From assembly GCA_024276075.1 (NCBI GenBank), contig JAJRXX010000017.1:1-64000 (forward strand): DNA of 64,000 bases. The letters are read 5' to 3'. The notes beneath the pieces are model-generated. The model did no database searches. It was given only the letters and a program-made list of their open reading frames with translations, and was not told the DNA's origin. The DNA is from Planctomycetota bacterium (GTDB lineage Bacteria > Planctomycetota > Phycisphaerae > Phycisphaerales > Phycisphaeraceae). Below, piece by piece: positions 1 to 64,000 of the stretch; position 1 is the stretch's first letter; every line of letters begins with the position of its first letter. A program made the translations under genes and the position numbers.

Positions 1-64
1 CGGGGACCCAACAGACAATAACTTACATCCTTTACAACGCGCTAGAACTATACGCAATGCGTAT

Positions 65-142
65 AACAAACATCTGTATTTCACGGCTTGCAAGCAAGCC
101 GTGCCACCCGGCCAATGGAGATTAATGGCGCTAAGTGCTCTA
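65..142. repeat. Partial TA-element with REP hairpin
   Basis: This is the right part of the dispersed element seen complete at 753-878. It holds the hairpin CACGGCTTGC..GCAAGCCGTG followed by CCAC and ends in GTGCTCTA. The left arm is not recognisable. A separate small palindrome (TATACGCAATGCGTATA) lies just before it at about 49-65. Confidence 0.7.
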
Positions 143-167
143 GGCGATCGGTCTTCGTTGGTTTTGG

Positions 168-632
168 CTACCCGTCACTGTTTTTATCGCGGTCGCTATC
201 TCGCTTTTTGTCACGGCGTCTGTCTCGTTTCTTATCACGTCGTCTGTCTCGCCTGGGCTCTTTGTCGCGGCGTGCGCGTTCGAGGACTTTTTTTCGCTTG
301 GCCTCGATGCGGGCAAGGTCTTTTTTATACTTGTCGTTTGCTTTTTCGATCTGGCGGTTGATTTTCGCGATTTTTCGTTTGTTGCCTTGTTTCTGCGCTT
401 GCTCTTTTAGGCGATTGAGTTTGGCCAATTGTTTCTGGTGAGCCCGTTCGATCCTCTTGACTTGTTTTTCGAGGGCGGCTAACCGCTTCTTCGTAGCTTT
501 GTCATGTCCTTTGATTCCTTCCTGCTGATTCTTGTCCGGTCCGGCGGATGCGGGCTGTGTGGCTGGCCCCAACAGTAGGCCATGGACTGCGAGGGTGATG
601 ATCAACAGAACATGAGTGATGAAGCGGTGCAT
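168..632 (-). CDS. Secreted Lys/Arg-rich coiled-coil protein
   Basis: This is a 154-residue protein of unknown function. Residues 1-30 form a signal peptide ending near ASAGPD. The rest is almost entirely charged: a heptad-like Lys/Glu/Arg/Gln helix (about 45-120) predicted to be a coiled coil, then a tail of repeated RRDKKRD units (about 122-150). The tail is coded by an imperfect short tandem repeat at 180-260 and may vary in length. An AGGAG sequence nine bases upstream supports the ATG at 632. It is probably periplasmic or surface-bound, and binding to polyanions is only a guess. It is a single gene, with repeat elements on both sides. Confidence 0.6.
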   Translation of the reverse strand: MHRFITHVLLIITLAVHGLLLGPATQPASAGPDKNQQEGIKGHDKATKKRLAALEKQVKRIERAHQKQLAKLNRLKEQAQKQGNKRKIAKINRQIEKANDKYKKDLARIEAKRKKVLERARRDKEPRRDRRRDKKRDRRRDKKRDSDRDKNSDG

Positions 633-752
633 GGGTGTGTGCTCCTGTTGATGATGTTAATTTGGAAACAGCAATTCGGAGGCGGTGGTGGTGGGGGTAA
701 TTCGGGAGCGTGTATAATAGCAGATGGGATGCGGTGTCGGTAGGTGAGCGGC

Positions 753-878
753 TAGAGCAACTGGCGTGGATATTCTCCGTCTTGATTGGATCGCAGATGT
801 AACAGACATCTGTATTTCACGGCTTGCAAGCAAGCCGTGCCACCCGGCCAATGGAGATTAATGACGCCAAGTGCTCTA
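753..878. repeat. Complete TA-element, REP family A core
   Basis: A 126-bp element runs from TAGAGCAACTGGCGT to GACGCCAAGTGCTCTA, with inverted ends of about 16 bp. The centre carries the hairpin CACGGCTTGC/GCAAGCCGTG with GTGG at its foot (here in reverse orientation). Its last three bases, CTA, are the TAG stop codon of the SNF2 helicase gene on the minus strand. Deleting the element together with one TA copy would leave ACC TAG CCG, also a stop at the same place. Confidence 0.85.
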
Positions 879-3800
879 GGTCAGCAGAAATTGCAGGTCT
901 TGACGGGACAGCGATCGCATGATGTTTTCTTGCTGAGGGTCCATGATGGCGTCGGCGAGGGTGCGCTTGCGTTGTTGTAGTTGGGCGATGCGCTGCTCGA
1001 CGGTGTCCTGACAGATCAGGCGATAGGCGAAGACGTGTTGAGTCTGCCCGATGCGGTGCGCGCGGTCGATGGCCTGGGCTTCGACGGCGGGGTTCCACCA
1101 GGGGTCGAGGATGAAGACGTATTCAGCAGCGGTGAGATTGAGCCCGAGACCGCCGGCTTTGAGACTGATCAGGAAGACCGGGCAGTGCGGGTCGTTTTGG
1201 AAGCGTTGGACACGCTGAGCGCGGTCGCGGGTCTGACCGTCGAGGTACTCGTAGACCACGTCGCGAGCGTCGAGCCGGTTGCGCACGATCGCGAGCATGG
1301 AGGTGAACTGGCTAAATACCAGAGCCTTGTGCCCTTCGTCGATCAGGTCGTGTAGGCGGTCGATCAGGACGTCGAGCTTGGCGGAATTTTCGTCTATGCG
1401 TGTCGGATCGATTAGGCCCGGGTGGCATGCGGCTTGGCGCAGTCGCAGGAGTGCTTCGAGGACGATCATGGTTTGGCCGGTGGCGGCTTTGTCGGCGGGT
1501 TTGCCCAGAAGCGTGGCACGGTAATGTTTTAGCAGTTGATCGTAGGTCTGCCGTTGGTGGGGTTCCATCTGGCAGAGGATGGTTTGCTCGGTCTTTTCAG
1601 GTAGGTCTTTGAGTACCTGTTTCTTGGTACGGCGGAGCACAAACGGCTTTAACGCCTGTGCGATCTGCATGACGCGATTGGCTTTTTCGGGGTGTGCGGC
1701 GTCTGGTTCACTGGTGATTCGTCGGCGTGTGGCCTTGCCGGCGGCGCGGATCAGCTTAGCGAAACGCGCGTTGGAGCCGAGCATGCCGGGGTTGAGAAAC
1801 TCGAAGATGGACCAGAGGTCGCCCAGGTGGTTTTCGATCGGTGTGCCAGTCAGTGCGAGGCGGTGATTGGCTTCGAGCAGACGCGCGGCCTTGGCGGATT
1901 GCGAGCCAGGGTTTTTGATGACTTGAGCTTCGTCGAGCACGACGTACTCGAAGCGATGCTTGCTCAGGTCGGCGATGTCACGTCTCAGCAGGCCATAGGA
2001 CGTGACGATAACGTGGTGGTCCTTAAACGCGTCGCGCAGCGTGTGACGGTCGGTCCCCGTGTAGGCTTGAGCGCGTAGGTTTGGTGTGAAGTGCGCAGCC
2101 TCGTCGAGCCAATTGAAGATGATTGACCGGGGCACCACGATCAGCGAGGGCAGGGGCGTTTTGTCTTGTAATTCAACGGAGTTGGCGTTGTGGACTTGGC
2201 CATCGACGCGCTCTTGGCTGGGTGATGCGGGGTTATCGTTGTTGTTTGATCGGCTATAAAACTCGTCGAGCATGGCGAGGATCTGCACGGTCTTACCCAG
2301 GCCCATGTCGTCGGCGAGAATGCCCCCGACGGTCAGTTGGTCGAGGTATCTCAGCCACCCGAGGCCTTGCTTTTGGTAGGTGCGTAGATCACCTTGGAAT
2401 GACGGCGCGGGTTCGGCGGATGAAATACCCTGGAATTCGTGGAGCCGTTGGCGGAGTGTGTCGAACTTTTCGTCCACGTCGACCGCAGCTTGTTTGCTAA
2501 GCAAAATGTCGAGGATCATCGCTTGTGTTGATTTGAAACGGATATGGTCTGGGTGGGTTTTTCCGATGGCGGCCAACAGGCTGTGTTGATCGAGCCAGTG
2601 CTGCGGCAGCATGCCCTGCGAGCCGTCGCTGAGCGTGACGGCGGTGTGACCCGCGTGTGCTGCGGCGAGGATGTCGGGTAGCGACACATCTTCGTAGCCC
2701 TGCGTGGTGCCGTAACGGACGGTCCCACGCAGCTCAAACCAGTCGATGCCCGTGGCGACGGAGAGCGTGGGCGTGGCGGGGTTGCGCAGGACCTTGTCGT
2801 CAGCGGTGATGATCCAGCCTTGAGCGATCAGGTGGCTCACCGCGTCGGACATGTGGCGATTGGGCAGTAGAAGCGGGGGAGCGTCGGGTGCGATGCTGTT
2901 GTTTCGACGGAAGCCCAGCGGCGTCAGTGACGCCAAGGCGTTGGACTCGAATGCTAAGTCGCGGTGGATCAGCGTGGGCTCGTGGTCGGTGGTGGTGGTG
3001 GTGGATGGTTGGTTGTCCGCCGGTTCTGGGGTAGGCGTGTGGTTGGGTGGGTCGATCGCGGCGATGAACCAGCCGGGCCGACCGACCTTGACACGGTGGC
3101 CACGGTAATTAAACCAGAGGTTCGCTACGTATGCGTGTCGTTGCGAGGATTGTTCAGCAGCATCAGAACGGGTCAACGCCAGGTGCGGGACGGGGGTGAC
3201 GTGTGTTTCTGCGTAAGCGGTGTCAACCGGCAGATCCAGGCGAGGCAGGTCGGGCATGCGGTAGAGGCGATCGAGAAACTTAGAAATATCATCGGCAGGC
3301 ACGGTGAAGGAAGGCGATTGATCGACTTCGGTGTGATCGTCGTGAAATTGACTGACCCAAGAAAATGCGGCGCAGTCGTCAAAGGGTGTCGCCCGGTGGT
3401 CGTGGATGATGATGCCGGTCGGTCCGGGTAAGAGCAGGCTCGGGTCCTCGATACAAAGGCGGCGGTCTTCGTGCCGCAGTTCAAGTGTTAGTTGCAATTG
3501 TTCGTCGGTTCGGTTGCCCACGAGTGATAATTGCCAAGTCTCGCGGTCGTCCCATGTCAGGGGTGTGTACAGGTCGTCGTCATCGTCGGTGTCGTTGTGG
3601 TTTAGCAGAAAGCATCGGCCGGTCTCGGCGAGTTGTCCCAGCAGGTCTCGTTGCGCTGCGGGTGGCAGCAAGAAGCGGGTCGTCAGGGCATCGTCCGTGT
3701 GGGCTTCGTGGTCGTCGTCGTGAGCGTGTGCGTGTCCGGGCACGGCACCCAGCAGCAAAGCGCAGAGGTAACGGTCTCGTGGATCGGAGATGCTGTCGAG

Positions 3801-4385
3801 TGATTTGCGGTTGATCTTGATGCGCTTCGCGCGTGAGAAACCCGATGGCGTAGCGTGGCGGTGGCGCAGCTCGATGGCCAAGGCGTGGTACCGCACAGAC
3901 AGGCGAGGCAAGATGAAGTAGCAGACCTGGTCAAATGCGGGGAGCGTCGGTGCTGATCGTTGCGCTTCGAGGCGTGTGGGCCTGATCATGTCCAGGCGCG
4001 TGCTCCACTCGGCTTGGGTTTGGCGTTTGAGTGCGGGGCGTTCGGCGCGTTTTTGGGCGCGTGGCGGGCGAGGATTTGGCAAATCGGCGGGGCCTGCGTC
4101 TGGAGTAAACGGGCCGTCTTTCTCACGCACAGCCATGAGCGTACACCAGATATGTCTACAGAATGAGCCCGAGGTCACGTCGTCGCAGGTACACGTCGCT
4201 GTGGTGGCGGGGCCTTCGGACCGGAGGGTGACGGTGTAGGTATCGGTCTTGGTGACGACCTGCGCGTGGATGAGTTGATCGGGTTCGGGGGGTAGGCGAT
4301 TGACGCGGCCGTCGTGGAAATAGGCGGCGCCTCGCTGGCGGGCACGGGTCTGGAAGTAGGGGGCCCAGGTGCTAAGCCAAGGCAT
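876..4385 (-). CDS. SWIM zinc-finger SNF2-family helicase
   Basis: This 1169-residue protein is a Swi2/Snf2-type ATPase, a DNA translocase that remodels protein-DNA complexes or acts in repair and transcription recycling. A SWIM zinc motif lies near the N-terminus (CxC at 65-67, CRH at 76-78). The long middle region is divergent. The helicase core fills the last 500 residues: Walker A DDMGLGKT near 690, the DEAQ box (VLDEAQVIKNP) near 817, LTGTPIENHLGDLW, and the C-terminal lobe with SLKAGGLGLNLT and DRAHRIGQT near 1110. All the ATPase motifs are intact. The order SWIM, middle region, SNF2_N, Helicase_C is common in bacterial HepA/SNF2 proteins. The stop codon is formed by the end of the repeat at 753-878. 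Confidence 0.93.
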   Translation of the reverse strand: MPWLSTWAPYFQTRARQRGAAYFHDGRVNRLPPEPDQLIHAQVVTKTDTYTVTLRSEGPATTATCTCDDVTSGSFCRHIWCTLMAVREKDGPFTPDAGPADLPNPRPPRAQKRAERPALKRQTQAEWSTRLDMIRPTRLEAQRSAPTLPAFDQVCYFILPRLSVRYHALAIELRHRHATPSGFSRAKRIKINRKSLDSISDPRDRYLCALLLGAVPGHAHAHDDDHEAHTDDALTTRFLLPPAAQRDLLGQLAETGRCFLLNHNDTDDDDDLYTPLTWDDRETWQLSLVGNRTDEQLQLTLELRHEDRRLCIEDPSLLLPGPTGIIIHDHRATPFDDCAAFSWVSQFHDDHTEVDQSPSFTVPADDISKFLDRLYRMPDLPRLDLPVDTAYAETHVTPVPHLALTRSDAAEQSSQRHAYVANLWFNYRGHRVKVGRPGWFIAAIDPPNHTPTPEPADNQPSTTTTTDHEPTLIHRDLAFESNALASLTPLGFRRNNSIAPDAPPLLLPNRHMSDAVSHLIAQGWIITADDKVLRNPATPTLSVATGIDWFELRGTVRYGTTQGYEDVSLPDILAAAHAGHTAVTLSDGSQGMLPQHWLDQHSLLAAIGKTHPDHIRFKSTQAMILDILLSKQAAVDVDEKFDTLRQRLHEFQGISSAEPAPSFQGDLRTYQKQGLGWLRYLDQLTVGGILADDMGLGKTVQILAMLDEFYSRSNNNDNPASPSQERVDGQVHNANSVELQDKTPLPSLIVVPRSIIFNWLDEAAHFTPNLRAQAYTGTDRHTLRDAFKDHHVIVTSYGLLRRDIADLSKHRFEYVVLDEAQVIKNPGSQSAKAARLLEANHRLALTGTPIENHLGDLWSIFEFLNPGMLGSNARFAKLIRAAGKATRRRITSEPDAAHPEKANRVMQIAQALKPFVLRRTKKQVLKDLPEKTEQTILCQMEPHQRQTYDQLLKHYRATLLGKPADKAATGQTMIVLEALLRLRQAACHPGLIDPTRIDENSAKLDVLIDRLHDLIDEGHKALVFSQFTSMLAIVRNRLDARDVVYEYLDGQTRDRAQRVQRFQNDPHCPVFLISLKAGGLGLNLTAAEYVFILDPWWNPAVEAQAIDRAHRIGQTQHVFAYRLICQDTVEQRIAQLQQRKRTLADAIMDPQQENIMRSLSRQDLQFLLT

Positions 4386-4613
4386 AAAAACGCTCCGTTT
4401 GGGGTGCTGCGGGTGCCGTGCGTGGGGCTGGTGTGTGCAAAATCCGTCCGGGGGTTAGATTGCGTTGTGGCGAGCCCCTTAGCTTAGCAGGGTTCTGGTG
4501 AAGGGCAATGATGGGAAAACATCAGCACGGATGAAGTTGGTAGCCCGGGCGATATGATGCGGTGTGATCGAAGCGTTTAGCGGTGTGGGTACGCAGTGTA
4601 ATGGGGTTTACGG

Positions 4614-5501
4614 ATGGATATGTCGGGATCAGATTGGTGTGAATTGGTGGTGCTGCCAGGCGTAGGTCTAGCGGTGATGGTCATCGTGTGGCGGCTTGGG
4701 TACCTGCGTGCGTCGGCGCTGGACGCGGCGCCCCGGCGCAGGGTGGGCTTGGGCGCGTTGGACTTGGCGATGAGTTTTGCGGTGATGTTCCTGGGAATGG
4801 TCGCGGTGCATATGGTGGCGAGTCGCCTGGGCATGTCAGTGGGAGGTGAACAGGTCAGCGGCGAGGCAGGGCAGGGCGTGGGAGAACTGGACGCAGGGCA
4901 ATACTTAATGCGTGTGCTGCTGGACCAGGGGCTGGCGAAATTGCCGGTGGTGCTTTTCGTGCTGTGGCGTTGCTCAGCGTGGCGTGGTGGACTGAATGAG
5001 TTAGGCGTGGGTATGCGGAAGCCGGTGCGTGATGCGCTGGCGGGTGTGGTGGGGTTGGCTGCGGCGCTACCCATGGCGATGGGGCTGAGCGTTGTGGTGG
5101 TCTTTGTGGGCGAGTTGACGGGGCACCCGCAGCCGGAAATCGGGCACGATATGTTGGCAGTATTGCAACAGGCATCGTCGCTGTGGGTCACGGTGGGGCT
5201 ATTTGTCTCGGCGGTGGTTGCGGCGCCGGTGCTTGAGGAGGTGATCTTCCGTGGGCTGGTGCAGACGGCACTGGTGGGCATGTTCGGTTGGGGGCACCGC
5301 TGGATCGCGTTGATCGCAGCGTCTGTGGTCTTTGCGGGTGTGCACACGAATCAGCCGTGGCAGGTGCTACCTAGCTTGTTTGTGTTGGCGATGGTGATGG
5401 GTTGGCTGTACGAGCGTACGGGCAGTCTTTGGCCTAGCGTGATCGTGCACGCGGGGTTTAATGCGGTGAATGTAGCGCTAGCGATGGGGTGGTGGCAATG
5501 A
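4614..5501 (+). CDS. CPBP-family intramembrane metalloprotease
   Basis: This 295-residue polytopic membrane protein belongs to the CPBP (CAAX protease/Abi) family. It has about seven hydrophobic segments. The family motifs lie in the C-terminal half: EEVIFRG (residues 209-215), the Glu-Glu-x3-Arg signature; a HT motif near 243; and WPSVIVHAGFN near 280, whose His completes the predicted metal site. Family members cleave prenylated or other membrane substrates, or give immunity to bacteriocins. The substrate here is unknown. It is divergent from the SNF2 gene across a 228-bp gap and stands alone. Confidence 0.85.
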   Translation: MDMSGSDWCELVVLPGVGLAVMVIVWRLGYLRASALDAAPRRRVGLGALDLAMSFAVMFLGMVAVHMVASRLGMSVGGEQVSGEAGQGVGELDAGQYLMRVLLDQGLAKLPVVLFVLWRCSAWRGGLNELGVGMRKPVRDALAGVVGLAAALPMAMGLSVVVVFVGELTGHPQPEIGHDMLAVLQQASSLWVTVGLFVSAVVAAPVLEEVIFRGLVQTALVGMFGWGHRWIALIAASVVFAGVHTNQPWQVLPSLFVLAMVMGWLYERTGSLWPSVIVHAGFNAVNVALAMGWWQ

Positions 5502-5640
5502 CGCGCCAGAGTACGGACGATGTGACGAAATTGGCGAAGTCGGCGGAGATGGAGAGAGCCGATCGGAGTATGGGGCGGTTTACGTTTTTAGATATTTTGG
5601 GCAAATTGTCAGCTCGATCGCGAGAGTTCAAGTACATTTA

Positions 5641-6699
5641 TCAGTTGGAGAGCATGCGACTCAGCTCGTCACAAAGATGTTGGCCAACATCTTGCCGTAT
5701 TCGTACGGAAGTAGAGACAGGGTGATACAGGTCAAAGGTGTCACGGAGACGTTTTGGACATAAGCCATGTTCGAGCTTATTAGCAACAGCCTTCCATCGA
5801 ACCTTAAGGCGATGTAATTGAAGTCCTTTTTGGAGATCGTCTGGCGATCCGCGTTTTACGAGTCGATAAGTGCGAGTGTCGTCGACGATACCCCATCCTA
5901 CAGCTCCGAAACCCTTCGCATAGGCGACGATTCTGTCGCCTGTGATATAACTGCGTAGTAATCGTTCTCCCTGATCTCCCGGGCTGTTCTCGAAGCTTGC
6001 GGGGATTTGGCTGTTACGGGTTAGATATTCCCACCATTCCTGTTTTGCGGACCCTATATTGTGCCAGTAGATAGCGGGCAACCTGGTGCGGGAAGCGAAA
6101 CGTAGTGGGTAAAGCGGTGTAGGCGATCGGTCAAACGCGATTGAGAAACTGATTAGTTTAGAGCGGCCAACTTTTACGGGTGTATATTCGATGCAACGAA
6201 AAGGAACCCCTAGCCCGGATAGCCATTCGCCCATGGAAAAGATTGTTGGATCAAATCGCCTTGCGACAAGGATTATTCTGCTTGTTTGATTTATCTTTTC
6301 GGTTTCGATGTCGCCGCTCAAAAATCCTCGAATTCGGCTGTCGAGTTCGGAATAAGTCTTCGCGAACTGCCGGATAAAAAAATCTCCTTTGTAATTTGAG
6401 AAGTCTGCCAGGTACTGGAGTGCTTGAGTTTCAACGCCCAGCGGGCTTTGATCTCGCTTGAGTTCCACAACAACGCCGTAGCCTGATTGATCGATCGCGA
6501 GAATGTCAGCACGCTTTCGGGAGCGTGTCCGCACCTGGCTACGAATAATAAGCAACGGTTCACCGAAAACGGCTTCATTTAGAAAAGGGGTTTCTTCATC
6601 AGTGGTAATCAGGAGTTTTTCAAGTTCAGATTCGCTGGGTGCCCAGTCTGAACTGACAGGCTCAAGAGTGTTTTGTGTTGGGTTAACTGTAAATAACAT
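5641..6699 (-). CDS. PD-(D/E)XK nuclease-like protein
   Basis: This 352-residue protein has an N-terminal endonuclease-like fold. The signature is visible as Asp65 (RADILAID) and Glu79-x-Lys81 (VVELKRD), the metal and catalytic residues of PD-(D/E)XK enzymes. This arrangement resembles the NucS/DUF91 and Sfa-like groups. The C-terminal half (about 150-352) has no motif I recognise. I take the ATG at 6699 as the start. An upstream in-frame ATG at 6846 would add 49 residues with no nuclease similarity that would overlap the 3' end of msrA. The substrate and biological role are unknown; repair or defence are both possible. It converges on the CPBP protease gene. Confidence 0.6.
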   Translation of the reverse strand: MLFTVNPTQNTLEPVSSDWAPSESELEKLLITTDEETPFLNEAVFGEPLLIIRSQVRTRSRKRADILAIDQSGYGVVVELKRDQSPLGVETQALQYLADFSNYKGDFFIRQFAKTYSELDSRIRGFLSGDIETEKINQTSRIILVARRFDPTIFSMGEWLSGLGVPFRCIEYTPVKVGRSKLISFSIAFDRSPTPLYPLRFASRTRLPAIYWHNIGSAKQEWWEYLTRNSQIPASFENSPGDQGERLLRSYITGDRIVAYAKGFGAVGWGIVDDTRTYRLVKRGSPDDLQKGLQLHRLKVRWKAVANKLEHGLCPKRLRDTFDLYHPVSTSVRIRQDVGQHLCDELSRMLSN

Positions 6700-6785
6700 G
6701 GGGCTTAGGAAGGTAAGAAGCTTAGATTGGTTGTTCTCTGAGTAGTTTAAGCACCGCAAGGTAGAGGTTATCACGGCGATGATTG

Positions 6786-7442
6786 CTAACGAGATTTTGC
6801 CGCGTCTTTGCCCCACAGTTGTTCGAGCCGTTGGTCGCGTCCGCAACCGCGTCGGTAGCTGTAATAGCGATCGGGACTCTTTTTGTAAAAGTCCTGGTGG
6901 TACTCCTCAGCCCGGTAAAAAACCGTGGCGGGCGCGAGTTCGGTCGCAATGGTTTTACCCTTAAAGCGTTCCGACGCTTCCAATTCGCGCTTGGACTGCT
7001 CGGCTAACTGCTTTTGCTGGTCGTCGTGGTAGAAGATGGCTGTGCGGTATTGCGACCCGATATCACAGAATTGGCGGTCTTTGACCGTCGGGTCGATGTT
7101 GTGCCAGAAGACTTCGAGCAGCTTGGCGTAATCGACCTTGGCGGGGTCGTAGCGGATTTGCAGCGCTTCGGTGTGGCCCGTGGTGCCAGTGCATACCTCT
7201 TGATAGGTCGGGTTGCGCGTGTCCCCGCCTGCGTACCCGGATGTGGTGGAGACGACGCCTTCGAGCTTGTCAAACGGCGGCTCCATGCACCAGAAGCATC
7301 CGCCGGCAAAGGTGGCGGTGGCGAGTTGCGCGTTGTCGATGGGCGGGTCGGTATCAGCGGGTGTGGGGGTGGTCATGACAGCTAGTAGCAGACAGGCGAG
7401 CAGAGTTTGTGTCAAGGGCGACGGGATAGTCGTGGCAGGCAT
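6786..7442 (-). CDS. msrA: Peptide-methionine (S)-S-oxide reductase, exported
   Basis: This 218-residue protein reduces methionine-S-sulfoxide in proteins, repairing oxidative damage. The catalytic motif GGCFWC places the active Cys at 49 with a second Cys at 52. Other conserved blocks are TSGYAGG, the GHTEA stretch, and the C-terminal YYxY-RRGCGRD, which provides a resolving Cys. Residues 1-29 form a signal peptide ending near TPADT, so the enzyme acts outside the cytoplasm. There is no MsrB domain or adjacent msrB gene. Confidence 0.95.
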   Translation of the reverse strand: MPATTIPSPLTQTLLACLLLAVMTTPTPADTDPPIDNAQLATATFAGGCFWCMEPPFDKLEGVVSTTSGYAGGDTRNPTYQEVCTGTTGHTEALQIRYDPAKVDYAKLLEVFWHNIDPTVKDRQFCDIGSQYRTAIFYHDDQQKQLAEQSKRELEASERFKGKTIATELAPATVFYRAEEYHQDFYKKSPDRYYSYRRGCGRDQRLEQLWGKDAAKSR

Positions 7443-7607
7443 GGGGTGGTCCTTTTTTTGTTACTCCACAATACGAGGCATCACCACGGCTGGTTCGTTA
7501 AATTTAGCTTGTCTGTATCAATAATAGAAGGCATCGTGGCCGATTGGAAAAAATCGCTAAGACCATTGGGCACGCGGGATCGAGTCTAAAATCGACCGTT
7601 GCTGTCG

Positions 7608-8369
7608 TCAGCTTGTTTTACAGTTTTGCCCTTTGCACATGCTCACGATCATCGTTCTGCCGAACAGTATTGCCATGGAAAAGGTATGCTCGTAGGCGCG
7701 TCGTAGCGCCGCGTGGTCTTCCCGGTCGGGTGGTGCGAGGATCATGCCCCGCGCCCATAGTCTGCCCAGCGGGTAGACCAATAGCCAAAGGGGCAGCAGC
7801 ATTTTTTTCTTGAATCGGTCGGTCGCCACAGCGGTGATCTCCAGGCTGTGGTGCTGGGCGATGTACCTAAGTTGGTGGTACGACACAGGCGAGATATGCC
7901 CGGGGTCGCGGGGTTGGCCCAGCTCGATGCGCGTCGCGTTTTTCGGGGCGTGGTGGTAGAGCGTGCCCGTCAACAGGAACGACACCCTCGAGTGCATGTT
8001 CATGACGTTCGGCGTTGACAGCACGATCTGCCCGCCGGGCTTGACCACCCGTGCCAACTCGCCGATCAGGTGAAACGGGTCGAGGATGTGCTCGATCCCT
8101 TCCAGACAAGTCACCAGATCGAAGCTCGCGTCGTCGAACGGCAGCGTCTTGTTGAGGTCCGCAGCCACGAAGTCGGGGCGGTCCCGATTGATGTCGGCAC
8201 AAGTGACCTTGTAGCCTTTTTGTGCCAGCGCATCGCCGAAGTGACCCGCGCCAGCCGGCACGTCTAACGCCGATTGCGAGCCATCTGCGTCGGGTATGAG
8301 CCGTAGCGCCTCGCGCATGTAGGTGGTGAATTTATCGCGGTGGGTAAAGTCGGGGTGCTTGCGCGGCAT
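7608..8369 (-). CDS. Class I SAM-dependent methyltransferase
   Basis: This 253-residue protein belongs to the methyltransferase type 11 group. SAM-binding motif I is LDVPAGAGHFGDAL (residues 35-48). It is followed by the acidic motif II at ADINRD, the FDLVTCLEGIEHI segment (motif IV) and VVKPGGQIVLSTPN (motif VI). The C-terminal 80 residues contain a hydrophobic stretch (LLPLWLLVYPLG) that may contact membrane or lipid. The methyl acceptor cannot be read from the sequence; small molecules, lipids or sugars are all possible. It is a single gene between msrA and the RAYT locus. Confidence 0.8.
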   Translation of the reverse strand: MPRKHPDFTHRDKFTTYMREALRLIPDADGSQSALDVPAGAGHFGDALAQKGYKVTCADINRDRPDFVAADLNKTLPFDDASFDLVTCLEGIEHILDPFHLIGELARVVKPGGQIVLSTPNVMNMHSRVSFLLTGTLYHHAPKNATRIELGQPRDPGHISPVSYHQLRYIAQHHSLEITAVATDRFKKKMLLPLWLLVYPLGRLWARGMILAPPDREDHAALRRAYEHTFSMAILFGRTMIVSMCKGQNCKTS

Positions 8370-8481
8370 GGGAGATTCATCACGGTAATTGCGTGAGCAT
8401 GATAGCGTAACGTGATGTGCGACGCGTGACGTGGCGGCGTAGATTCGTTGATTAGCTTAGCCGTTGGCGTTGTCGTCCGAC

Positions 8482-8509
8482 GGGTGGCACGGCTTGCTTG
8501 CAAGCCGTG
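8482..8509 (+). repeat. REP family A hairpin, left flank of RAYT
   Basis: The tetranucleotide GTGG (8484-8487) is followed by a perfect stem CACGGCTTGC..GCAAGCCGTG (8488-8509). A GTRG foot plus hairpin is the standard layout of REP sequences bound by RAYT transposases. The inverted copy is at 9048-9075. Confidence 0.85.
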
Positions 8510-8513
8510 TCTT

Positions 8514-9023
8514 TTAGGGCACTAGCTGCGGTACCGTATGGTCCATCTTGATCGGCACATCATGCTCGTCCGCCCAGAACGCTGCGCTGCTGAATAGGTA
8601 TTGCTCAGGCTTCTTGCACAGGCCGCGCCGCACAGGGTTTGCGTGGATGTATTCGATCTCGTGATAAACCGTCTTCGGTTCGGTGAGGTTCCGATCATAG
8701 CCGCCGCCGGGTTGCCAGAAATGGGGCAGATCGCGACCGATCCGCTGCCGTGCCTGGTACGCCACGGGTCGCTTGATTGAAGCCAGGATGGCCGCCATTC
8801 GGTAGCTCGGTTGTCTCGGCATAATTAGCAGGTGTACGTGCTCGGGCATGATCACGTACGCCCAGAGATCGAAATCGTGGCGAAGCCGACACCGCTGTAG
8901 GTTCTCAATCAGCAAGTAAGCGATCTCATTCGATTCAAACCAGGGATGGCCGCAGTAACATGAAAAAGTCAAAGCGTGTGCATGACCAGGAGCATCAATG
9001 CGCTTGATCGTTTTGAGTTTCAT
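8514..9023 (-). CDS. REP-associated tyrosine transposase (RAYT)
   Basis: This 169-residue protein is an IS200/IS605-like Y1 transposase of the REP-associated group (TnpA_REP). Known members bind and cut single-stranded REP hairpins at the GT[A/G]G foot. The HUH metal motif is at His62-Val-His64 (MPEHVHLL). The region around VYHEIEYIHANPV (119-131) supplies the nucleophilic Tyr, and HANPVRRGL is a hallmark of the group. The start at 9023 (MKLKTIKR) is preferred; an ATG further upstream lies in the flanking REP and would add hairpin-coded residues. Inverted REP hairpins flank the gene on both sides. It is probably the enzyme that spread family A hairpins in this genome. Confidence 0.92.
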   Translation of the reverse strand: MKLKTIKRIDAPGHAHALTFSCYCGHPWFESNEIAYLLIENLQRCRLRHDFDLWAYVIMPEHVHLLIMPRQPSYRMAAILASIKRPVAYQARQRIGRDLPHFWQPGGGYDRNLTEPKTVYHEIEYIHANPVRRGLCKKPEQYLFSSAAFWADEHDVPIKMDHTVPQLVP

Positions 9024-9046
9024 CGTTGCAGGATATGGCGATTCGA

Positions 9047-9367
9047 TCACGGCTTGCAAGCAAGCCGTGCCACCCAATCCTTCGAACGGAGAATATCCAC
9101 ATACTCCTGCAGGCGCGGATATTTATCAGCATAACCGCCACAAGGTCCGGCAATTGTGAACTTCCATTGATCACTTGCCCATCGAACATCTTCATTTATG
9201 GCACGGCCCCGATCGTCTAAGTAAACGACCTCGCAGTCAGACTCATGGCTATCATCGTAAACCTGAGTTACCACCGCATTTCGATTACCTATTCTGAGCC
9301 GGTCGCGTGGCGCTATGTTTGGCTTGTCGATCAATGGACGATCCTCTTTTTCAATGAAGACTGACAA
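9047..9367 (-). CDS. Small protein with REP-coded C-terminus
   Basis: This is a 106-residue protein of unknown function. It is polar, with a predicted beta-rich N-terminal half (RIGNRNAVVTQVYD...EVVYLDDRGRAI) and a later segment GPCGGYADKYPRLQEYVDIL. No catalytic motif is recognised. The last eight residues (VARLACKP) and the TGA stop are read from the REP hairpin at 9048-9075, so repeat insertion seems to have replaced the original C-terminus. It lies upstream of the RAYT gene on the same strand, but the REP separates them and they need not be functionally linked. Confidence 0.5.
   Translation of the reverse strand: MSVFIEKEDRPLIDKPNIAPRDRLRIGNRNAVVTQVYDDSHESDCEVVYLDDRGRAINEDVRWASDQWKFTIAGPCGGYADKYPRLQEYVDILRSKDWVARLACKP
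9048..9075 (-). repeat. REP family A hairpin, right flank of RAYT
   Basis: This is the reverse complement of the copy at 8482-8509: hairpin stem 9048-9069, then CCAC and CCC. Its first bases also encode the last residues and stop codon of the small gene at 9047-9367. Confidence 0.85.
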
Positions 9368-9404
9368 CTAAAATATTTAGTCTGTCATACATACGGGTTT
9401 CTTA

Positions 9405-11261
9405 TCAACTTTGTTCGTCCGGCACGTACGGCGCGTCTTTCGTCTTCTCCATCAGGTGGGCTGTCGTCGGGTTGCTCTTGAGCATGGCGATGATGGCGTT
9501 AGCGCCGATGCGGCGGTGGAACGCACCCATGCTTTCGCCCCCTGATTCTCCTGTCTCTTCGCCTGTCTCATTGGAGGGAAGACGGTTGGCTTTGTAATAA
9601 TCGAACAGCACCTGCGTGACGTTGGGCACCTCGTCGCGCGGGACTTGGCGCAGGTACCACTTCTCGGCGTCAGCGAGGTACTGGCCCTGGTGACGCCCGC
9701 TCTCGGAGCCACCGATTTTCAGAGCGTAGAGGTTTGGCCCCTGGCCGATCCAGCCGAGGGTCTTGGTCGCTGGGCGGAAGCATTGGCGCTCACAACCCGT
9801 GATGCCGATCGATTCGTTCATGTCGCCGTACCCGCGTTTCTCCATTTCGCCAAGCAGTTCGGGCTCGAATTGTTCAGACTCGGTGTACGCCAGCCGACAG
9901 GTCTGTAGCCCCACGCAGGCGCCGGACAGCATGCGTAGGCGAGAGAGGGGTTTGCCGTCTCGCTGCCCGTGGCCGAAACGGCGCAGGTCGGCTTCGAACG
10001 CGTCCTTCTGGTCCGGGGCGATGTTGGTGAACAGCAGGTCCTGGTTGGGCGTGGTCATCAGCTCGATGTCGTACGTGTCCATGACGTGGCGGACCATGGC
10101 TTTGAGGTTGCCATTTGGGCCATCGATGAGTCGACCGTTTTCGATGTAGGCGCCGTATGCGAGCTTGCCGTTGGACGGCTGGTTTTGCCAACCGTGGTGC
10201 AGCATGCGTGGCCCGGGGTCGAAGTCGGGTAGGGGCGCGTCGAATTGAGCGCCGTGTGCGCGGGCTTGCTGTTGAAACCAGGGTATGCCCTGCGCGTTGA
10301 CGACGTATTTCATGCGTGCCCAGTGGCGGTTCTTGCGGTCGCCCCATTCCTGGTGGACCTTGACGATGGCGTCGATGCCGGGCAGCAGGTTGTCGTCGGT
10401 GAAGACGCCGAACGGCTTACCCAGCGCGGCGAATGTGGTCTTGCCGTTTTTCTCACCTTGACCGCCGCCGATGTAGACCTGGTATGCGTTGACCTTGTCG
10501 TTTTCGATGATGGGCGCGATGCCGACCTCGTTGGTGCGTAGCTCGACGCAGTTGTCGTGTAGCCACTGCCCGGTCTGAGGGTCTTGGTGGACGGCTGATA
10601 GAGCGATTTTGAATTTTCGGTTCAACAGGTTCGGCGCGTACTCAAAGTGCTGGCCCGGCTCGCGCACAAACGTCGGGTCGATCTCGAAGACCTGGATGTG
10701 TGCTTGTGGTGGCAGGCGGAAGTATTCGCCGAATTGGTGTGCCTTGGCGGTGGCGTCGAAGACAGTGGAGAACTTCGACAGCGGGCAGCCCATGACGTTG
10801 CGGGTGTTGTCACCGCAGCCGTTGATCGTGAAGAAACCCGTCGAGGCGATCTCACGGACGATCTCGACAACGTGCGGCTTTGTGACCCAGTGGAACTGGA
10901 TGTTTTGACGAGTGGTGATGCGCAGCGACGGTTTGCCGTCCGGGTTGGGCGTGTACTTGTCGGACAGGTCGTCGAAGACTTGCCAGTGCTCGCGGGTAAA
11001 CGCTCCGCCGCCTGGGATCGAGACGCGGATCATGTACATCCAGTCCTTTTCCCTGCCGGTGGTGACACGGTTGTATTCGAGGTATATGCCGTGCGATTTG
11101 GCGATCTGCTCGGTCTCGTCGACGATGTCATCGGTGGCGTGGTCGCGAAAATGGTCGTGTAGCTGACCCCGGGTGTAGTCGGAAGCGAGCTTGTAGCGTT
11201 CGACCTTGTTGTACTGATCGGGCGGGGTTTGCAGCAGTGGTTCGGGTTTCTTGGCGGCCAT
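9405..11261 (-). CDS. cysI: Sulfite reductase hemoprotein
   Basis: This 618-residue siroheme/4Fe-4S enzyme catalyses the six-electron reduction of sulfite to sulfide in sulfate assimilation. Two duplicated ferredoxin-like/core halves are visible. The cluster ligands are CVGLQTC (near 449-455) and GCERQC (near 488-493), the Cx5C and Cx3C pattern that also holds the siroheme. NGCGDNTRNVMGCPLS (near 150) is the conserved siroheme-binding stretch of the N-terminal half. The electron donor (NADPH flavoprotein or ferredoxin) cannot be told, because no cysJ is adjacent. The C-terminal region contains a low-complexity insert, ETGEETGESGGES. Confidence 0.92.
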   Translation of the reverse strand: MAAKKPEPLLQTPPDQYNKVERYKLASDYTRGQLHDHFRDHATDDIVDETEQIAKSHGIYLEYNRVTTGREKDWMYMIRVSIPGGGAFTREHWQVFDDLSDKYTPNPDGKPSLRITTRQNIQFHWVTKPHVVEIVREIASTGFFTINGCGDNTRNVMGCPLSKFSTVFDATAKAHQFGEYFRLPPQAHIQVFEIDPTFVREPGQHFEYAPNLLNRKFKIALSAVHQDPQTGQWLHDNCVELRTNEVGIAPIIENDKVNAYQVYIGGGQGEKNGKTTFAALGKPFGVFTDDNLLPGIDAIVKVHQEWGDRKNRHWARMKYVVNAQGIPWFQQQARAHGAQFDAPLPDFDPGPRMLHHGWQNQPSNGKLAYGAYIENGRLIDGPNGNLKAMVRHVMDTYDIELMTTPNQDLLFTNIAPDQKDAFEADLRRFGHGQRDGKPLSRLRMLSGACVGLQTCRLAYTESEQFEPELLGEMEKRGYGDMNESIGITGCERQCFRPATKTLGWIGQGPNLYALKIGGSESGRHQGQYLADAEKWYLRQVPRDEVPNVTQVLFDYYKANRLPSNETGEETGESGGESMGAFHRRIGANAIIAMLKSNPTTAHLMEKTKDAPYVPDEQS

Positions 11262-11513
11262 TAGCGGGTCCTCTATTTGGTAGGATCATACGGCAGGCAG
11301 GTGGTGATGACTACCTGCTACAGAGGGGCTTTGTCGTGACCAAAGCGGCGGGCAGGGCACGGGCGGATCACTTCGAAAGGGGTCGGTCCTGCAAGGAGCA
11401 GTTGGGGTGTAGAATTCGAGTATGATCGTAAGATAGCCGATGTTGCATGGGAGAGACTGGCAGTCCAGCTTGGGGCAAGCCGGGCCCATGTAGGTGTTTA
11501 TAAGGAATAGAGG

Positions 11514-12890
11514 ATGCGGATTACGATTGTGGGTACGGGCTACGTCGGGCTGGTGACCGGGACATGCTTTGCCAATACGGGCAACGAAGTGACCTGCCTG
11601 GACGTCGTGCAGGATAAGATCGACAAGCTCAATGCTGGCATCTCGCCGATCTACGAGCCGGGCCTCGAGGAGCTGATCCTTCGGAACGTCAAAGCGGGTC
11701 GCCTGAACTTTACGACGGATAAAGCCAAGGCGTACGAGCGTGCACAGGTCATCTTTATCTGCGTGGGCACGCCCAGTGGTCAGGACGGCCAGGCGGACCT
11801 GAAGTACGTCATCGCCGCGGCGCATGACATCGGCGACGCGATCGAACAGACGCCCCCAGCTTCGGTCAGCGGTGAGAGGCGGGCGCCCATTATCGTCATC
11901 AAGTCGACCGTACCCGTGGGCACGAACGCTATGGTCAAAAAGGAAATCGCATCGCGCACCGGTAAGTCGTTTCACATGGCGTCGAACCCTGAGTTCCTCA
12001 AAGAGGGCGCCGCGATTAACGATTGCCTCCGTCCCGACCGCGTCGTGGTCGGCTGCGAGGACACGGGCACAGCCGATCGGCTGCGTGGCCTGTATGAACC
12101 CTTCGTTCGGCAGGGGAACCCGATCTTTATGATGGACATCCCCTCAGCGGAGATGGTCAAGTACGCAGCAAACGCGATGCTGGCCACCAAGATCAGCTTT
12201 ATTAACGAGATCGCCAACCTCTGCGAACAGCACAACGCCGATATCGAGGAGGTCCGGCGAGGGATGTGCTCGGACAAGCGTATCGGCAACCAATTTCTCT
12301 ACCCCGGCTTGGGCTACGGGGGGTCGTGCTTCCCGAAAGACGTGCAGGCAGTCATCTCGATGGGAAACCAATCGGGTATCTCGACGCTGCTGATGCAAGC
12401 GGTGCACGAGGTCAACCAGCTCCAACGCGGCACGTTCCTGGCTAAAATCGACAAAGCGTTCAACGGCGACGTCAAGGGCAAGCGGTTTGCGGTGTGGGGG
12501 ATCGCGTTTAAGCCGGGCACCGATGATATCCGCGAAGCACCGTCGATCACGCTGATGCAGGGGCTGCTTGACCGCGGCGCAACCGTGGCGGCGTATGACC
12601 CGGTGGCGGTAGAGGCGTGCCAAGGCGTCCTGGGCGATAAAATAACCTACACCCCTGACGTGATGTCGACCGTCGAGGGCGCCGACGCGCTGGTCATTTG
12701 CACGGATTGGGATGAGTTCAAAAACCCCGACTTCGACGCGATCCGCGAGCGGATGAACCAACCCATGATATTCGATGGCCGAAACATCTTCCGTGCCGAC
12801 GCGATGGCAGAGCACGGCTTTGTCTACCATTCGGTGGGCCGCGCAGCCGTGATGCCCAAGGCGGTCAAGTCGTCGATGGAACGTGGGTGA
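11514..12890 (+). CDS. ugd: UDP-glucose 6-dehydrogenase
   Basis: This 458-residue cytoplasmic enzyme oxidises UDP-glucose to UDP-glucuronate using two NAD+, supplying precursors for polysaccharides and lipid modification. The N-terminal Rossmann motif is GTGYVGLVTG (7-16). NPEFLKEG (near 160) and the nucleophilic Cys in YGGSCFPKD (near 270) are conserved. The third domain starts at WGIAFKPGTDDIREAPS. AAGGAA about 8 bases upstream of the ATG is a plausible ribosome site. It is a single gene, with a TA-element separating it from ssrA. Confidence 0.95.
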   Translation: MRITIVGTGYVGLVTGTCFANTGNEVTCLDVVQDKIDKLNAGISPIYEPGLEELILRNVKAGRLNFTTDKAKAYERAQVIFICVGTPSGQDGQADLKYVIAAAHDIGDAIEQTPPASVSGERRAPIIVIKSTVPVGTNAMVKKEIASRTGKSFHMASNPEFLKEGAAINDCLRPDRVVVGCEDTGTADRLRGLYEPFVRQGNPIFMMDIPSAEMVKYAANAMLATKISFINEIANLCEQHNADIEEVRRGMCSDKRIGNQFLYPGLGYGGSCFPKDVQAVISMGNQSGISTLLMQAVHEVNQLQRGTFLAKIDKAFNGDVKGKRFAVWGIAFKPGTDDIREAPSITLMQGLLDRGATVAAYDPVAVEACQGVLGDKITYTPDVMSTVEGADALVICTDWDEFKNPDFDAIRERMNQPMIFDGRNIFRADAMAEHGFVYHSVGRAAVMPKAVKSSMERG

Positions 12891-12922
12891 GAGAGACGAA
12901 TATTACGGATAGAGACGAGTAA

Positions 12923-13025
12923 TACGGATTCAGATTAATTAATGCGTTATCGTAACGAGCCGCGATTGTCAGGGAGCGGTCTTCTTCTTGATCCTCTAAT
13001 GCGCACCAACTAATCTGAATCCGTA
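12923..13025. repeat. TA-element variant, GAGCCGCG core
   Basis: A 103-bp element has 15-bp perfect inverted ends, TACGGATTCAGATTA and TAATCTGAATCCGTA. The centre holds ACGAGCCGCGATTGTCAGGGAGCGG, the second core family of the window. The arms resemble the element at 37038-37139, not the TAGAGC type. Confidence 0.75.
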
Positions 13026-13121
13026 TAACGGCTAGGCCCGACCCGTTGGTGTGTTGTGGTAGCGAAGGGAATCACTTGCTCAGCAGCGCTACAATAGGTT
13101 GGCATTGATCTTTGACAAGTT

Positions 13122-13499
13122 GGGGCCGACCGGCATCGACCGGACAGGGAAGGTTTGTCGTGGCACGCCCAGGTGTACGTAGGCCTGGTTAAACAACGTA
13201 CAAAATTTTAATTGCCGACAACACTGTTGTTGGTCGGATCGGGTTTGATACCCCGGTTCGCCTGGCTGCTTAATATACAGCCACGTCTCTAGGCGGTTTG
13301 TCTGTGACCGTTTAGGGGCGAATGATTAGCAGGCTCGCCCGCTGACGGGGTCCAAGCGTCAGGGGGTCAAACTTACTTGGGCTGGGTTAGGCTCACGCTG
13401 TCGCTGGCGGGGGCACGACCGAGATTAAAGCAACGACTATGCGTGTAGAGGCGGTAAGCTGACTGTTACGGGACGGGGGTTCGATTCCCCCCGGCTCCA
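13122..13499 (+). ncRNA. ssrA: tmRNA
   Basis: Transfer-messenger RNA rescues ribosomes stalled on broken mRNAs and tags the nascent peptide for degradation. The 5' end GGGGCCG (13122-13128) pairs with CGGCTCC (13492-13498) to form a seven-base acceptor stem; the discriminator A is 13499 and CCA is not encoded. The T-arm GGTTCGATTCC is intact. The reading frame resumes at GCC 13214 and stops at TAA 13271, giving the tag ADNTVVGRIGFDTPVRLAA. It has the expected -LAA end but is 19 codons long, about twice the usual length. GC-rich pseudoknot-like segments follow at about 13290-13420. The last 35 bases are the attachment site of the integrative element. Confidence 0.93.
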
Positions 13500-14756
13500 T
13501 CCTATTTGTTTGTAAGGACTTATGGAATTATTCCGCAAGTCTTCGCAACGACTCGAAATGCGGTCATCGGCTATGCCGGTGGCCGTTTTTTGTTTCGGGG
13601 CGTTGCGGCTCGGTTCGTGCGCCTTCTGCACCGGATTCTGCACCGCTTTTATTGTGGCCATTTCGGCTGCCCGCTGGAACAACTCATCCGGCACGTCGTT
13701 GGCATAGTGACGACCACTGACGGTGATGCTGTGGCCGATCCACTTGCTCACTGCGTACTGCGGGAATCGCATCGCCATTTCTTTTTCGCAGGATTGGCGT
13801 AGCGTCTGCCAAAGCCGCGCCCACGGTTCGACGCTCGCTCGTTTCCAGATAGCCCGTACTTGCCGAATCACCGCGCCCTTGCCCCTGATGGCCACAAGGT
13901 GCTGCTGGCCTTCGTCGCATTCGTCGAAACGATCTTGCAGCAATTTCATCAGCTTTGGCGTGACAGGTACGATCCGCTGTTCATGGCCGGTGTGGTGTTC
14001 GGTCTTGGGCGATCGTACCGTCAGTCGCGACCGTTCCCAATCCACATCTGCCCAAGACAACAGATGCGATTCGGAAGGAATCCGCAGGCCCACATATCGC
14101 GCTAACCCGAACAACAATTTCCATTCAGCGTTTGGACAAGCGTCAATGATCCGGTCGATTTCATCGGGGGTGACATATCGTTTGTGTCGGCTCGGCGTCG
14201 GCCCGGATTTCAGGTGCTGGAAGGGATTGTCCGAGACAAGCTCGCGCCTGACGGCTTCTTCGGCCATCGTTTTGGCATTACCACAGTGCGTTTTGATAGC
14301 CGCTTCGCTGAGTTTTTGTGTCTTCATCCACTGACGCCAATCGGCTGCCTGTTCCACCGTGATCGCCCGCAGCGGGGTCTGTGGATCGTAGTAAGCCAAC
14401 AGCTTGTCTTTGGTCTGCCGCAGTTTTCGCAGGCTTTCCGGCTTTAGTTCCCCTTCTCGGTCCGACAGGTATCGGTCAAGCCATCCTTGTAGCGTTGTAT
14501 GGTTGCGGTGGGATGTTAGCCCTGCCCGCGCCAATTTATTGATCATGGGATCATCCAATCCAGCCAGCCAGCGAGACACTTCATCACTAGGTGCGTGGCC
14601 AGTTATTTTCGCGGCGACAAGGTTTTCAACTTTCACACGAACCGATTCAGCCTGTCGCATTGAAAGCTTGCCCAAGCGGATACTACGCCGCTTGCCATCG
14701 TTGCCTACAAACTGGATGATTCTTCGTCCATTATTTTCACTGCTGATGCTCGCCAT
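13437..14756 (-). CDS. int: Tyrosine recombinase (integrase)
   Basis: This 439-residue site-specific recombinase integrates the element at ssrA. The N-terminal SAM-like core-binding domain is at about 60-190. Catalytic residues visible in the C-terminal domain are Arg in YVGLRIPSE (near 222), Lys in KTEHHTG, Arg in TLRQS (near 318), His in WIGHS, and the nucleophilic Tyr in GRHYAND (near 350). The usual His of HxxR appears replaced (WQTLR). The last 21 residues (from SRGESNPRP) are read through attL into ssrA and end at 13437. In the excised circle the frame would instead continue into the tail coded at 23041-23231. It is preceded by an XRE gene three bases upstream and likely co-transcribed with it. 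Confidence 0.9.
   Translation of the reverse strand: MASISSENNGRRIIQFVGNDGKRRSIRLGKLSMRQAESVRVKVENLVAAKITGHAPSDEVSRWLAGLDDPMINKLARAGLTSHRNHTTLQGWLDRYLSDREGELKPESLRKLRQTKDKLLAYYDPQTPLRAITVEQAADWRQWMKTQKLSEAAIKTHCGNAKTMAEEAVRRELVSDNPFQHLKSGPTPSRHKRYVTPDEIDRIIDACPNAEWKLLFGLARYVGLRIPSESHLLSWADVDWERSRLTVRSPKTEHHTGHEQRIVPVTPKLMKLLQDRFDECDEGQQHLVAIRGKGAVIRQVRAIWKRASVEPWARLWQTLRQSCEKEMAMRFPQYAVSKWIGHSITVSGRHYANDVPDELFQRAAEMATIKAVQNPVQKAHEPSRNAPKQKTATGIADDRISSRCEDLRNNSISPYKQIGWSRGESNPRPVTVSLPPLHA
13466..13500 (+). other. attL, 35-bp core of integrative element
   Basis: Thirty-five bases identical to 23232-23266, covering the T-arm and acceptor 3' strand of ssrA. Because the 3' end of ssrA is kept here, the RNA gene stays intact after insertion. 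Confidence 0.92.
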
Positions 14757-14759
14757 AAA

Positions 14760-14969
14760 TCACTGTCCTTTCTGCCGCCGTTTGGATACGGGCCGGATTT
14801 CCAGGTTAAGGGCTTCAAGTATCTTTCGCAGTGTCTCAGCGTTCACGTCTCGTTTCCCGGTCAGGTATTCGCTAATCCGAACTTGGTGTATGCCGGTCAA
14901 CTGTTGCAGCCGAAGCTGAGTGATGCCCTCCTTTGTCATCCGATCGCTGATGATCGCCCTAATATCCAT
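14760..14969 (-). CDS. XRE-family HTH regulator beside integrase
   Basis: This 69-residue DNA-binding protein has a Cro/CI-type helix-turn-helix: ITQLRLQQLTGIHQVRISEYLTG, then VNAETLRKILEALNLEI. A start at 14969 (MDIRAII) is chosen because a consensus -10 lies only six bases upstream, implying a leaderless message. An in-frame ATG at 14987 lies on the far side of that -10. The stop is three bases before the integrase start, so the two form an operon. It probably regulates its own promoter and hence integrase level. Confidence 0.8.
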   Translation of the reverse strand: MDIRAIISDRMTKEGITQLRLQQLTGIHQVRISEYLTGKRDVNAETLRKILEALNLEIRPVSKRRQKGQ

Positions 14970-14975
14970 TTTCGC

Positions 14976-15003
14976 ATTATAACACATATGATATATAAGT
15001 CAA
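14976..15003 (-). promoter_or_regulatory. Consensus promoter for XRE-int operon
   Basis: On the minus strand, TTGACT (14998-15003) and TATAAT (14976-14981) are separated by 16 bases. The -10 ends six bases before the ATG at 14969, so transcription should start at or next to the start codon, giving a leaderless mRNA. Confidence 0.65.
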
Positions 15004-15012
15004 TCCTATGAG

Positions 15013-15921
15013 TCAATCAAATTGCGCATCCGCAATCTCGTCAACGCTTAGGAACATGACATCATCAACAAACACACCATGCTCGTTCCACCCGACGCGG
15101 CAGCCGCTGAGGTCCCTACCATTGATTTTCGTGAACCGAACGGACTGAAACGCCTTGGAGACTTCCTCCGGAGTCGTGGGTTTGGGAAAGTCGGCCTTCG
15201 ATTCAAGGAGGCGGATCAAGTAGCCCGCTCTGTTCTGCTTATTTCTCGTTTGCGACCATAGCGTCTGAATACGGGAAACGGTCACCGACGGATCGGTTGT
15301 CAGTCTCGATAAAGCTGGTTCGGCGACACCGAGCTGAAAAAGCCTGTCTCGCACATCCTGGTCGCCTTGACCCAACGTGCAATCATCAACAGCATCCTGT
15401 TGTTGTGTTTCTTTGTTCTTTTTTTCTTGTAATACTTTGTGTTCGTCTACGCGCACATGGCTAGACCGCCTAGGCGCACACGGCTGGGCCGCCGTGGCGG
15501 ACATGGACTCACCATGTTCGCCTACGCGCACATGGGGCTTGTTGGCAGCGGGCTTTCTGCGGCTGTCCAGCTTGGCCACGATGGCGTCAACGACCGCAGG
15601 ATCGCTCACGTCCGCTAGGTCGTAGTGGGTGTTGAGGATGATTCCGTTGTGTGATCGCCGCGGCTTGCGTTTGGCAAGGCCAAGAGCTACAAGACCTCCG
15701 AGGGCCTCGTTGGTCGCGGATTTTTCTAGTCCAGCAATTTTCATGATTCGCTCTTGGCTGGGTTCAACGTTGGGCAGATGACTCGCCAGGGCCGGATAGA
15801 CCGCTTTCTCTCCTGAACGCAGGAGAGACCATATACGGCCCATGAACAACGGGGGTAGATGGACGTACCCCGTACTGCCTACGGTCGATCCTGAGCGGTT
15901 CTGGCGGGGCTGCGGCCTCAC
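15013..15921 (-). CDS. Winged-helix protein, possible replication initiator
   Basis: This 302-residue protein has an N-terminal winged-helix-like segment (about 20-100: GYVHLPPLFMGRIWSLLRSG...ERIMKIAGLEKSATNEALGGLVALGLA). This resembles HTH domains found in plasmid and phage replication initiators. The centre (about 125-185) is low complexity and holds two HVRVxEH copies. The C-terminal third has VSRIQTLWSQTRNKQNRAGYLIRLLE, seen in island-borne replication-like proteins. Its ATG overlaps the stop of the upstream excisionase gene by four bases (ATGA), so the two are translationally coupled. A role in element replication is inference. Confidence 0.55.
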   Translation of the reverse strand: MRPQPRQNRSGSTVGSTGYVHLPPLFMGRIWSLLRSGEKAVYPALASHLPNVEPSQERIMKIAGLEKSATNEALGGLVALGLAKRKPRRSHNGIILNTHYDLADVSDPAVVDAIVAKLDSRRKPAANKPHVRVGEHGESMSATAAQPCAPRRSSHVRVDEHKVLQEKKNKETQQQDAVDDCTLGQGDQDVRDRLFQLGVAEPALSRLTTDPSVTVSRIQTLWSQTRNKQNRAGYLIRLLESKADFPKPTTPEEVSKAFQSVRFTKINGRDLSGCRVGWNEHGVFVDDVMFLSVDEIADAQFD

Positions 15922-16127
15922 CGCTCGATCCTCTTCGCCTGCTCAATGAATGATCGCAAATCCGCTGGGTCGATCCTGACCGACCGACCAAAACGCACTG
16001 CCGGTAACTCGCCACAGTCAACTAGCTTCCATACTGTCCGGGCTGTCACACTGAGCAAGTCGGCTGCCTCGCTGTAGGTCAGCAGACGTTCGACGACGGG
16101 GACCGGTGTTCGGGAATGCTCAGTCAC
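15918..16127 (-). CDS. Excisionase-type helix-turn-helix protein
   Basis: This 69-residue protein matches the short MerR-like excisionase DNA-binding domain (HTH_17): LLTYSEAADLLSVTARTVWKLVDCGELPAVRFG, then SVRIDPADLRSFI. Such proteins bend DNA near att sites and direct recombination toward excision, or regulate transcription. It overlaps its upstream neighbour by eight bases and its downstream neighbour by four, forming a tight three-gene operon. Confidence 0.8.
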   Translation of the reverse strand: MTEHSRTPVPVVERLLTYSEAADLLSVTARTVWKLVDCGELPAVRFGRSVRIDPADLRSFIEQAKRIER

Positions 16128-16335
16128 GGCCCCCTCCTTCTTGTTGTACCCTTCTGGCGGTTTGTCGTTGTTTCAGTGCGCTCACAGCGGCTGGCAACTC
16201 AAAGCGGATGACCTTGGGTGATAGCTGCACTCGTGGGATCAGGCCACGCCTTGCCCAGACACGTACCGTGTCGGGCTTGACGTGCAGGCGGTTGGCCAGT
16301 TCATCGGCGGTCAGAAGGTCGATTGAATCAGACAT
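16120..16335 (-). CDS. Second MerR-like HTH protein
   Basis: This 71-residue protein has the same general fold as its neighbour: LLTADELANRLHVKPDTVRVWARRGLIPRVQLSPKVIRFE. The sequence is diverged, so this is not a recent duplication. It is the first gene of the operon at 15013-16335. It may regulate the operon or share excisionase function. The upstream GCGCATA repeats at 16386-16455 are candidate binding sites. Confidence 0.75.
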   Translation of the reverse strand: MSDSIDLLTADELANRLHVKPDTVRVWARRGLIPRVQLSPKVIRFELPAAVSALKQRQTARRVQQEGGGRD

Positions 16336-16385
16336 GTCAGAATGCTCCGGGTTAGATAACGAAAACTGGTTCCCTTCCTAACCCG

Positions 16386-16455
16386 GCGCATATGCGCAAA
16401 TGGCCGCGCATACCGCGCGCATAGCTCTGTAAAACAGTGGCTTAAAACGCGCATA
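16386..16455. promoter_or_regulatory. Helically phased GCGCATA direct repeats
   Basis: Four direct copies of GCGCATA start at 16386, 16406, 16417 and 16449. The spacings of 20, 11 and 32 bases are close to two, one and three helical turns. The first copy is part of the perfect palindrome GCGCATATGCGC (16386-16397). They lie in the 148-bp gap upstream of the HTH operon. They could be an operator, excisionase sites or replication iterons. Confidence 0.5.
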
Positions 16456-16483
16456 GTTAATTTAATAGTGGGGAAAACGTAGC

Positions 16484-17818
16484 TTAGTCGTTGTCCGAAT
16501 CGCGGTGATTGTGAAGATGATCTCGCTGGCGTAGCGTGCGTCCGTCGGTCCGTTTTCCCAACTCGATGGCCTTAGGATCGACGATAGTTGGCTTATTAGC
16601 CAGTTCCGAGAAATTTGGCGGCGTTCCGCCCCCATTGATGAACGCTTCAACCTTCGTGAGGGATCGCGATATCGAACCCTGATCGATCGGAATGCCTCGT
16701 TCGGTGAGATATGTTGACAATTCCGTCTGATTTGTAATGCCCGTAACGCGACGGGCTTCCCAGACTTGAAAGTCTTTTACGCTTGGACGTTTGGGCGGCT
16801 GTGCCTTGGGTAAATCCGAGTCGGCGCTTCCACGACTTTCGGTAGGGAGATTTTTTCTGGGGGTATTTGGTAGCCGAGCCGCCGCAACGCGCAGACGTTC
16901 AGCCAACTTTTCTGCGCGCATGGCTAGAACGAAAGTCTTGCCTAACGATTCTTCATAATCATCTCGGCCCTCTTTGAATTCACCCGCTATTTTTGAAAAC
17001 TCACAAAACAGGTATTGAAAATCCTCCTGCCAGCGAGGAGCCATATCCGGCAGTTCGTCGAGCAACAAGTCAATTTCGTGCGCGATCTCAAAATGCACAG
17101 CAATTCCAGCAACTATATGTGGCGGAAGTTCTCCCGACACCAAGCATTTGAGATTGAATAGAACGCTCTGTGCAACGTTGTTATTCGCCCACTTCGGGTC
17201 ATCGGGCGTCAGGCACACCCCGACCTTTAGGGCATACTTCTCCAAGGAATCTACGATCAACTGCAACCGTACAGGCAGGCTTCGTTTTTTCTCGTCTGGC
17301 CGTGTTACCCATGCCTTGCGACACAGGTCCAACCACTCTTGCCAATCGACAGCATTCGGCAAGACTATCTGCGCCCACAATCGTGAGAACTTCTCGTCGC
17401 GGTCGTCCTCCCAATCCCATTCCTGAAACTCACACAGCCTGGGAATAAATCCGTGAGCATCCTCATCGGTTAACAACCAGCAAAGAAGTAACACACGGGA
17501 AGAAACTTCCCATGTAGACGCTGTTATCAAGACACTGTCACGTTGCAGAAAATCACCGACCGCTTCGATGAGCCGACTGAACTTGCCTTCAACGATCCGT
17601 CTTTCGCGTAGCTCGAACTTATAATCCGGATGATGTGTGGAGACTTCGCGGTTATCGCGATCGACCTTCTCCACCTCTCGCCGCCAGCACGCTTCATCGC
17701 TGTATTCTCGATCTAGCCACTGGCCAGCGGACCGGTAGAGGTGCGGATTAGACCGCACGTGCTGGTTTAGTTCATGCAAAAATCGAACTTCGTCAACCGT
17801 TGGCTCGTAATCGGCCAT
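16484..17818 (-). CDS. Unknown island protein with C-terminal HTH-like segment
   Basis: I do not recognise this 444-residue protein. It is acidic and Trp-rich, predicted mostly helical, with no signal peptide and no enzyme motif. Residues about 350-395 (VWEARRVTGITNQTELSTYLTERGIPIDQGSISRSL) look like a helix-turn-helix or recombinase-adapter segment, followed by a disordered polar tail. AGGTG sits seven bases before the ATG. It lies between the HTH operon and another unknown gene in the element. A regulatory, defence or replication role are all possible. Confidence 0.6.
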   Translation of the reverse strand: MADYEPTVDEVRFLHELNQHVRSNPHLYRSAGQWLDREYSDEACWRREVEKVDRDNREVSTHHPDYKFELRERRIVEGKFSRLIEAVGDFLQRDSVLITASTWEVSSRVLLLCWLLTDEDAHGFIPRLCEFQEWDWEDDRDEKFSRLWAQIVLPNAVDWQEWLDLCRKAWVTRPDEKKRSLPVRLQLIVDSLEKYALKVGVCLTPDDPKWANNNVAQSVLFNLKCLVSGELPPHIVAGIAVHFEIAHEIDLLLDELPDMAPRWQEDFQYLFCEFSKIAGEFKEGRDDYEESLGKTFVLAMRAEKLAERLRVAAARLPNTPRKNLPTESRGSADSDLPKAQPPKRPSVKDFQVWEARRVTGITNQTELSTYLTERGIPIDQGSISRSLTKVEAFINGGGTPPNFSELANKPTIVDPKAIELGKRTDGRTLRQRDHLHNHRDSDND

Positions 17819-17928
17819 GAATCACCTGCTCATTCGGGCTGGCGGGGACATGCCGCAGCGCAGGTGAGAACTACCGCATCACCCCCGCTCATCTAGGGCC
17901 GGGGATCAGCCGACCGCCCGATACCATA

Positions 17929-18396
17929 TTACACGCCGTTTCGAGAAGTGTTAAGCTGGTTAGACTCCACTGCAAGCTGCTGATTGATGTTCTCCCACCA
18001 CCGGTTCACGAAGCCCAGCATCCCGCGCCCAAATCCGCACCCATCATCACCCAGTGCAACGAGCCTTCGACTCCATTTCTCCATATCAAGTATCGCGCGG
18101 AGCATCCTGTCAGGTGATCTCTTGTCATGTAGTAGCATGTGGTAAAGGTACGCCTTGTCATACCGCAGCATGGCCATGCAAAGGCGAAACGTCGCTATAG
18201 GTTTATTTTCAATCTGGACAATATCCGGATTCTGAACATAATCCCCAACGCGGATCGCATTGGCCGCGCTTCGCCGCTTGCCCATTCCCGTTCGCGGTCC
18301 GGTTGACCGCTGCCACGGTTTGGTACGACGGATCGTCCTCCGCAGCTTGCGGCGGCCAGCCTTCGATAAGCGGTATTCTCGTCGGAACTTAACCAT
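17929..18396 (-). CDS. Small basic protein, STGPRT-motif family
   Basis: This is a 155-residue protein of unknown function. The N-terminal 50 residues are very basic (RRKLRRTIRRTKPWQRSTGPRT, then GKRRSAANAIR). The STGPRT...GK..SA.NA pattern recurs, from memory, in small hypothetical proteins of planctomycete islands. The C-terminal half is helical and contains FVNRWWENINQQ. Nucleic-acid binding is a guess from charge only. It is separated from its upstream neighbour on the same strand by about 110 bases. Confidence 0.5.
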   Translation of the reverse strand: MVKFRREYRLSKAGRRKLRRTIRRTKPWQRSTGPRTGMGKRRSAANAIRVGDYVQNPDIVQIENKPIATFRLCMAMLRYDKAYLYHMLLHDKRSPDRMLRAILDMEKWSRRLVALGDDGCGFGRGMLGFVNRWWENINQQLAVESNQLNTSRNGV

Positions 18397-18497
18397 GCTT
18401 CACGCCCTATCTTAGTTCGTTCTAGGGATGCCCGTCGGGTATAGTTTACGTTCGCCAAAATGATTCTGTGTCGCGACCTTGACTGAATCAATCGCTT

Positions 18498-18584
18498 TTA
18501 AACATCGAATACCTTAAGCACATCATCGCCGTAGTGGTTGATGACCTTGACGGCGATATTGCCACTCTTAATCGGGTCAGACAG
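18498..18584 (-). pseudogene. C-terminal fragment of a DNA methyltransferase-like gene
   Basis: Twenty-eight codons ending in TAA encode SDPIKSGNIAVKVINHYGD and then DVLKVFDV. This closely matches the C-terminal end commonly seen in large site-specific DNA methyltransferases or type III-like restriction-modification proteins. An in-frame TGA at 18585-18587 and loss of all upstream similarity mark it as a remnant. It suggests the element once carried another modification system. Confidence 0.5.
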
Positions 18585-18761
18585 TCAGTAGGCAGATATC
18601 ATCGCGGGTGCAGTTGCGGATTGATCACAGGCTGGGGTCAATTACACTCGTCTGGTGTTACTACCGAAACAGGGAAAGGAAGTAGGAAGAGGGATAATCG
18701 CAAACCTTCGCTGCACAACATCACCTCTGAAGACCTTCGCGGTACTGATTGGCTGTTTTAG

Positions 18762-18986
18762 CTTTACCGGAAAGCCGTGCAACATGGTTTGGCCAGCGAT
18801 AGTGATGCCGCCAGAGATGAGCGGTTTGTGTTGGCGTGCATCAAGGTCGGCAAGCACACAGACGCGATCCGACCAGACCAAGTAATGTTGGGAAGCCGCC
18901 TACATAGCCTACCAGCGGAAGGAGCGGATGCGAGGGCAGTAACGTGTCCGACAGCCAAACTCTACTTACAGTCTGTAGACTTATAG
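18762..18986 (+). pseudogene. Possible decayed gene fragment
   Basis: The frame reads LYRKAVQHGLASDSDAARDE and continues FVLACIKVGKHTDA. It resembles the helical C-terminal part of proteins found in other planctomycete islands, from memory. A TAG at 18759 breaks the frame and no start is present. Otherwise 18590-18960 contains nothing I recognise. Confidence 0.25.
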
Positions 18987-19000
18987 GCTCCATAGATTAG
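18971..19000 (+). promoter_or_regulatory. Candidate C-box of controller protein
   Basis: GACTTATAGGC (18978-18988), preceded by the inverted pair AGTCT-GT-AGACT (18970-18981), resembles published C-boxes (GACTTATAGTC) of restriction-modification controller genes. It lies immediately before the ATG at 19001, where autoregulatory boxes are expected. Confidence 0.45.
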
Positions 19001-19312
19001 ATGATAGACAAGTCAGCGCTAATCGGGTTCGTCTCAATGCAACATCGACTGGTTAGAAAAAAACCAAGCAAGCGACTGGTGAAATTGCTTGCGAGCAATG
19101 TACGGGTGCTGCGACACGCCCAAGGTGTGTCGCAGGAAGAGCTGGCCGCACGCTGCGGCCTGCATCGCACCTATGTCGGGTCGATTGAGCGAGGTGAGCG
19201 CAACGCGACGCTGAGCACTCTTGAGGTTCTGGCCTCGGTGCTGGGTATCACGGTTCCGCAGCTTCTTACTCCTCAGAGACCCCATGACACCAAATCAGAC
19301 CCCGCAAATTGA
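19001..19312 (+). CDS. Restriction-modification controller protein (XRE)
   Basis: This 103-residue protein (91 if the ATG at 19037 is used) has a Cro/CI HTH typical of C proteins: VSQEELAARCGLHRTYVGSI, then ERGERNATLSTLEVLASVLGI. C proteins bind C-boxes and delay restriction enzyme expression until the host DNA is methylated. The gene overlaps the nuclease start by 29 bases, as usual for C-R operons, and a C-box-like sequence sits directly upstream. The closeness of that box to the first ATG makes a leaderless transcript likely. Confidence 0.8.
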   Translation: MIDKSALIGFVSMQHRLVRKKPSKRLVKLLASNVRVLRHAQGVSQEELAARCGLHRTYVGSIERGERNATLSTLEVLASVLGITVPQLLTPQRPHDTKSDPAN

Positions 19313-20345
19313 CCCAAGTCATTTCAAAAAAGCGATCTCTGGCAGTGGGCTGTCGATCTACGACCCCATCGAGATCGGCGATCCGAACCTTTGGATTCCC
19401 ACCGCCGAACTTGAACACCTGCTCAATGATGAACTGCAAGGCCTATCGCTTGCGGACCTGGCGTTGAGAACCCGGTCCAAGGTCGTCAAAGAGCATGTTT
19501 GCCGCGCTCTGGGCTACCCGGTGCCGAAGTCTTTCAAGAAAACGCAGCCGCGATTCAAGGGCCAAAATTTCGACACCTATGTTCAGAAGGCCAATAACCT
19601 TCAGATTTGGAACGAAGAACTTTCACCGAGCCGTCGTTACGTAATCATTCGCGTGAATGAGCAGGGCGACATCACTCGGGTGAAGGTTGTGACCGGAGAC
19701 ATGCTCGCGGTGCTCGACACCACCGGCACGCTCACTCAGAAATATCAGGCCCGCTGCATCGTCGGAGATACTCCGTACGAGCTGGTTGATTCGGCCGACA
19801 CGGACTTACTGGCCCCCTTCGTCTCTGGAGATGTGGACTTGGGCCGAGTCGCGACGCCCGTCAGTTATCCTAAGAGTGCTCAGTTGCTACCGATCGCTGA
19901 CGCCTACGATAGTCTTAAGCCCTTGGTGGGGAGGTGTTTTGCTGACCTCGGAATCGGCCAGGAGCGAAACAGAGGCGCGGCGCTGCACCGTCTCGTATGC
20001 GAGGCGCTGGGGTATGCGGGTTATCAAGATGATGGCCAATTCCCAGACGTGCGTCATCAGTTGATCGAGATCAAGTTGCAAACATCACCGACGATCGATC
20101 TTGGCCTGGTATGTCCCGACAGCACGGAGCCGCTCGACGTACCTCAGATCGATGGCCAAGTCATCCGACACTGCGATGTTCGCTACGCTGTCTTTTATGG
20201 CACCACCGATGGCCAAGAAGTTACGCTCACACATTTTATCTTGACCACAGGAGAGGCCTTCTTTAAGCGGTTTCAGAAGTTCCAAGGCAAGGTCTTGAAC
20301 AAGAAGCTACAAATCCCGCTGCCGTCAGACTTCTTCGACGGGTAG
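19284..20345 (+). CDS. Type II restriction endonuclease
   Basis: This 353-residue protein is inferred to be the nuclease of the module. A PD-(D/E)XK-type core is visible: FPD255VRHQLIE262IK264 gives Asp, Glu and Lys in the usual spacing. The N-terminal 120 residues may contact DNA or dimerise. The start at 19284 (MTPNQTPQ) is chosen because upstream codons overlap the controller gene in another frame. It converges with the methyltransferase gene and overlaps it by 21 bases. The recognition site cannot be predicted. Confidence 0.7.
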   Translation: MTPNQTPQIDPSHFKKAISGSGLSIYDPIEIGDPNLWIPTAELEHLLNDELQGLSLADLALRTRSKVVKEHVCRALGYPVPKSFKKTQPRFKGQNFDTYVQKANNLQIWNEELSPSRRYVIIRVNEQGDITRVKVVTGDMLAVLDTTGTLTQKYQARCIVGDTPYELVDSADTDLLAPFVSGDVDLGRVATPVSYPKSAQLLPIADAYDSLKPLVGRCFADLGIGQERNRGAALHRLVCEALGYAGYQDDGQFPDVRHQLIEIKLQTSPTIDLGLVCPDSTEPLDVPQIDGQVIRHCDVRYAVFYGTTDGQEVTLTHFILTTGEAFFKRFQKFQGKVLNKKLQIPLPSDFFDG

Positions 20346-22055
20346 GCCAAACGCTTCCCACACCATGTGGTTTAGTTGTTTTTCTAGTTTTAGGGCTTCC
20401 GGTGTACCCGCATTTTCGTAAATGGCCTTGGCGGTCTTGATAATCGTTTGTGCCCTAGGAGATGTGGGGTCGGGCAACGGGAACTTCTCGACGTACTGCG
20501 TGATGAACCGTCGCCGACCGGCGTAAAGCTTGTTGTTGAAGCGGTGATCGTAGAAGGTCTCGATGAACTTCGAATTGCCCACGGCTACCGCCAGCCAAAG
20601 CAGGTTTTTTTGGCGGGGGTCATCGCACACGAGCCAATAGCAATCTCCGTTGACCACCAAACCGTCGAGGTCGATCCAGAAACACGGCTCTTCGGATATG
20701 TCGCGGAACACCAGCTTCGGACGCGGCCAGGCCGCGGGGTTCTGGGGAACCCAGATTTCATACCACTGGCGGCCTGCCTCGATCACATAAGACCGACCTT
20801 CGAGTATTTCCCGGTGCTGTTCGAGATAAGCCCGCGTACGAGGGGCAGTCGTGAGGTCAATCGCCCGCTTCTTGCCGTTTAGGGCTTCGTGCGGATAAAT
20901 GATCTCTCGACGGGGATTGCCTTTGTCCGCCCGATATCGGCGGCCGATGTGGTGAGTTGTCAGAGGCTTGAGTAGTTCCGGCTGCTCGCTTTTAGGCAGG
21001 TCGCGCCAGTCGTGGCGGATGAAAACACGGTCCGCACAGGTCTTGACCCCCACGCGGACCTTCCCAAGATCACGGAACGTGCCCCAGGTGTGCTTGCGAA
21101 CCTTCGCCAGCCAAGCGTTGTTTTCTTCGGTAGCGACACGCCACACGCCGTCCACCGCGTCCGATGTGTCAAGTGTTCCCTGGATCACTTGAAAGCGGCG
21201 ACCGTCGGGAACAGCAACGACGCCCGATTTCGAGAGGGCATCGATGGCTGACGTGGCCGCTTGTGAACTGAGCTCCTTGCTCTCATAAATCGAAGTGAAA
21301 GAAGGAACGTCCGGCGGTGAACCGTTTAGCCCTTCGGCAACCAGAACGGCAGGCAATACCGCCGCATCGAAAATTTTGGTGTCCCCCAAGTCCCAGATGT
21401 GCTTGAGATTGAGCTGCTCCCTGGCGACACGCCGCACACTAGCCCCGGCCTTTGTCGTCATGAAGCGATTCGAGATGATCACGCCCGCGACCCCGTACGG
21501 GCGAAGAATCTTCGCGATCGCCAAAACAAACGCATGGTAAAGGTCAACTCGGCCGTTGAGACCAAACTGATCGGCCAACGCCTGAGCGATCTTGGCCCCC
21601 ATCACCTGCGTACGCACATAGGGCGGATTGGCGATAATCAGGTCGAATGAGGCCGGAGTTTTTGATGCGAAGAGACCGCCTTGATTCATGGCGTTGGCAT
21701 CGCCCAATACGAAGGTGAGAAAGTCTCTGCATGAGAGATGGAGCGACGCTTTCGGATTGATTGAAGCCAGGCGAGCTTCGGCAACCACTAAGGCTTTCGT
21801 GTTCTTGTCGAACCCGTACACCTCGACAGGCCGATCGTGTGGGAGTTGTTCAAGCAAGTTGACTAGCAGGGTGCCGTCACCCGCAGCCGGATCAAGAATC
21901 CGTAGCGGCTCCGCCTCGGGGGGTGTCCAGGCCTGAAGCATGGATGATGCCACGAAATCCGCCAGTTCCGCCGGTGTGTAGGTCGCACCTGTCGCCTTAG
22001 CCTCCGAGACGGAGCCGTAACGCTTAGTAAACCGTGTGGAAGGAGCGATGCTCAT
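20325..22055 (-). CDS. N6-adenine DNA methyltransferase, Eco57I/TaqI type
   Basis: This 576-residue enzyme transfers a methyl group from SAM to adenine N6, protecting element-bearing DNA from the adjacent nuclease. SAM motif I is ILDPAAGDGTLLVN (53-66). The catalytic motif is IIANPPYV (near 143), the NPPY form typical of adenine methylases. The C-terminal part (about 310-560), with PTSPRAQTIIKTAKAIYE near the end, corresponds to a TaqI-like target recognition domain. It is oriented opposite to the controller and nuclease genes, so its expression is independent. All motifs look intact, so the module is likely functional. Confidence 0.88.
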   Translation of the reverse strand: MSIAPSTRFTKRYGSVSEAKATGATYTPAELADFVASSMLQAWTPPEAEPLRILDPAAGDGTLLVNLLEQLPHDRPVEVYGFDKNTKALVVAEARLASINPKASLHLSCRDFLTFVLGDANAMNQGGLFASKTPASFDLIIANPPYVRTQVMGAKIAQALADQFGLNGRVDLYHAFVLAIAKILRPYGVAGVIISNRFMTTKAGASVRRVAREQLNLKHIWDLGDTKIFDAAVLPAVLVAEGLNGSPPDVPSFTSIYESKELSSQAATSAIDALSKSGVVAVPDGRRFQVIQGTLDTSDAVDGVWRVATEENNAWLAKVRKHTWGTFRDLGKVRVGVKTCADRVFIRHDWRDLPKSEQPELLKPLTTHHIGRRYRADKGNPRREIIYPHEALNGKKRAIDLTTAPRTRAYLEQHREILEGRSYVIEAGRQWYEIWVPQNPAAWPRPKLVFRDISEEPCFWIDLDGLVVNGDCYWLVCDDPRQKNLLWLAVAVGNSKFIETFYDHRFNNKLYAGRRRFITQYVEKFPLPDPTSPRAQTIIKTAKAIYENAGTPEALKLEKQLNHMVWEAFGLPVEEV

Positions 22056-22128
22056 GCTTGATCATCCTTGACGATTAAATCTGCTACTCAGAGTCATCTA
22101 TTTAAGCTGGGATGTCAAGCCTTAAATC

Positions 22129-22294
22129 TCACCAATCATCCGAGCCGGTGTCTTCGATGGTCGTTGCGTTGCCGCCTGAGGTGTTCTTGCGCTGCTTTGT
22201 TTTCAGGAGGGGATCATGGATTCCTCTCAACCAGTGCCCTCAGCTTGGCCTTGGCGTAATCCATGCTTATCTGCGATTCTAACTCCACGGCCAT
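22129..22294 (-). pseudogene. Degenerate small reading frames upstream of methylase
   Basis: One frame (22214-22294) reads MAVELESQISMDYAKAKLRA and continues LVERNP before a TGA. Another frame that follows reads LLKTKQRKNTSGGNATTIED and ends GSDDW at TGA 22129. Together they look like one short gene broken by a frameshift, but I cannot assign a family. The rest of 22295-22398 shows nothing. Confidence 0.25.
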
Positions 22295-22398
22295 CGTACC
22301 CCCACCCGAACCCAATCCAAAGTGTTGTTTTGCACGATCCACGCTTTGTTATGTAAATACCACCCACTATCGTCGGTAAGCATAATCGTTCGGTATAC

Positions 22399-22788
22399 TT
22401 ACGCATAACATGGAAGGCGCTGCTTTCTCCGCGTCCTTCCCATGCACAATGGATACCAGCCCTCATGCTCTCTCACCAATGGATCGTGCCTAAGTCTCGG
22501 TTCGTGATGAGTGCTTGGGGGTGTCCGGCAGACATGGGTAGGTGGATTCGGCCATCGGCACAGCCCACTTCCGGGCCGGTGCGGCCAGTTGTAGGCTGGG
22601 CAATGACAAGCGGTGTAATGTGTCCTGTATCGCCCCCAGTCGTCACGGAGTGGCCGCGTGCTGCGTCCGCCGTGGAACGCACACAGTTGTCTGTGATCGC
22701 CCCACACGGACCAACCACGGCATGGGTGTCCGTCTCGTCTGACGGCGATACAGCGGCGAAGGGCGGTCGCCTCCGGTGTGTAGCTCAT
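22399..22788 (-). CDS. Small Cys/His-rich protein
   Basis: This is a 129-residue protein of unknown function with ten cysteines. The N-terminal segment RRCIAVRRDGHPCRGWSVWG, then QLCAFHGG, has the pattern of a recurrent small zinc-finger-like domain. The later CHCPAYNWPHRPGSGLCRWP also has regular Cys/His spacing. Both segments recur, from memory, in small proteins on islands of planctomycetes and Chloroflexi. Zinc binding is inferred. It is the last gene before the right end of the element. Confidence 0.5.
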   Translation of the reverse strand: MSYTPEATALRRCIAVRRDGHPCRGWSVWGDHRQLCAFHGGRSTRPLRDDWGRYRTHYTACHCPAYNWPHRPGSGLCRWPNPPTHVCRTPPSTHHEPRLRHDPLVREHEGWYPLCMGRTRRKQRLPCYA

Positions 22789-23040
22789 ATGAAAATCTTA
22801 CCACCCGAAGCAACGAACAGTTTTTTTTGACCGAAATGTGGCCGGAGTATGGACGCCCATCTTTACCTATCGCCCGCCAACCGTTTTGGGGGGCCACCCC
22901 CTGGGTCCCCCGCATGTCGGACCCCGGACCGTGCTTCGGTGAGTACACAGACTCGGCGCGGTGTTGCGTTGTTACTTAGGGTCCCCAGCCGTATGCGTGT
23001 CGGGGGGACGCTCCCCCAATTGTCCTCGCTGATGGCCCCG

Positions 23041-23231
23041 TCACCGTTCACCCGCCGCCGTCACCATCGCTAGGATGCCCGCCTTGATCGCTTCGGGCAG
23101 CGTCGGCCAAGCGTCGATCAGACGGGTTAGATCGGGATCGTTTGGCGTCGAAATGGGGGGCACTGCACCGGATTCCGCACCGCCTGCATTCGATGCGTCG
23201 CGTAAGTCGTTGTCAGTACTGCCTTGGACAC
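23041..23231 (-). other. Alternative integrase C-terminus, coded at right end
   Basis: The minus frame running left from attR encodes SVQGSTDNDLRDASNAGGAE and later DLTRLIDAWPTLPEAIKAGI, ending LAMVTAAGER at TGA. DAWPTLPEAIKAGILAMV is a typical end of planctomycete-type integrases. After excision this segment would join in frame to the integrase at the shared att core (GTA AGT in place of GTA ACA). The 22840-23040 stretch between it and the last gene is GC-rich with short hairpins but no gene. Confidence 0.65.
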
Positions 23232-23266
23232 TTACGGGACGGGGGTTCGATTCCCCCCGGCTCCAT
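23232..23266 (+). other. attR, 35-bp core
   Basis: Exact copy of 13466-13500. Sequence differs on both sides immediately beyond it on the left, while to the right it stays similar to the integrase end, because a second integrase fragment follows. Confidence 0.9.
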
Positions 23267-23405
23267 TCATCTAAATTGCAAGGGCTTGCGGAATTATCCT
23301 GCAAGTTCTCGCAACGACTCGAAATGCGGTCATCGGCTCTGCCGGTGGCCGTTTTTTGTTGCGGGTCGTTTCTGTCGGTTTCGTGCGCCTTCTGCTGCGC
23401 CTGGC
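23267..23405 (-). pseudogene. Remnant of a second integrase gene
   Basis: The 140 bases right of attR are a diverged copy of 13501-13640. They encode QKAHETDRNDPQQKTATGRA then DDRISSRCENLQ, aligned to QKAHEPSRNAPKQKTATGIADD of the intact integrase. A run including CGCAACGACTCGAAATGCGG is identical. Similarity stops near 23405. This is the left end of another element that had used the same ssrA site in tandem and then decayed. Confidence 0.75.
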
Positions 23406-23676
23406 GCTGCGCGCTGTGCTTATGCCCTAAGCGATTCATTTAACCTTGTTGGTGGCGCAATATAGGGGTGAAGTTATCTGGGCCTTTATAGAACATGTGG
23501 GTTCAATAACACACACACGATTACGGATTAAATCCATCCTAATCGTTGCTGTTTAACAATAGGGGGATAAAGAATAGGCATTTGTGCCGCCACCACTAAA
23601 AGCTGCATAGCTACACGACGATATTGCAAATTAGCCAAAGATACCGCACATGTTCTTTACTTAGGGGAGGGGCGAT

Positions 23677-24525
23677 ATGCCATCTAGACTTATTGGAACC
23701 TTTGGGTTCATCGGTGCCATCGTGTTGTCTGCGATCCTGGCATTGCCGGCAGGGGCAGAGGAACTTCAGTTCCCGTTGCGGGGTAAGTATCCCGAGACGA
23801 CGCCTATATCAATTGAGGATTTCGCCAAGCTAGGCAAGGATGTGATCGTCATCGATGCGCGCAACAGCGTGGAGTTCGATGTGATTCACATTGACGGCGC
23901 CCACAATCTGCCCGCGGGGAAGATGAAGGAGAAAGACCTTCTGAAGCTGCGGGGCCATGAAGGCGAGCCTGCGATTGTGTTTTATTGTAATGGTCTTACT
24001 TGCAGCAAAAGCTACAAGGGCACGAAGAAGGCGGTCCTCTGGGGATTCAAGAACGTGTTTGTTTACGATGCGGGTATTTTCAATTGGGCCAAAGCCCATC
24101 CTACCACCACGCTCTTCTTTAATGAGCCACTGACTGCTGAGACTCTTAAAACGAAGCTCATCAGCAAAGAAGCGTTTGGCGCGGTTAAGCTAGCTCCGGA
24201 AGAGTTTGTCACGAAGGCCAAATCCGGTGATTACCGCGTGTTTGACGTGCGTGACCGCGACGAACGCAGCAAGTTCCGAGTCAAGCTACCGGGTCTGGTG
24301 AAAACCGATATGACCAAGTTTGTGGGCTTGCTCGATACCGGTGCTGTCCCCGAGTCGAATATTTTGGTTATTGATCGTGTGGGCAAGCAGGTCAAGTGGC
24401 TCCAGTATTACCTGAAGCAGACGGGCCGAACGGATTACTTTTTCATTGAAGGTGGCGCAGCCGGCTGGAAGGATGCGGGCTTTGACGGGAAAGGTAATCG
24501 AGCCACAAGCGCTCGCGCAAAATAA
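23677..24525 (+). CDS. Exported double-rhodanese protein
   Basis: This 282-residue protein has a signal peptide (1-24, cleavage near AGAEE) and two rhodanese-like domains (about 45-140 and 175-275). The first carries the active-site-like loop CNGLTCSKS with a Cys near 111. The second lacks a Cys at the loop and is probably structural. Rhodaneses move sulfane sulfur or bind oxyanions. GGGGAGGGG eight bases upstream is a strong ribosome site. The chemoreceptor gene starts six bases after its stop, so the two form an operon. That suggests it binds or processes a ligand in the periplasm for the receptor. Confidence 0.82.
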   Translation: MPSRLIGTFGFIGAIVLSAILALPAGAEELQFPLRGKYPETTPISIEDFAKLGKDVIVIDARNSVEFDVIHIDGAHNLPAGKMKEKDLLKLRGHEGEPAIVFYCNGLTCSKSYKGTKKAVLWGFKNVFVYDAGIFNWAKAHPTTTLFFNEPLTAETLKTKLISKEAFGAVKLAPEEFVTKAKSGDYRVFDVRDRDERSKFRVKLPGLVKTDMTKFVGLLDTGAVPESNILVIDRVGKQVKWLQYYLKQTGRTDYFFIEGGAAGWKDAGFDGKGNRATSARAK

Positions 24526-24531
24526 GGCCTT

Positions 24532-26556
24532 GTGATGTCAGTCAAATCGATTCAGGGCAAATTTTCTATTTGGGCTGGCGCTTGTCTGGTGATGACATGC
24601 GTAGTGGTCATCGGCTTTTCGTCGGTCTCGCTGCGTAGCCGTCAGATCAAAACGGCTGGGGCCCAACTCAACACGTTGGCTCGGGAGCAAGCTGTCCGTG
24701 CGGAGCTTCGCATTCAGGACATGCTGAAGATTACCCAAACACTGGCACAGACTTTGTCCGCGGTTAAAGACGAAGAGGTCTTGTTGGACGTGGGTCGAGA
24801 CGAGATTAACGGCATCCTTCGGATTGTTCTGAATCAGAACCCTCAGGTAACAGGTGTGTTCACGTGTTGGGAGCCCGATGCGTTAGATAATCTAGACGCG
24901 GGTTTCGTGAGCAGTGAAGGGCACGACGCCACGGGACGGTTTATGCCGTATTGGCATAAGGGTGAAGATGGCAGCGACCGTATTAAACCGTTGTCAGAGC
25001 ACGATCCGAAAATATTCGGAGAGTATTACAATCAGACGAAGACGGCGCTACAAGCGGGTATCACAGCGCCTCGCCCGATTTCAAGTGCTGCTGGGGGACT
25101 GACGGCTTCTGTGCTTGTGCCAATCATGTCTGATGGTCAATTCTATGGCATTGTGGGTGTTGAGCTTGATTTGGGGTTTTTCCAGGACCTGGTTGACCAA
25201 GTCGATGCGAATGGGATGGATTCAGGGCGGCTGATCTATGTCGCGCATAACGGCGTGATATTAGGTGTGACTGGTGAGCCTGAACTGGGAGGCGGATTAT
25301 TCGACGACAGCTTTGATCGTTGGTCTGGTCAGGCGGCTGCGGCTCTAACGGGTAAGGAGCTGAATGTCGCACAAGACGGGACGTTTGCGAGTTTTGCCCC
25401 GATCGTGATAGGCGAAAGTGATGCACGCTGGTTTGTCATGAGCAGCGTGTCATCTGCTCAGATAACCGCCCAGGCGACACGGTTGGTGTGGATTCAAATC
25501 GGCGTTGGAGGCGTGTGTGTCATCGTAGCCCTGGTGGTTCTTTATGTGATCGCTCGGCGAATCGCCAGCCCGATCAACCCGCTTGTGGAGCGAGCCGAGG
25601 CGATCGCGGCGGGTGATCTTACGGGTAAGGCGTTGCCCGTAAGGACAGATGACGAGCTGGGGCTGCTTACCGCATCAATTAACAGGATGTCCGAGTCTCT
25701 AAGCGGTGTGGTGGGCCGAGTGGTCGATTCGGCTAATGAGGTGACTAACGCGTCTGCCCAGATTGCTTCCGTGAGTGGAGACATATTACATGGCGCCAAC
25801 GAGCAAGGCAGTCAGATTACAGAGATCGCATCTTCTATTGAAGAGATGTCCGAGTCGATCGTAGACGTGGCGCGGAAGAGCGCGGAAGCAGCGGGGAACG
25901 CCGACGAGTCTGGCCGGGTGGCGAAGAAGGGCGGCGAGGTTGTCAGAAAGACAATCGAAGGGATGTCGGCCATCAACGAAACGGTATCTTCCAGTGCCGC
26001 TTCTGTCCGCGAATTGGGCAAGCGTGTGGAGCAGATCGGCAAGATAATCAATGTGATCAATGATATCGCGGACCAAACCAACCTGCTGGCATTGAATGCG
26101 GCTATCGAAGCCGCTCGGGCGGGTGAGCACGGTCGTGGTTTTGCTGTGGTGGCTGACGAAGTTCGTAAACTAGCGGACCGCACAACCAAGTCGACTGCCG
26201 AGATAGCGGGTTCGATTAAAGAGATTCAACTGGAAACCAAAGAAGCGGTGAGTCGGATGGAGGCCGGTACGGAACAGGTGCAGGTTGGCGTTGGTCTGGC
26301 TACCGACGCGGGCCGGAGCTTGGATGAGATCGTTAAGAACGCTCAGGACGTGGCGGGGATGATCCAATCTATCGCTGCCGCTGCCGAGCAGCAGTCTGCG
26401 GCAAGTGAGATGATCAGCCGTAACGTAGAGTCGGCGTCGGGAGTCACACTCAAGACCACCGAAGGCGCCAACCATGTCGCCCACGCCGCGACGGACCTGT
26501 CAGCGAAGTCCGAGCAACTGCATGCTTTGGTGAATGAATTCAAGACAAGCGCCTAG
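24532..26556 (+). CDS. Methyl-accepting chemotaxis protein with dCache sensor
   Basis: This 674-residue chemoreceptor has a first membrane helix (about 11-32), a periplasmic dCache-like sensor (35-318), a second helix (321-344), HAMP (345-397) and the cytoplasmic signalling coiled coil (400-674). The conserved hairpin tip is [20 protein letters not shown] (near 515-535). It signals to CheA/CheW, which are not in the window. The start is GTG 24532 or ATG 24535. The stop TAG is the first three bases of the repeat at 26554-26679. It lies in an operon with the rhodanese protein. Confidence 0.93.
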
Positions 26557-26679
26557 AGCAACTGGCGTCATTAATCTTCATTGACCGGGTGGCACGGCTT
26601 GCTTGCAAGCCGTGAAATACAGATGTTGGTTACACCTACGATCCAATCAAGATGGGAAATATTGACGCCAGTTGCTCTA
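26554..26679. repeat. Complete TA-element in chemoreceptor stop codon
   Basis: A 126-bp element, TAGAGCAACTGGCGTCA to TGACGCCAGTTGCTCTA, with near-perfect inverted ends. The core holds REP family A (GGGTGGCACGGCTTGCTTGC and its partner arm). Removing it with one TA would leave GCC TAG AAT, restoring a stop at the same codon. Confidence 0.9.
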
Positions 26680-26736
26680 GAATTCACATTAATTGCGCTC
26701 TCTGTGCCATTTAATGTGTCCAAGTCTATAGCAAAA

Positions 26737-26770
26737 CATCCCATGCGGTTCTTTCGAGCCACATGGGATG
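26737..26770 (-). terminator. Intrinsic terminator of porin gene
   Basis: A CATCCCATG/CATGGGATG stem, extended by GG/CC pairs, is followed on the minus strand by TTTTGCT. It lies about 55 bases past the porin stop and could also stop the converging chemoreceptor operon. Confidence 0.6.
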
Positions 26771-26823
26771 CTTTGTTGTAGGTAAAGAATTCTGAGGACT
26801 TGTTTAACAGTCCCTTGTGTTCA

Positions 26824-28263
26824 TCAAAACAGAAGCTGGAACTGTGTCCGAATAGCGAACTGGCCGGTCTCGCCGGCGGTATCTGCCAGCAATCCCAAAC
26901 CACTTGAACTAAAGTTGTCAAGCGAGTTCAGTGCTACAACCAGGTCTGCCGTGAACTTGGACCGGTGTTTATTCAGATAGTAGTTAGCGCCTACAGTTAC
27001 CAGATTCACCTTATGGGTTGAATCCGGATCGATCAACTCCCATCGCAGGAATGGTTCGAGCTTGTCGGGGATGATCATGTACCCACCCTGGATAACCAGG
27101 CCATATGCGTCTATGTCGGAAGCGCCAGCGATTGCGTTGACGTGTAAACCGGTTACTGAGGCGAATAGGTTAGCGCCGTTTGCCTCAATTGAGCCATCGA
27201 CCGTCCAAGACAAAAAGTCGTCGTAGGCGATCGCCGCTCCGGGTGGGTTGAATGCGGGCCCGACCGCAGCGGTTTGACCGTCTCCGCTCTCGCCTGCTTC
27301 GTAATGAATTGCTGCACCGACGAATACAGCTTCGTCTTCGCCCGACCAAGCGGAATAGTCTGTTATCTGGCTCCAGTTGCCCGCGAGCTTTACGTCAGCA
27401 CGAGCGGTCAGAGCGTAGTCGGCTTTGTCATTTTGGAAGTCCTTGGTACCGCCTGCATTGCCAGAACTGTCGCCATCGCTGACGGCAAACGTCAGTTTGG
27501 TGTAATCGTTAGCATCGGTTTTGATCCAGATGCCTTGGATACGTGCGAGCGTAAAGTTGGTATTTACCAACGAACGCTCGACCGCAAGCATCGTCTTGCT
27601 GCTAGACATCTCTTCACGTGTGAACGGGCCTTTGGTTTCTCCGATGTAGACGGTCGTGTCATCCGATATTTTGTAGCCAAAAAATGCACGTTCGAGTTGA
27701 ACCGTTTGGGTGTTACGGTTGATGCGATACTGAAAGGTATAAGTGATCTTCGGCGAACCAATGTGGCCCGCAAAGAATATTCTTGCACGGGCAATCTGGA
27801 ACCCGCCTTCCTCTTCATCGAATCCAGCCGCGGCAGCAGAACTTCTTTCACGGCTATTGTAGATATACCTAAGCTGGGTTTGACCACCGATCTTGAGCAA
27901 GAAGGTGCCGTCTTCGGAACCCATAAAAAAGTTTTTGCCATTATGGCCAGCGGTCATGCCGTTTGCGAGCAGACTGGTGCGGGTGTCCGCGTCAGTTAGC
28001 ACATCGTGTATAAGAGCCTTCACCTCTTGGGCACGTCTTTCATTGAGCCATGTGTCGGAAGACTCATCTCGCAAACGGGCTACTTCATCTCTGAGAGCCT
28101 GTATGGTTTCGTTTGTCTTTTGGAGCTCAGCAACCTGTGCTTGAAGAGCGCTGATCTGTGCGGTCATATCTGGGTTTGTGCTCTCACCGCCAAATGCCGG
28201 TGCCACAATCCTCAAGCATAAAAGCCCGACAGTCAATCTAGTCGTTTGTTTTAGATTCATCAC
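26824..28263 (-). CDS. Phosphate-selective porin O/P-like outer membrane protein
   Basis: This 479-residue protein has a signal peptide (to about 26), a short N-terminal coiled coil (about 33-70, QISALQAQVAELQKTNETIQ) and a beta-barrel typical of OprO/OprP-like porins, ending in QFQLLF with the terminal Phe needed for barrel assembly. Family motifs include FQIARARIFFAGHIGSPKIT and EDGTFLLKIGGQTQLRYIY. It would form an anion- or phosphate-permeable trimer in the outer membrane. It converges with the rhodanese/chemoreceptor operon. The second Met may be the true start. Confidence 0.88.
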   Translation of the reverse strand: MMNLKQTTRLTVGLLCLRIVAPAFGGESTNPDMTAQISALQAQVAELQKTNETIQALRDEVARLRDESSDTWLNERRAQEVKALIHDVLTDADTRTSLLANGMTAGHNGKNFFMGSEDGTFLLKIGGQTQLRYIYNSRERSSAAAAGFDEEEGGFQIARARIFFAGHIGSPKITYTFQYRINRNTQTVQLERAFFGYKISDDTTVYIGETKGPFTREEMSSSKTMLAVERSLVNTNFTLARIQGIWIKTDANDYTKLTFAVSDGDSSGNAGGTKDFQNDKADYALTARADVKLAGNWSQITDYSAWSGEDEAVFVGAAIHYEAGESGDGQTAAVGPAFNPPGAAIAYDDFLSWTVDGSIEANGANLFASVTGLHVNAIAGASDIDAYGLVIQGGYMIIPDKLEPFLRWELIDPDSTHKVNLVTVGANYYLNKHRSKFTADLVVALNSLDNFSSSGLGLLADTAGETGQFAIRTQFQLLF

Positions 28264-28389
28264 TGTTTGAGGGTCCTTATTTTCTAAGTGAGAGTTGGTT
28301 ACAACTAATCTTGTTAGATAGCCAAGCCATGAATTTAATTTAGCTAACAGTTAACATCGACGGATTCAACATTTAACAATTAATTAATC

Positions 28390-28516
28390 TAGAGCAACTT
28401 GCATAAATAACCGCCTAGCTTGTTGACCGATCGGGTGCCACTGGAGGATTTCGCGCCAGGGCGAAACACCATGTGAACCCTTGTGAACAGGGGCAAAAAT
28501 TGCGCAAGTTGTTCTA
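28390..28516. repeat. TA-element with a different core
   Basis: The ends are TAGAGCAACTTGCATAA and TTGCGCAAGTTGTTCTA. The core holds GGGTGCCACTGG and a TTTCGC..GCGAAA hairpin, unlike family A. It is in the 870-bp gene-free stretch 28264-29130. Confidence 0.75.
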
Positions 28517-28599
28517 ACGTAAAGTCGGGATGCTCAGTCTCGTCAGCCGCCCCTGTCTGCCCCCGGTTGTGAGCCACCCGTTAGTTCAGACTTTGGATC

Positions 28600-28935
28600 G
28601 CTGTTGGCTGTCGCAGCCTGGCGGGCTGAGGCAGAGAGTTTGACATCACCACTCGCACAGCCGTTACAGGTGGTATATTCGTCATAATGCAATGCGGTGG
28701 GTCACGGCGCCGAGGCTGAGGCGCGTGTACAGCCCTGATTTCGTGTCGAGCCTCGGATTTCGATAGCAGCCGATGCGGTCAATTCGACCTCAATGAGCGG
28801 TTATAGGGTTTGGAGCCCATGCGTTTGCGTGGTGTTTTTACGAGAAATTTCTGTCGGCGGGAAGAACTATCGTCTCGCCGTTGTTAGTCGTGGTGGTAAG
28901 AATGCTTTCGTGCATGTTGTCTAACCTGATAAGAG
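28600..28935. other. Gene-free stretch with possible structured RNA
   Basis: No open frame here looks coding. A stem CCGAGGCT (28710-28717) with AGCCTCGG (28749-28756) and smaller hairpins stand out. No promoter or terminator is convincing. It may be a small RNA, or degenerate sequence. Confidence 0.25.
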
Positions 28936-28937
28936 AC

Positions 28938-29115
28938 TAAGAGCGCCTCACAAAATGAACTCCAACCAAGCCGATATTTTCTTTCGACCACCACAACGAG
29001 CCACGATCGTCGGGGAGCGGGCATTTGTTCTACCCCCTCTCCCTGCCAGGGAGAGGGCCGGGGTGAGGGTCGAGTCAATGACAACCATCCCGCACCCATT
29101 TTGTTAGACGCTCTA
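28938..29115. repeat. TA-element with nested CCCTCTCCC hairpin
   Basis: The ends are TAAGAGCGCCTCACAAAATG and CATTTTGTTAGACGCTCTAA. The core has ACGAGCCACGATCGTCGGGG, followed at 29031-29069 by a separate widespread bacterial palindrome (CCCTCTCCC TGCCA GGGAGAGGG then GGGTGAGGG). It ends 15 bases before the start of the next gene. Confidence 0.75.
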
Positions 29116-29130
29116 AGAGAGGACTCGACC

Positions 29131-30753
29131 ATGTCAGCCAAGGTGACAGCCAGCCGAGCAGCGATCTGTGTGAAACGGATATCGATCTTCGTGATCGTGG
29201 CGGGCCTGTTTGTGTTGCTGTGGGCGCTGCCGACGGATCGCGCGGTCGGCGCGTTTATTAATTGGGTCGAGGGCCTGGGCTTCTGGGCGCCGGTGATCTT
29301 CGGGTTTGGTTACGTGGTGGCGGCGGTGCTGTTCGTGCCGGGCTCGGCGCTGACACTGGCGTCGGGAGCGGTGTTCGGGCTGTTCTGGGGGACGGTGACG
29401 GTTTCGATTGCCTCGACCACAGCCGCGGGACTGTCGTTTCTGATCGCTCGGTATCTGGCACGTGACGCTGTGGAAAAAAAAGCACAGCACAACAAACGGT
29501 TCAACGCCATCGATAAGGCGATTGGTCAGCGTGGATGGAAGATTATCGCGCTATTGCGGCTGTCGCCAGCGATGCCGTTTAGCATAGGCAATTACTTGTT
29601 CGGCCTGACCGCGATCCCCTTTTGGCCGTACGTCACGGCCAGTTGGGCGGCGATGCTCCCGGGTACGTTTCTGTACGTCTACCTGGGCTATATCGCGCAG
29701 GCCGCGGCTGGCGGGGGTCAGACTCAGCGCGGCGCGGGGCAGTGGGCGCTGCTGATCGTCGGTTTGCTGGCGACCGTGATCGTTACCGTATATGTCACGC
29801 AGATTGCCCGAAAAGCGATCAAGCAGCAGACCGACCTGGACCAGGAGCCAAAAACCATGCCGCAAGAAACCGATTCTCAAACACCCAACACAACCAATCA
29901 GTGCACCGGTTGGCCTCGGGATACCGTAATGACGCTCGTGCTGGCACTGTTCGTGACGATGGGCGCAGCCTGTGCATACCTTAACCGCGGAGCGTTGCGG
30001 GGCTTGTTTGGTCCGCCGACGGTGACGCTTGCCGAGACCTATCAGGACAAGCCCGGTGGCCCACGGTTTGACCACTCACTTTTTCAGCGTGTGGTTAGCA
30101 CACATGTCGACGCCGATGGCTGGGTCGACTACGCCCGTCTCAAGCAAAATTCCGACGACCTGGATCGATACATTGCCACACTCGCCGACGCGCCGTTCGA
30201 CAAGCTCGGCCGTGACGAGAAGCTTACCCTGCTGATCAACGCCTACAACGCATTCACACTCCGGCTGATCCTCGACCATTACCCCATCAAGTCGATCAAG
30301 GACATCCCGTCGGCAAAGCGGTGGGATGCTGTCAGATGGCGCGTCGGGTCGTATACCTGGAGCCTCAACCAGATTGAGCACGAACAGGTTCGACCCCATT
30401 TTACGGAGCCACGCATCCACTTCGCACTGGTCTGCGCAGCCGTGGGTTGTCCGCCGCTACGCAACGAAGCGTACGCCAGCGATCGCCTCGACCAGCAACT
30501 CGAAGACCAAGTCCGGTACGCGCACAGCCACGATCGCTGGTTGCGTTACTCGCCCGATCAGCCCGGTACCGTGTCCCTGACGAGCCTGTACAACTGGTAC
30601 GGCAGCGATTTTGAACAGGTCGCCGGCTCGGTAATCGACTTCGCGGCGAGGTATTCGACCCAACTACGCGCCGAACTCGATGCCGGGCGCACCCCGACGG
30701 TCAAGTGGCTCGATTATGACTGGTCTCTCAATAGCAAGGAGAACAAACAGTGA
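29131..30753 (+). CDS. TVP38/TMEM64 membrane domain fused to DUF547
   Basis: This 540-residue protein combines two normally separate families. Residues about 10-230 form a VTT (DedA-like) membrane domain with the FVPGSALTLASGAVFG and FSIGNYLFGLT segments. A linker and one further membrane helix (about 265-288) follow. Residues about 310-535 are DUF547 (SLFQRVVSTHVDADGWVDYA, LLINAYNAFTLRLIL, FALVCAAVGCPPL), probably periplasmic. ATG 29131 has an AGAGAGGA ribosome site; the in-frame ATG further up lies in the repeat. Its stop overlaps the next start by four bases. The function is unknown, perhaps membrane lipid or metal handling linked to the flavoprotein. Confidence 0.85.
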   Translation: MSAKVTASRAAICVKRISIFVIVAGLFVLLWALPTDRAVGAFINWVEGLGFWAPVIFGFGYVVAAVLFVPGSALTLASGAVFGLFWGTVTVSIASTTAAGLSFLIARYLARDAVEKKAQHNKRFNAIDKAIGQRGWKIIALLRLSPAMPFSIGNYLFGLTAIPFWPYVTASWAAMLPGTFLYVYLGYIAQAAAGGGQTQRGAGQWALLIVGLLATVIVTVYVTQIARKAIKQQTDLDQEPKTMPQETDSQTPNTTNQCTGWPRDTVMTLVLALFVTMGAACAYLNRGALRGLFGPPTVTLAETYQDKPGGPRFDHSLFQRVVSTHVDADGWVDYARLKQNSDDLDRYIATLADAPFDKLGRDEKLTLLINAYNAFTLRLILDHYPIKSIKDIPSAKRWDAVRWRVGSYTWSLNQIEHEQVRPHFTEPRIHFALVCAAVGCPPLRNEAYASDRLDQQLEDQVRYAHSHDRWLRYSPDQPGTVSLTSLYNWYGSDFEQVAGSVIDFAARYSTQLRAELDAGRTPTVKWLDYDWSLNSKENKQ

Positions 30754-32297
30754 GTCAAGTTTCGCAGGCCAGCAAAATTATTGAGCAGATACCAGCCGTA
30801 TTACCGTTCGACGAACACAACGAGCAGCTCCTGGCCAACGGCCACCCGTCCGATTGGGTTAACCCCGATCCCGCCAAGCGGTATAACCTAGTCGTGATCG
30901 GTGCCGGTACCGCCGGGCTGGTGGTCGCCGCCGGGGCAGCGGGGCTGGGTGCCAAGGTCGCATTGGTCGAGCGGAGCCTGATGGGCGGCGATTGCCTGAA
31001 CGTTGGTTGCGTGCCGTCGAAGGCGTTGATCCGTTGCGCAAAGGCCTACGCCGAGGTGCGCGACGTAGGCGAATTCGGCGTGCGTGTGCCCGACGGCGTG
31101 TCGGTCGACTTTCCCGTCATTATGGAACGCATGCGCCGCCTCCGTGCCGGGATCAGCCCGCACGATTCGGTGGCACGGTTTAGCGAATTGGGCATCGACG
31201 TCTTCCTGGGTCAGGCAAAGTTCGCCAGCCGCGACACCGTCGAGGTGGGGGGCAAGACCCTGCGGTTTGCCCGAGCGGTGATCGCCACGGGTGCGCGCGC
31301 CGCGGCGCCCCCGATCAAGGGCCTCGATACCATTGATTACCTCACAAACGAAACGGTCTTCTCGCTCACCGAACTGCCCAAGCGGTTGGCGGTGATCGGC
31401 GCGGGTCCGATCGGTTGTGAAATGGCGCAGAGCTTCGCGCGGTTTGGTAGCGAGGTTTACCTGATCGAGTCGATGCACGGGATCATGCCCAACGAGGACC
31501 CCGATATGGCCGGTGTGGTCAAGAAAGCCATGGATGCCGACGGCGTCAAACTCCTGTGCTGCGGCAAGCACCTGAACATCAGCCAAACCGACGGCGGCAA
31601 AAAGCTATCCGTCGACTCACACGGCAACCACTACGATGTGATCGTGGACCAAGTCCTCGTCGGCGTCGGTAGGGCACCGAACGTCGATGGGTTGAACCTC
31701 GAAGGCGTCGGCGTGCAATTCGACAAGACCGGCGTCAAGGTCAACGACCACCTCCAGACGACCAATCCAAAAATCTACGCCGCCGGCGACATCTGTTTCC
31801 CCTATAAGTTCACGCACACCGCCGACGCCATGGCCAGGATCGTGATTCAGAACGCGCTGTTCTTTGGCCGAGCCAAGACCAGCACGCTGACCATACCCTG
31901 GTGCACCTACACCGACCCCCAGGTCGCACACGTGGGCATCTACGAAAAAAACGCCAAGGAAAAGGGCATCGCGATCGACACGATCCAGATCGACATGTCC
32001 ACCGTCGACCGTGCGATCTTAGACGGCGAAACCCAGGGGCTGCTAAAGGTGCATCTGAAGAAGGGCAGCGACCAGATACTGGGTGCCTCGTTGGTGGCGC
32101 GACACGCGGGTGACATGATCTCCGAGATGACGTTGGCCATGGTCGCCGGCGCGGGGCTGGGCACGTTGGCAAAGACGATCCACCCGTACCCGACGCAGGC
32201 GGAGGTCTTCAAAAAAGCCGCCGACGCCTACAGCCGTACGCGGCTCACGCCGTTTGTCAAGAAACTGTTCAATACAATCCTCGCGCTACGGCGGTGA
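30750..32297 (+). CDS. Mercuric-reductase-like flavoprotein disulfide oxidoreductase
   Basis: This 515-residue protein belongs to the class I pyridine nucleotide-disulfide oxidoreductases. The FAD motif is GAGTAG (51-56), the redox disulfide is C82-LNVG-C87 in GDCLNVGCVPSK, the NAD(P) motif is GAGPIGCEMAQ and the second FAD motif is AAGDICFPYKF. The C-terminal dimerisation domain has HPYPTQAEVFKKA, with the essential His. It lacks the N-terminal HMA domain and C-terminal CC pair of true mercuric reductases, so mercury reduction is unlikely. It is coupled to the TVP38-DUF547 gene (ATGA overlap), a pairing known from other bacteria. Confidence 0.88.
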   Translation: MSQVSQASKIIEQIPAVLPFDEHNEQLLANGHPSDWVNPDPAKRYNLVVIGAGTAGLVVAAGAAGLGAKVALVERSLMGGDCLNVGCVPSKALIRCAKAYAEVRDVGEFGVRVPDGVSVDFPVIMERMRRLRAGISPHDSVARFSELGIDVFLGQAKFASRDTVEVGGKTLRFARAVIATGARAAAPPIKGLDTIDYLTNETVFSLTELPKRLAVIGAGPIGCEMAQSFARFGSEVYLIESMHGIMPNEDPDMAGVVKKAMDADGVKLLCCGKHLNISQTDGGKKLSVDSHGNHYDVIVDQVLVGVGRAPNVDGLNLEGVGVQFDKTGVKVNDHLQTTNPKIYAAGDICFPYKFTHTADAMARIVIQNALFFGRAKTSTLTIPWCTYTDPQVAHVGIYEKNAKEKGIAIDTIQIDMSTVDRAILDGETQGLLKVHLKKGSDQILGASLVARHAGDMISEMTLAMVAGAGLGTLAKTIHPYPTQAEVFKKAADAYSRTRLTPFVKKLFNTILALRR

Positions 32298-32680
32298 GCT
32301 TTTGTCGATGACTATCAGTTCATGTTTTTTTGCCAATAGATATTAAACCATACACTTCCACCAAATCCGTTACAGGATCAAGTGTCTGTTTTTATCGCCG
32401 TTGTAGATAACGGCCGGATGAATGAAAAAGGTTGATCGCGAGCGATCCAAGACAAATAGGTCAGCAAACACATAGGTAGAAGTACCCATCGGATTGTTAA
32501 GTTAGGAAAGATTGAACAACTTAAGCTGTTATGAAGGGGCAAAAAATGACATAAAAATTATCAACAATCAAACAAAAAAACTATGCAAAGGTTACTAGTG
32601 GCGTTAAAATGCTTGCTTGTCGTTTCATGTCTCAAAACAGTTTTCTCTAAATCTAAAAATGAAATAAAAGGAGGCAGGGT
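32298..32680. other. AT-rich gene-free stretch
   Basis: No coding frame is supported. The AT-rich sequence probably contains the promoter and leader of the PEP-CTERM gene. A strong AGGAGG lies at 32669-32674. Confidence 0.5.
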
Positions 32681-33376
32681 GTGTTGCAAAGAGGGAATAA
32701 AATTTGGAGCGTGTGTTTTTATGTTTTTGTGTTGATAAGCTTTGGATTGGCGCCATTGTCGGTAGACGCGGTAACCATTACCGATGGATTTACTTTTTCC
32801 GTAGCGAGTGATTTTGGCCCCAATACTGGGACCCATTTTCATTCTAGTACCGGAGGCGATTTTGGTAATCCTGCTGGAATAGCTGAGGTCGGAGAGTATT
32901 TTACTGAGCGAGTTCGCGGACTTTCAGAATATAACCTGGCCGGGTTGGTTGCGGGACCAGCTTTCGTAACCTTTGATGTGTTGGATAACAAGGGGCTATT
33001 CTTTCAGGAAAATGATTTTCCGTTTATCGGAAATATCAATATCGTTGCCTATACTGGAAACCAAGCTGAAGATTTATCCGATTTTGAAGCGGTGACAATT
33101 GGCAGCGTTGCAACACTCAGCACCTCATCGCTTGCTGTCGGTAATGTATTAAGCTTCGATATCACGACAATCTATAATAATGCGTTGACAAATGGCTTAA
33201 CATCACTAGGCATCCGATTACAAGTCGATGCGGCAACGAATCCCCAAGGGGGAGCGTTACAGTTCAATATGTTTCGCTTGACCTCGACAGATGATACAGT
33301 TGTCCCGGAACCGATGACACTAAGTTTGATTAGTCTTGGAGTGTTGGGTATGGCCACACGTCGTCGTGTAATGTAA
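32681..33376 (+). CDS. PEP-CTERM anchored secreted protein
   Basis: This 231-residue protein has an N-terminal signal peptide (to about 29) and a C-terminal PEP-CTERM sorting signal: VPEPMTLSLISLGVLGM then TRRRVM. The signal is cut and processed by exosortase at the cell envelope. The middle is a beta-rich, Gly/Asn/Thr-rich domain with no cysteine and no enzyme motif. It starts with GTG 32681 or TTG 32684, six or nine bases after AGGAGG. A role in surface or exopolysaccharide matrix is general to the family. Confidence 0.85.
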   Translation: MLQRGNKIWSVCFYVFVLISFGLAPLSVDAVTITDGFTFSVASDFGPNTGTHFHSSTGGDFGNPAGIAEVGEYFTERVRGLSEYNLAGLVAGPAFVTFDVLDNKGLFFQENDFPFIGNINIVAYTGNQAEDLSDFEAVTIGSVATLSTSSLAVGNVLSFDITTIYNNALTNGLTSLGIRLQVDAATNPQGGALQFNMFRLTSTDDTVVPEPMTLSLISLGVLGMATRRRVM

Positions 33377-33384
33377 TTTGTTTA

Positions 33385-33426
33385 GGGGTTATCCTAGGAA
33401 TTCATGCAAATTCCTAGGACAGCCCC
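33385..33426. terminator. Long hairpin between convergent genes
   Basis: The stem TCCTAGGAATT/AATTCCTAGGA is extended outward to GGGG/CCCC, with a six-base loop. There is no U-tract on either strand. It sits between two converging genes and likely ends transcription from both. Confidence 0.5.
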
Positions 33427-33430
33427 ATAT

Positions 33431-35563
33431 TCATTCAATCAACACACCCGCGTAGCCCACGACGCGCGACGTGTCGCCCGTGGCTTGGGCGCTGTTTGTG
33501 TAGTCGACCAGTTCTAGCTTCATTGGGCGCGTTTTGGCCAAGGCTTGCATCACTGTCACGGCTGGGATCATGCCGCACATGCTGATCTGGTGGCTTTCGC
33601 AGGTGTTGTATAGGCTTTGCGGATGACCCGTGAGCATGGCGTCCAGGGCCATCTGATCGAGTCGGCGGTTTTCAGGTTCCGCAGCAAAGTGATTCATGTC
33701 GCTGGAGATCACCAGCAGCGGGGGGGTGTCCAACTCGGCGATGAGGTCGGCCAATCCCCGCGCCATCGTGGCGGTGGATTCATAAGACCCCGCTGCCATG
33801 ACCATGGGCACGACCCGCAGATTGGGTTGTACGCGCTGTAAAAACGGCAGCAAGACCTCGCAACCATGCTCCTGTTGATGGGCGTCGGGTTCGCAGTCGA
33901 GTTGCGGCACCAGTTCGAGCAATCGCTCTATCAGGTCCGTGGCGATTGGCACCGACGAGCCGGGCATATTCCACTGCTCATGGGGCGGCACGCTCCAGGC
34001 AGAGCCAAACGGTGTGTGCTTCGGCCCGATTACGATCACCGTTTCCGGCACCGCCACGCGAGCCAGTGTCTTGCCGATCGTGTCACCGCAGAACGGCCAC
34101 CCCGCGTGAGGCAGCATCACCGCCCGGTAGCCTGACTCGACGCCCGGTTTTCCTCTATTGGCGGATTGCCCCACAGCCAAGTGTCGATCGATCGTCTCGA
34201 CCATCTCCCGTGCATCAGCAGGGTAAAACTGTCCCGCACGCGCCGGCTGACGTGCTAGCACGTTGTTGGGTCGCTCACGCGATTCGAAAGGCATTACGCT
34301 AAACGCGGTCACGTGTCCCGTGCCTCGCTGCTCACCAGCACGCCAGTCCTGCGCCGACACGCGCACCGATCGCAGCGCCTGGCCGACCCGGTCGTAAGCG
34401 GTGGGCCGATCGTCGAGGTTCATGTGCCACTGCCCGTTCCAACTCACCACCACCGCGCCGCCTGATATCAGCCCGTGTCGGCTGGGGTAGTCCGTCGCGG
34501 TTAACCGGATCGGCTCCCAGAGTACACTCAGACGCCGTACGGGTTGGGGATCGGTCATGGGACTGCCGTTGCACCCACGCAGTGACCGAACACAAGCGGT
34601 GGCCAAACCGATCAGGCTCTGATTATGACCCACAGCAGCAGCACTCGAGCCGGACTCGGTTTGAAGTTGTAAGCCCAGGTCCTGGTTGTACACCTTGGTC
34701 AGCGCTTGTCCCAGTTTTCGTTCGATCGGTTGGTCGTGGAGCATCAGGTTGATGGCGTCGAGCAATTGTTGAAGCCGCCGGGCGCCGAGCTGTTGGACGT
34801 CTAACTCGGGTTGGGGTGCTGGGCCTGTGAATAGCTTGGTTTGAAACGTCATTAGTTGTGCCGCGGGATCGCGTCGCCACGTGTCAGGCGGCAGTCCCGC
34901 CTTGGCTGACAGGTGATCGAGAAACGTCTTCGCGTCCCAGCCCTGTTCCGTCGCGACGTGTGGCAGCAGCAAGCCACGACCACGGGGATGGTCAATCACA
35001 AGACCGTGCTTACCCACCTCGATCGCTTCGATCCGGTCCTCGCCCTTGGCCCCCACCATCGCCGGGTTGAACATGACCGAGATATCTATATTCAACAGCG
35101 GCAGTTCATCTTCAGTGATCGACGGAAACCTTGGGTCGCCGGTGGCGGTGTCATGAGCGACCTGCGCCAGCAATGGCCCCAGGGGTTGGAGCGGTTGGCC
35201 CCATCGTCCCCGGCAGGCGCGCAGCAGCGTCGCACGCCGTAGCGTCACAAATATGCCAAACGCCGGCGCCTGATCCAGCGATACCGGCATCGCTTCGGTA
35301 AAGGATTGATTTCGGACCGCAGCCTCGGTGGCTCCCCGTGTATAAGCCAGCATTGTCTCAGCGTGCTCGTCCGTAAAATCGGTTAGCGGCGCCCCAGCGC
35401 GGCGCGAAGCAGAGCGATCGCTGCGCTGGGGTTCAGCGCGATTGTGGTCAGCCGATCCGGTACGATCCTGAGCCTTGGCACCTGTGCCCGCACCGGTGTC
35501 GTCACGGTCAACGTTTGGATTATGCGTCGTGTGGGCCATGGTGTGTGTCGCCCAGCCTTGCAT
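33431..35563 (-). CDS. AmmeMemoRadiSam A-B fusion protein
   Basis: This 710-residue protein joins two families of the AmmeMemoRadiSam system. AMMECR1 (system A) spans about 60-270: FGIFVTLRR, LRACRGRW, IDISVMFNP. The middle (about 275-440) is an extra domain with no motif I recognise, containing MLHDQPIERKLGQ. Memo (system B) spans about 445-710: AGQFYPAD, LPHAGWPFCG, GPKHTPFG, ISSDMNHF and TCESHQISMCG. These keep the His and Cys residues expected at the Memo metal site. The system's reaction is unknown; oxidation of an aromatic or cyclic substrate has been suggested. The radical SAM partner lies upstream, separated by a repeat element. Confidence 0.88.
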   Translation of the reverse strand: MQGWATHTMAHTTHNPNVDRDDTGAGTGAKAQDRTGSADHNRAEPQRSDRSASRRAGAPLTDFTDEHAETMLAYTRGATEAAVRNQSFTEAMPVSLDQAPAFGIFVTLRRATLLRACRGRWGQPLQPLGPLLAQVAHDTATGDPRFPSITEDELPLLNIDISVMFNPAMVGAKGEDRIEAIEVGKHGLVIDHPRGRGLLLPHVATEQGWDAKTFLDHLSAKAGLPPDTWRRDPAAQLMTFQTKLFTGPAPQPELDVQQLGARRLQQLLDAINLMLHDQPIERKLGQALTKVYNQDLGLQLQTESGSSAAAVGHNQSLIGLATACVRSLRGCNGSPMTDPQPVRRLSVLWEPIRLTATDYPSRHGLISGGAVVVSWNGQWHMNLDDRPTAYDRVGQALRSVRVSAQDWRAGEQRGTGHVTAFSVMPFESRERPNNVLARQPARAGQFYPADAREMVETIDRHLAVGQSANRGKPGVESGYRAVMLPHAGWPFCGDTIGKTLARVAVPETVIVIGPKHTPFGSAWSVPPHEQWNMPGSSVPIATDLIERLLELVPQLDCEPDAHQQEHGCEVLLPFLQRVQPNLRVVPMVMAAGSYESTATMARGLADLIAELDTPPLLVISSDMNHFAAEPENRRLDQMALDAMLTGHPQSLYNTCESHQISMCGMIPAVTVMQALAKTRPMKLELVDYTNSAQATGDTSRVVGYAGVLIE

Positions 35564-35570
35564 TGATCAT

Positions 35571-35695
35571 TAAAGCAACGGGCACAATTAATCTCCATTG
35601 ATCGGGTGGCACGGTTTGCTTGCAAGCCGTGAAATACAGATGTCTGTTACACCTACGATCCAATCAAGATGGAGATATTGACGCCAGTTGTTCTA
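35571..35695. repeat. Complete TA-element inside AmmeMemoRadiSam operon
   Basis: A 125-bp copy, TAAAGCAACGGGCACAA to TTGACGCCAGTTGTTCTA, with family A core (one stem base changed: CACGGTTTGC, still pairing by G-T). It lies between the radical SAM gene and the A-B fusion gene, on which both would depend for co-transcription. Confidence 0.85.
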
Positions 35696-35706
35696 GGAAC
35701 ACGAGT

Positions 35707-36807
35707 TTATGATAACGACGCACCGGGCGATTCGATAATCCGCACCGGCTGACGCCGACGCCCCCAGTGGCCCGGCGAGGCTTCGAACACCCCAGGGATT
35801 AATTGCCCGCAACCGGCGCACCAGTTCCCGTTGAGGTTGTATTGTCCCAGTTCGTGCCAATCTCGCTCGATCAGCAGGTGCTCGCAACCGGGGCAGTACG
35901 TGCTTTGGCGTTCTTTGTCGTTCACGTTACCCACGTAGGCGTATCGGATGCCCGCGTCCAGCGCCTGCTGACGCGCGCGGACCAGCGTCTCGTGTGCGGT
36001 GGGGGGGTGGTCGATCATCTTGAAGTCCGGGTGAAACGCGGTGAAGTGCACCGGCACGTCAGGGCCGAGGTTTTCGACGACCCACCCGCACATCCGGTCG
36101 ATCTCATCGGGGCTATCGTTTTCGCTGGGGATGACCAGGTATGTGATCTCGAACCACACACCCGTCTCGTGCTTGAGGTACCGCAGCGTATCGAGCACGG
36201 GCTGCAGGTGCGTCTGAGTCAGCTTGCGATAAAACGTATCGGTAAACGCCTTGAGGTCTACGTTTGCCGCGTCGATCCACTGGTAAAATTCTTCACGTGC
36301 CTCGGGGCTGATGTACCCCGCCGTGACAGCTACGGTCTTGACCCCTTCGCGCCGCGCGGCCTTGGCGATGTCGATCGCGTACTCCGCCCAGATGACCGGA
36401 TCGTTGTAGGTAAACGCCACGCTCCGGCAGCCGCTGTGCTTCGCCGCCTCGATGATCGCCTCTGGGCCAGCCTGTGCGCCTAGCCGGTCCATCTCTCGGC
36501 TCTTGGAGATATCCCAGTTCTGGCAAAACTTGCAGCCCAGGTTGCACCCCGCCGTCCCGAAGCTCAGCACCGGCGTGCCCGGCAGGAAGTGGTTTAGCGG
36601 TTTCTTTTCGATCGGGTCGATGCAGAACCCCGAGCTGCGACCGTACGTGGTCAGCACGAGTTGGTCGCCCACGTTCGCACGCACAAAGCAGAATCCCCGC
36701 TGCCCCTGGGGGATGTGACACTCGCGTGGGCACAGCGTGCACACCACCTTCCCGTTTTCACGGTGCCACCATCTAGCCGACGCGGATGTCGTGGGGTCGA
36801 TTTCCAT
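35707..36807 (-). CDS. amrS: AmmeMemoRadiSam radical SAM enzyme
   Basis: This 366-residue enzyme has the radical SAM 4Fe-4S motif C88-NLG-C92-KF-C95. Early cysteines are at VVCTLCPREC (23-30) and GFC (40). A C-terminal zinc-ribbon-like module carries CPGCEH and WCAGCG. This matches the PflA-like AmmeMemoRadiSam radical SAM family. It reductively cleaves SAM to a 5'-deoxyadenosyl radical for an unknown chemical step shared with systems A and B. A TA-element remnant (36827) lies 20 bases upstream of its ATG. No Shine-Dalgarno is obvious. It is first in the locus. Confidence 0.92.
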   Translation of the reverse strand: MEIDPTTSASARWWHRENGKVVCTLCPRECHIPQGQRGFCFVRANVGDQLVLTTYGRSSGFCIDPIEKKPLNHFLPGTPVLSFGTAGCNLGCKFCQNWDISKSREMDRLGAQAGPEAIIEAAKHSGCRSVAFTYNDPVIWAEYAIDIAKAARREGVKTVAVTAGYISPEAREEFYQWIDAANVDLKAFTDTFYRKLTQTHLQPVLDTLRYLKHETGVWFEITYLVIPSENDSPDEIDRMCGWVVENLGPDVPVHFTAFHPDFKMIDHPPTAHETLVRARQQALDAGIRYAYVGNVNDKERQSTYCPGCEHLLIERDWHELGQYNLNGNWCAGCGQLIPGVFEASPGHWGRRRQPVRIIESPGASLS

Positions 36808-36826
36808 GCGGTTACAGAGCTTAGTC

Positions 36827-36882
36827 TAGAGCGTATTTTAGTGTAACGGTTCGAGACGAGCCGCGACCGTGAGGGAGCGGCC
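36827..36882. repeat. Left half of a TA-element
   Basis: TAGAGCGTATTTTAGTGTAACGGT and the core ACGAGCCGCGACCGTGAGGG are present, but no right arm follows. It lies upstream of the radical SAM gene, in its probable promoter region. Sequence between it and 37038 shows no gene. Confidence 0.65.
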
Positions 36883-37037
36883 CCTGCGATGTGGGCAAAT
36901 GCTCAAACGAAAAATAGAATGTACGCATCACGCAAATAGAAAAGGCGTAGCCGCTCCGGGGACAGCAAAGCTTGTCGTCAGACCGACCGTCTAGTTGGAT
37001 CACTTTACGGTTTTGCGGGTTGGCTTGGCAGAGACGT

Positions 37038-37139
37038 AGACGCATTCAGATTAATTCGTACTGCCGCAACGAGCCGCGACTGTGAAGGAGCGGACCTCTT
37101 CTTGAATGGCAATACGTACAAATTTATCTGAATGCGTAT
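37038..37139. repeat. TA-element variant (CGCATTCAGATTA arms)
   Basis: The ends are CGCATTCAGATTAATTCGTAC and GTACAAATTTATCTGAATGCG around the GAGCCGCG core. The arms resemble those of 12923-13025. Confidence 0.7.
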
Positions 37140-37181
37140 TAGACTCAGCCGACAGCCATAGAGCTTGGAACAGGGACCGTG

Positions 37182-38132
37182 CTATCGGTCGATCCGGATG
37201 TGGCGTTTCTGAACTACGTTTGGCTGATTCGGGTTGTTGGTGCCATCGGGCATGGCCTTGGTCTCGGTGTGCCCGTCGGGAAACAAGAAGTTCGCAGCCG
37301 TATTGTTCTTCTGCCGCCACCGGATATTGGCTTGAACGGTTGTTCCTGATACATAGTTCGCTTCATCGCTGAGGCCGGCATTGATTGGGAAGATGAGGTC
37401 GCCCAGAGGGTCCGTAGGGTCATAGAACGGAACAAAACCAGCGGAAAACGGGTTTAAAGAATCGCTATCCATGCGAAATGCAGTGGCATAAGTATCCCAC
37501 GTGGAGTTACCGGTGTCCTGCCTCTGGAGGCCGTCCATGGCCAAGACGACTTCGCGCGGCCGACGGAACCGGCTTAGCCGGTACTGGGTGATGTTCTTGG
37601 CATATTGTTCAGGTAGGGTGCTACCCGTAAATGATGATCCTGGAACACCATTGCGGGATGCTGTGGCGTCATCCACGAGGTCCTTAGTAGGCAGCAGTAG
37701 CGGGTGGCCAGCATAGTGGTGTATCCCCTGATTGGGATCGAGGGCGTTCGGGTCGCGGAAAATCGGCAGCATCTGATTGTTGGCTGGCCCGTTCAACAAG
37801 TCATCGTAGTTGTCGCCCGTCCCAGCAAGGTAGTGGTTGAGCTGGACCATCCAGTCGGTTTCGATGCCGTCAATAGCCACACTGCTGGTATAGGGCGTCC
37901 CGTCCCAGTACCCGTACGGCAGCGTGCCATAATTGTCTATGGCAAAGAGGTGGACCGTCTGGCCAATTTCGCTGAGGTTGGCAAGCCCCTGCAATGTCCG
38001 CGCGTGGTCGCGCCCACGGTTCATCGCCGGCAGCAGCAGCGCCAGCACTGCGGTGGTGATCGCCACGACCACCACCGTTTCGGTGATGGTGAATCCTCTT
38101 GCTCTGTTTCGGCATCCTTGATTGTGCGTCAT
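37182..38132 (-). CDS. Prepilin-like protein with FPDG motif
   Basis: This 316-residue protein has a type IV prepilin/pseudopilin N-terminus: a basic leader, then GFTITETVVVVAITTAVLAL (residues 13-32) with the cleavage site before Phe and Glu at position 5 of the mature helix. The body is a globular domain of the Phycisphaerae/Planctomycetes type, ending with FLFPDGHTETK, a form of the H-x9-DG motif. It is probably exported by a type II-like system and inserted in or anchored to the envelope. No pilus machinery genes are close by. Confidence 0.85.
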   Translation of the reverse strand: MTHNQGCRNRARGFTITETVVVVAITTAVLALLLPAMNRGRDHARTLQGLANLSEIGQTVHLFAIDNYGTLPYGYWDGTPYTSSVAIDGIETDWMVQLNHYLAGTGDNYDDLLNGPANNQMLPIFRDPNALDPNQGIHHYAGHPLLLPTKDLVDDATASRNGVPGSSFTGSTLPEQYAKNITQYRLSRFRRPREVVLAMDGLQRQDTGNSTWDTYATAFRMDSDSLNPFSAGFVPFYDPTDPLGDLIFPINAGLSDEANYVSGTTVQANIRWRQKNNTAANFLFPDGHTETKAMPDGTNNPNQPNVVQKRHIRIDR

Positions 38133-38740
38133 GGGTTACCCCCTTCGCAACGATTGCCCTATTTGGGTTACGAGATGCTTTGCACTTTATTTTATCGGTC
38201 AAATCGAATTGATAATCAAACCACCGATCAGCGGTTTACCGTATCCCCTGTTTCTGACGTGAGCATACCTGCTGTCCCCATGCTTTCGCCTGATCTCACA
38301 ATTGACAAAACCGATACACATACTCATTTGTACCAAGTATACACTATTAACAGGGATTATAACCATCACACAACAAAAAATTCAAGACATTTCACTTTAA
38401 ATTTGGAAATTTGATGGAATTATTTTGGGCGTAGTGGCGACTTTACAGCCAAAAATTGGATTAAAATACAGGCGAAATGCCGTTAAGATGAGCCGTTTTA
38501 GATAGTTACAGGATTGAGTGGCCCGATTGTCTCAATTATTCACTTTAGAATCTTTCTGGTCACACTCTGACTGTGGCGGGTGAGTTCCCTGCTAGCAGCG
38601 TTCGGGGCCTTGCCTTGTCGTCTCGGTGGCCACAGATTACGATGTCTCGCTTTTTATTTTTTCCCTCCAGCCGCGCCGGACCAAATCGGTGGGTGCTACC
38701 AATGAACGGTGTAGCGCGGAACAGACAACGGAGCTGTTAA
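38133..38740. other. Gene-free AT-rich stretch
   Basis: No coding frame or known RNA is supported in these 608 bases. They separate divergent genes and probably hold both promoters. Confidence 0.4.
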
Positions 38741-39499
38741 GTGCCCAAGAAGAAAAAAACAATCACGAAGAAGGCCAAGCGCGTCGGCGCCAAGACCAAA
38801 AAGACCGTCAGCAAGTCCAAAACTAAGAAAACGACGAAGGCCAAGAAAACGAACAAAAAAACGAAGAAGACCAGCAGCGCCACGCGCCAGGCTGCGCGCA
38901 AAACCAAGACGTCCACGCGCAAGCCCGCCAAGGCCAGCACAAAAAAGAAGACGGTCAAGAAGAAGACGGGCAAGAAAAAGACCGCCGCAGCAACAACCAC
39001 GCGCCAAGTCAAAGTCAAGAAACTCAAAAAGGCGCCGTCGCGGCGGTTCGTCAAGCGCACTGTCGCGGTTCCCGAGCCGGAGAAGCCGTCGCTGACCATC
39101 GGGCAGCTCCGCAAGGTGAAGACCGATTTGTCCAAGCGGGACCTGGCGCAGTTCAGGCAATTGCTATTAGAAAAGCGTAAAGAGATTCTCGGTGACGTGG
39201 AGGCGATGGAGACCGACGCTCGTGGCAAAAACGCAGGCGGCAACCTCTCGAACATGCCCGTACACATGGCCGACGTGGGTTCGGACAACTACGAGCAGGA
39301 GTTCACCCTCGGGCTGGTGGAATCGGAGCGACGCCTGGTACGCGAGATCGACGAGGCGCTTCAGCGGATCGAAGACAAAATCTACGGCGTGTGTCTGGAG
39401 CGGGGCGTCCCCATCGCCCGCCCGCGGCTAGAGGCCAAGCCCTGGGCCAAGTACTGCATCGAAGTCGCACGCGAGCGCGAGCGGCAAGGGCTGTCTTAA
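38741..39499 (+). CDS. Lys-rich DksA/TraR-like protein
   Basis: This 252-residue protein has an H1-like N-terminal half (1-110: runs of KKT, KAK, SAT repeats) joined to a DksA/TraR-type C-terminal half (about 125-252). The coiled-coil helices and the DxxD-like region (MADVGSDNYEQEF) match the family. In the zinc-finger part, only two of four cysteines remain (YGVCLERG...YCIEVA), so zinc is probably not bound. It starts with GTG 38741 and has GGAG upstream. The Lys-rich part may bind DNA. It is 130 bases upstream of lspA on the same strand, an arrangement often seen for dksA-like genes in this phylum. Confidence 0.8.
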   Translation: MPKKKKTITKKAKRVGAKTKKTVSKSKTKKTTKAKKTNKKTKKTSSATRQAARKTKTSTRKPAKASTKKKTVKKKTGKKKTAAATTTRQVKVKKLKKAPSRRFVKRTVAVPEPEKPSLTIGQLRKVKTDLSKRDLAQFRQLLLEKRKEILGDVEAMETDARGKNAGGNLSNMPVHMADVGSDNYEQEFTLGLVESERRLVREIDEALQRIEDKIYGVCLERGVPIARPRLEAKPWAKYCIEVARERERQGLS

Positions 39500-39629
39500 A
39501 TCGGCGGGGCTGATCAGCAACCGTAATCGTCGTGGTACAAACCTCGTCGTCCCGTCGGCTAGCCAATGCGTCGCGGGTATCGCTGGCGTGGTGCCTTGGG
39601 TCGGTTGAGCCATCTTTTTTAATTGCCGG

Positions 39630-40277
39630 TTGACTCTCATGACCCCAGACAGCCCTCCAACACCAGCCGCTCACGAGGTCGCCCAGCCGTCGCGGACTTC
39701 CCAGGACATCGTTCCCCGTGCCTACCGCCACGCGCCTTCCGTGGCGCTGTTCCTCGCGACACTGGTTGCCACGCTGACGGCTGACCTCGTGGTTAAGGAC
39801 CTAGCCTTCGAGCACGTCGCCGGTAGCCCGGTGGTGCTATCACGTGAAACAGCCGACGACCCGCGCGTCATCCCATACCACCAGCCGATCGTATTGGTCC
39901 CGCACGTCTTGAGCATGCGGCTGACGACAAACACCGGTGCCGTGTTCGGCCTGGGCAAGGGTGCTCAGTGGGTCTTTATAATCGTCAGCGTCCTGGCGGT
40001 GTTCGTCATTGGTCGTGTGTTCTGTCAGAGTCGGGCCGGGGCGTGGCCGTTGCACCTGTCACTGGGTCTGATCCTCGCCGGCGCGCTGGGAAACCTCTAC
40101 GACCGCGTGCTGTTTAGTGCGGTGCGCGATATGTTTTGGCTGTTCCCTTCGACCGGTCTGTGGCCGTGGATATTCAACGCCGCCGACGCTGCACTGATGG
40201 TGGGCGTGGCTGTGTTGTTGGTGGTCATTTGGCTTGGCGACAAGCGCTCACCAGACGATCAAACAACCCCTGATTAA
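39630..40277 (+). CDS. lspA: Prolipoprotein signal peptidase
   Basis: This 215-residue inner-membrane aspartic protease removes signal peptides from lipoproteins after diacylglyceryl transfer. It has four membrane helices. Signature segments are NTGAVFGL (near 108), GALGNLYDRV (near 155), VRDMF and the catalytic FNAADAALMVG (near 185). An N-terminal extension of about 35 polar residues precedes the first helix. The gene overlaps the converging GATase gene by 53 bases. The start could also be ATG 39639. Confidence 0.93.
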   Translation: MTLMTPDSPPTPAAHEVAQPSRTSQDIVPRAYRHAPSVALFLATLVATLTADLVVKDLAFEHVAGSPVVLSRETADDPRVIPYHQPIVLVPHVLSMRLTTNTGAVFGLGKGAQWVFIIVSVLAVFVIGRVFCQSRAGAWPLHLSLGLILAGALGNLYDRVLFSAVRDMFWLFPSTGLWPWIFNAADAALMVGVAVLLVVIWLGDKRSPDDQTTPD

Positions 40278-41151
40278 GCGGCCCAGCCCCGCCTCGCTCC
40301 GGGTGCCACTGCACACCCACGTAAAACCGCCGTTCCGGGTCATCGACCGCTTCGACCACGCCGTCCGGCGCGGTTGCGACGACACGCATCCGACCCGCTT
40401 GCGCGCCCCGTGACGTTTTTGGGTCGGGGCCAGCCGTGCCGTCCCCGCATGCGACCGCTTGGTGGTGCCACGAGACGACCGCCGCTTCTTCATTTAATAG
40501 AGCGTTTTCTGATTTCGCATGCGAAATTCTCAGCGAGCCGCGCGCGTCAGCAAGCGGTTTTTTGGCTCTAATTTTGGTCCGCTCCCTGACGGTCGCGGCT
40601 CGTAGCGAAGTCCTGTCAACCTTACACTCATTCAAAAAACGCTCTAGCGTCAAGCCCGTCAACACCGAGTCCGCCGTGAGGATCGTCACCGCGTGGCGGT
40701 TGTCGTTGAGATGCAAATCAGCATCGCCCAGCACGTCGGGCAGGTGCTGGTGCAGTGTCGCGCCGCTGTGCAGGGCCATCATCTGCATGCCCAGGCAAAT
40801 CCCCAGCACGGGTTTATCGGGTTGACGGTCCAGTTCAGCCAGCAGCGCCAGTTCAAACGCCTGCCGCGTCGCGTCGATCCGCTTAGCACTCTTGTGCGTG
40901 GGGTAACCAAACGCCTCGGTCGCCGGGTCGCCGCCGCCCGTGAGCACGACGCCGTCGCACAGCCGCACGAACTGGGCCGCCATCCCCGGCTCGTGTGGTA
41001 GCAGCACCGGTACGCCACCGGCCTCGGCCACGCAGCGGCTGTACGCGGTGGCGACTTCGTACTTGCCGCTTGACGCCGTATTCTCACGGTGGTCCACGCT
41101 GATGCCGATGACAGGGCGGGGTGAGTCAAATTTATTGAGTTGTGCATTCAT
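40225..41151 (-). CDS. Class I GATase hydrolase with in-frame repeat insertion
   Basis: This 308-residue protein belongs to peptidase C26 (gamma-glutamyl-GABA hydrolase, PuuD-like), which hydrolyses gamma-glutamyl amides in the cytoplasm. The catalytic Cys is in GICLGMQMM (near 118) and the His-Glu pair in QWHPERG (near 283). Residues about 169-218 are coded by a TA-element (40498-40646), inserted just before EEAAVVSWHHQAV. Removing 147 bases (49 codons) would restore GLTLLNEEAAVVSWHHQAV, close to the family consensus. The inserted peptide is polar and might sit as a loop, so the enzyme could remain active. The C-terminus overlaps lspA. Confidence 0.85.
   Translation of the reverse strand: MNAQLNKFDSPRPVIGISVDHRENTASSGKYEVATAYSRCVAEAGGVPVLLPHEPGMAAQFVRLCDGVVLTGGGDPATEAFGYPTHKSAKRIDATRQAFELALLAELDRQPDKPVLGICLGMQMMALHSGATLHQHLPDVLGDADLHLNDNRHAVTILTADSVLTGLTLERFLNECKVDRTSLRAATVRERTKIRAKKPLADARGSLRISHAKSENALLNEEAAVVSWHHQAVACGDGTAGPDPKTSRGAQAGRMRVVATAPDGVVEAVDDPERRFYVGVQWHPERGGAGPLNQGLFDRLVSACRQAK
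40498..40646. repeat. TA-element inserted in GATase gene
   Basis: A 149-bp element, TAGAGCGTTTTCTGA to TTCAAAAAACGCTCTA. Its core has two GAGCCGCG-type hairpin halves in opposite directions (CGAGCCGCGCGCGTCAGCAA at 40533 on, and the reversed GGTCGCGGCTCG near 40591). Its length minus one TA is 147, divisible by three, and the frame has no stop. Confidence 0.88.
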
Positions 41152-41233
41152 GGCAGTTCGAGCCTGATAATATATGCTCGATCGCTAACATGAACCCGAA
41201 CCCCGCAGCAGGGTAGATATAACAGAGCAAACC

Positions 41234-42763
41234 ATGGACCCGGCTTATCAACAGTGCATCGACCCCGACTGCCTCGCTACCTTTAGCGTCGACGAGGTGC
41301 ACGTCTCCTGCCCCGCCTGCGCCAAAGCCGGCAAGCAATCACTGCTCGACGTCCTCTACGACTGGAACCGCGCCGTCGTGCCCAAGTCGCTCACCGCCTT
41401 CGAGCACCGCTGGATGACCAAGGGCGAGCACGGCACGGGCGCACTGGACTTCTCAGGTGTCTGGCGATTCCGCGAGCTGCTGCCGTTCTACCGCGGCGAG
41501 ACCGACATCGTCACCATTGGCGAGGGCCGGACCAATCTCCAGGACGCGCGATTACTCGCACCGCACATCGGCCTCAAGCCCGGCAACCTATTCCTCCAAT
41601 ACGAAGGGCTCAACCCCTCCGGCTCGTTTAAGGACAACGGCATGGCCGCCGCGTTTACTCACGCCAAGATGGTCGGTGCCCGCCGCGTCGCTTGTGCGTC
41701 GACGGGCAACACGTCAGCCAGCCTCGCCATGTTCGCATCACTGGCCGCCGACGCCGATCAGCCCGCCAGCACCATGACAGGCATCGTCTTCATCGGCTCG
41801 GGCAAGATCGCCTACGGCAAGCTCAGCCAAGCCCTCGATTACGGCGCCCGCACACTCCAGGTCCAGGGCGACTTCGACGCCTGCCTCCGCCGCGTGCGCC
41901 AAGTCGTCGTCGACCGCCCCGAGCTTGGCATCTACCTCATGAACAGCGTCAACCCCTTCCGCCTCGAAGGGCAGAAGACCATCATGTACCGCGTCCTCGA
42001 AGCCCTCGACTGGAACATCCCCGATTGGATCGTCGTCCCGGGCGGGAATCTGGGTAATTGCTCCGCCTTCGGCAAAGCCTTCGCCGAGCTGCACGAGCTG
42101 GGCCTAATCAAGCGCATCCCACGTCTGGCCGTCGTCAACGCCACCGGCGCCAACACCCTCTACCAGCTCCACACCGAGCAAGGCCTACGCTGGAATGACG
42201 GGCGCTACGACCTTGAAAAGGTCAAAGACTATTACCGCCAAATGGACCAGGATCACACCCACGCCCACACCGTCGCCAGCGCCATCGAGATCGGCCGACC
42301 CGTGAACCTGCCCAAAGCTCTGCGTGCACTCGACACCACCGACGGCATCGTCTGTCAGGTCGACGACGAGACCATCTTGGAGCACAAAGCCATGGTCGGC
42401 GTCTACGGCTTCGGCTGCGAGCCCGCCAGCGGTGCCAGCGTCGCCGGTGCCCATCAACTCATCGAGCGGGGCATCATCAGCCGCGACGACCGCGTCGTGT
42501 GCATCCTCACCGGCCACCAGCTAAAGGACCCCGACGCCACCGTCAAGTACCACACCGGCATCGACGTCAAAGCTGTGCAGGACCAAGCCCCCCGCGCCAC
42601 GCCCCTCGGCAAGCGAGCCAATCAACCTATTCCCGTCCCCGACGATTTGGACGCCATCATCGCCGCCATAGGCGTCGAAGCCGATGCAGCCGCCGCACCA
42701 CCCGACCCAACCGTAGGCGGCAAGCACGACCCGCTACGACACCTGCCGGTCAGTGAGTATTGA
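41234..42763 (+). CDS. thrC: Threonine synthase
   Basis: This 509-residue PLP enzyme converts O-phosphohomoserine to threonine. An N-terminal zinc-ribbon pair (C8, C13, C26, C29) precedes the type II PLP fold. The PLP-binding Lys is in [10 protein letters not shown] (near 133), and the phosphate loop is [14 protein letters not shown] (near 273). [16 protein letters not shown] and the C-terminal [13 protein letters not shown] are conserved. It is longer than short-form ThrC by a C-terminal tail of 60 residues rich in Ala/Pro/Asp. It is divergent from the GATase gene across 82 bases. Confidence 0.94.
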
Positions 42764-42780
42764 AAGTCGCCATCATCTAG

Positions 42781-43121
42781 ACGAGCCGCGCGCGTCAGCA
42801 AGCGGTCGGGTGACAAGTCGTAGGCCCGGCATCCTGCCGGGCAATGAATCACCAACACACACACAACTGTCCGGGCATAGTGCCGGGCCTACCCGCTTAC
42901 GTGGTTACGCGGCGAAGACGATAAGCTGACGATCGAGATCAACCCCCGGTGAGGGTGGGCGCGTTTTGGCGGATATAATAGGATGCGTGCTTATGTGCGG
43001 GAGGAAGCCCACGCATTGCAATGCGTGGGCTTCGGTGTGAAATTGCAAAGGCATGGGTAGGGTCCGCTATACGGACCGTTTGTTTGGTGCCCGGGGGCAT
43101 GGTCCGCACAGCGGACCCTAC
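42781..43121. repeat. Cluster of REP hairpins downstream of thrC
   Basis: Several hairpin families lie here, and no gene does. A partial GAGCCGCG core is at 42781-42810. GTAG + GCCCGGCA..TGCCGGGC is at 42820-42842, with an inverted partner ending CCTAC at 42869-42893. A perfect 30-bp palindrome (GAAGCCCACGCATTG and its complement) is at 43004-43033. GTAG + GGTCCGC..CGGACC is at 43057-43077, with an inverted partner ending CCTAC at 43101-43121. Each GTAG pair faces its partner, as in bacterial interspersed mosaic elements. Confidence 0.75.
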
Positions 43122-43183
43122 ACGGCTACACGGTTGCCGCACATCCACCCTTTGATCCCACTTTCCTGTAAATTACTCACCTT

Positions 43184-45052
43184 ATGCCCACGCTTTGGTC
43201 CCAAACACTGATTCCCACGGCGAGGCAGGTGCCCGCTGAGGCCGAGGTGCCCAGCCACCAACTGCTGCTGCGGGCGGGCTACATCCACAAGCTCGGCTCG
43301 GGCATCTACGACTACCTGCCGCTGGGCGTGCGGAGCCTGCACAAGGTCATGGCCATCATCCGCGACGAGATGGCCGCCGCTGGTGCCGTCGAGGTCTTCA
43401 TGCCCACGTTGCAGCCCGTTGAGCTGTGGGAGCAGACCGGCCGCCGCACCGCGTATGGGGATAACCTCTTCGTCGTCCGTGACCGCCACAGCCGCGAGCA
43501 AGCCCTGGGACCCACGCACGAGGAGGTCATCACCACCCTCGTGGGCGCTTATGTTGAAAGCTACAAGCAACTGCCCCTGACGCTCTACCAGATCCAGACC
43601 AAGTTCCGTGACGAGTTTCGCCCCCGGTTTGGCATCCTGCGATCACGCGAGTTCCAGATGAAGGACGCCTACTCGTTCCACCTTGCCCTGGACGGTCCCG
43701 GCGGGCTCGACGAGACGTACCGCAAGCAGTTCGACGCCTATTGCCGCATCTTTAAGCGTTGTGGTCTGCCCTACGAGATCGTCGAAGCCGAGTCGGGCCC
43801 CATTGGCGGGTCGGCGTCGCACGAGTTCATGGTCCCGTCACCCACCGGCGAGGACGTCATCCTCAAGAGCGATCAGGGCAACTACGCTGCTAACGTCGAG
43901 AAATGCGAGATCGGCACACGCACCTACGATCTGGCCTTTGCCCCCACCGGCACGCTCGAAGACGTCCACACGCCCAGCTGCCCCGGCATCGACGACGTGG
44001 CTGCGTTCTTCAAGAAGAACCTCAAGACCAAGCTCAAGCCTCAGAACATGCTCAAAACACTGGTGTGTCGTGCGGGGAACCTCTGGCTCATCGCTGTCGT
44101 GCGTGGCGATCACGAGCTAAACCTCGCCAAGCTCCGTGTAGTCTGCGGCATGCACGAGATCGACCTCGCCCCCGACGCCGAGGCGCGCGACGCGGGGTTC
44201 ACCATCGGCTTCGTCGGGCCACACGTGGCTGTCAATCGCGACGACGTCCTGCTCGTCGTCGACCCCGACGCAGCACAGGGTGGCTTCTGGGTCACCGGAG
44301 CCAACAAAATCGACCACCACGTTAAACATTTTAATTGGCAGCGCGACGTGATCACCGCACGCGGTCAGCGGCTGGTGCGCAAGCTCAAAGCCGCCTGGGA
44401 GAACAAGCCCGGCTTCGACCGCGCCTCCGCTATGACAGGCCAGCGGGACTGGGACCCCGATCAGGAGATTCTCATCGCCGACATTCGCAACGCTGGCGAC
44501 GGCGATCCCTCACCCCAAAACGACAGCGGGACCCTCCGTGCCACCAAGGGCATCGAGATCGGTCACGTCTTCAAGCTCGGCGACAAGTACACCAAAGCCC
44601 TGGACGTCACCGTCCTCGACGAGGGTAACCAGCGTAAGCACCCGATCATGGGCTGCTACGGCATCGGGGTGAACCGCATCCTCGCCGCTGCCATCGAACG
44701 AGACGCCGGCCACGACGACCATGGCATCATTTGGCCCGCATCAATCGCGCCCTACACCGTCCTGATCACGCCGATCAAATATGAGGGTGCGCTTCGCGAC
44801 ACCGCCGACCAGTTAGCTGCGCAGCTCGAAGCCTTGCCCGGCATCGACGTGCTGATCGACGACCGCGACGAGCGAGCAGGCGTTAAGTTCAAGGACGCTG
44901 ACCTCATTGGTATTCCCCTCCGCATCACCATCGGCGACAAAGCGCTCGCCAACGGCCAGGTCGAGCTCAAAGCCCGCACCGCACAGAAAGCCGATCTCGT
45001 CGCACTTGCCGATGTCCCGCAGCACGTCATGCAATTGCTCAAAGGGCTGTGA
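43184..45052 (+). CDS. proS: Prolyl-tRNA synthetase
   Basis: This 622-residue class II aminoacyl-tRNA synthetase charges tRNA-Pro. Motif 2 is FRDEFRPRFGILRSREFQMKD; motif 3 is GCYGIGVNRILAAAIE (near 488). An insertion of the YbaK-type editing domain (about 235-395), with RGDHELNLAKL and GANKIDHHVKHFN, removes mischarged Ala. The C-terminal anticodon-binding domain is at about 525-615. This is the usual bacterial ProRS layout. It starts at ATG 43184. Confidence 0.95.
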   Translation: MPTLWSQTLIPTARQVPAEAEVPSHQLLLRAGYIHKLGSGIYDYLPLGVRSLHKVMAIIRDEMAAAGAVEVFMPTLQPVELWEQTGRRTAYGDNLFVVRDRHSREQALGPTHEEVITTLVGAYVESYKQLPLTLYQIQTKFRDEFRPRFGILRSREFQMKDAYSFHLALDGPGGLDETYRKQFDAYCRIFKRCGLPYEIVEAESGPIGGSASHEFMVPSPTGEDVILKSDQGNYAANVEKCEIGTRTYDLAFAPTGTLEDVHTPSCPGIDDVAAFFKKNLKTKLKPQNMLKTLVCRAGNLWLIAVVRGDHELNLAKLRVVCGMHEIDLAPDAEARDAGFTIGFVGPHVAVNRDDVLLVVDPDAAQGGFWVTGANKIDHHVKHFNWQRDVITARGQRLVRKLKAAWENKPGFDRASAMTGQRDWDPDQEILIADIRNAGDGDPSPQNDSGTLRATKGIEIGHVFKLGDKYTKALDVTVLDEGNQRKHPIMGCYGIGVNRILAAAIERDAGHDDHGIIWPASIAPYTVLITPIKYEGALRDTADQLAAQLEALPGIDVLIDDRDERAGVKFKDADLIGIPLRITIGDKALANGQVELKARTAQKADLVALADVPQHVMQLLKGL

Positions 45053-45109
45053 CCCGGGTCGTGTCCGCATTGCCCCATGCCTCGTCAGCAGCCAGTCACA
45101 CCGATCGGC

Positions 45110-45213
45110 TAGAGCATTTTCATGACGGTGTAGCGGTTCAATACGAGCCGCGACCGTGAGGGAGCGGACTCTTTGATATTGTCATACGTTACAGTTTCAT
45201 GAAAAAGGCTCTA
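45110..45213. repeat. TA-element, GAGCCGCG core
   Basis: TAGAGCATTTTCATGA to TTTCATGAAAAAGGCTCTA, 104 bases, with GAGCCGCGACCGTGAGGGAG in the centre. It lies between proS and the nucleotidyltransferase gene. Confidence 0.85.
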
Positions 45214-45225
45214 AACTGACCGCCT

Positions 45226-46638
45226 ATGCCGCGTCCACCGTCAGGTCTGTCTAACGCCGATTCGCCACGCGCCGCCGCTGTGCAGATCGTGCGCGTGCTG
45301 CGAGAAGCTAGCCACGTCGCCTACTTCGCAGGCGGGTGCGTACGCGACGAGCTGCTGGGCTACCACCCGAAGGATTACGACATTGCCACCGACGCTGTAC
45401 CCGACCGTGTCCGAGAGCTGTTCCCTAATAGCCGGTTCATAGGCCAGGCGTTTGGCGTCGTGCAGGTCCGCATCCCGCACACCCAGCCGGGGCCGGGACA
45501 CACCGTTGAGGTCGCCACCTTCCGCAGGGAGTGGGGCTACGAAGACGGTCGTCGGCCATCCGAGGTCCACTTCACCGATGCGCAGACCGACGCTCAGCGG
45601 CGTGACTTCACTATCAACGGCCTGTTCGAGGACCCACTCGCCACCGACGCCACCGATCGGATTATTGATTTCGTGGGCGGGCAAGACGACTTGCGTGCCA
45701 AGCTCATCCGCGCTATCGGCGACCCGTGTGAGCGGTTTGCTGAGGACTATCTCCGCATGCTGCGTGCAGTCCGGTTCGCCGCCAGGCTCGGGTTCGACAT
45801 TGATCCCGCCACTGCCGCCGCCATACCCCCGTTAACCCCGAAGCTCGCACAGATTAGCCGTGAGCGTATTGGCCAGGAACTGATGTGGATGCTCACGCCT
45901 GCGATTCCTCCCGAAGCATCCCGGGCGCAAGGGTCGGGTGCCGACGCACGCGCCTTCGCCGCCATCACCTGGCTCCAGAAGCTCCATCTCGACGGCCCAA
46001 CGCTTGACGAGCAGCACATCGACACCGACCTGGGCATCGGCCACACGCTGGCCGGCGCACATAGCCCCGCCGTCGGCTACGCGACGGTGCTTGCAGCTTG
46101 GATGCTCGACCGACACGTGTTCACCACTCAGGACCCCGCCGCACACGACAAGGCACTCGACGACCACGCCCATTTCGACCAGTTCGTCGCAGCCCTCAAC
46201 CAATTCGTGGCTGACCGTCTCGACTCGACCGTCACACGCTGGCGACGCGCCCTGTGCCTGAGCAACGATCACCGCGATACCCTGTGTGAACTGTTGCGCC
46301 TGCTACCCACCGCGCTGGCGTGGTCCGACTTGGGCATCGCCAAACAAAAAAGATTATTAGCCAACCCCTGTTGGCCACAGGCACGGGCAATCCTCACCGC
46401 CATGACCCATCACCCCGGCATCGAGGGTTTGGTCGCGAGCATTGATTTGCAATCCGAACCCCTCTTGACGCAGGGCGTAGCACCCCAGCCTTGGATCGAC
46501 GGCGAGGACCTCATCGCCATGGGCCGAAAACCGGGCCCCGGATTCCGACGATTAATCGAACTAGCCTACGACGCTCAACTCGAAGGCACCCTCACCAGCC
46601 GCCAGCAGGCACTGCAGTGGCTCCAGCAGCAGAAATAG
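45226..46638 (+). CDS. cca: tRNA nucleotidyltransferase (CCA-adding)
   Basis: This 470-residue class II nucleotidyltransferase adds or repairs the CCA end of tRNAs. The head has GGCVRDE (36-42) and the metal pair D50-Y-D52 (PKDYDIATDA). The neck has RRDFTINGLF and RMLRAVRFAARLGF. The C-terminal half (250-470) is a longer, poorly conserved body. Because the tmRNA here lacks an encoded CCA, an active CCA-adding enzyme is needed. A poly(A)-polymerase-like role cannot be excluded, as the two families share these motifs. Confidence 0.9.
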   Translation: MPRPPSGLSNADSPRAAAVQIVRVLREASHVAYFAGGCVRDELLGYHPKDYDIATDAVPDRVRELFPNSRFIGQAFGVVQVRIPHTQPGPGHTVEVATFRREWGYEDGRRPSEVHFTDAQTDAQRRDFTINGLFEDPLATDATDRIIDFVGGQDDLRAKLIRAIGDPCERFAEDYLRMLRAVRFAARLGFDIDPATAAAIPPLTPKLAQISRERIGQELMWMLTPAIPPEASRAQGSGADARAFAAITWLQKLHLDGPTLDEQHIDTDLGIGHTLAGAHSPAVGYATVLAAWMLDRHVFTTQDPAAHDKALDDHAHFDQFVAALNQFVADRLDSTVTRWRRALCLSNDHRDTLCELLRLLPTALAWSDLGIAKQKRLLANPCWPQARAILTAMTHHPGIEGLVASIDLQSEPLLTQGVAPQPWIDGEDLIAMGRKPGPGFRRLIELAYDAQLEGTLTSRQQALQWLQQQK

Positions 46639-46761
46639 CCGACTCACCGTGGCCGACCGTTTCGTTTGACCCGTGTCGAACCCAGCGATTTGTGTGGCGC
46701 GACAATTAAATGGCTTAACGCCAAGCAAAAGATCCAATCACCAATTAGAATCTCACCCCCT

Positions 46762-47376
46762 ATGGACGACCTGATCCAACAGTTCATGACGCACCTGCCA
46801 TATCTGGGCGTGGTGCTGGTGCTCCTAGCCAGCGGGTTCGGCGCACCGATCCCCGAGGACCTGCCATTGATCGTGGGGGGGTATCTCTGCGGGATAGGCA
46901 AAGCGAAGATCGGGATCATGATTCCGGTGGTGTTTGTGGCCGTGCTAGGCGCTGACCTGATCGTCTATTTTCTGGGACGCCGGTACGGACACCATGTCCC
47001 CAGGCTGCCCCTGCTGCGTCACTACCTCAGTGAGTCGCGGCTGGCCAAAGCGGAAATATCATTCCACAAGCATGGCGGGAAGACGCTATTCCTGGCGAGG
47101 TTTATGCCCGGCCTACGCGCACCGATCTATTTCAGCGCCGGCGCGTTTAAGCTACCGTTTTGGAAGATGCTCGCTTTCGATGGGTCCGCAGCACTGCTGA
47201 GCGTGCCGATTTGGCTGCTGGTGCCGTACTACTTCGCAGAGAAAGTCAATATCCAGACGCTCTTCAGTTGGTCGTTCACTACGCAGGTCATGGTCGCAAT
47301 GATAATCGTCTTAATCCTGGCCGGAGCCTTGGGATGGCGGTTTTGGCGACGACGCAAGCTTGCATCCGCCGGGTGA
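46762..47376 (+). CDS. DedA-family membrane protein
   Basis: This 204-residue VTT/DedA protein has about five hydrophobic segments. Typical features are the reentrant motif GFGAPIPEDLPLIVGGYL (near 27-44), YFLGRRYG, the FLARFMPGLRAPIYFSAG segment and the basic end RFWRRRK. DedA members flip lipid carriers such as undecaprenyl phosphate or phospholipids. The start ATG 46762 is chosen over the in-frame upstream ATG 46666, since the extra residues are polar and lack similarity. It is followed at short distance by yggS on the same strand. Confidence 0.85.
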   Translation: MDDLIQQFMTHLPYLGVVLVLLASGFGAPIPEDLPLIVGGYLCGIGKAKIGIMIPVVFVAVLGADLIVYFLGRRYGHHVPRLPLLRHYLSESRLAKAEISFHKHGGKTLFLARFMPGLRAPIYFSAGAFKLPFWKMLAFDGSAALLSVPIWLLVPYYFAEKVNIQTLFSWSFTTQVMVAMIIVLILAGALGWRFWRRRKLASAG

Positions 47377-47393
47377 TAACATATTCTTAGTTT

Positions 47394-48200
47394 ATGGTAA
47401 CTACTCAGATTGCAGGAGCACGACGAAAGCCTTCGACACCCATGAACGTCCGCGACGCCTACCGTCGCGTTGCCGATCGGGTGGCGCAAGCAGCCGAGAG
47501 GTCCGGCAGGACGTCTAAAAGTGTCCTGACCATCGCGGTCACCAAGACCGCTAGCCCCGATCAGATACGCACACTCGTCGAGATGGGCCACAAGGACTTT
47601 GCTGAGAGCCGGGTCCAGCAACTCACTCAGCGTACCGCGGCGATTGAGGAGTTCGTTTCGAGGAAGCGCACCCTCGCCGGCGCCAAGGCCAATTCGTCCA
47701 CCCCCAACGACCACCCCAGTGTCCGCTGGCACATGATCGGTCACCTCCAGCGCAACAAGGTCAAGCAGGTCGTCCCGCTCGTGCAGCTAATCCACAGCAT
47801 CGATAGCCTACGCTTAGCTGAAGAAGTCCACACATACGCCGCTCGTGTTGATCGCGTTGTTGATATCCTGATCCAAGTCAACACCACCAGCGATTCCACC
47901 AAATTCGGCGTCGCAGCGCCCGCGGTCATTCATCTCGCCGAGCAGATCGACACCATGCTCCACCTGAGGCTCCGGGGCCTGATGGTGATGGCGCCCCGCA
48001 GTGAAAACCCTGAAGACTCACGCGATACCTTCGCACGCACAGCCGATATCCTCAGCGAGATGCATACAGCCAAAATCGGCGGTTCTAATTGCAAGATCCT
48101 CTCGATGGGCATGTCCGACGACTTTGAGATCGCCATCGAGGAGGGCGCGAACGTGATTCGGCTGGGTAGATCGATCTTCGGAGATGTAGACAGCGGCTAG
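47394..48200 (+). CDS. yggS: YggS-family PLP homeostasis protein
   Basis: This protein of 268 residues (252 from ATG 47442) is a PLP-binding protein of the alanine-racemase fold type that buffers PLP and affects amino acid pools. The PLP Lys is in TIAVTKTAS. Others are RWHMIGHLQRNK and the C-terminal phosphate-binding SMGMSDDFEIAIEEGANVIRLG. A low-conservation insert of about 25 residues (AAIEEFVSRKRTLAGAKANS) is at about 85-105. The stop TAG is provided by the repeat that starts at 48198. Removing that repeat with one TA would leave GGC TAA. Confidence 0.9.
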   Translation: MVTTQIAGARRKPSTPMNVRDAYRRVADRVAQAAERSGRTSKSVLTIAVTKTASPDQIRTLVEMGHKDFAESRVQQLTQRTAAIEEFVSRKRTLAGAKANSSTPNDHPSVRWHMIGHLQRNKVKQVVPLVQLIHSIDSLRLAEEVHTYAARVDRVVDILIQVNTTSDSTKFGVAAPAVIHLAEQIDTMLHLRLRGLMVMAPRSENPEDSRDTFARTADILSEMHTAKIGGSNCKILSMGMSDDFEIAIEEGANVIRLGRSIFGDVDSG

Positions 48201-48326
48201 AGCATTTTCGTTTTTGATCGCAACAGATTCCCACAACGAGCCGCGACCGTAAGGGGGCGGTCCCGCATGAAAGAGAGTATCGATCGTCAAGCCGTACTGC
48301 CGTACACGAAACTGAAAAATGCTCTA
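48198..48326. repeat. TA-element in yggS stop codon
   Basis: TAGAGCATTTTCGTTTTTGA to GTACACGAAACTGAAAAATGCTCTA, 129 bases, with GAGCCGCGACCGTAAGGGGG core. Its left arm and the last 60 bases are nearly identical to those at 63256-63465, so the two are recent relatives. Confidence 0.88.
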
Positions 48327-48612
48327 AGTTGTCATCTCGACGAGCTGTCTGATTTGCTTTGGTTTCCGTTCCGTACCTCTTAGAATCAGAATATATTCTG
48401 CTTTACCAATTACCATAAGTATTGTCCTACTGTCCTTGACCGCGGGATCAGATGTTAAAAATGTTTATAGATATGCGACGCGGTCAAACATACGCGGATG
48501 TGTATTGGGTTCCACCGGTTGCTGTGGCAGACCGATTTAATGATGGAAGGTGCGGCAGGCTATCCGTGTTCGGCTGCTACGGTATGATGATCCGGTAAAA
48601 CATCGAGAAATC

Positions 48613-49911
48613 ATGTCGACACAAGCCCACACCAAGTCGGCGGCAGGGGACGACGGATCATCGGCCCACAAGATGCAGCAGATTACCTGTACCCAATGTG
48701 ATCGCACGGTCGATGTTCCCGTCGGTGATCCGTTTAGCACCGTCGAATGCCCCGGCTGCGGCACAGCGATCGCCGTACCCGCTCAGATTGACCAGTTCCA
48801 ACTGCTGCGCGTGATCGGTCGTGGGGCGATGGGGCAGGTGTTCCAGGCCTTCGACCACAAGCTGGGCCGGCAGGTCGCGATCAAGGTCGTCCGCCATCAA
48901 GCCGCCGACAGTGACGAGGCATCAGTCAACGCATCCCTCGAAGAGGCGCGCGCCCTGGCGGCGCTGAGTCACCCCAACGTCGTGCAGGTCTACGCCGTCG
49001 AGCAAAAAGACAGCCAACCTTACATCGTCATGGAAATGGTCGAGGGGCAACGCCTCGACGAGATCATCAGCGAACAGTCTCCGCTCGACGAAGCCCGTGT
49101 CTTACAGATCGCCATCGACGTCGCCAAAGGCCTACGCGCCGCAGACGGTGTGAGCCTGGTGCACGGCGACGTTAAACCCGCCAATATCCTTTTAACCCCA
49201 CAGGGTGTCGTCAAGCTCGTCGACTTCGGCGTCGCGCGATTCCCCGAACGCATCGAAGACCCCAAGTACCTCGGCACGCCCCAATACGTCGCTCCCGAGG
49301 TCGTTCGCAAGCAACCGATCGACCACCGCGCCGATCAGTTCAGCCTCGGCGCCACGATCTACCACGCGCTGTCGGGTCGGCTGCCGTTCCGGGGCCAAAC
49401 CGTTGAGCAAGTCCTACGCGCGAGGCTCGACTCGCAGCCCCCCGGCCTGCGGCAGGTACGCACCGATCTGCACGAGCAGACCGAGGCCATCGTGTGGCAC
49501 ATGCTTCACCCCGATCCCCAGCAGCGCTACGCGACCCATGACGATTTATTGGAAGCTCTCGAAGGTGCGTTGGAAGCCACGCTTCGGGGGCCCGCCGAGC
49601 CGAATGTCGTCGACCTCAGCCAAGCCGCCCAGACCGCCCGACGCACCAAGCGCCGCCGAAAGGTCAAAGCCAAAACCGCTCGCCGCCCGCTCATCTATAT
49701 GCTCCTGGCGTTGCTCTTGATCGCCGCATGGATCGCCGGCGTCTTATGGTGGAACGCTTCGCAAAAGCAACTGCTCGATGACTATAGCCAGATAATCCCT
49801 CCTAAGACGCACCGCAATACGCCGCAATCTGGTCAGCCGGAACGTAATCCAATCGACGGCGTGCGGTCGCCCCAGAACAGTGCGCCGCCTACAGCGAAAC
49901 CGCCGGGCTGA
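48613..49911 (+). CDS. Membrane Ser/Thr protein kinase with zinc ribbon
   Basis: This 432-residue kinase has an N-terminal zinc-ribbon-like segment (TCTQCDRTVDVP, ECPGCGT; about 22-55), then an intact Hanks-type kinase domain (about 62-325). The glycine loop is IGRGAMGQVF, the ATP Lys is in VAIKVV, the catalytic loop HGDVKPANILL (Asp before Val, Lys at +2) and VDFGVARF (DFG). A basic segment, one membrane helix (IYMLLALLLIAAWIAGVLWW, near 362-381) and a short Pro-rich outer tail follow. The start at 48613 is preceded by GAGAAA; the upstream in-frame ATG at 48550 is less likely. Targets are unknown. Confidence 0.92.
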   Translation: MSTQAHTKSAAGDDGSSAHKMQQITCTQCDRTVDVPVGDPFSTVECPGCGTAIAVPAQIDQFQLLRVIGRGAMGQVFQAFDHKLGRQVAIKVVRHQAADSDEASVNASLEEARALAALSHPNVVQVYAVEQKDSQPYIVMEMVEGQRLDEIISEQSPLDEARVLQIAIDVAKGLRAADGVSLVHGDVKPANILLTPQGVVKLVDFGVARFPERIEDPKYLGTPQYVAPEVVRKQPIDHRADQFSLGATIYHALSGRLPFRGQTVEQVLRARLDSQPPGLRQVRTDLHEQTEAIVWHMLHPDPQQRYATHDDLLEALEGALEATLRGPAEPNVVDLSQAAQTARRTKRRRKVKAKTARRPLIYMLLALLLIAAWIAGVLWWNASQKQLLDDYSQIIPPKTHRNTPQSGQPERNPIDGVRSPQNSAPPTAKPPG

Positions 49912-49956
49912 CCTGTCTCCCGGTTCTAGGGGACTCGGCGCGGGCTTGCCCGCACT

Positions 49957-50061
49957 TAGAGCGTCTTCAATCTATGTGTCGTGTTCACTAACGAGCCGCG
50001 ACCGTGAGGGAGCGGTCAATTTATTGTAACCAAACATTATAAATGCGTTGAAAACGCTTTA
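49957..50061. repeat. TA-element in priA stop codon
   Basis: TAGAGCGTCTTCAA to TTGAAAACGCTTTA, 105 bases, core GAGCCGCGACCGTGAGGGAG. Its end TTA (50059-50061) is the TAA stop of priA on the minus strand. Removal with one TA would leave CTT TAA. Confidence 0.85.
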
Positions 50062-52536
50062 AAGCAGCACGACCGGGTCGACGTCCACTGCCGTGTGTGC
50101 ATCGGATCGCACCAAGCCCGCGTTGCGCAGCGTGGTCAGCAGCTTTTGGAGCCTAGATGCACCTGCGGGTTCCGGCGCGGTCAGCTCGATCTGTTGGCGA
50201 TGAAACCCCGCCACCCGAGCGATCGGCGCAGGCATCGGACCACGCAACTGGACCGGCAATTCAAGTTGACCAATACTCGCCTCAAGGTGCCCCGCCAGTT
50301 TCTCCGCACGTGCTCGGCACGACTCAAAGTCCTGATCACGCACCACGATCCGCGCCATGCGCGACCACGGGGGCAGGCCGACTTCTCGGCGTAGCTCAAT
50401 CTCACGCTTGGCAAACCCCTCGTAGTCATGTTTGCTTGCCAGCACGATCGCCGGGTCTTCGGGGTTGTAGCTCTGCACGACGACGGTGCCGACCTGTTTC
50501 GGGTCGCCCCGCCCCGCGCGACCCGCGACCTGCGAGATGAGCTGAAACGTCCGTTCCGACGCACGGAAATCGGGGATATGTAGCGACGCGTCGGCTGCGA
50601 TCACGCCCACCAGCCGGACGTTTGGAAAGTCCAGACCCTTGGCGATCATCTGCGTGCCCACCAGCACGTCCAACTCACCCCGACCAAACGCCTCCAACCC
50701 TCGCCGGTAGTCCCGGCCTGTGCGCATCGAGTCCGAGTCCATACGCAGCAACCGGATACCCGGGAGCTTGGCCTCTAGCTCCTCCTCCACACGCTGCGTG
50801 CCCACGCCAAACACCGTCACACGTTTACTGCACAGCGGGCATGAGCGGGGTAGCACCTGCTCAGCGCGGCAGTGGTGGCACCGAAGCACTCCGCCCGTGG
50901 GCAGGTTCTGGTCCTTGTGATACACCATCATCGCGTCGCAGTAGTCGCAGCACATCTGCCACCCACAGCGGTGGTCCGGGCAGGCGATGTAGTTCGCGTA
51001 GCCCCGCCGATTCAGAAGCAAAATCGCCTGAGAGCCGCTGTCGAGGGTGCCCTTTAGCGCCTGTTCGAGCCGTCGGCTAAGCAGGTGCACGTGGCCACGC
51101 CGCTCACGATCACGACGCTCCTGCTTCATGTCCACGACCTCCACCTTCGGCAGCTTCAGCCCCGCCACACGTGCAGGCAGTTGCAACAGATGGTAACTAC
51201 GTTTGGACGGGTTCCGATCACCCTCTGCAGAGGCGTCGCCGCTGCGTGTCGCGTTAAAATAACTCTCCAGGCTTGGCGTCGCGGAGCCCAGTACCACCGG
51301 GATACCCAATAGCTGTCCGCGCTTGATCGCCACGTCTCGGCCGTGGTACCGAGGCAGTTGGTCCTGTTTGTAGCTCGCGTCGTGTTCCTCGTCGACGATG
51401 ATCACGACTACACGGGGCAGCGGAGCGAACACCGCCGACCTGGCCCCCACGACGATCCTCGCCTCGCCGCTTCGGATGCGGCGCCACTGCTCGTGACGCT
51501 GGCTCGCCGTGAGCCCCGAGTGCAGCGCCGCCACCGAGTCGAACCGATCGATAAACCGCGCAACCGTCTGACCCGTTAACGCGATCTCCGGCACCAGTAC
51601 AATCGCCCCTGGTGCGTCGGGGGCCATGCCGACCGATCCGCCCGCTGTTACACGCGGATCACCGTCGGCCGCGCCTTGGTGCCCACCTGTCCCCGCGTCG
51701 CCGCCATTGATTCCCAGCGCATGCTCGATTACGCGCAGGTACACCTCCGTCTTGCCGCTGCCCGTCACCCCGTGCAGCAAATGCACGCTAAAACCGTTGT
51801 GCACGTGGTCCGCCAGCCGCTCGACCGCCAAGCGTTGCCCTTCGGTCAACTCAAATTCGGTAGCCGCTTTCGCCGCCATAGGTGCGGGGGGCTCGATCAC
51901 GCCCTGCACCGTCGTCTCCTGCTTCGTGGTCAGCAATCCCTTTTCAATCAACTGCTTCACCGGCCCGACCGTCCGTGCGCCTGCTAGCCGCGTCAGGTCT
52001 TTGATCTCGACCCACGCCTTGCCTCGCTCAACCTCACCATTGAGCGCCTCCACCACCGCGCGTTGGAGTTTCGTGATCTTGGGTGAGTCTTTTACCGTTT
52101 CCGTTTCGTTCAGGCCCACCAGTGTCTGCGTTACCCGACCCGTCCCATGTCGCACCGCAGCAGGCAGCATGGACCCGAACACCATCCCCAGCGGGCAGCA
52201 GTAGTACCCCGCCATCCACCGCGCCAGTTCGATCAAATCAGGTGGCAGCGAGATCCCCGACGGGTCACGCGCGATGATCGGCTTGATCCGCGCCGCCGAT
52301 ACACGTTTTGCTTTGACGAACGTCTCGCACTGGTCCGCCACCGTCACCACGTGCCCAGCGACTTTTTTATTGAACTTCCCCAGCGGCACGATCACACGCT
52401 CGCCCACGCGCAGATCGTCCAGCGTCTGGGGGATCGCGTACGTCAGCCCGTCCGGCGCCAGATCGATACCCTGCTCCAGTGCCACCTGTGCGTAGCCAGC
52501 CATCGGCTCCCGCTGTGTCTCAAATAACTGCTCCAT
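50059..52536 (-). CDS. priA: Primosomal protein N' (replication restart helicase)
   Basis: This 825-residue 3'-5' DNA helicase restarts stalled forks. The Walker A GVTGSGKTEVYL (near 259) and the DEEH box IIVDEEHDASYKQD (near 380) are intact. Eight Zn cysteines fall in pairs at CPDHRC, CCDYC, CHHC, CPLC (about 515-570). Helicase motifs GTQMIAKGLDFPNV and QVAGRAGRG follow. The start at 52536 (MEQLFETQ) is chosen because the longer in-frame ORF up to 52746 would overlap mutS. It is divergent from mutS across 100 bases. Confidence 0.93.
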   Translation of the reverse strand: MEQLFETQREPMAGYAQVALEQGIDLAPDGLTYAIPQTLDDLRVGERVIVPLGKFNKKVAGHVVTVADQCETFVKAKRVSAARIKPIIARDPSGISLPPDLIELARWMAGYYCCPLGMVFGSMLPAAVRHGTGRVTQTLVGLNETETVKDSPKITKLQRAVVEALNGEVERGKAWVEIKDLTRLAGARTVGPVKQLIEKGLLTTKQETTVQGVIEPPAPMAAKAATEFELTEGQRLAVERLADHVHNGFSVHLLHGVTGSGKTEVYLRVIEHALGINGGDAGTGGHQGAADGDPRVTAGGSVGMAPDAPGAIVLVPEIALTGQTVARFIDRFDSVAALHSGLTASQRHEQWRRIRSGEARIVVGARSAVFAPLPRVVVIIVDEEHDASYKQDQLPRYHGRDVAIKRGQLLGIPVVLGSATPSLESYFNATRSGDASAEGDRNPSKRSYHLLQLPARVAGLKLPKVEVVDMKQERRDRERRGHVHLLSRRLEQALKGTLDSGSQAILLLNRRGYANYIACPDHRCGWQMCCDYCDAMMVYHKDQNLPTGGVLRCHHCRAEQVLPRSCPLCSKRVTVFGVGTQRVEEELEAKLPGIRLLRMDSDSMRTGRDYRRGLEAFGRGELDVLVGTQMIAKGLDFPNVRLVGVIAADASLHIPDFRASERTFQLISQVAGRAGRGDPKQVGTVVVQSYNPEDPAIVLASKHDYEGFAKREIELRREVGLPPWSRMARIVVRDQDFESCRARAEKLAGHLEASIGQLELPVQLRGPMPAPIARVAGFHRQQIELTAPEPAGASRLQKLLTTLRNAGLVRSDAHTAVDVDPVVLL

Positions 52537-52636
52537 AGACACATCATACGCTTCGGCCTCCTTTTGCCTGTGGTTTTGCCCACCGATTCTCACCCCACGC
52601 CCACGTTGGTCTGGCCATTGAGATATATTGGGCCCC

Positions 52637-55360
52637 GTGGAAACCACGACGACCCTACCCACCAAAGGCACAAAAAAGCCCGCGCCGCCCGCGCCGCAGC
52701 CTCCGGTCAAAGCCGACGCGCCCCCCAGTTCCGTCACGCCCGCCATGCGCCAGTTCCACCGGTTTAAACAGGAGCACCCCGATTGCGTGCTGTTTTTTCG
52801 TATGGGCGACTTCTATGAAATGTTCTACGACGACGCCAAGCTCGCCAACAAGGTCATGGGCGTCACACTCACGCAGCGTAGCGCAGGTGTACCCATGGCC
52901 GGTGTGCCGTACCACAGCGTCGATGGCTATCTCCGCCGCATGATCCAGGCCGGCTACCGCGTCGCTGTCTGCGACCAGATGGAAGACGCATCCCAAGCCA
53001 AAGGCGTCGTCCGGCGCGAGGTCACCCGCGTCATCACGCCCGGCACACTCACCGACGAGTCGTTGCTCGACGAAGCCACCGAAAACCCGCTTGCCGCCGT
53101 TGCGCTCCACCCCAAGCAGAACACAGCTTCCATCGCCTGGGCCGAGCTGAGCACCGGGTCGTTTTCGCTGATCACGGTCGACCAGAGCGAGGTGGCAGAC
53201 GAGCTAGCACGCATCGCGCCGCGCGAGTTGCTCTACGCCCCAGCTAACGACACCGACCCGCCCGTCGGCATACTCAAAGACGTCCTCGATTTCCTCGAAT
53301 GCGCATCGGTCAGCCGACCCCCGTGGCAGTTCCGTCCAGCCGAGGCTGTCGAAACGATCTGCAAACAATTCCAAGTCGTCACGCTCGAGGGGTTCGGCAT
53401 GGCGCACGACGACCCAGCACTGGGCGCAGCCTCTGCGGTCGTGCACTACCTCCTGGAGACCCAAGCCCCCCGGGGCACAGACGAACAGCCCGGTCGGCTC
53501 GCGCACCTCCAGCCGCCCAAGCGGTTTGCTCGTAGCGAGTACCTCGTCGTCGACCAGGCCTCGCTGCGTAGCCTGGAGATCGAGCGCACAATCCGGTCCG
53601 GCTCGACCGAAGGCAGCCTGCTTGGCGTCCTACAGGGTTGCGCTACCGCTATGGGCAAGCGCACCCTCCGCCACTGGCTGTGTTACCCCTTGGCGCAACG
53701 TCAGCCCATTGAACAGCGCCAGCGCGTCGTCGAGGCGATGGTTGCGGACGATACCTTTCTCACACAGCTCACCGATACCCTCGACGACGTGCAGGACGTC
53801 GAGCGCATCATTGCTCGGATCGCCGTCGGCCGCGCCACGCCCCGAGACCTCGTCGCGCTGGGCACCAGTGCCGCACAGGCGGACCTGCTGATCCAGCTCC
53901 TAGCCGATCGGCCCGCCGTCACGCCGTATCACGATCAGCTCACCCACGTTGCCGTTTCGCTCACCGAGCTCGCCCACGCCGTCGCCCACGCCTGCGTCGA
54001 GTCGCCTCCAGCTCACCTGCGCGAGGGCGGGTTGATCCGGGACGGGTTCGACGCTCAGCTCGACGAGTACCGCACGCTGCAGCGAGACAGCCACGCCTGG
54101 CTAGCCGATTACCAAAAACAACTCATCGAGCAGTCCGGCATCACCAGTCTCAAGGTCGGGTTCAACAAAGTCTTCGGCTACTACATCGAGGTCACCGCCG
54201 CCAACAAGGACCGCGCACCCGACGATTGGACGCGCAAGCAGACGCTCAAAAACGCCGAACGCTACACCACGCCACAGCTAAAAGAGTTTGAACAAAAGGT
54301 GCTCAGTGCCGATCAGCGTGCCGTCGCCCGTGAGCAGGAGCTTTTCGCACAGCTTTGTGCCCAAGCCCAGCAGCACCTCCCGCCCCTGCGCAGCTTCGCT
54401 GGTGTCGTCGCCGAGTTGGACGTGCTCGCCTGCTTCGCCAAACGAGCCGTGCGCGCACGATACGTCAAGCCAACAATCGTCGATCAACCCGTGCTCGACC
54501 TCCGCGGAGCCCGTCACCCCGTGCTCGACCAATTGCTCGCCGACCGGTTTGTGCCCAACGACGCCACGCTCGGCTCCGCCGCCGACTCGCAGCCCCGCGC
54601 CACCCTCGCATTGATCACAGGCCCGAACATGGCTGGTAAGTCCACGTTCATCCGCCAAGCGGCGCTGATCACACTCTTAGCACACACAGGCAGCTTCGTA
54701 CCCGCCGACACCGCGACCATCGGCCTGTGCGACCGCATCTTCACACGCATCGGCGCCAGCGACGAGCTGCACGCGGGACAGTCCACCTTCATGGTCGAGA
54801 TGACCGAAGCCGCCAACATCTGCCACCACGCCACGCCCGCCAGCCTGGTCATCCTCGACGAGATCGGTCGGGGTACCAGCACGCTCGATGGGCTGAGCCT
54901 CGCCTGGGCCATCGCCGAGCACCTCGCCCAACGCGCCTGCCGCACGCTATTCGCCACGCACTACCACGAGCTGACCTCACTAGCCGACCGGTTTGAGAAC
55001 GTGGCCAACCTCAACGTCACCGTCCGCGAGTGGAACGACCAGATCGTCTTCCTCCACCGCATCGTCCCGGGCGCCACCGACCGCAGCTACGGCATCCACG
55101 TCGCCAAGATTGCCGGCCTGCCCGACGTTGTGGTCCGCCGCGCCGATGAGCTGCTTGGCCAGCTCTCCGTGAGTCAAACCGCACACGTACCCGCCACCAC
55201 GAACCGTGCCAGCCGAAGCGACCCTCAGCTACCGTTGTTTACCGAGTACATCGACCACCCCGTGATCGACCGCATCCGCCAAGCCGACCTGGACGCACTG
55301 ACCCCCATGGATGCCTTCGATCTGCTGCGCCGATTGAGAAGTGAAATCGACCACAAATAG
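52637..55360 (+). CDS. mutS: DNA mismatch repair protein MutS
   Basis: This 907-residue mismatch-recognition ATPase has the mismatch-binding domain with FFRMGDFYEMF (GxFYExx, near 50-58, the Phe and Glu that contact the mispair), then connector, core and clamp. The ABC-type ATPase has ITGPNMAGKST (near 660), DEIGRGTSTLDGL (near 745) and FATHYHELT. An N-terminal Ala/Pro/Lys-rich extension of about 35 residues precedes TPAMRQF. The start GTG 52637 is preferred. A TATATT at 52624-52629 lies seven bases before it, so the mRNA may be leaderless; TTG 52628 is the alternative. Confidence 0.95.
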   Translation: METTTTLPTKGTKKPAPPAPQPPVKADAPPSSVTPAMRQFHRFKQEHPDCVLFFRMGDFYEMFYDDAKLANKVMGVTLTQRSAGVPMAGVPYHSVDGYLRRMIQAGYRVAVCDQMEDASQAKGVVRREVTRVITPGTLTDESLLDEATENPLAAVALHPKQNTASIAWAELSTGSFSLITVDQSEVADELARIAPRELLYAPANDTDPPVGILKDVLDFLECASVSRPPWQFRPAEAVETICKQFQVVTLEGFGMAHDDPALGAASAVVHYLLETQAPRGTDEQPGRLAHLQPPKRFARSEYLVVDQASLRSLEIERTIRSGSTEGSLLGVLQGCATAMGKRTLRHWLCYPLAQRQPIEQRQRVVEAMVADDTFLTQLTDTLDDVQDVERIIARIAVGRATPRDLVALGTSAAQADLLIQLLADRPAVTPYHDQLTHVAVSLTELAHAVAHACVESPPAHLREGGLIRDGFDAQLDEYRTLQRDSHAWLADYQKQLIEQSGITSLKVGFNKVFGYYIEVTAANKDRAPDDWTRKQTLKNAERYTTPQLKEFEQKVLSADQRAVAREQELFAQLCAQAQQHLPPLRSFAGVVAELDVLACFAKRAVRARYVKPTIVDQPVLDLRGARHPVLDQLLADRFVPNDATLGSAADSQPRATLALITGPNMAGKSTFIRQAALITLLAHTGSFVPADTATIGLCDRIFTRIGASDELHAGQSTFMVEMTEAANICHHATPASLVILDEIGRGTSTLDGLSLAWAIAEHLAQRACRTLFATHYHELTSLADRFENVANLNVTVREWNDQIVFLHRIVPGATDRSYGIHVAKIAGLPDVVVRRADELLGQLSVSQTAHVPATTNRASRSDPQLPLFTEYIDHPVIDRIRQADLDALTPMDAFDLLRRLRSEIDHK

Positions 55361-55396
55361 TCTCGTTTGCTGGACTGGTCGCGGTGGCATCATGTT

Positions 55397-55522
55397 TAGA
55401 GCAACTGGCGTCATTAATCTTCATTGACCGGGTGGCACGGCTTGCTTGCAAGCCGTGAAATACAGATGTTTGTTACACTTACCATCCAATCAAGATAAAA
55501 AATATTGACGCCAGTTGCTCTA
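55397..55522. repeat. Complete TA-element, family A core
   Basis: TAGAGCAACTGGCGTCATTA to TGACGCCAGTTGCTCTA, 126 bases, with the family A REP hairpin. It is almost identical to the copy at 26554-26679. It lies between mutS and the citrate synthase gene. Confidence 0.9.
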
Positions 55523-55611
55523 GCCTACGCAAAATGACTTCCGCCGCGCGGGTACATAGACGCGAACGTCAGTGGAGGTGGAATAAAAAAAAGACCGATA
55601 AGTTCCCTATT

Positions 55612-56925
55612 ATGAGTAAACCCATGAACCAGACCCAGTCCATCCAGTTGCGGACCGATAATCAGACCCTTGACCTGCCCGTGATCCTTGGCACCGAAGA
55701 CGATCGCGGCATCGATATATCCAAGCTCCGTGCGCAGACCGGTTACGTCACCCTCGACGACGGCTTCGCCAACACCGGTGCGTGCAAATCCGCTATCACC
55801 TACATCGACGGCGAGAAGGGCATCCTGCGATACCGCGGATACCCCATCGAGCAGCTCGCCGAGCGGGGCACGTTTATCGAGACGGCCCTGCTGCTGATCT
55901 ACGGCGAGCTACCCACAGCCGATCACCTGGAACGGTTCCGAGAATTGCTCACCGCCAAGGAACTCCTGCACGAAGGGCTCTACAAGCTCTTCGACGGGTT
56001 TCCACCCAACGCGCACCCCATGGCCGTCTTGTCAGCCATGATCAACGCCACCAGTTGCTACTACCCCGAGATCACGCAGATGGAGGACGAGTCGACCTTC
56101 GAGATCGCCGCCGCCAGACTTATCAGCAAGGTCCGCACCATGGCGGCCGCCAGCCACAAAAAATCGCTCGGCCAACCGCTCATGTACCCCGATCCCGGGC
56201 TGCGGTACTGCCAAAACTTCCTGCACATGATGTTCTCATTGCCCAACAAACCCTACGAACCGGACCCTGATATCGTCAACGCCATCAACCGCATCCTCAT
56301 CCTCCACGCCGACCACGAGCAGAACTGCTCGACGAGCACCGTGCGTATGGTCGCTTCCAGCGGCGCCAACCTATTCGCAAGCTGTGCCGCGGGCGTTTGT
56401 GCCCTGTGGGGTCGCCTGCACGGCGGGGCGAACATGGCCGTCATCGAGATGCTCGAGCACATCCACAAGAACAAGATCGACCTGAAGCAGTACATCGAGC
56501 AGGTCAAGGACAAGTCCTCGGGCATCCGCCTGATGGGATTTGGCCACCGTGTCTACAAAAACTTCGACCCCCGCGCACGCATCCTCAAAGACTCCGCCGA
56601 CAAGGTCCTGACCAAGCTTAATATCAACGACCCACTGCTGGACCTCGCCCGTCGGCTCGAGGAGGTCGCGCTCGAGGACAGCTATTTCAAGGACCGCAAC
56701 CTCTACCCAAACGTCGACTTCTACAGCGGCATCATCATGCGCACCATTGGCATCCCCGTGAACATGTTCACCGTCATGTTCGCCATCGGCCGCATGCCAG
56801 GTTGGATCGCCAATTGGAAAGAGGTCCACGACGACACCACCGGCCGCATCAGCCGTCCGCGTCAGGTTTACGTCGGCCCCACCAAACGCGACTATGTACC
56901 CGTCGAGCAGCGCGCCGCTAAGTAA
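55612..56925 (+). CDS. gltA: Citrate synthase
   Basis: This 437-residue enzyme condenses oxaloacetate and acetyl-CoA in the TCA cycle. Active-site residues are His in RLHGGANMAV (near 272), His in GFGHRVYKNFDPRA (near 312) and Asp in PNVDFYSGI (near 368). ADHEQNCSTSTVRM and the C-terminal PRQVYVGPTKRDYVP are typical of type II citrate synthases, which are often allosterically inhibited by NADH. The start at ATG 55612 gives the usual length; the in-frame frame open to 55534 is not needed. It converges with dus. Confidence 0.94.
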   Translation: MSKPMNQTQSIQLRTDNQTLDLPVILGTEDDRGIDISKLRAQTGYVTLDDGFANTGACKSAITYIDGEKGILRYRGYPIEQLAERGTFIETALLLIYGELPTADHLERFRELLTAKELLHEGLYKLFDGFPPNAHPMAVLSAMINATSCYYPEITQMEDESTFEIAAARLISKVRTMAAASHKKSLGQPLMYPDPGLRYCQNFLHMMFSLPNKPYEPDPDIVNAINRILILHADHEQNCSTSTVRMVASSGANLFASCAAGVCALWGRLHGGANMAVIEMLEHIHKNKIDLKQYIEQVKDKSSGIRLMGFGHRVYKNFDPRARILKDSADKVLTKLNINDPLLDLARRLEEVALEDSYFKDRNLYPNVDFYSGIIMRTIGIPVNMFTVMFAIGRMPGWIANWKEVHDDTTGRISRPRQVYVGPTKRDYVPVEQRAAK

Positions 56926-56945
56926 CACGTTTTTCGGATGCCGTG

Positions 56946-57992
56946 TCACACCGCAGCGACGGCGATCTCGGAGCCGACCGACTTGATCTGCTCAATCCCC
57001 GTAGCCATGTAGTCGTGGAATTGGGCCGCCGATTGCACCGTTTGGATACCGCGTCGTAGTCCCGGCCAGGGCTGAAGACCCGGCGAGTACCAGCTTATAC
57101 GTTGTCGGATCATCCTCAGCGCCGTTTCCTCACCACGCAGACGGCACAGCGTATCGAAGTGATCGATCATGACTTCTGCTTTTTCGGCATGTGTCAGAGG
57201 GGTCGGTAATTCGCCCGTCGCTAGGTAATACGCTGTGTCTCGCAACAGCCACGGTTGTTTGAGTGCACCTCGTCCGATCATCACGCCTCGGCATCCCGTG
57301 ACGTCGAGCATCCGCTTCGCGTCCTGGGGTGATTTGATATCGCCGTTACCGATCACCGGCACACCGGGATGGTGTTTCATCGCCTCGACCACGCGTGCGA
57401 TCCCGTCGAGCCTGCACGACCCGCGAAACTTTTGCTCCGTCGTACGCCCGTGCACCGTGATCGCTGCGATCCCTACGTCCGCCAGCGCCGGCGCCAAGCT
57501 CGGGCCAACGATTGACCGGTCGTCCCACCCCAGCCTAATTTTCGCCGTCACCGGGACATCGACTGCTTCCACCACCCGTTTCGCCAGCAGGACCGTCGAG
57601 GCCGGGTCGCACAGCAGCTTCGAGCCGCCGTTTTTTTTCGTCACCTTGTCGACCGGACAGCCCATGTTGATGTCCACCACGCAGGCTCCATGTTCCACCG
57701 CCCATTGCGCCGCTTGCGCCAGGATGTCCGGGTCCGTGCCGTAGAGCTGCATGCACAGCGGCTGGTCCTGGTCGCACGTCGCCGCCAGCCACATCGACTT
57801 CCTGTTTTCGTTCAACACCGCTTGCGGGCACAGCAGGTCCGTGCACGCCAAGCCCACACCCGCCACGCACCGAGTCTCCGGGATCGGGGTTGTGATCTTG
57901 CGCACCACAAGCCGAAACGCCAAGTCACAGTAACCGGCGATCGGGGCGAGCAGCACGTTGGAAGACAGCCTGACGGGGCCGATCTGCAGCAT
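56946..57992 (-). CDS. dus: tRNA-dihydrouridine synthase
   Basis: This 348-residue FMN enzyme reduces uridines to dihydrouridine in tRNA loops. The TIM-barrel signatures are LLAPIAGYCDLAFRL at the start, INMGCPVDKVTKKNGGSKLL with the catalytic Cys near 111, ITVHGRTTEQKF, and VIGNGDIKSPQDAKRML with MIGRGALKQPWL. The C-terminal helical domain ends near 348. The subgroup (DusA/B/C) cannot be assigned, though the layout is DusB-like. A nested repeat lies just upstream of its start. Confidence 0.93.
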   Translation of the reverse strand: MLQIGPVRLSSNVLLAPIAGYCDLAFRLVVRKITTPIPETRCVAGVGLACTDLLCPQAVLNENRKSMWLAATCDQDQPLCMQLYGTDPDILAQAAQWAVEHGACVVDINMGCPVDKVTKKNGGSKLLCDPASTVLLAKRVVEAVDVPVTAKIRLGWDDRSIVGPSLAPALADVGIAAITVHGRTTEQKFRGSCRLDGIARVVEAMKHHPGVPVIGNGDIKSPQDAKRMLDVTGCRGVMIGRGALKQPWLLRDTAYYLATGELPTPLTHAEKAEVMIDHFDTLCRLRGEETALRMIRQRISWYSPGLQPWPGLRRGIQTVQSAAQFHDYMATGIEQIKSVGSEIAVAAV

Positions 57993-58002
57993 GATCTTAC
58001 TT

Positions 58003-58230
58003 TAGAGCAACGGGCGTAATTAGAGCAACTTGCGTAATTATTCTCCATCTCCCCAAGAAGAAGGCAGGTCAATGACCTGCCCTACTCCAGAACTGACATG
58101 GCGATTATTTATGCAAGGTGCTCTAATCTCCATTGACCGGGTGGCACGGCTTGCTTGCAAGCCGTGAAATACAGATGTCTGTTGCACCTATGATCCAACA
58201 AGACGGCAAATATTGACGCCAGTTGCTCTA
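58003..58230. repeat. TA-element interrupted by another
   Basis: The outer copy begins TAGAGCAACGGGCGTAAT and ends TGACGCCAGTTGCTCTA, with family A core. A second element is inserted at 58021-58125. Taking out 103 bases and one TA gives a 125-bp outer copy, the normal length. Confidence 0.9.
58021..58125. repeat. Nested TA-element, family B core
   Basis: TAGAGCAACTTGCGTAATTA to ATTTATGCAAGGTGCTCTA, 105 bases. The centre has the hairpin GGCAGGTCA-A-TGACCTGCC, with CTAC outside it, which is GTAG + hairpin on the minus strand. It lies in a TA of the outer element, and TA is present on both sides. Confidence 0.88.
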
Positions 58231-58259
58231 GTAAAAAATTTCAACACAGCCATACTCAA

Positions 58260-58294
58260 AATAAAAAGACCCAGAGACGTTTGTCCCTGGGTCT
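58260..58294 (-). terminator. Intrinsic terminator of secreted-protein gene
   Basis: On the minus strand, AGACCCAGGGAC-AAAC-GTCTCTGGGTCT is followed by TTTTATTTT, a textbook intrinsic terminator about 70 bases past the stop at 58364. Confidence 0.85.
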
Positions 58295-58363
58295 GGATTG
58301 ATTATGCCGTTGAATTTTTCGGGCCACGGCAAAGGGTAGCCCCAACCGCGGCCAGAGCGCGTA

Positions 58364-58990
58364 TTACCAGTCGCTGTCGGTGGTCTCCAAACTATCGCGC
58401 AACTCGAAGTCGTCAAAGATGATCGACTCCGTGTACTGCCCCTCGCTGCTGGTGAAGTCCATGCCGATCATGGTTACGTTCGTGATCACGTCGGCATAGC
58501 TGCGTGACCCGTCGGCTAGCACCATGTCAGCCGGGTCGATGCTAAACGTAAAGTGTTGCATCTTGTTTGTCAGGTTTTGGCCCACCGCGCCGATGTACGT
58601 CGTGTCGCCGTCGCTGACAGCGATTTTCACGCGGGTGTTGGTCGAGCCGTTGTCCGAGCGGATCTTGAAGCTCGCCGCAGCGAAGTCGTTCAGGTCTTTC
58701 GCCTCATTGAATACTTTGCGGATCGCCCCAAACCGGTTTGGCCAAAACGCGCCGTACTCAGCGCTGCGTCGGCCAGAGATCACCTTTCCGTCCGTGCCCG
58801 TCGCCACGACGTTGTCGTTCGTCGCGTGGCCGAATCGTCGCCAAGGCTTCGAGTCCCAGCTCTTGCCGATGATCTGACCAGACTTGTAACTCTCGAAGTT
58901 GTCGATCGTCTGGTCGGCTTGTACCGCAGAACCGAGCACGCCGATCAAACCTATTGCCAGAACAGCCAGTGACGTGTGAAAGGATTTCAT
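58364..58990 (-). CDS. Secreted CBM11-like carbohydrate-binding protein
   Basis: This 208-residue exported protein has a signal peptide (to about 24, near VQADQ). The rest resembles family 11-like carbohydrate-binding jelly-roll domains: TIDNFESYKSGQII near the N-terminus, central SFKIRSDNGSTNTRVKIAVSDG, and IIFDDFELRD at the end. No catalytic residues are recognised. GGAGG seven bases upstream of ATG 58990 fixes the start, and a strong terminator follows. It is a single gene. Binding of plant or algal glucans is inferred only from the fold resemblance. Confidence 0.65.
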   Translation of the reverse strand: MKSFHTSLAVLAIGLIGVLGSAVQADQTIDNFESYKSGQIIGKSWDSKPWRRFGHATNDNVVATGTDGKVISGRRSAEYGAFWPNRFGAIRKVFNEAKDLNDFAAASFKIRSDNGSTNTRVKIAVSDGDTTYIGAVGQNLTNKMQHFTFSIDPADMVLADGSRSYADVITNVTMIGMDFTSSEGQYTESIIFDDFELRDSLETTDSDW

Positions 58991-59050
58991 TTGTGATTGC
59001 CTCCAAGAAAAGTTCATATGAATTGCACCGTTGTTTATATGCCTAACCAA

Positions 59051-59374
59051 TTGCAGATGGTTACATGACCGAGTCTGAAAAATTTAGATCAAACAAACAC
59101 CCACTAAAACGATAGGACATTCTAGGTCATCTTACCCATTGCCCAGGAGAAACTCAACCTGATTTTGGCATCAACTCAATCGCCTGGGCTTAGTTAGGCG
59201 CTTTAGGCCTACAAAATGCTTGGGTGATACTCGACCATCGGGGCATAGATTTTACTGCCTCTACCGGCTTGGGACCCCACCGGGACGACACTGAGGCTCG
59301 CTTTTTGCCGATCCTAGGTTCATCAGGGTCTTACACAGTGACCAGCGGGTTATAGGACACCGCTGGGAGGGGTT
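59051..59374. other. Gene-free stretch with hairpin over ribosome site
   Basis: No gene is seen. A stem CCAGCGG (59342-59348) with CCGCTGG (59360-59366) ends inside GGGAGGGG (59365-59372), the ribosome site of the next gene. It may limit or regulate translation there. Confidence 0.4.
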
Positions 59375-59380
59375 TTGACA

Positions 59381-61303
59381 GTGGTTCAGTACAGGCGGTT
59401 AGCGGTGGGCCTCGTGGGTGCCATGGTGATGCTCACCACAGCGTGCCTGACCACACTTAGCCTCAGTTGCGCTGACCAGCAAAACGCTCGTGCCGCCATC
59501 GAGCAGCGGTTCTCAGCACTGACGGTACTCGATCCCAACATGATTATCGGTGAGCACCAGCGAAGCAGCCTGATCGATTTTTGTCAGCAATACAACATCA
59601 ACAGGCTTTTGGTCCGTGTTGAGTCCGCTTCGTCCGACCAGCAAGGCCACCAGCCCACCATTGACCACGCCCAGGACCTCGCCAAGCTCATCGCCCAAGC
59701 CAGAAAAAAACGGATCGCCGTCGAAGCGCTGATCGGGTCGCCGGGCATGGCGCTAGAAGAAAACCGCGAACAGACGCTGACGCTCCTTGAGGGGATCGTC
59801 GTGTTCAACCGCACCCTGCCGACGGACGGGAGGCTCTTGGGGGTGCACCTCGACATATCGCCGCACCTGCTCCCGAGCTGGGATCAGCCGTCGAGGCGAC
59901 GAGAAATCATGCGCCAGTATGTCGAAATGCTCGAAATCTTTAGAACACATCTAAAGCAAAACAGCCCCCGCCTGACCCTCGCCGCGACCATGCCGTCCTG
60001 GTACGACGAAAAGGTCGCCCACGAAGACAACTGCACCGTGGACTACTTTGGCCAGCACCGCAACCTTCACAAATATATCCAGGACCTGACCGATTACGTC
60101 GTCGTGCTGTGCGACCGTCCGCGGGAGGGCGACACGCTGGGGATCACCGATCGCGTCGCCTCGGAGCTTAGTTACGCTCAGTGGATCGGAAAGTCCCTGT
60201 GGGTCGGCTTCAAGACACAGAAAAACCCGCGATACCCACGGACGACCTTTTATGGCCGACCCGCACGCGAGTTTTGGCTACAACGCAAACAGGTCGAGCT
60301 TACCCTCAAGCACGAGACCAGCTTCGGGGGCGCGGTGGTCAGCGATTACAGCTCGTTCAGGCAGTTGCTCGCACAACAGAACAACCCAGCACAGCAAAAG
60401 TCCATTTTGGCAACACGCGTCTTCGGCATGTGGGTCTGGCGCGACAAGTGGTTCCGCACCGAGCAGGCGCAAGACGAGGTCCTGGCATTCTGCGAAGCGT
60501 ATGGCATAGATATGCTGCCGGTGCAGGTCCCCATCGACAGGTCCTCGATCAAGCGGGGCCGACCCCAACTGCTCTACGCCGATCAGTTGCGGCGTTTCAT
60601 ACAAAAGGCCAACAGCAAAGGCATTCAAATCGAGATGCTCGACGGCGCGCCCGAGATGGCGCTGGCACAAAACAGACAGGTCACGCTCGCCGTACTCGAC
60701 GCGATATTCGCGTTTAACAAGACCCTCCCAGCCAATACCAGGATCGCGGGAATCCACTACGACATCGAGCCCTACCTGCTACCGCAGTGGGACACCCCCC
60801 AACGCCGCGAAATCATGCGGCAAAACCTCGACCTCTACGAAGCTGTAGCACTAAAAATTAAACTCGACGCACCCTGGATGACACTCTCAGCGAGCATCCC
60901 GTTCTGGTACGACCAGAAGATCGCCCCCGACGACAACTGCACACTCGAGTACAACGGCCAGAGCAAGAATTTTCACGAGCACATCCAGGATATGACCGAC
61001 TACGTCGCGATCATGTCGTACCGCCGCCAGGCGCTGGGAGACGACTCGATCGCACAGCACATCGAGGTCGAGCGCGCCTATGCCGAGTGGGTTGGCAAGT
61101 ACGTCTGTGCCGGGCTCGAGACGCTCAAGATTCCTGGTCGACCCGAGGTTTCGTTCCACGGCCTGCCTCCCTCGGAGTTCTGGTTCCAGAAGCAGAAGCT
61201 AGAGCAGGCACTAAGCAAACGCGGCGGCTTCGGCGGCGTCATCGTCCATAGCTACGAGACGTTTGCCCCGTACCTCGTCGGCAGCAACGCCAGCACCAAT
61301 TAA
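59381..61303 (+). CDS. Secreted protein with two tandem barrel-like domains
   Basis: This 640-residue exported protein (GTG 59381 after GGGAGGGG; signal peptide to about 32) is built of two clearly homologous units (about 50-340 and 347-640). Aligned pairs are SPGMALEENREQTLTLLEGI with APEMALAQNRQVTLAVLDAI, GVHLDISPHLLPSW with GIHYDIEPYLLPQW, and VVVLCDRP with VAIMSYRR. The second unit keeps a DIE and MSYR pattern resembling glycoside hydrolase-like TIM barrels. The first has Ser in place of the Glu, and CDR in place of SYR, so it is probably inactive. The substrate is unknown; a sugar polymer is likely by fold alone. Confidence 0.7.
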   Translation: MVQYRRLAVGLVGAMVMLTTACLTTLSLSCADQQNARAAIEQRFSALTVLDPNMIIGEHQRSSLIDFCQQYNINRLLVRVESASSDQQGHQPTIDHAQDLAKLIAQARKKRIAVEALIGSPGMALEENREQTLTLLEGIVVFNRTLPTDGRLLGVHLDISPHLLPSWDQPSRRREIMRQYVEMLEIFRTHLKQNSPRLTLAATMPSWYDEKVAHEDNCTVDYFGQHRNLHKYIQDLTDYVVVLCDRPREGDTLGITDRVASELSYAQWIGKSLWVGFKTQKNPRYPRTTFYGRPAREFWLQRKQVELTLKHETSFGGAVVSDYSSFRQLLAQQNNPAQQKSILATRVFGMWVWRDKWFRTEQAQDEVLAFCEAYGIDMLPVQVPIDRSSIKRGRPQLLYADQLRRFIQKANSKGIQIEMLDGAPEMALAQNRQVTLAVLDAIFAFNKTLPANTRIAGIHYDIEPYLLPQWDTPQRREIMRQNLDLYEAVALKIKLDAPWMTLSASIPFWYDQKIAPDDNCTLEYNGQSKNFHEHIQDMTDYVAIMSYRRQALGDDSIAQHIEVERAYAEWVGKYVCAGLETLKIPGRPEVSFHGLPPSEFWFQKQKLEQALSKRGGFGGVIVHSYETFAPYLVGSNASTN

Positions 61304-61342
61304 CTGGGAATCATCCCAAAACCTCCGCTGGGGGGGGAATCG

Positions 61343-61400
61343 GGTGCCACTGGCTGCTTGTCAGCCAGTGTAAATGACGAAAGTTTACACCGGTGAATCA
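61343..61400. repeat. REP-like hairpins after tandem-domain gene
   Basis: CACTGGCTG-CTTGT-CAGCCAGTG preceded by GGTGC, then a second short hairpin GTAAATGACGAAAGTTTAC. No gene lies in 61304-61498. Confidence 0.6.
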
Positions 61401-61498
61401 GTTGTTGGTGGTCTATTGTTTGGGTTTTGGGAGGGGTTCTAAACGCCTACGTTCTATCGTTCATTTAGATTTGAGGGCTTGATGTGTGTCGTGATTAT

Positions 61499-63001
61499 TT
61501 ATGACGCCGCCCTTAGGCCCACCACGAGATCGCCAAAGTACTTCTTCGCCTCGCCCACGAGGTAGAAGCTGCCCGCCACGACGATCAGGTCCTCTCGGCT
61601 CACCGCGCGCGACGCCAATCGCAGCGCCTCGGTCAGGTTCGGCGCGGTTTGCATCATCTTGCCCGACAACTCAGCAAACTCACTCGCTAGATCAGCAGGC
61701 TCCATTGCCCGGGGATTCGCTTTGGCACGGGTGAAGATCACCTTGTCAGCTCCCAGAGAAACCTGCTTGAGCATGCCGTGGTAGTCCTTGTCCTGGCCGC
61801 ACCCGAAGATCAGCACCAGCGAGTCGTAAGCGATGAACGCGCCCAGCGAACGGATCAGCGCCTGGATCGACGTGGCGTTGTGAGCGCCGTCGACCAAGAC
61901 CTTTGGCTTGTCGCAGACCTGCTCCATTCGGCCGGCCAGAGTCGTCTGGGTTAGACCATGCGTGACTTGTTCGTCTGAGATGTTAAACCCGCTGCCTTTG
62001 AGCTTGTCGAGGATAGCCAGCGCCAGGCCGCAGTTGTGCGCCTGGTGCTCGCCACGCAGCGGCACCGCCAAATGCTCCCACCGGCTCGTGGACGTCGTGA
62101 GACACACGCGTGTGTGTGGGCCAAGCTCTCGGCTGGCTTCAAAACGGTAGCTGAATTCCAGCTCCGTGCCTACGTACTCCAGTGTCGTACCCGTTTCCTG
62201 AGCGATGAGGTTCAGCGCCTCACCGGTCGCGGGGTTTTGCGCCACGCTTACCGCGGGGATGCTCTTCTTGAAGATGCCCGCTTTTTCCGTGGCGATCGTG
62301 GCAAGGTCGTTGCCCAGCACATTCGTGTGATCGATGCTGATATGCGTGATGCCACACACCAATGGCGTAACCACGCTCGTCGCGTCGAGCCGTCCGCCCA
62401 GCCCCGTCTCGAGCACCGCGATGTCAACCGCTTCATTCGCGAAGTAGCGCAGCGCCGTCGCCGTCAGAATTTCAAAATACGTCAAGCCCTGGTTGCCGCC
62501 CAGCGTCTTTTCGTACGCAGCGATCTGCTTAAAACTCTCGATCATGTCGGATTGGCTGATGACCTGTCCGTTGATCGAGACCCGCTCACGCACGTCGACC
62601 AGGTGCGGGCTGCTGTACAACCCCACCGCGTAGCCGCTGGCTCGGAGCATGCTCGAAACCATTGCACAGGTCGAACCTTTGCCCTTGGTGCCCGCCACAT
62701 GCACAAATTTAATCTGCTGATGCGGGTTCCCCAGCTTCCCTAAGAGCTTCCTCATCCGATCCAGATTAAACGTTCGGGTATTGTACGGCACCACCCGCAT
62801 TACTTCATGGTTGATATGCGAGTTGAGCCATCTCAATGCACTGTTGTAAGTCGTTATTGTAATGCCGCTTAAATTCGGCGAAGCCTTTTTTGTGGCCGGG
62901 GATTTGCCGTTTCCTTTGGCGGATTGACGGGTTGAAGCCGTTCCTGAAGCGGTACGGCTGGATCGACGCTTGGTTTTAGATGTGGCAGTAGATGTGACCA
63001 T
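61499..63001 (-). CDS. folC: Folylpolyglutamate/dihydrofolate synthase
   Basis: This 500-residue Mur-ligase-fold enzyme adds glutamates to folates and may also form dihydrofolate from dihydropteroate. The P-loop is HVAGTKGKGSTC (near 101-112); the Mg and carbamoyl-Lys region and SSPHLVDVRERV follow; the C-terminal ligase domain has VDGAHNATSIQAL and LIFGCGQDKDYHGM. An N-terminal extension of about 45 residues is rich in Lys, Ser and Thr. A start inside it cannot be excluded. It is a single gene next to an efflux operon. Confidence 0.92.
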   Translation of the reverse strand: MVTSTATSKTKRRSSRTASGTASTRQSAKGNGKSPATKKASPNLSGITITTYNSALRWLNSHINHEVMRVVPYNTRTFNLDRMRKLLGKLGNPHQQIKFVHVAGTKGKGSTCAMVSSMLRASGYAVGLYSSPHLVDVRERVSINGQVISQSDMIESFKQIAAYEKTLGGNQGLTYFEILTATALRYFANEAVDIAVLETGLGGRLDATSVVTPLVCGITHISIDHTNVLGNDLATIATEKAGIFKKSIPAVSVAQNPATGEALNLIAQETGTTLEYVGTELEFSYRFEASRELGPHTRVCLTTSTSRWEHLAVPLRGEHQAHNCGLALAILDKLKGSGFNISDEQVTHGLTQTTLAGRMEQVCDKPKVLVDGAHNATSIQALIRSLGAFIAYDSLVLIFGCGQDKDYHGMLKQVSLGADKVIFTRAKANPRAMEPADLASEFAELSGKMMQTAPNLTEALRLASRAVSREDLIVVAGSFYLVGEAKKYFGDLVVGLRAAS

Positions 63002-63521
63002 AGGGCGAGAGTTTAGCAGGGGTGGGCTTAAACGTCAAATTTTTACATGTAAATCGTGTTATAACTTGTAGTTATTCTAATTTTTCAAGCCTTCCGATCG
63101 CACGGATCGTCTTCTATTACAAACCATTAACCGTTTCGTAATACGTCACAGCTATGCCCAATGTTTATGGATTTTGCGATTCTTTGATTATAACGCCCAA
63201 TCAGCGCCGTTGGCCTAGCCAGGGTGTCGCACGACGTTAGAGCAGATGGCGTAACTAGCGCATTTTCGTTTTTGATCGCAACAGATTCTCACAACGATCT
63301 CGCGACCGGTCAGCGTGGCGGGGCTACGCTCACTGCGCCCAGCCACGCACAACGATAAACCAGATCAAACTATACTGACAGATAGATACAAGGGAGCGGG
63401 CCCACATGAAAGAGAGTATCGATCGTCAAGCCGTACTGCCGTACACGAAACTGAAAAATGCTCTAGCCGACAGTTTTAATATAGTGTCAAAGTGTTAATT
63501 CAACTGGGGCACAGGATTCTG
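63002..63521. other. Gene-free region upstream of efflux gene
   Basis: It holds an AT-rich stretch (63040-63200) likely containing the divergent promoters, a lone element arm TTAGAGCAGATGGCGTAA (63237-63254), and the complete element at 63256-63465. Confidence 0.6.
63256..63465. repeat. Enlarged TA-element
   Basis: The ends TAGCGCATTTTCGTTTTTGA and GAAACTGAAAAATGCTCTA match the 48198-48326 copy. This copy is about 80 bases longer. The added sequence sits between ACAACGA and AGGGAGCGG of the core, and includes GCGTGGCGGGGCTACGCTC, a further hairpin-like stretch. Confidence 0.8.
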
Positions 63522-64000
63522 ATGACCAATCAGACGAACCCAATCTCTCGCCGCCAGCCACGCGCGGTGTTAGCTGTGTGGTGCTGTGTGGCTATCGGGC
63601 TGATCGGCGCTGATGATCTTGCAATGGGCCAGCAGCAGGGCGGCCCACCCCCAGCGATGGTCCGTGTCGGTGCGGTCGAACAGCGCACGCTCCAGGCACG
63701 GTCCGACGTCGTGGGGCAGTTGCGCGAGGTGCGTCGAGTTGTGGTCGCCGCTGAGCGCCCCGGGCGGATCGTCGAGATACCCGTCGAAGAAGGCGACGTT
63801 TTGATCGGTAAACAGACCGTATTGGCACAGATCGACGACGTCTGGGCACGGCTGGATCAAACCGCTGCCCAGGCACAGCTCAAGCAGACACAAGCCACCG
63901 TCGCCGTGGCACAGGCGCAGCTCGACCAAGCCACACGCGATCGCAAGTACCTCGACGGGTTGCTCAAAGCCGGCTCAGCCAAGCCCAAGGAAGTCAACGA
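63522..64000 (+). CDS. RND efflux periplasmic adaptor (partial)
   Basis: The first 159 codons of an HlyD/AcrA-type membrane fusion protein are visible. It begins MTNQTNPISRRQ, with a signal-anchor helix (about 14-33). A barrel-sandwich half follows (VVVAAERPGRIVEIPVEEGD), then the coiled-coil hairpin (AQLKQTQATVAVAQAQLDQA, RDRKYLDGLLKAG). Such adaptors link an inner-membrane RND pump to an outer-membrane channel. The window ends before the C-terminus. The RND pump gene is expected next. Confidence 0.85.
   Translation, partial: MTNQTNPISRRQPRAVLAVWCCVAIGLIGADDLAMGQQQGGPPPAMVRVGAVEQRTLQARSDVVGQLREVRRVVVAAERPGRIVEIPVEEGDVLIGKQTVLAQIDDVWARLDQTAAQAQLKQTQATVAVAQAQLDQATRDRKYLDGLLKAGSAKPKEVN

Follow-up and report, generated by a model that had tools for sequence, protein, structure and literature searches.

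When an island carries its attachment site within the reading frame of its own integrase, does the enzyme change with the state of the element? This question is raised by a 9.8-kb island in a Planctomycetota bacterium, located in a window of 64,000 bp (the whole stretch of DNA analysed here), in which one end of the island encodes a tyrosine integrase and the other end an orphan peptide in frame with the recombination core.

The island at ssrA and the two C-termini of its integrase

The island is enclosed by an exact 35-bp direct repeat, which is the 3′ end of an intact tmRNA gene, ssrA (Table 1). The target-derived repeats at both ends, the intact target and the integrase inside identify it as a tmRNA-integrated genomic island, seen here in its integrated form in a draft genome of 77 contigs. 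The integrase was assigned to the tyrosine recombinase family by its PF00589 catalytic domain (45.3 bits against a cutoff of 27.1), and the best named matches to its family come mostly from Phycisphaerales and other Planctomycetota. The cargo at 19001-22055 corresponds to a type II restriction-modification system accompanied by a probable controller gene.

In the integrated state, the integrase frame crosses the left repeat, continues in antisense ssrA and ends WSRGESNPRPVTVSLPPLHA, the last 8 residues, beyond the core, being host-derived. The preliminary description of this locus had correctly placed this ending within attL/ssrA, and had further predicted that joining the two cores would extend the frame into the right end of the island by about 60 residues, the attP junction having been set beforehand as the place to look for a frame break. 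Joined in silico, the frame proved to be open across the junction and reaches 493 aa, ending ...NDPDLTRLIDAWPTLPEAIKAGILAMVTAAGER; beyond the core lie 63 residues, versus 8 in the integrated form (a net gain of 54), in good agreement with the prediction. Thus, the right end of the island carries the integrase's own C-terminus, referred to below as the tail.

Table 1. Features of the ssrA island and its right flank, in window coordinates
Feature	Position	Strand	Evidence or remark
ssrA (tmRNA), intact, restored by the island; integration target	13122..13499	+	ARAGORN; Rfam RF00023 full-length match, 165.9 bits
Tyrosine integrase, integrated form, 439 aa + stop	13437..14756	-	PF00589 + PF13102
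attL core, 35-bp exact repeat, ssrA 3′ end	13466..13500	.	Integrase reads through in frame
Putative integrase-side arm-type repeat, CGGTGCAG-AATC-CGGTGCAG	13623..13646	-	Inside integrase coding sequence
Small HTH_3 regulator	14760..14987	-	Adjoins integrase
HTH_17 protein, probably excisionase-like	15918..16127	-	Size and fold
HTH_17/MerR-like protein, probably excisionase-like	16120..16335	-	
HTH_3 protein, probable controller of restriction-modification cargo	19001..19312	+	Also by position
Type II restriction enzyme, cargo	19221..20345	+	PADLOC PDLC03565, E 7.5e-147
Type II DNA methyltransferase (Eco57I-like), cargo	20325..22055	-	
Orphan integrase C-terminal tail, 63 residues + stop	23041..23231	-	In frame with core
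Conserved predicted hairpin domain within the tail	23044-23142	-	
Putative tail-side arm-type repeat, CGGTGCGG-AATC-CGGTGCAG	23163..23182	-	Matches integrase-side arm
attR core, 35-bp exact repeat	23232..23266	.	
3′ remnant of a second, different integrase	23267..23439	-	Core-joined to the tail of the first element; 68% identity
Putative arm of the second integrase remnant, GCGCAGCG type	23393-23413	.	Unlike the first element

Recurrence of the in-frame split and conservation of the tail

A survey of related elements, as suggested in the preliminary description, revealed the same split in relatives integrated at tRNA and tmRNA genes. In a survey that started from the tail and took islands readable all the way to the integrase, the core was found in the same phase at both ends in all 20 pairs scored on a tRNA/tmRNA core, the targets being tmRNA and the genes for tRNA-Lys, Tyr, Phe, Val and Ile. 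Two further pairs were recovered: in G103 the real core is in phase, and L131 is the sole exception, with the core out of phase; the tail frame of L131 starts past the core, so that this tail looks frameshifted. Several of the tmRNA elements are closely related, and the in-phase pairs therefore do not all represent independent events. Starting instead from the integrase, 99 distinct integrases were collected, 76 of which have a tRNA or tmRNA gene at the 3′ end; an in-frame tail was present in 8 of the 8 elements with attR inside the sequence examined, 6 of these tails being detected by HMM and 2 (L054 and L174), too divergent for the HMM, being read by eye. That the in-frame split recurs in further elements, both at tmRNA genes and at several tRNA genes, indicates that it is more than chance. 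The host-derived endings of integrated copies range from 3 to 67 residues and, being so variable, would not appear to carry any function that is conserved.

The right-end peptide of the window matches the right-end peptides of other elements, with the consensus DPDLxxLVxAWPxLPxxIRAGIVAMV, also given as xDPDLxxxIxAWPxLPxAVRAGIVAMV. Tails, most of them short orphan ORFs, were found in 154 of 301 related genomes; across the Planctomycetota, 94 of 392 genomes had one. These values are to be read in the light of an HMM that misses some divergent tails and of short matches near E 0.001 that may include chance hits. The tail is absent from the Pfam, NCBIfam and PHROGs catalogues, and searches of phage and plasmid collections yielded no tail match; for pattern-based comparison with IMG/VR, the tail alignment proved to be insufficiently conserved. 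The genome of the window itself contains two further orphan tails, L139 (G000:C61) and L141 (G000:C74), in stretches with no complete integrase on the same strand, possibly representing island relics.

Nucleotide differences between tails fall mostly at third codon positions; pN/pS was 0.47 over 332 pairs, with pN<pS in 329 of them, the pairs being non-independent, so that it is the direction of the bias that matters. Within one close tmRNA group, pN/pS was 0.26 for the tail versus 0.076 for the catalytic part. As judged from this codon pattern, the tail is under purifying selection.

According to an AlphaFold2 model of a full-length relative (L242, which stands here for the circle form of the window's integrase), the N-terminal and catalytic parts are predicted confidently, with Tn1549 and lambda integrases as fold neighbours. 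Residues 383-457 have pLDDT values below 50 and are followed by two helices (457-474 and 477-494) at 83-94, so that the model shows the tail as a predicted helical hairpin on a disordered tether.

An attachment site inside the gene and the forms that rejoin it

Of 20 elements, 19 have paired 8-bp direct repeats with a 4-bp spacing to either side of the core, compared to 0.5% of mononucleotide shuffles; the pairs usually lie near positions -145 to -155 and +42 to +45. We consider these repeats putative arm-type binding sites. Since they flank the core within the frame, the entire attP would lie inside the coding sequence. In the window, the arms on the integrase and tail sides match each other, which ties the tail to the integrase of this island.

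Directly adjoining attR on the right lies the remnant of a second integrase instead of plain host DNA. This remnant appears to be the trace of an earlier tandem element; its different repeat type suggests an origin in another element. The 3′ parts of integrase genes core-joined to the tail of another element were found in this right flank, in L053 and in contig 2 of G103, indicating that the fused junction can arise in the chromosome too. The proposal that the full-length protein exists only from the circle is thus too strong, because tandem integration also joins integrase to tail. An apparent tandem array occupies ssrA in G103:C2 (L041, L042 and L058, 246-302 kb), in which the frame of integrase B crosses the core and continues into the tail of element A, itself frameshifted.

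An ORF uniting a whole integrase with a tail was not found in redundant and almost exclusively chromosomal loci, which gave 176 ORF matches for the integrase and 104 for the tail. The fused gene was encountered in unintegrated virus contigs of IMG/VR, where integrase and tail form a single ORF in L242, L247, L253, L258 and others; relatives of the island thus naturally possess the predicted frame. Two short contigs have terminal repeats of the kind expected from circles: contig L253 (7355 bp) has a 69-bp terminal repeat and a fused ORF of 524 aa from stop to stop; L249 (7437 bp) has a 123-bp terminal repeat and a fused ORF of 531 aa spanning the junction. The close relatives L258, with the tail, and L260, with an antisense tRNA-Ser ending, represent the two states. 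Together with the conservation of the tail in relatives, the fused genes in unintegrated contigs bear out the suggestion that the right-end peptide is the natural C-terminus of the family.

Separately, L249 and L253, both of ~7.4 kb with terminal repeats and a fused integrase, are possibly small circular elements. L257 and L258 were considered as permuted circles and rejected, as their ends did not match. The integrase of virus contigs L035/L238 has a short, different ending without a tail match; near 7800-8100, its frame crosses a core-like stretch and then reaches a stop.

A putative switch and its relation to known systems

We propose that the complete enzyme consists of the N-terminal and catalytic parts, a disordered linker that would be encoded by the att site and the C-terminal helical-hairpin tail. 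Recombination at the core moves the tail codons to the far end of the island and leaves the integrase with a short, arbitrary ending from antisense tmRNA. The tail would act while the element is free or in tandem, most likely by helping to assemble or stabilize the integrative complex, such that integration would remove a part that its own reaction needs; the enzyme lacking the tail may differ in activity until the gene is made whole again by excision, as has been reported for phage Mx8. The arrangement, which recurs in many islands across the phylum, is probably a switch built into the element that distinguishes its free state from its integrated one, and we assign a probability of roughly 0.6 to the reading in which attP lies within the integrase gene, the detachable tail functions when the element is free or in tandem and integration alters the enzyme. 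For the island in the window, a change of activity upon the swap would be expected by analogy. More tentatively, and with somewhat less than even chances, these enzymes could form a class found throughout the phylum, bacterial integrases whose conserved, detachable tail is present only while the element is excised or in tandem. This would give many planctomycete islands an inbuilt control of directionality, and the disordered att-encoded linker would allow one enzyme design to be carried from one tRNA target to another.

Peptides read from antisense tRNA, of the WSRGESNPRP type, are often mis-annotated, and GC-rich antisense tRNA or tmRNA sequence next to a chance ORF could in principle mimic the split. 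Such spurious readthrough is refuted by the cores lying in the same phase in many elements, by selection on the tail and by the fused genes in unintegrated contigs. A more serious explanation, albeit less likely than the main reading, retains the architecture and dispenses with the switch: the tail would be an ordinary C-terminus for folding, stability or tetramer formation, its loss a tolerated side effect, and attP would reside in the gene because a compact integrase-attP module travels well. The variable host-derived endings, the intact and strongly constrained catalytic part of integrated copies and the modelled position of the tail in L242, where the hairpin stands apart, held beyond the catalytic domain by a long disordered tether, are all compatible with this explanation; what it leaves unaccounted for is that the tail is kept in very many elements despite being encoded in the free or tandem state only, and that Mx8, the reported analogue, does change activity. 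The polarity could also be reversed, with the tail restraining the enzyme and the truncated, integrated form being more active or excision-competent. This would have a precedent in the repressor of mycobacteriophage BPs, the shorter, integrated form of which is active (PMC4557955); by eye, however, the tails lack a degradation-tag-like ending, and we regard such a reversal as improbable.

The switch reading finds its closest precedent in Myxococcus phage Mx8. According to a review (PMC6070905) and the title of Tojo 1996, attP of Mx8 (and Mx9) is located within the int coding sequence, and int acquires a new 3′ end upon integration but is not inactivated, an arrangement described as a molecular switch (PMC6070905). 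Likewise, in the window and its relatives the attP core lies within an integrase frame that is open across the junction, such that integration generates a recombinant gene. The Mx8 integrase has no detectable counterpart of the tail and no close kinship in sequence: it gave no significant match to the tail HMM, a best BLASTP E value of 1.0 and only 8.4 bits with the integrase HMM. In contrast to Mx8, the planctomycete elements constitute a large family with many tRNA and tmRNA targets and paired arm repeats in frame.

In archaeal suicidal integrases (SSV-type, pTN3 and pT26-2), the attachment site is likewise in the integrase gene, which is split by integration (PMC8371274). There, the split separates an N-terminal portion from the catalytic domain and is inactivating, whereas here the catalytic domain remains whole in the integrated ORF and only the C-terminal tail is lost. 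In BPs, attP is in the repressor gene and the C-terminus differs between the free and integrated forms (PMC4557955), the free form bearing a degradation tag; the gene studied here is an integrase, and its free form ends TAAGER, which was judged by eye not to be such a tag. Ordinary tRNA/tmRNA islands with tyrosine integrases share with the window's island the integrase at one end, the tRNA-derived core repeats and the restored target (PMC4383910), but have attP beside the integrase gene. The Islander work (PMC4383910) cites Mx8 and SSV as integrases extending across attP.

Mx8 thus already provides an example of an attP within the integrase gene, and the archaeal suicidal integrases provide a different form of it. 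As far as the open-access literature and the libraries show, the large planctomycete family, its conserved detachable tail and the in-frame attP with arms are new. They extend a mechanism reported for one group of myxophages to a large bacterial family, and in-gene self-disruption in bacteria contradicts the published statement that self-disrupting recombinases are exclusively archaeal (PMC8371274). Many orphan small ORFs at island ends can be explained as detached integrase tails. In practice, the tail is a marker of the distal end of islands of this kind, and integrases annotated from integrated copies are described without their natural C-terminus. With two natural forms of one enzyme to compare, directionality control becomes directly testable.
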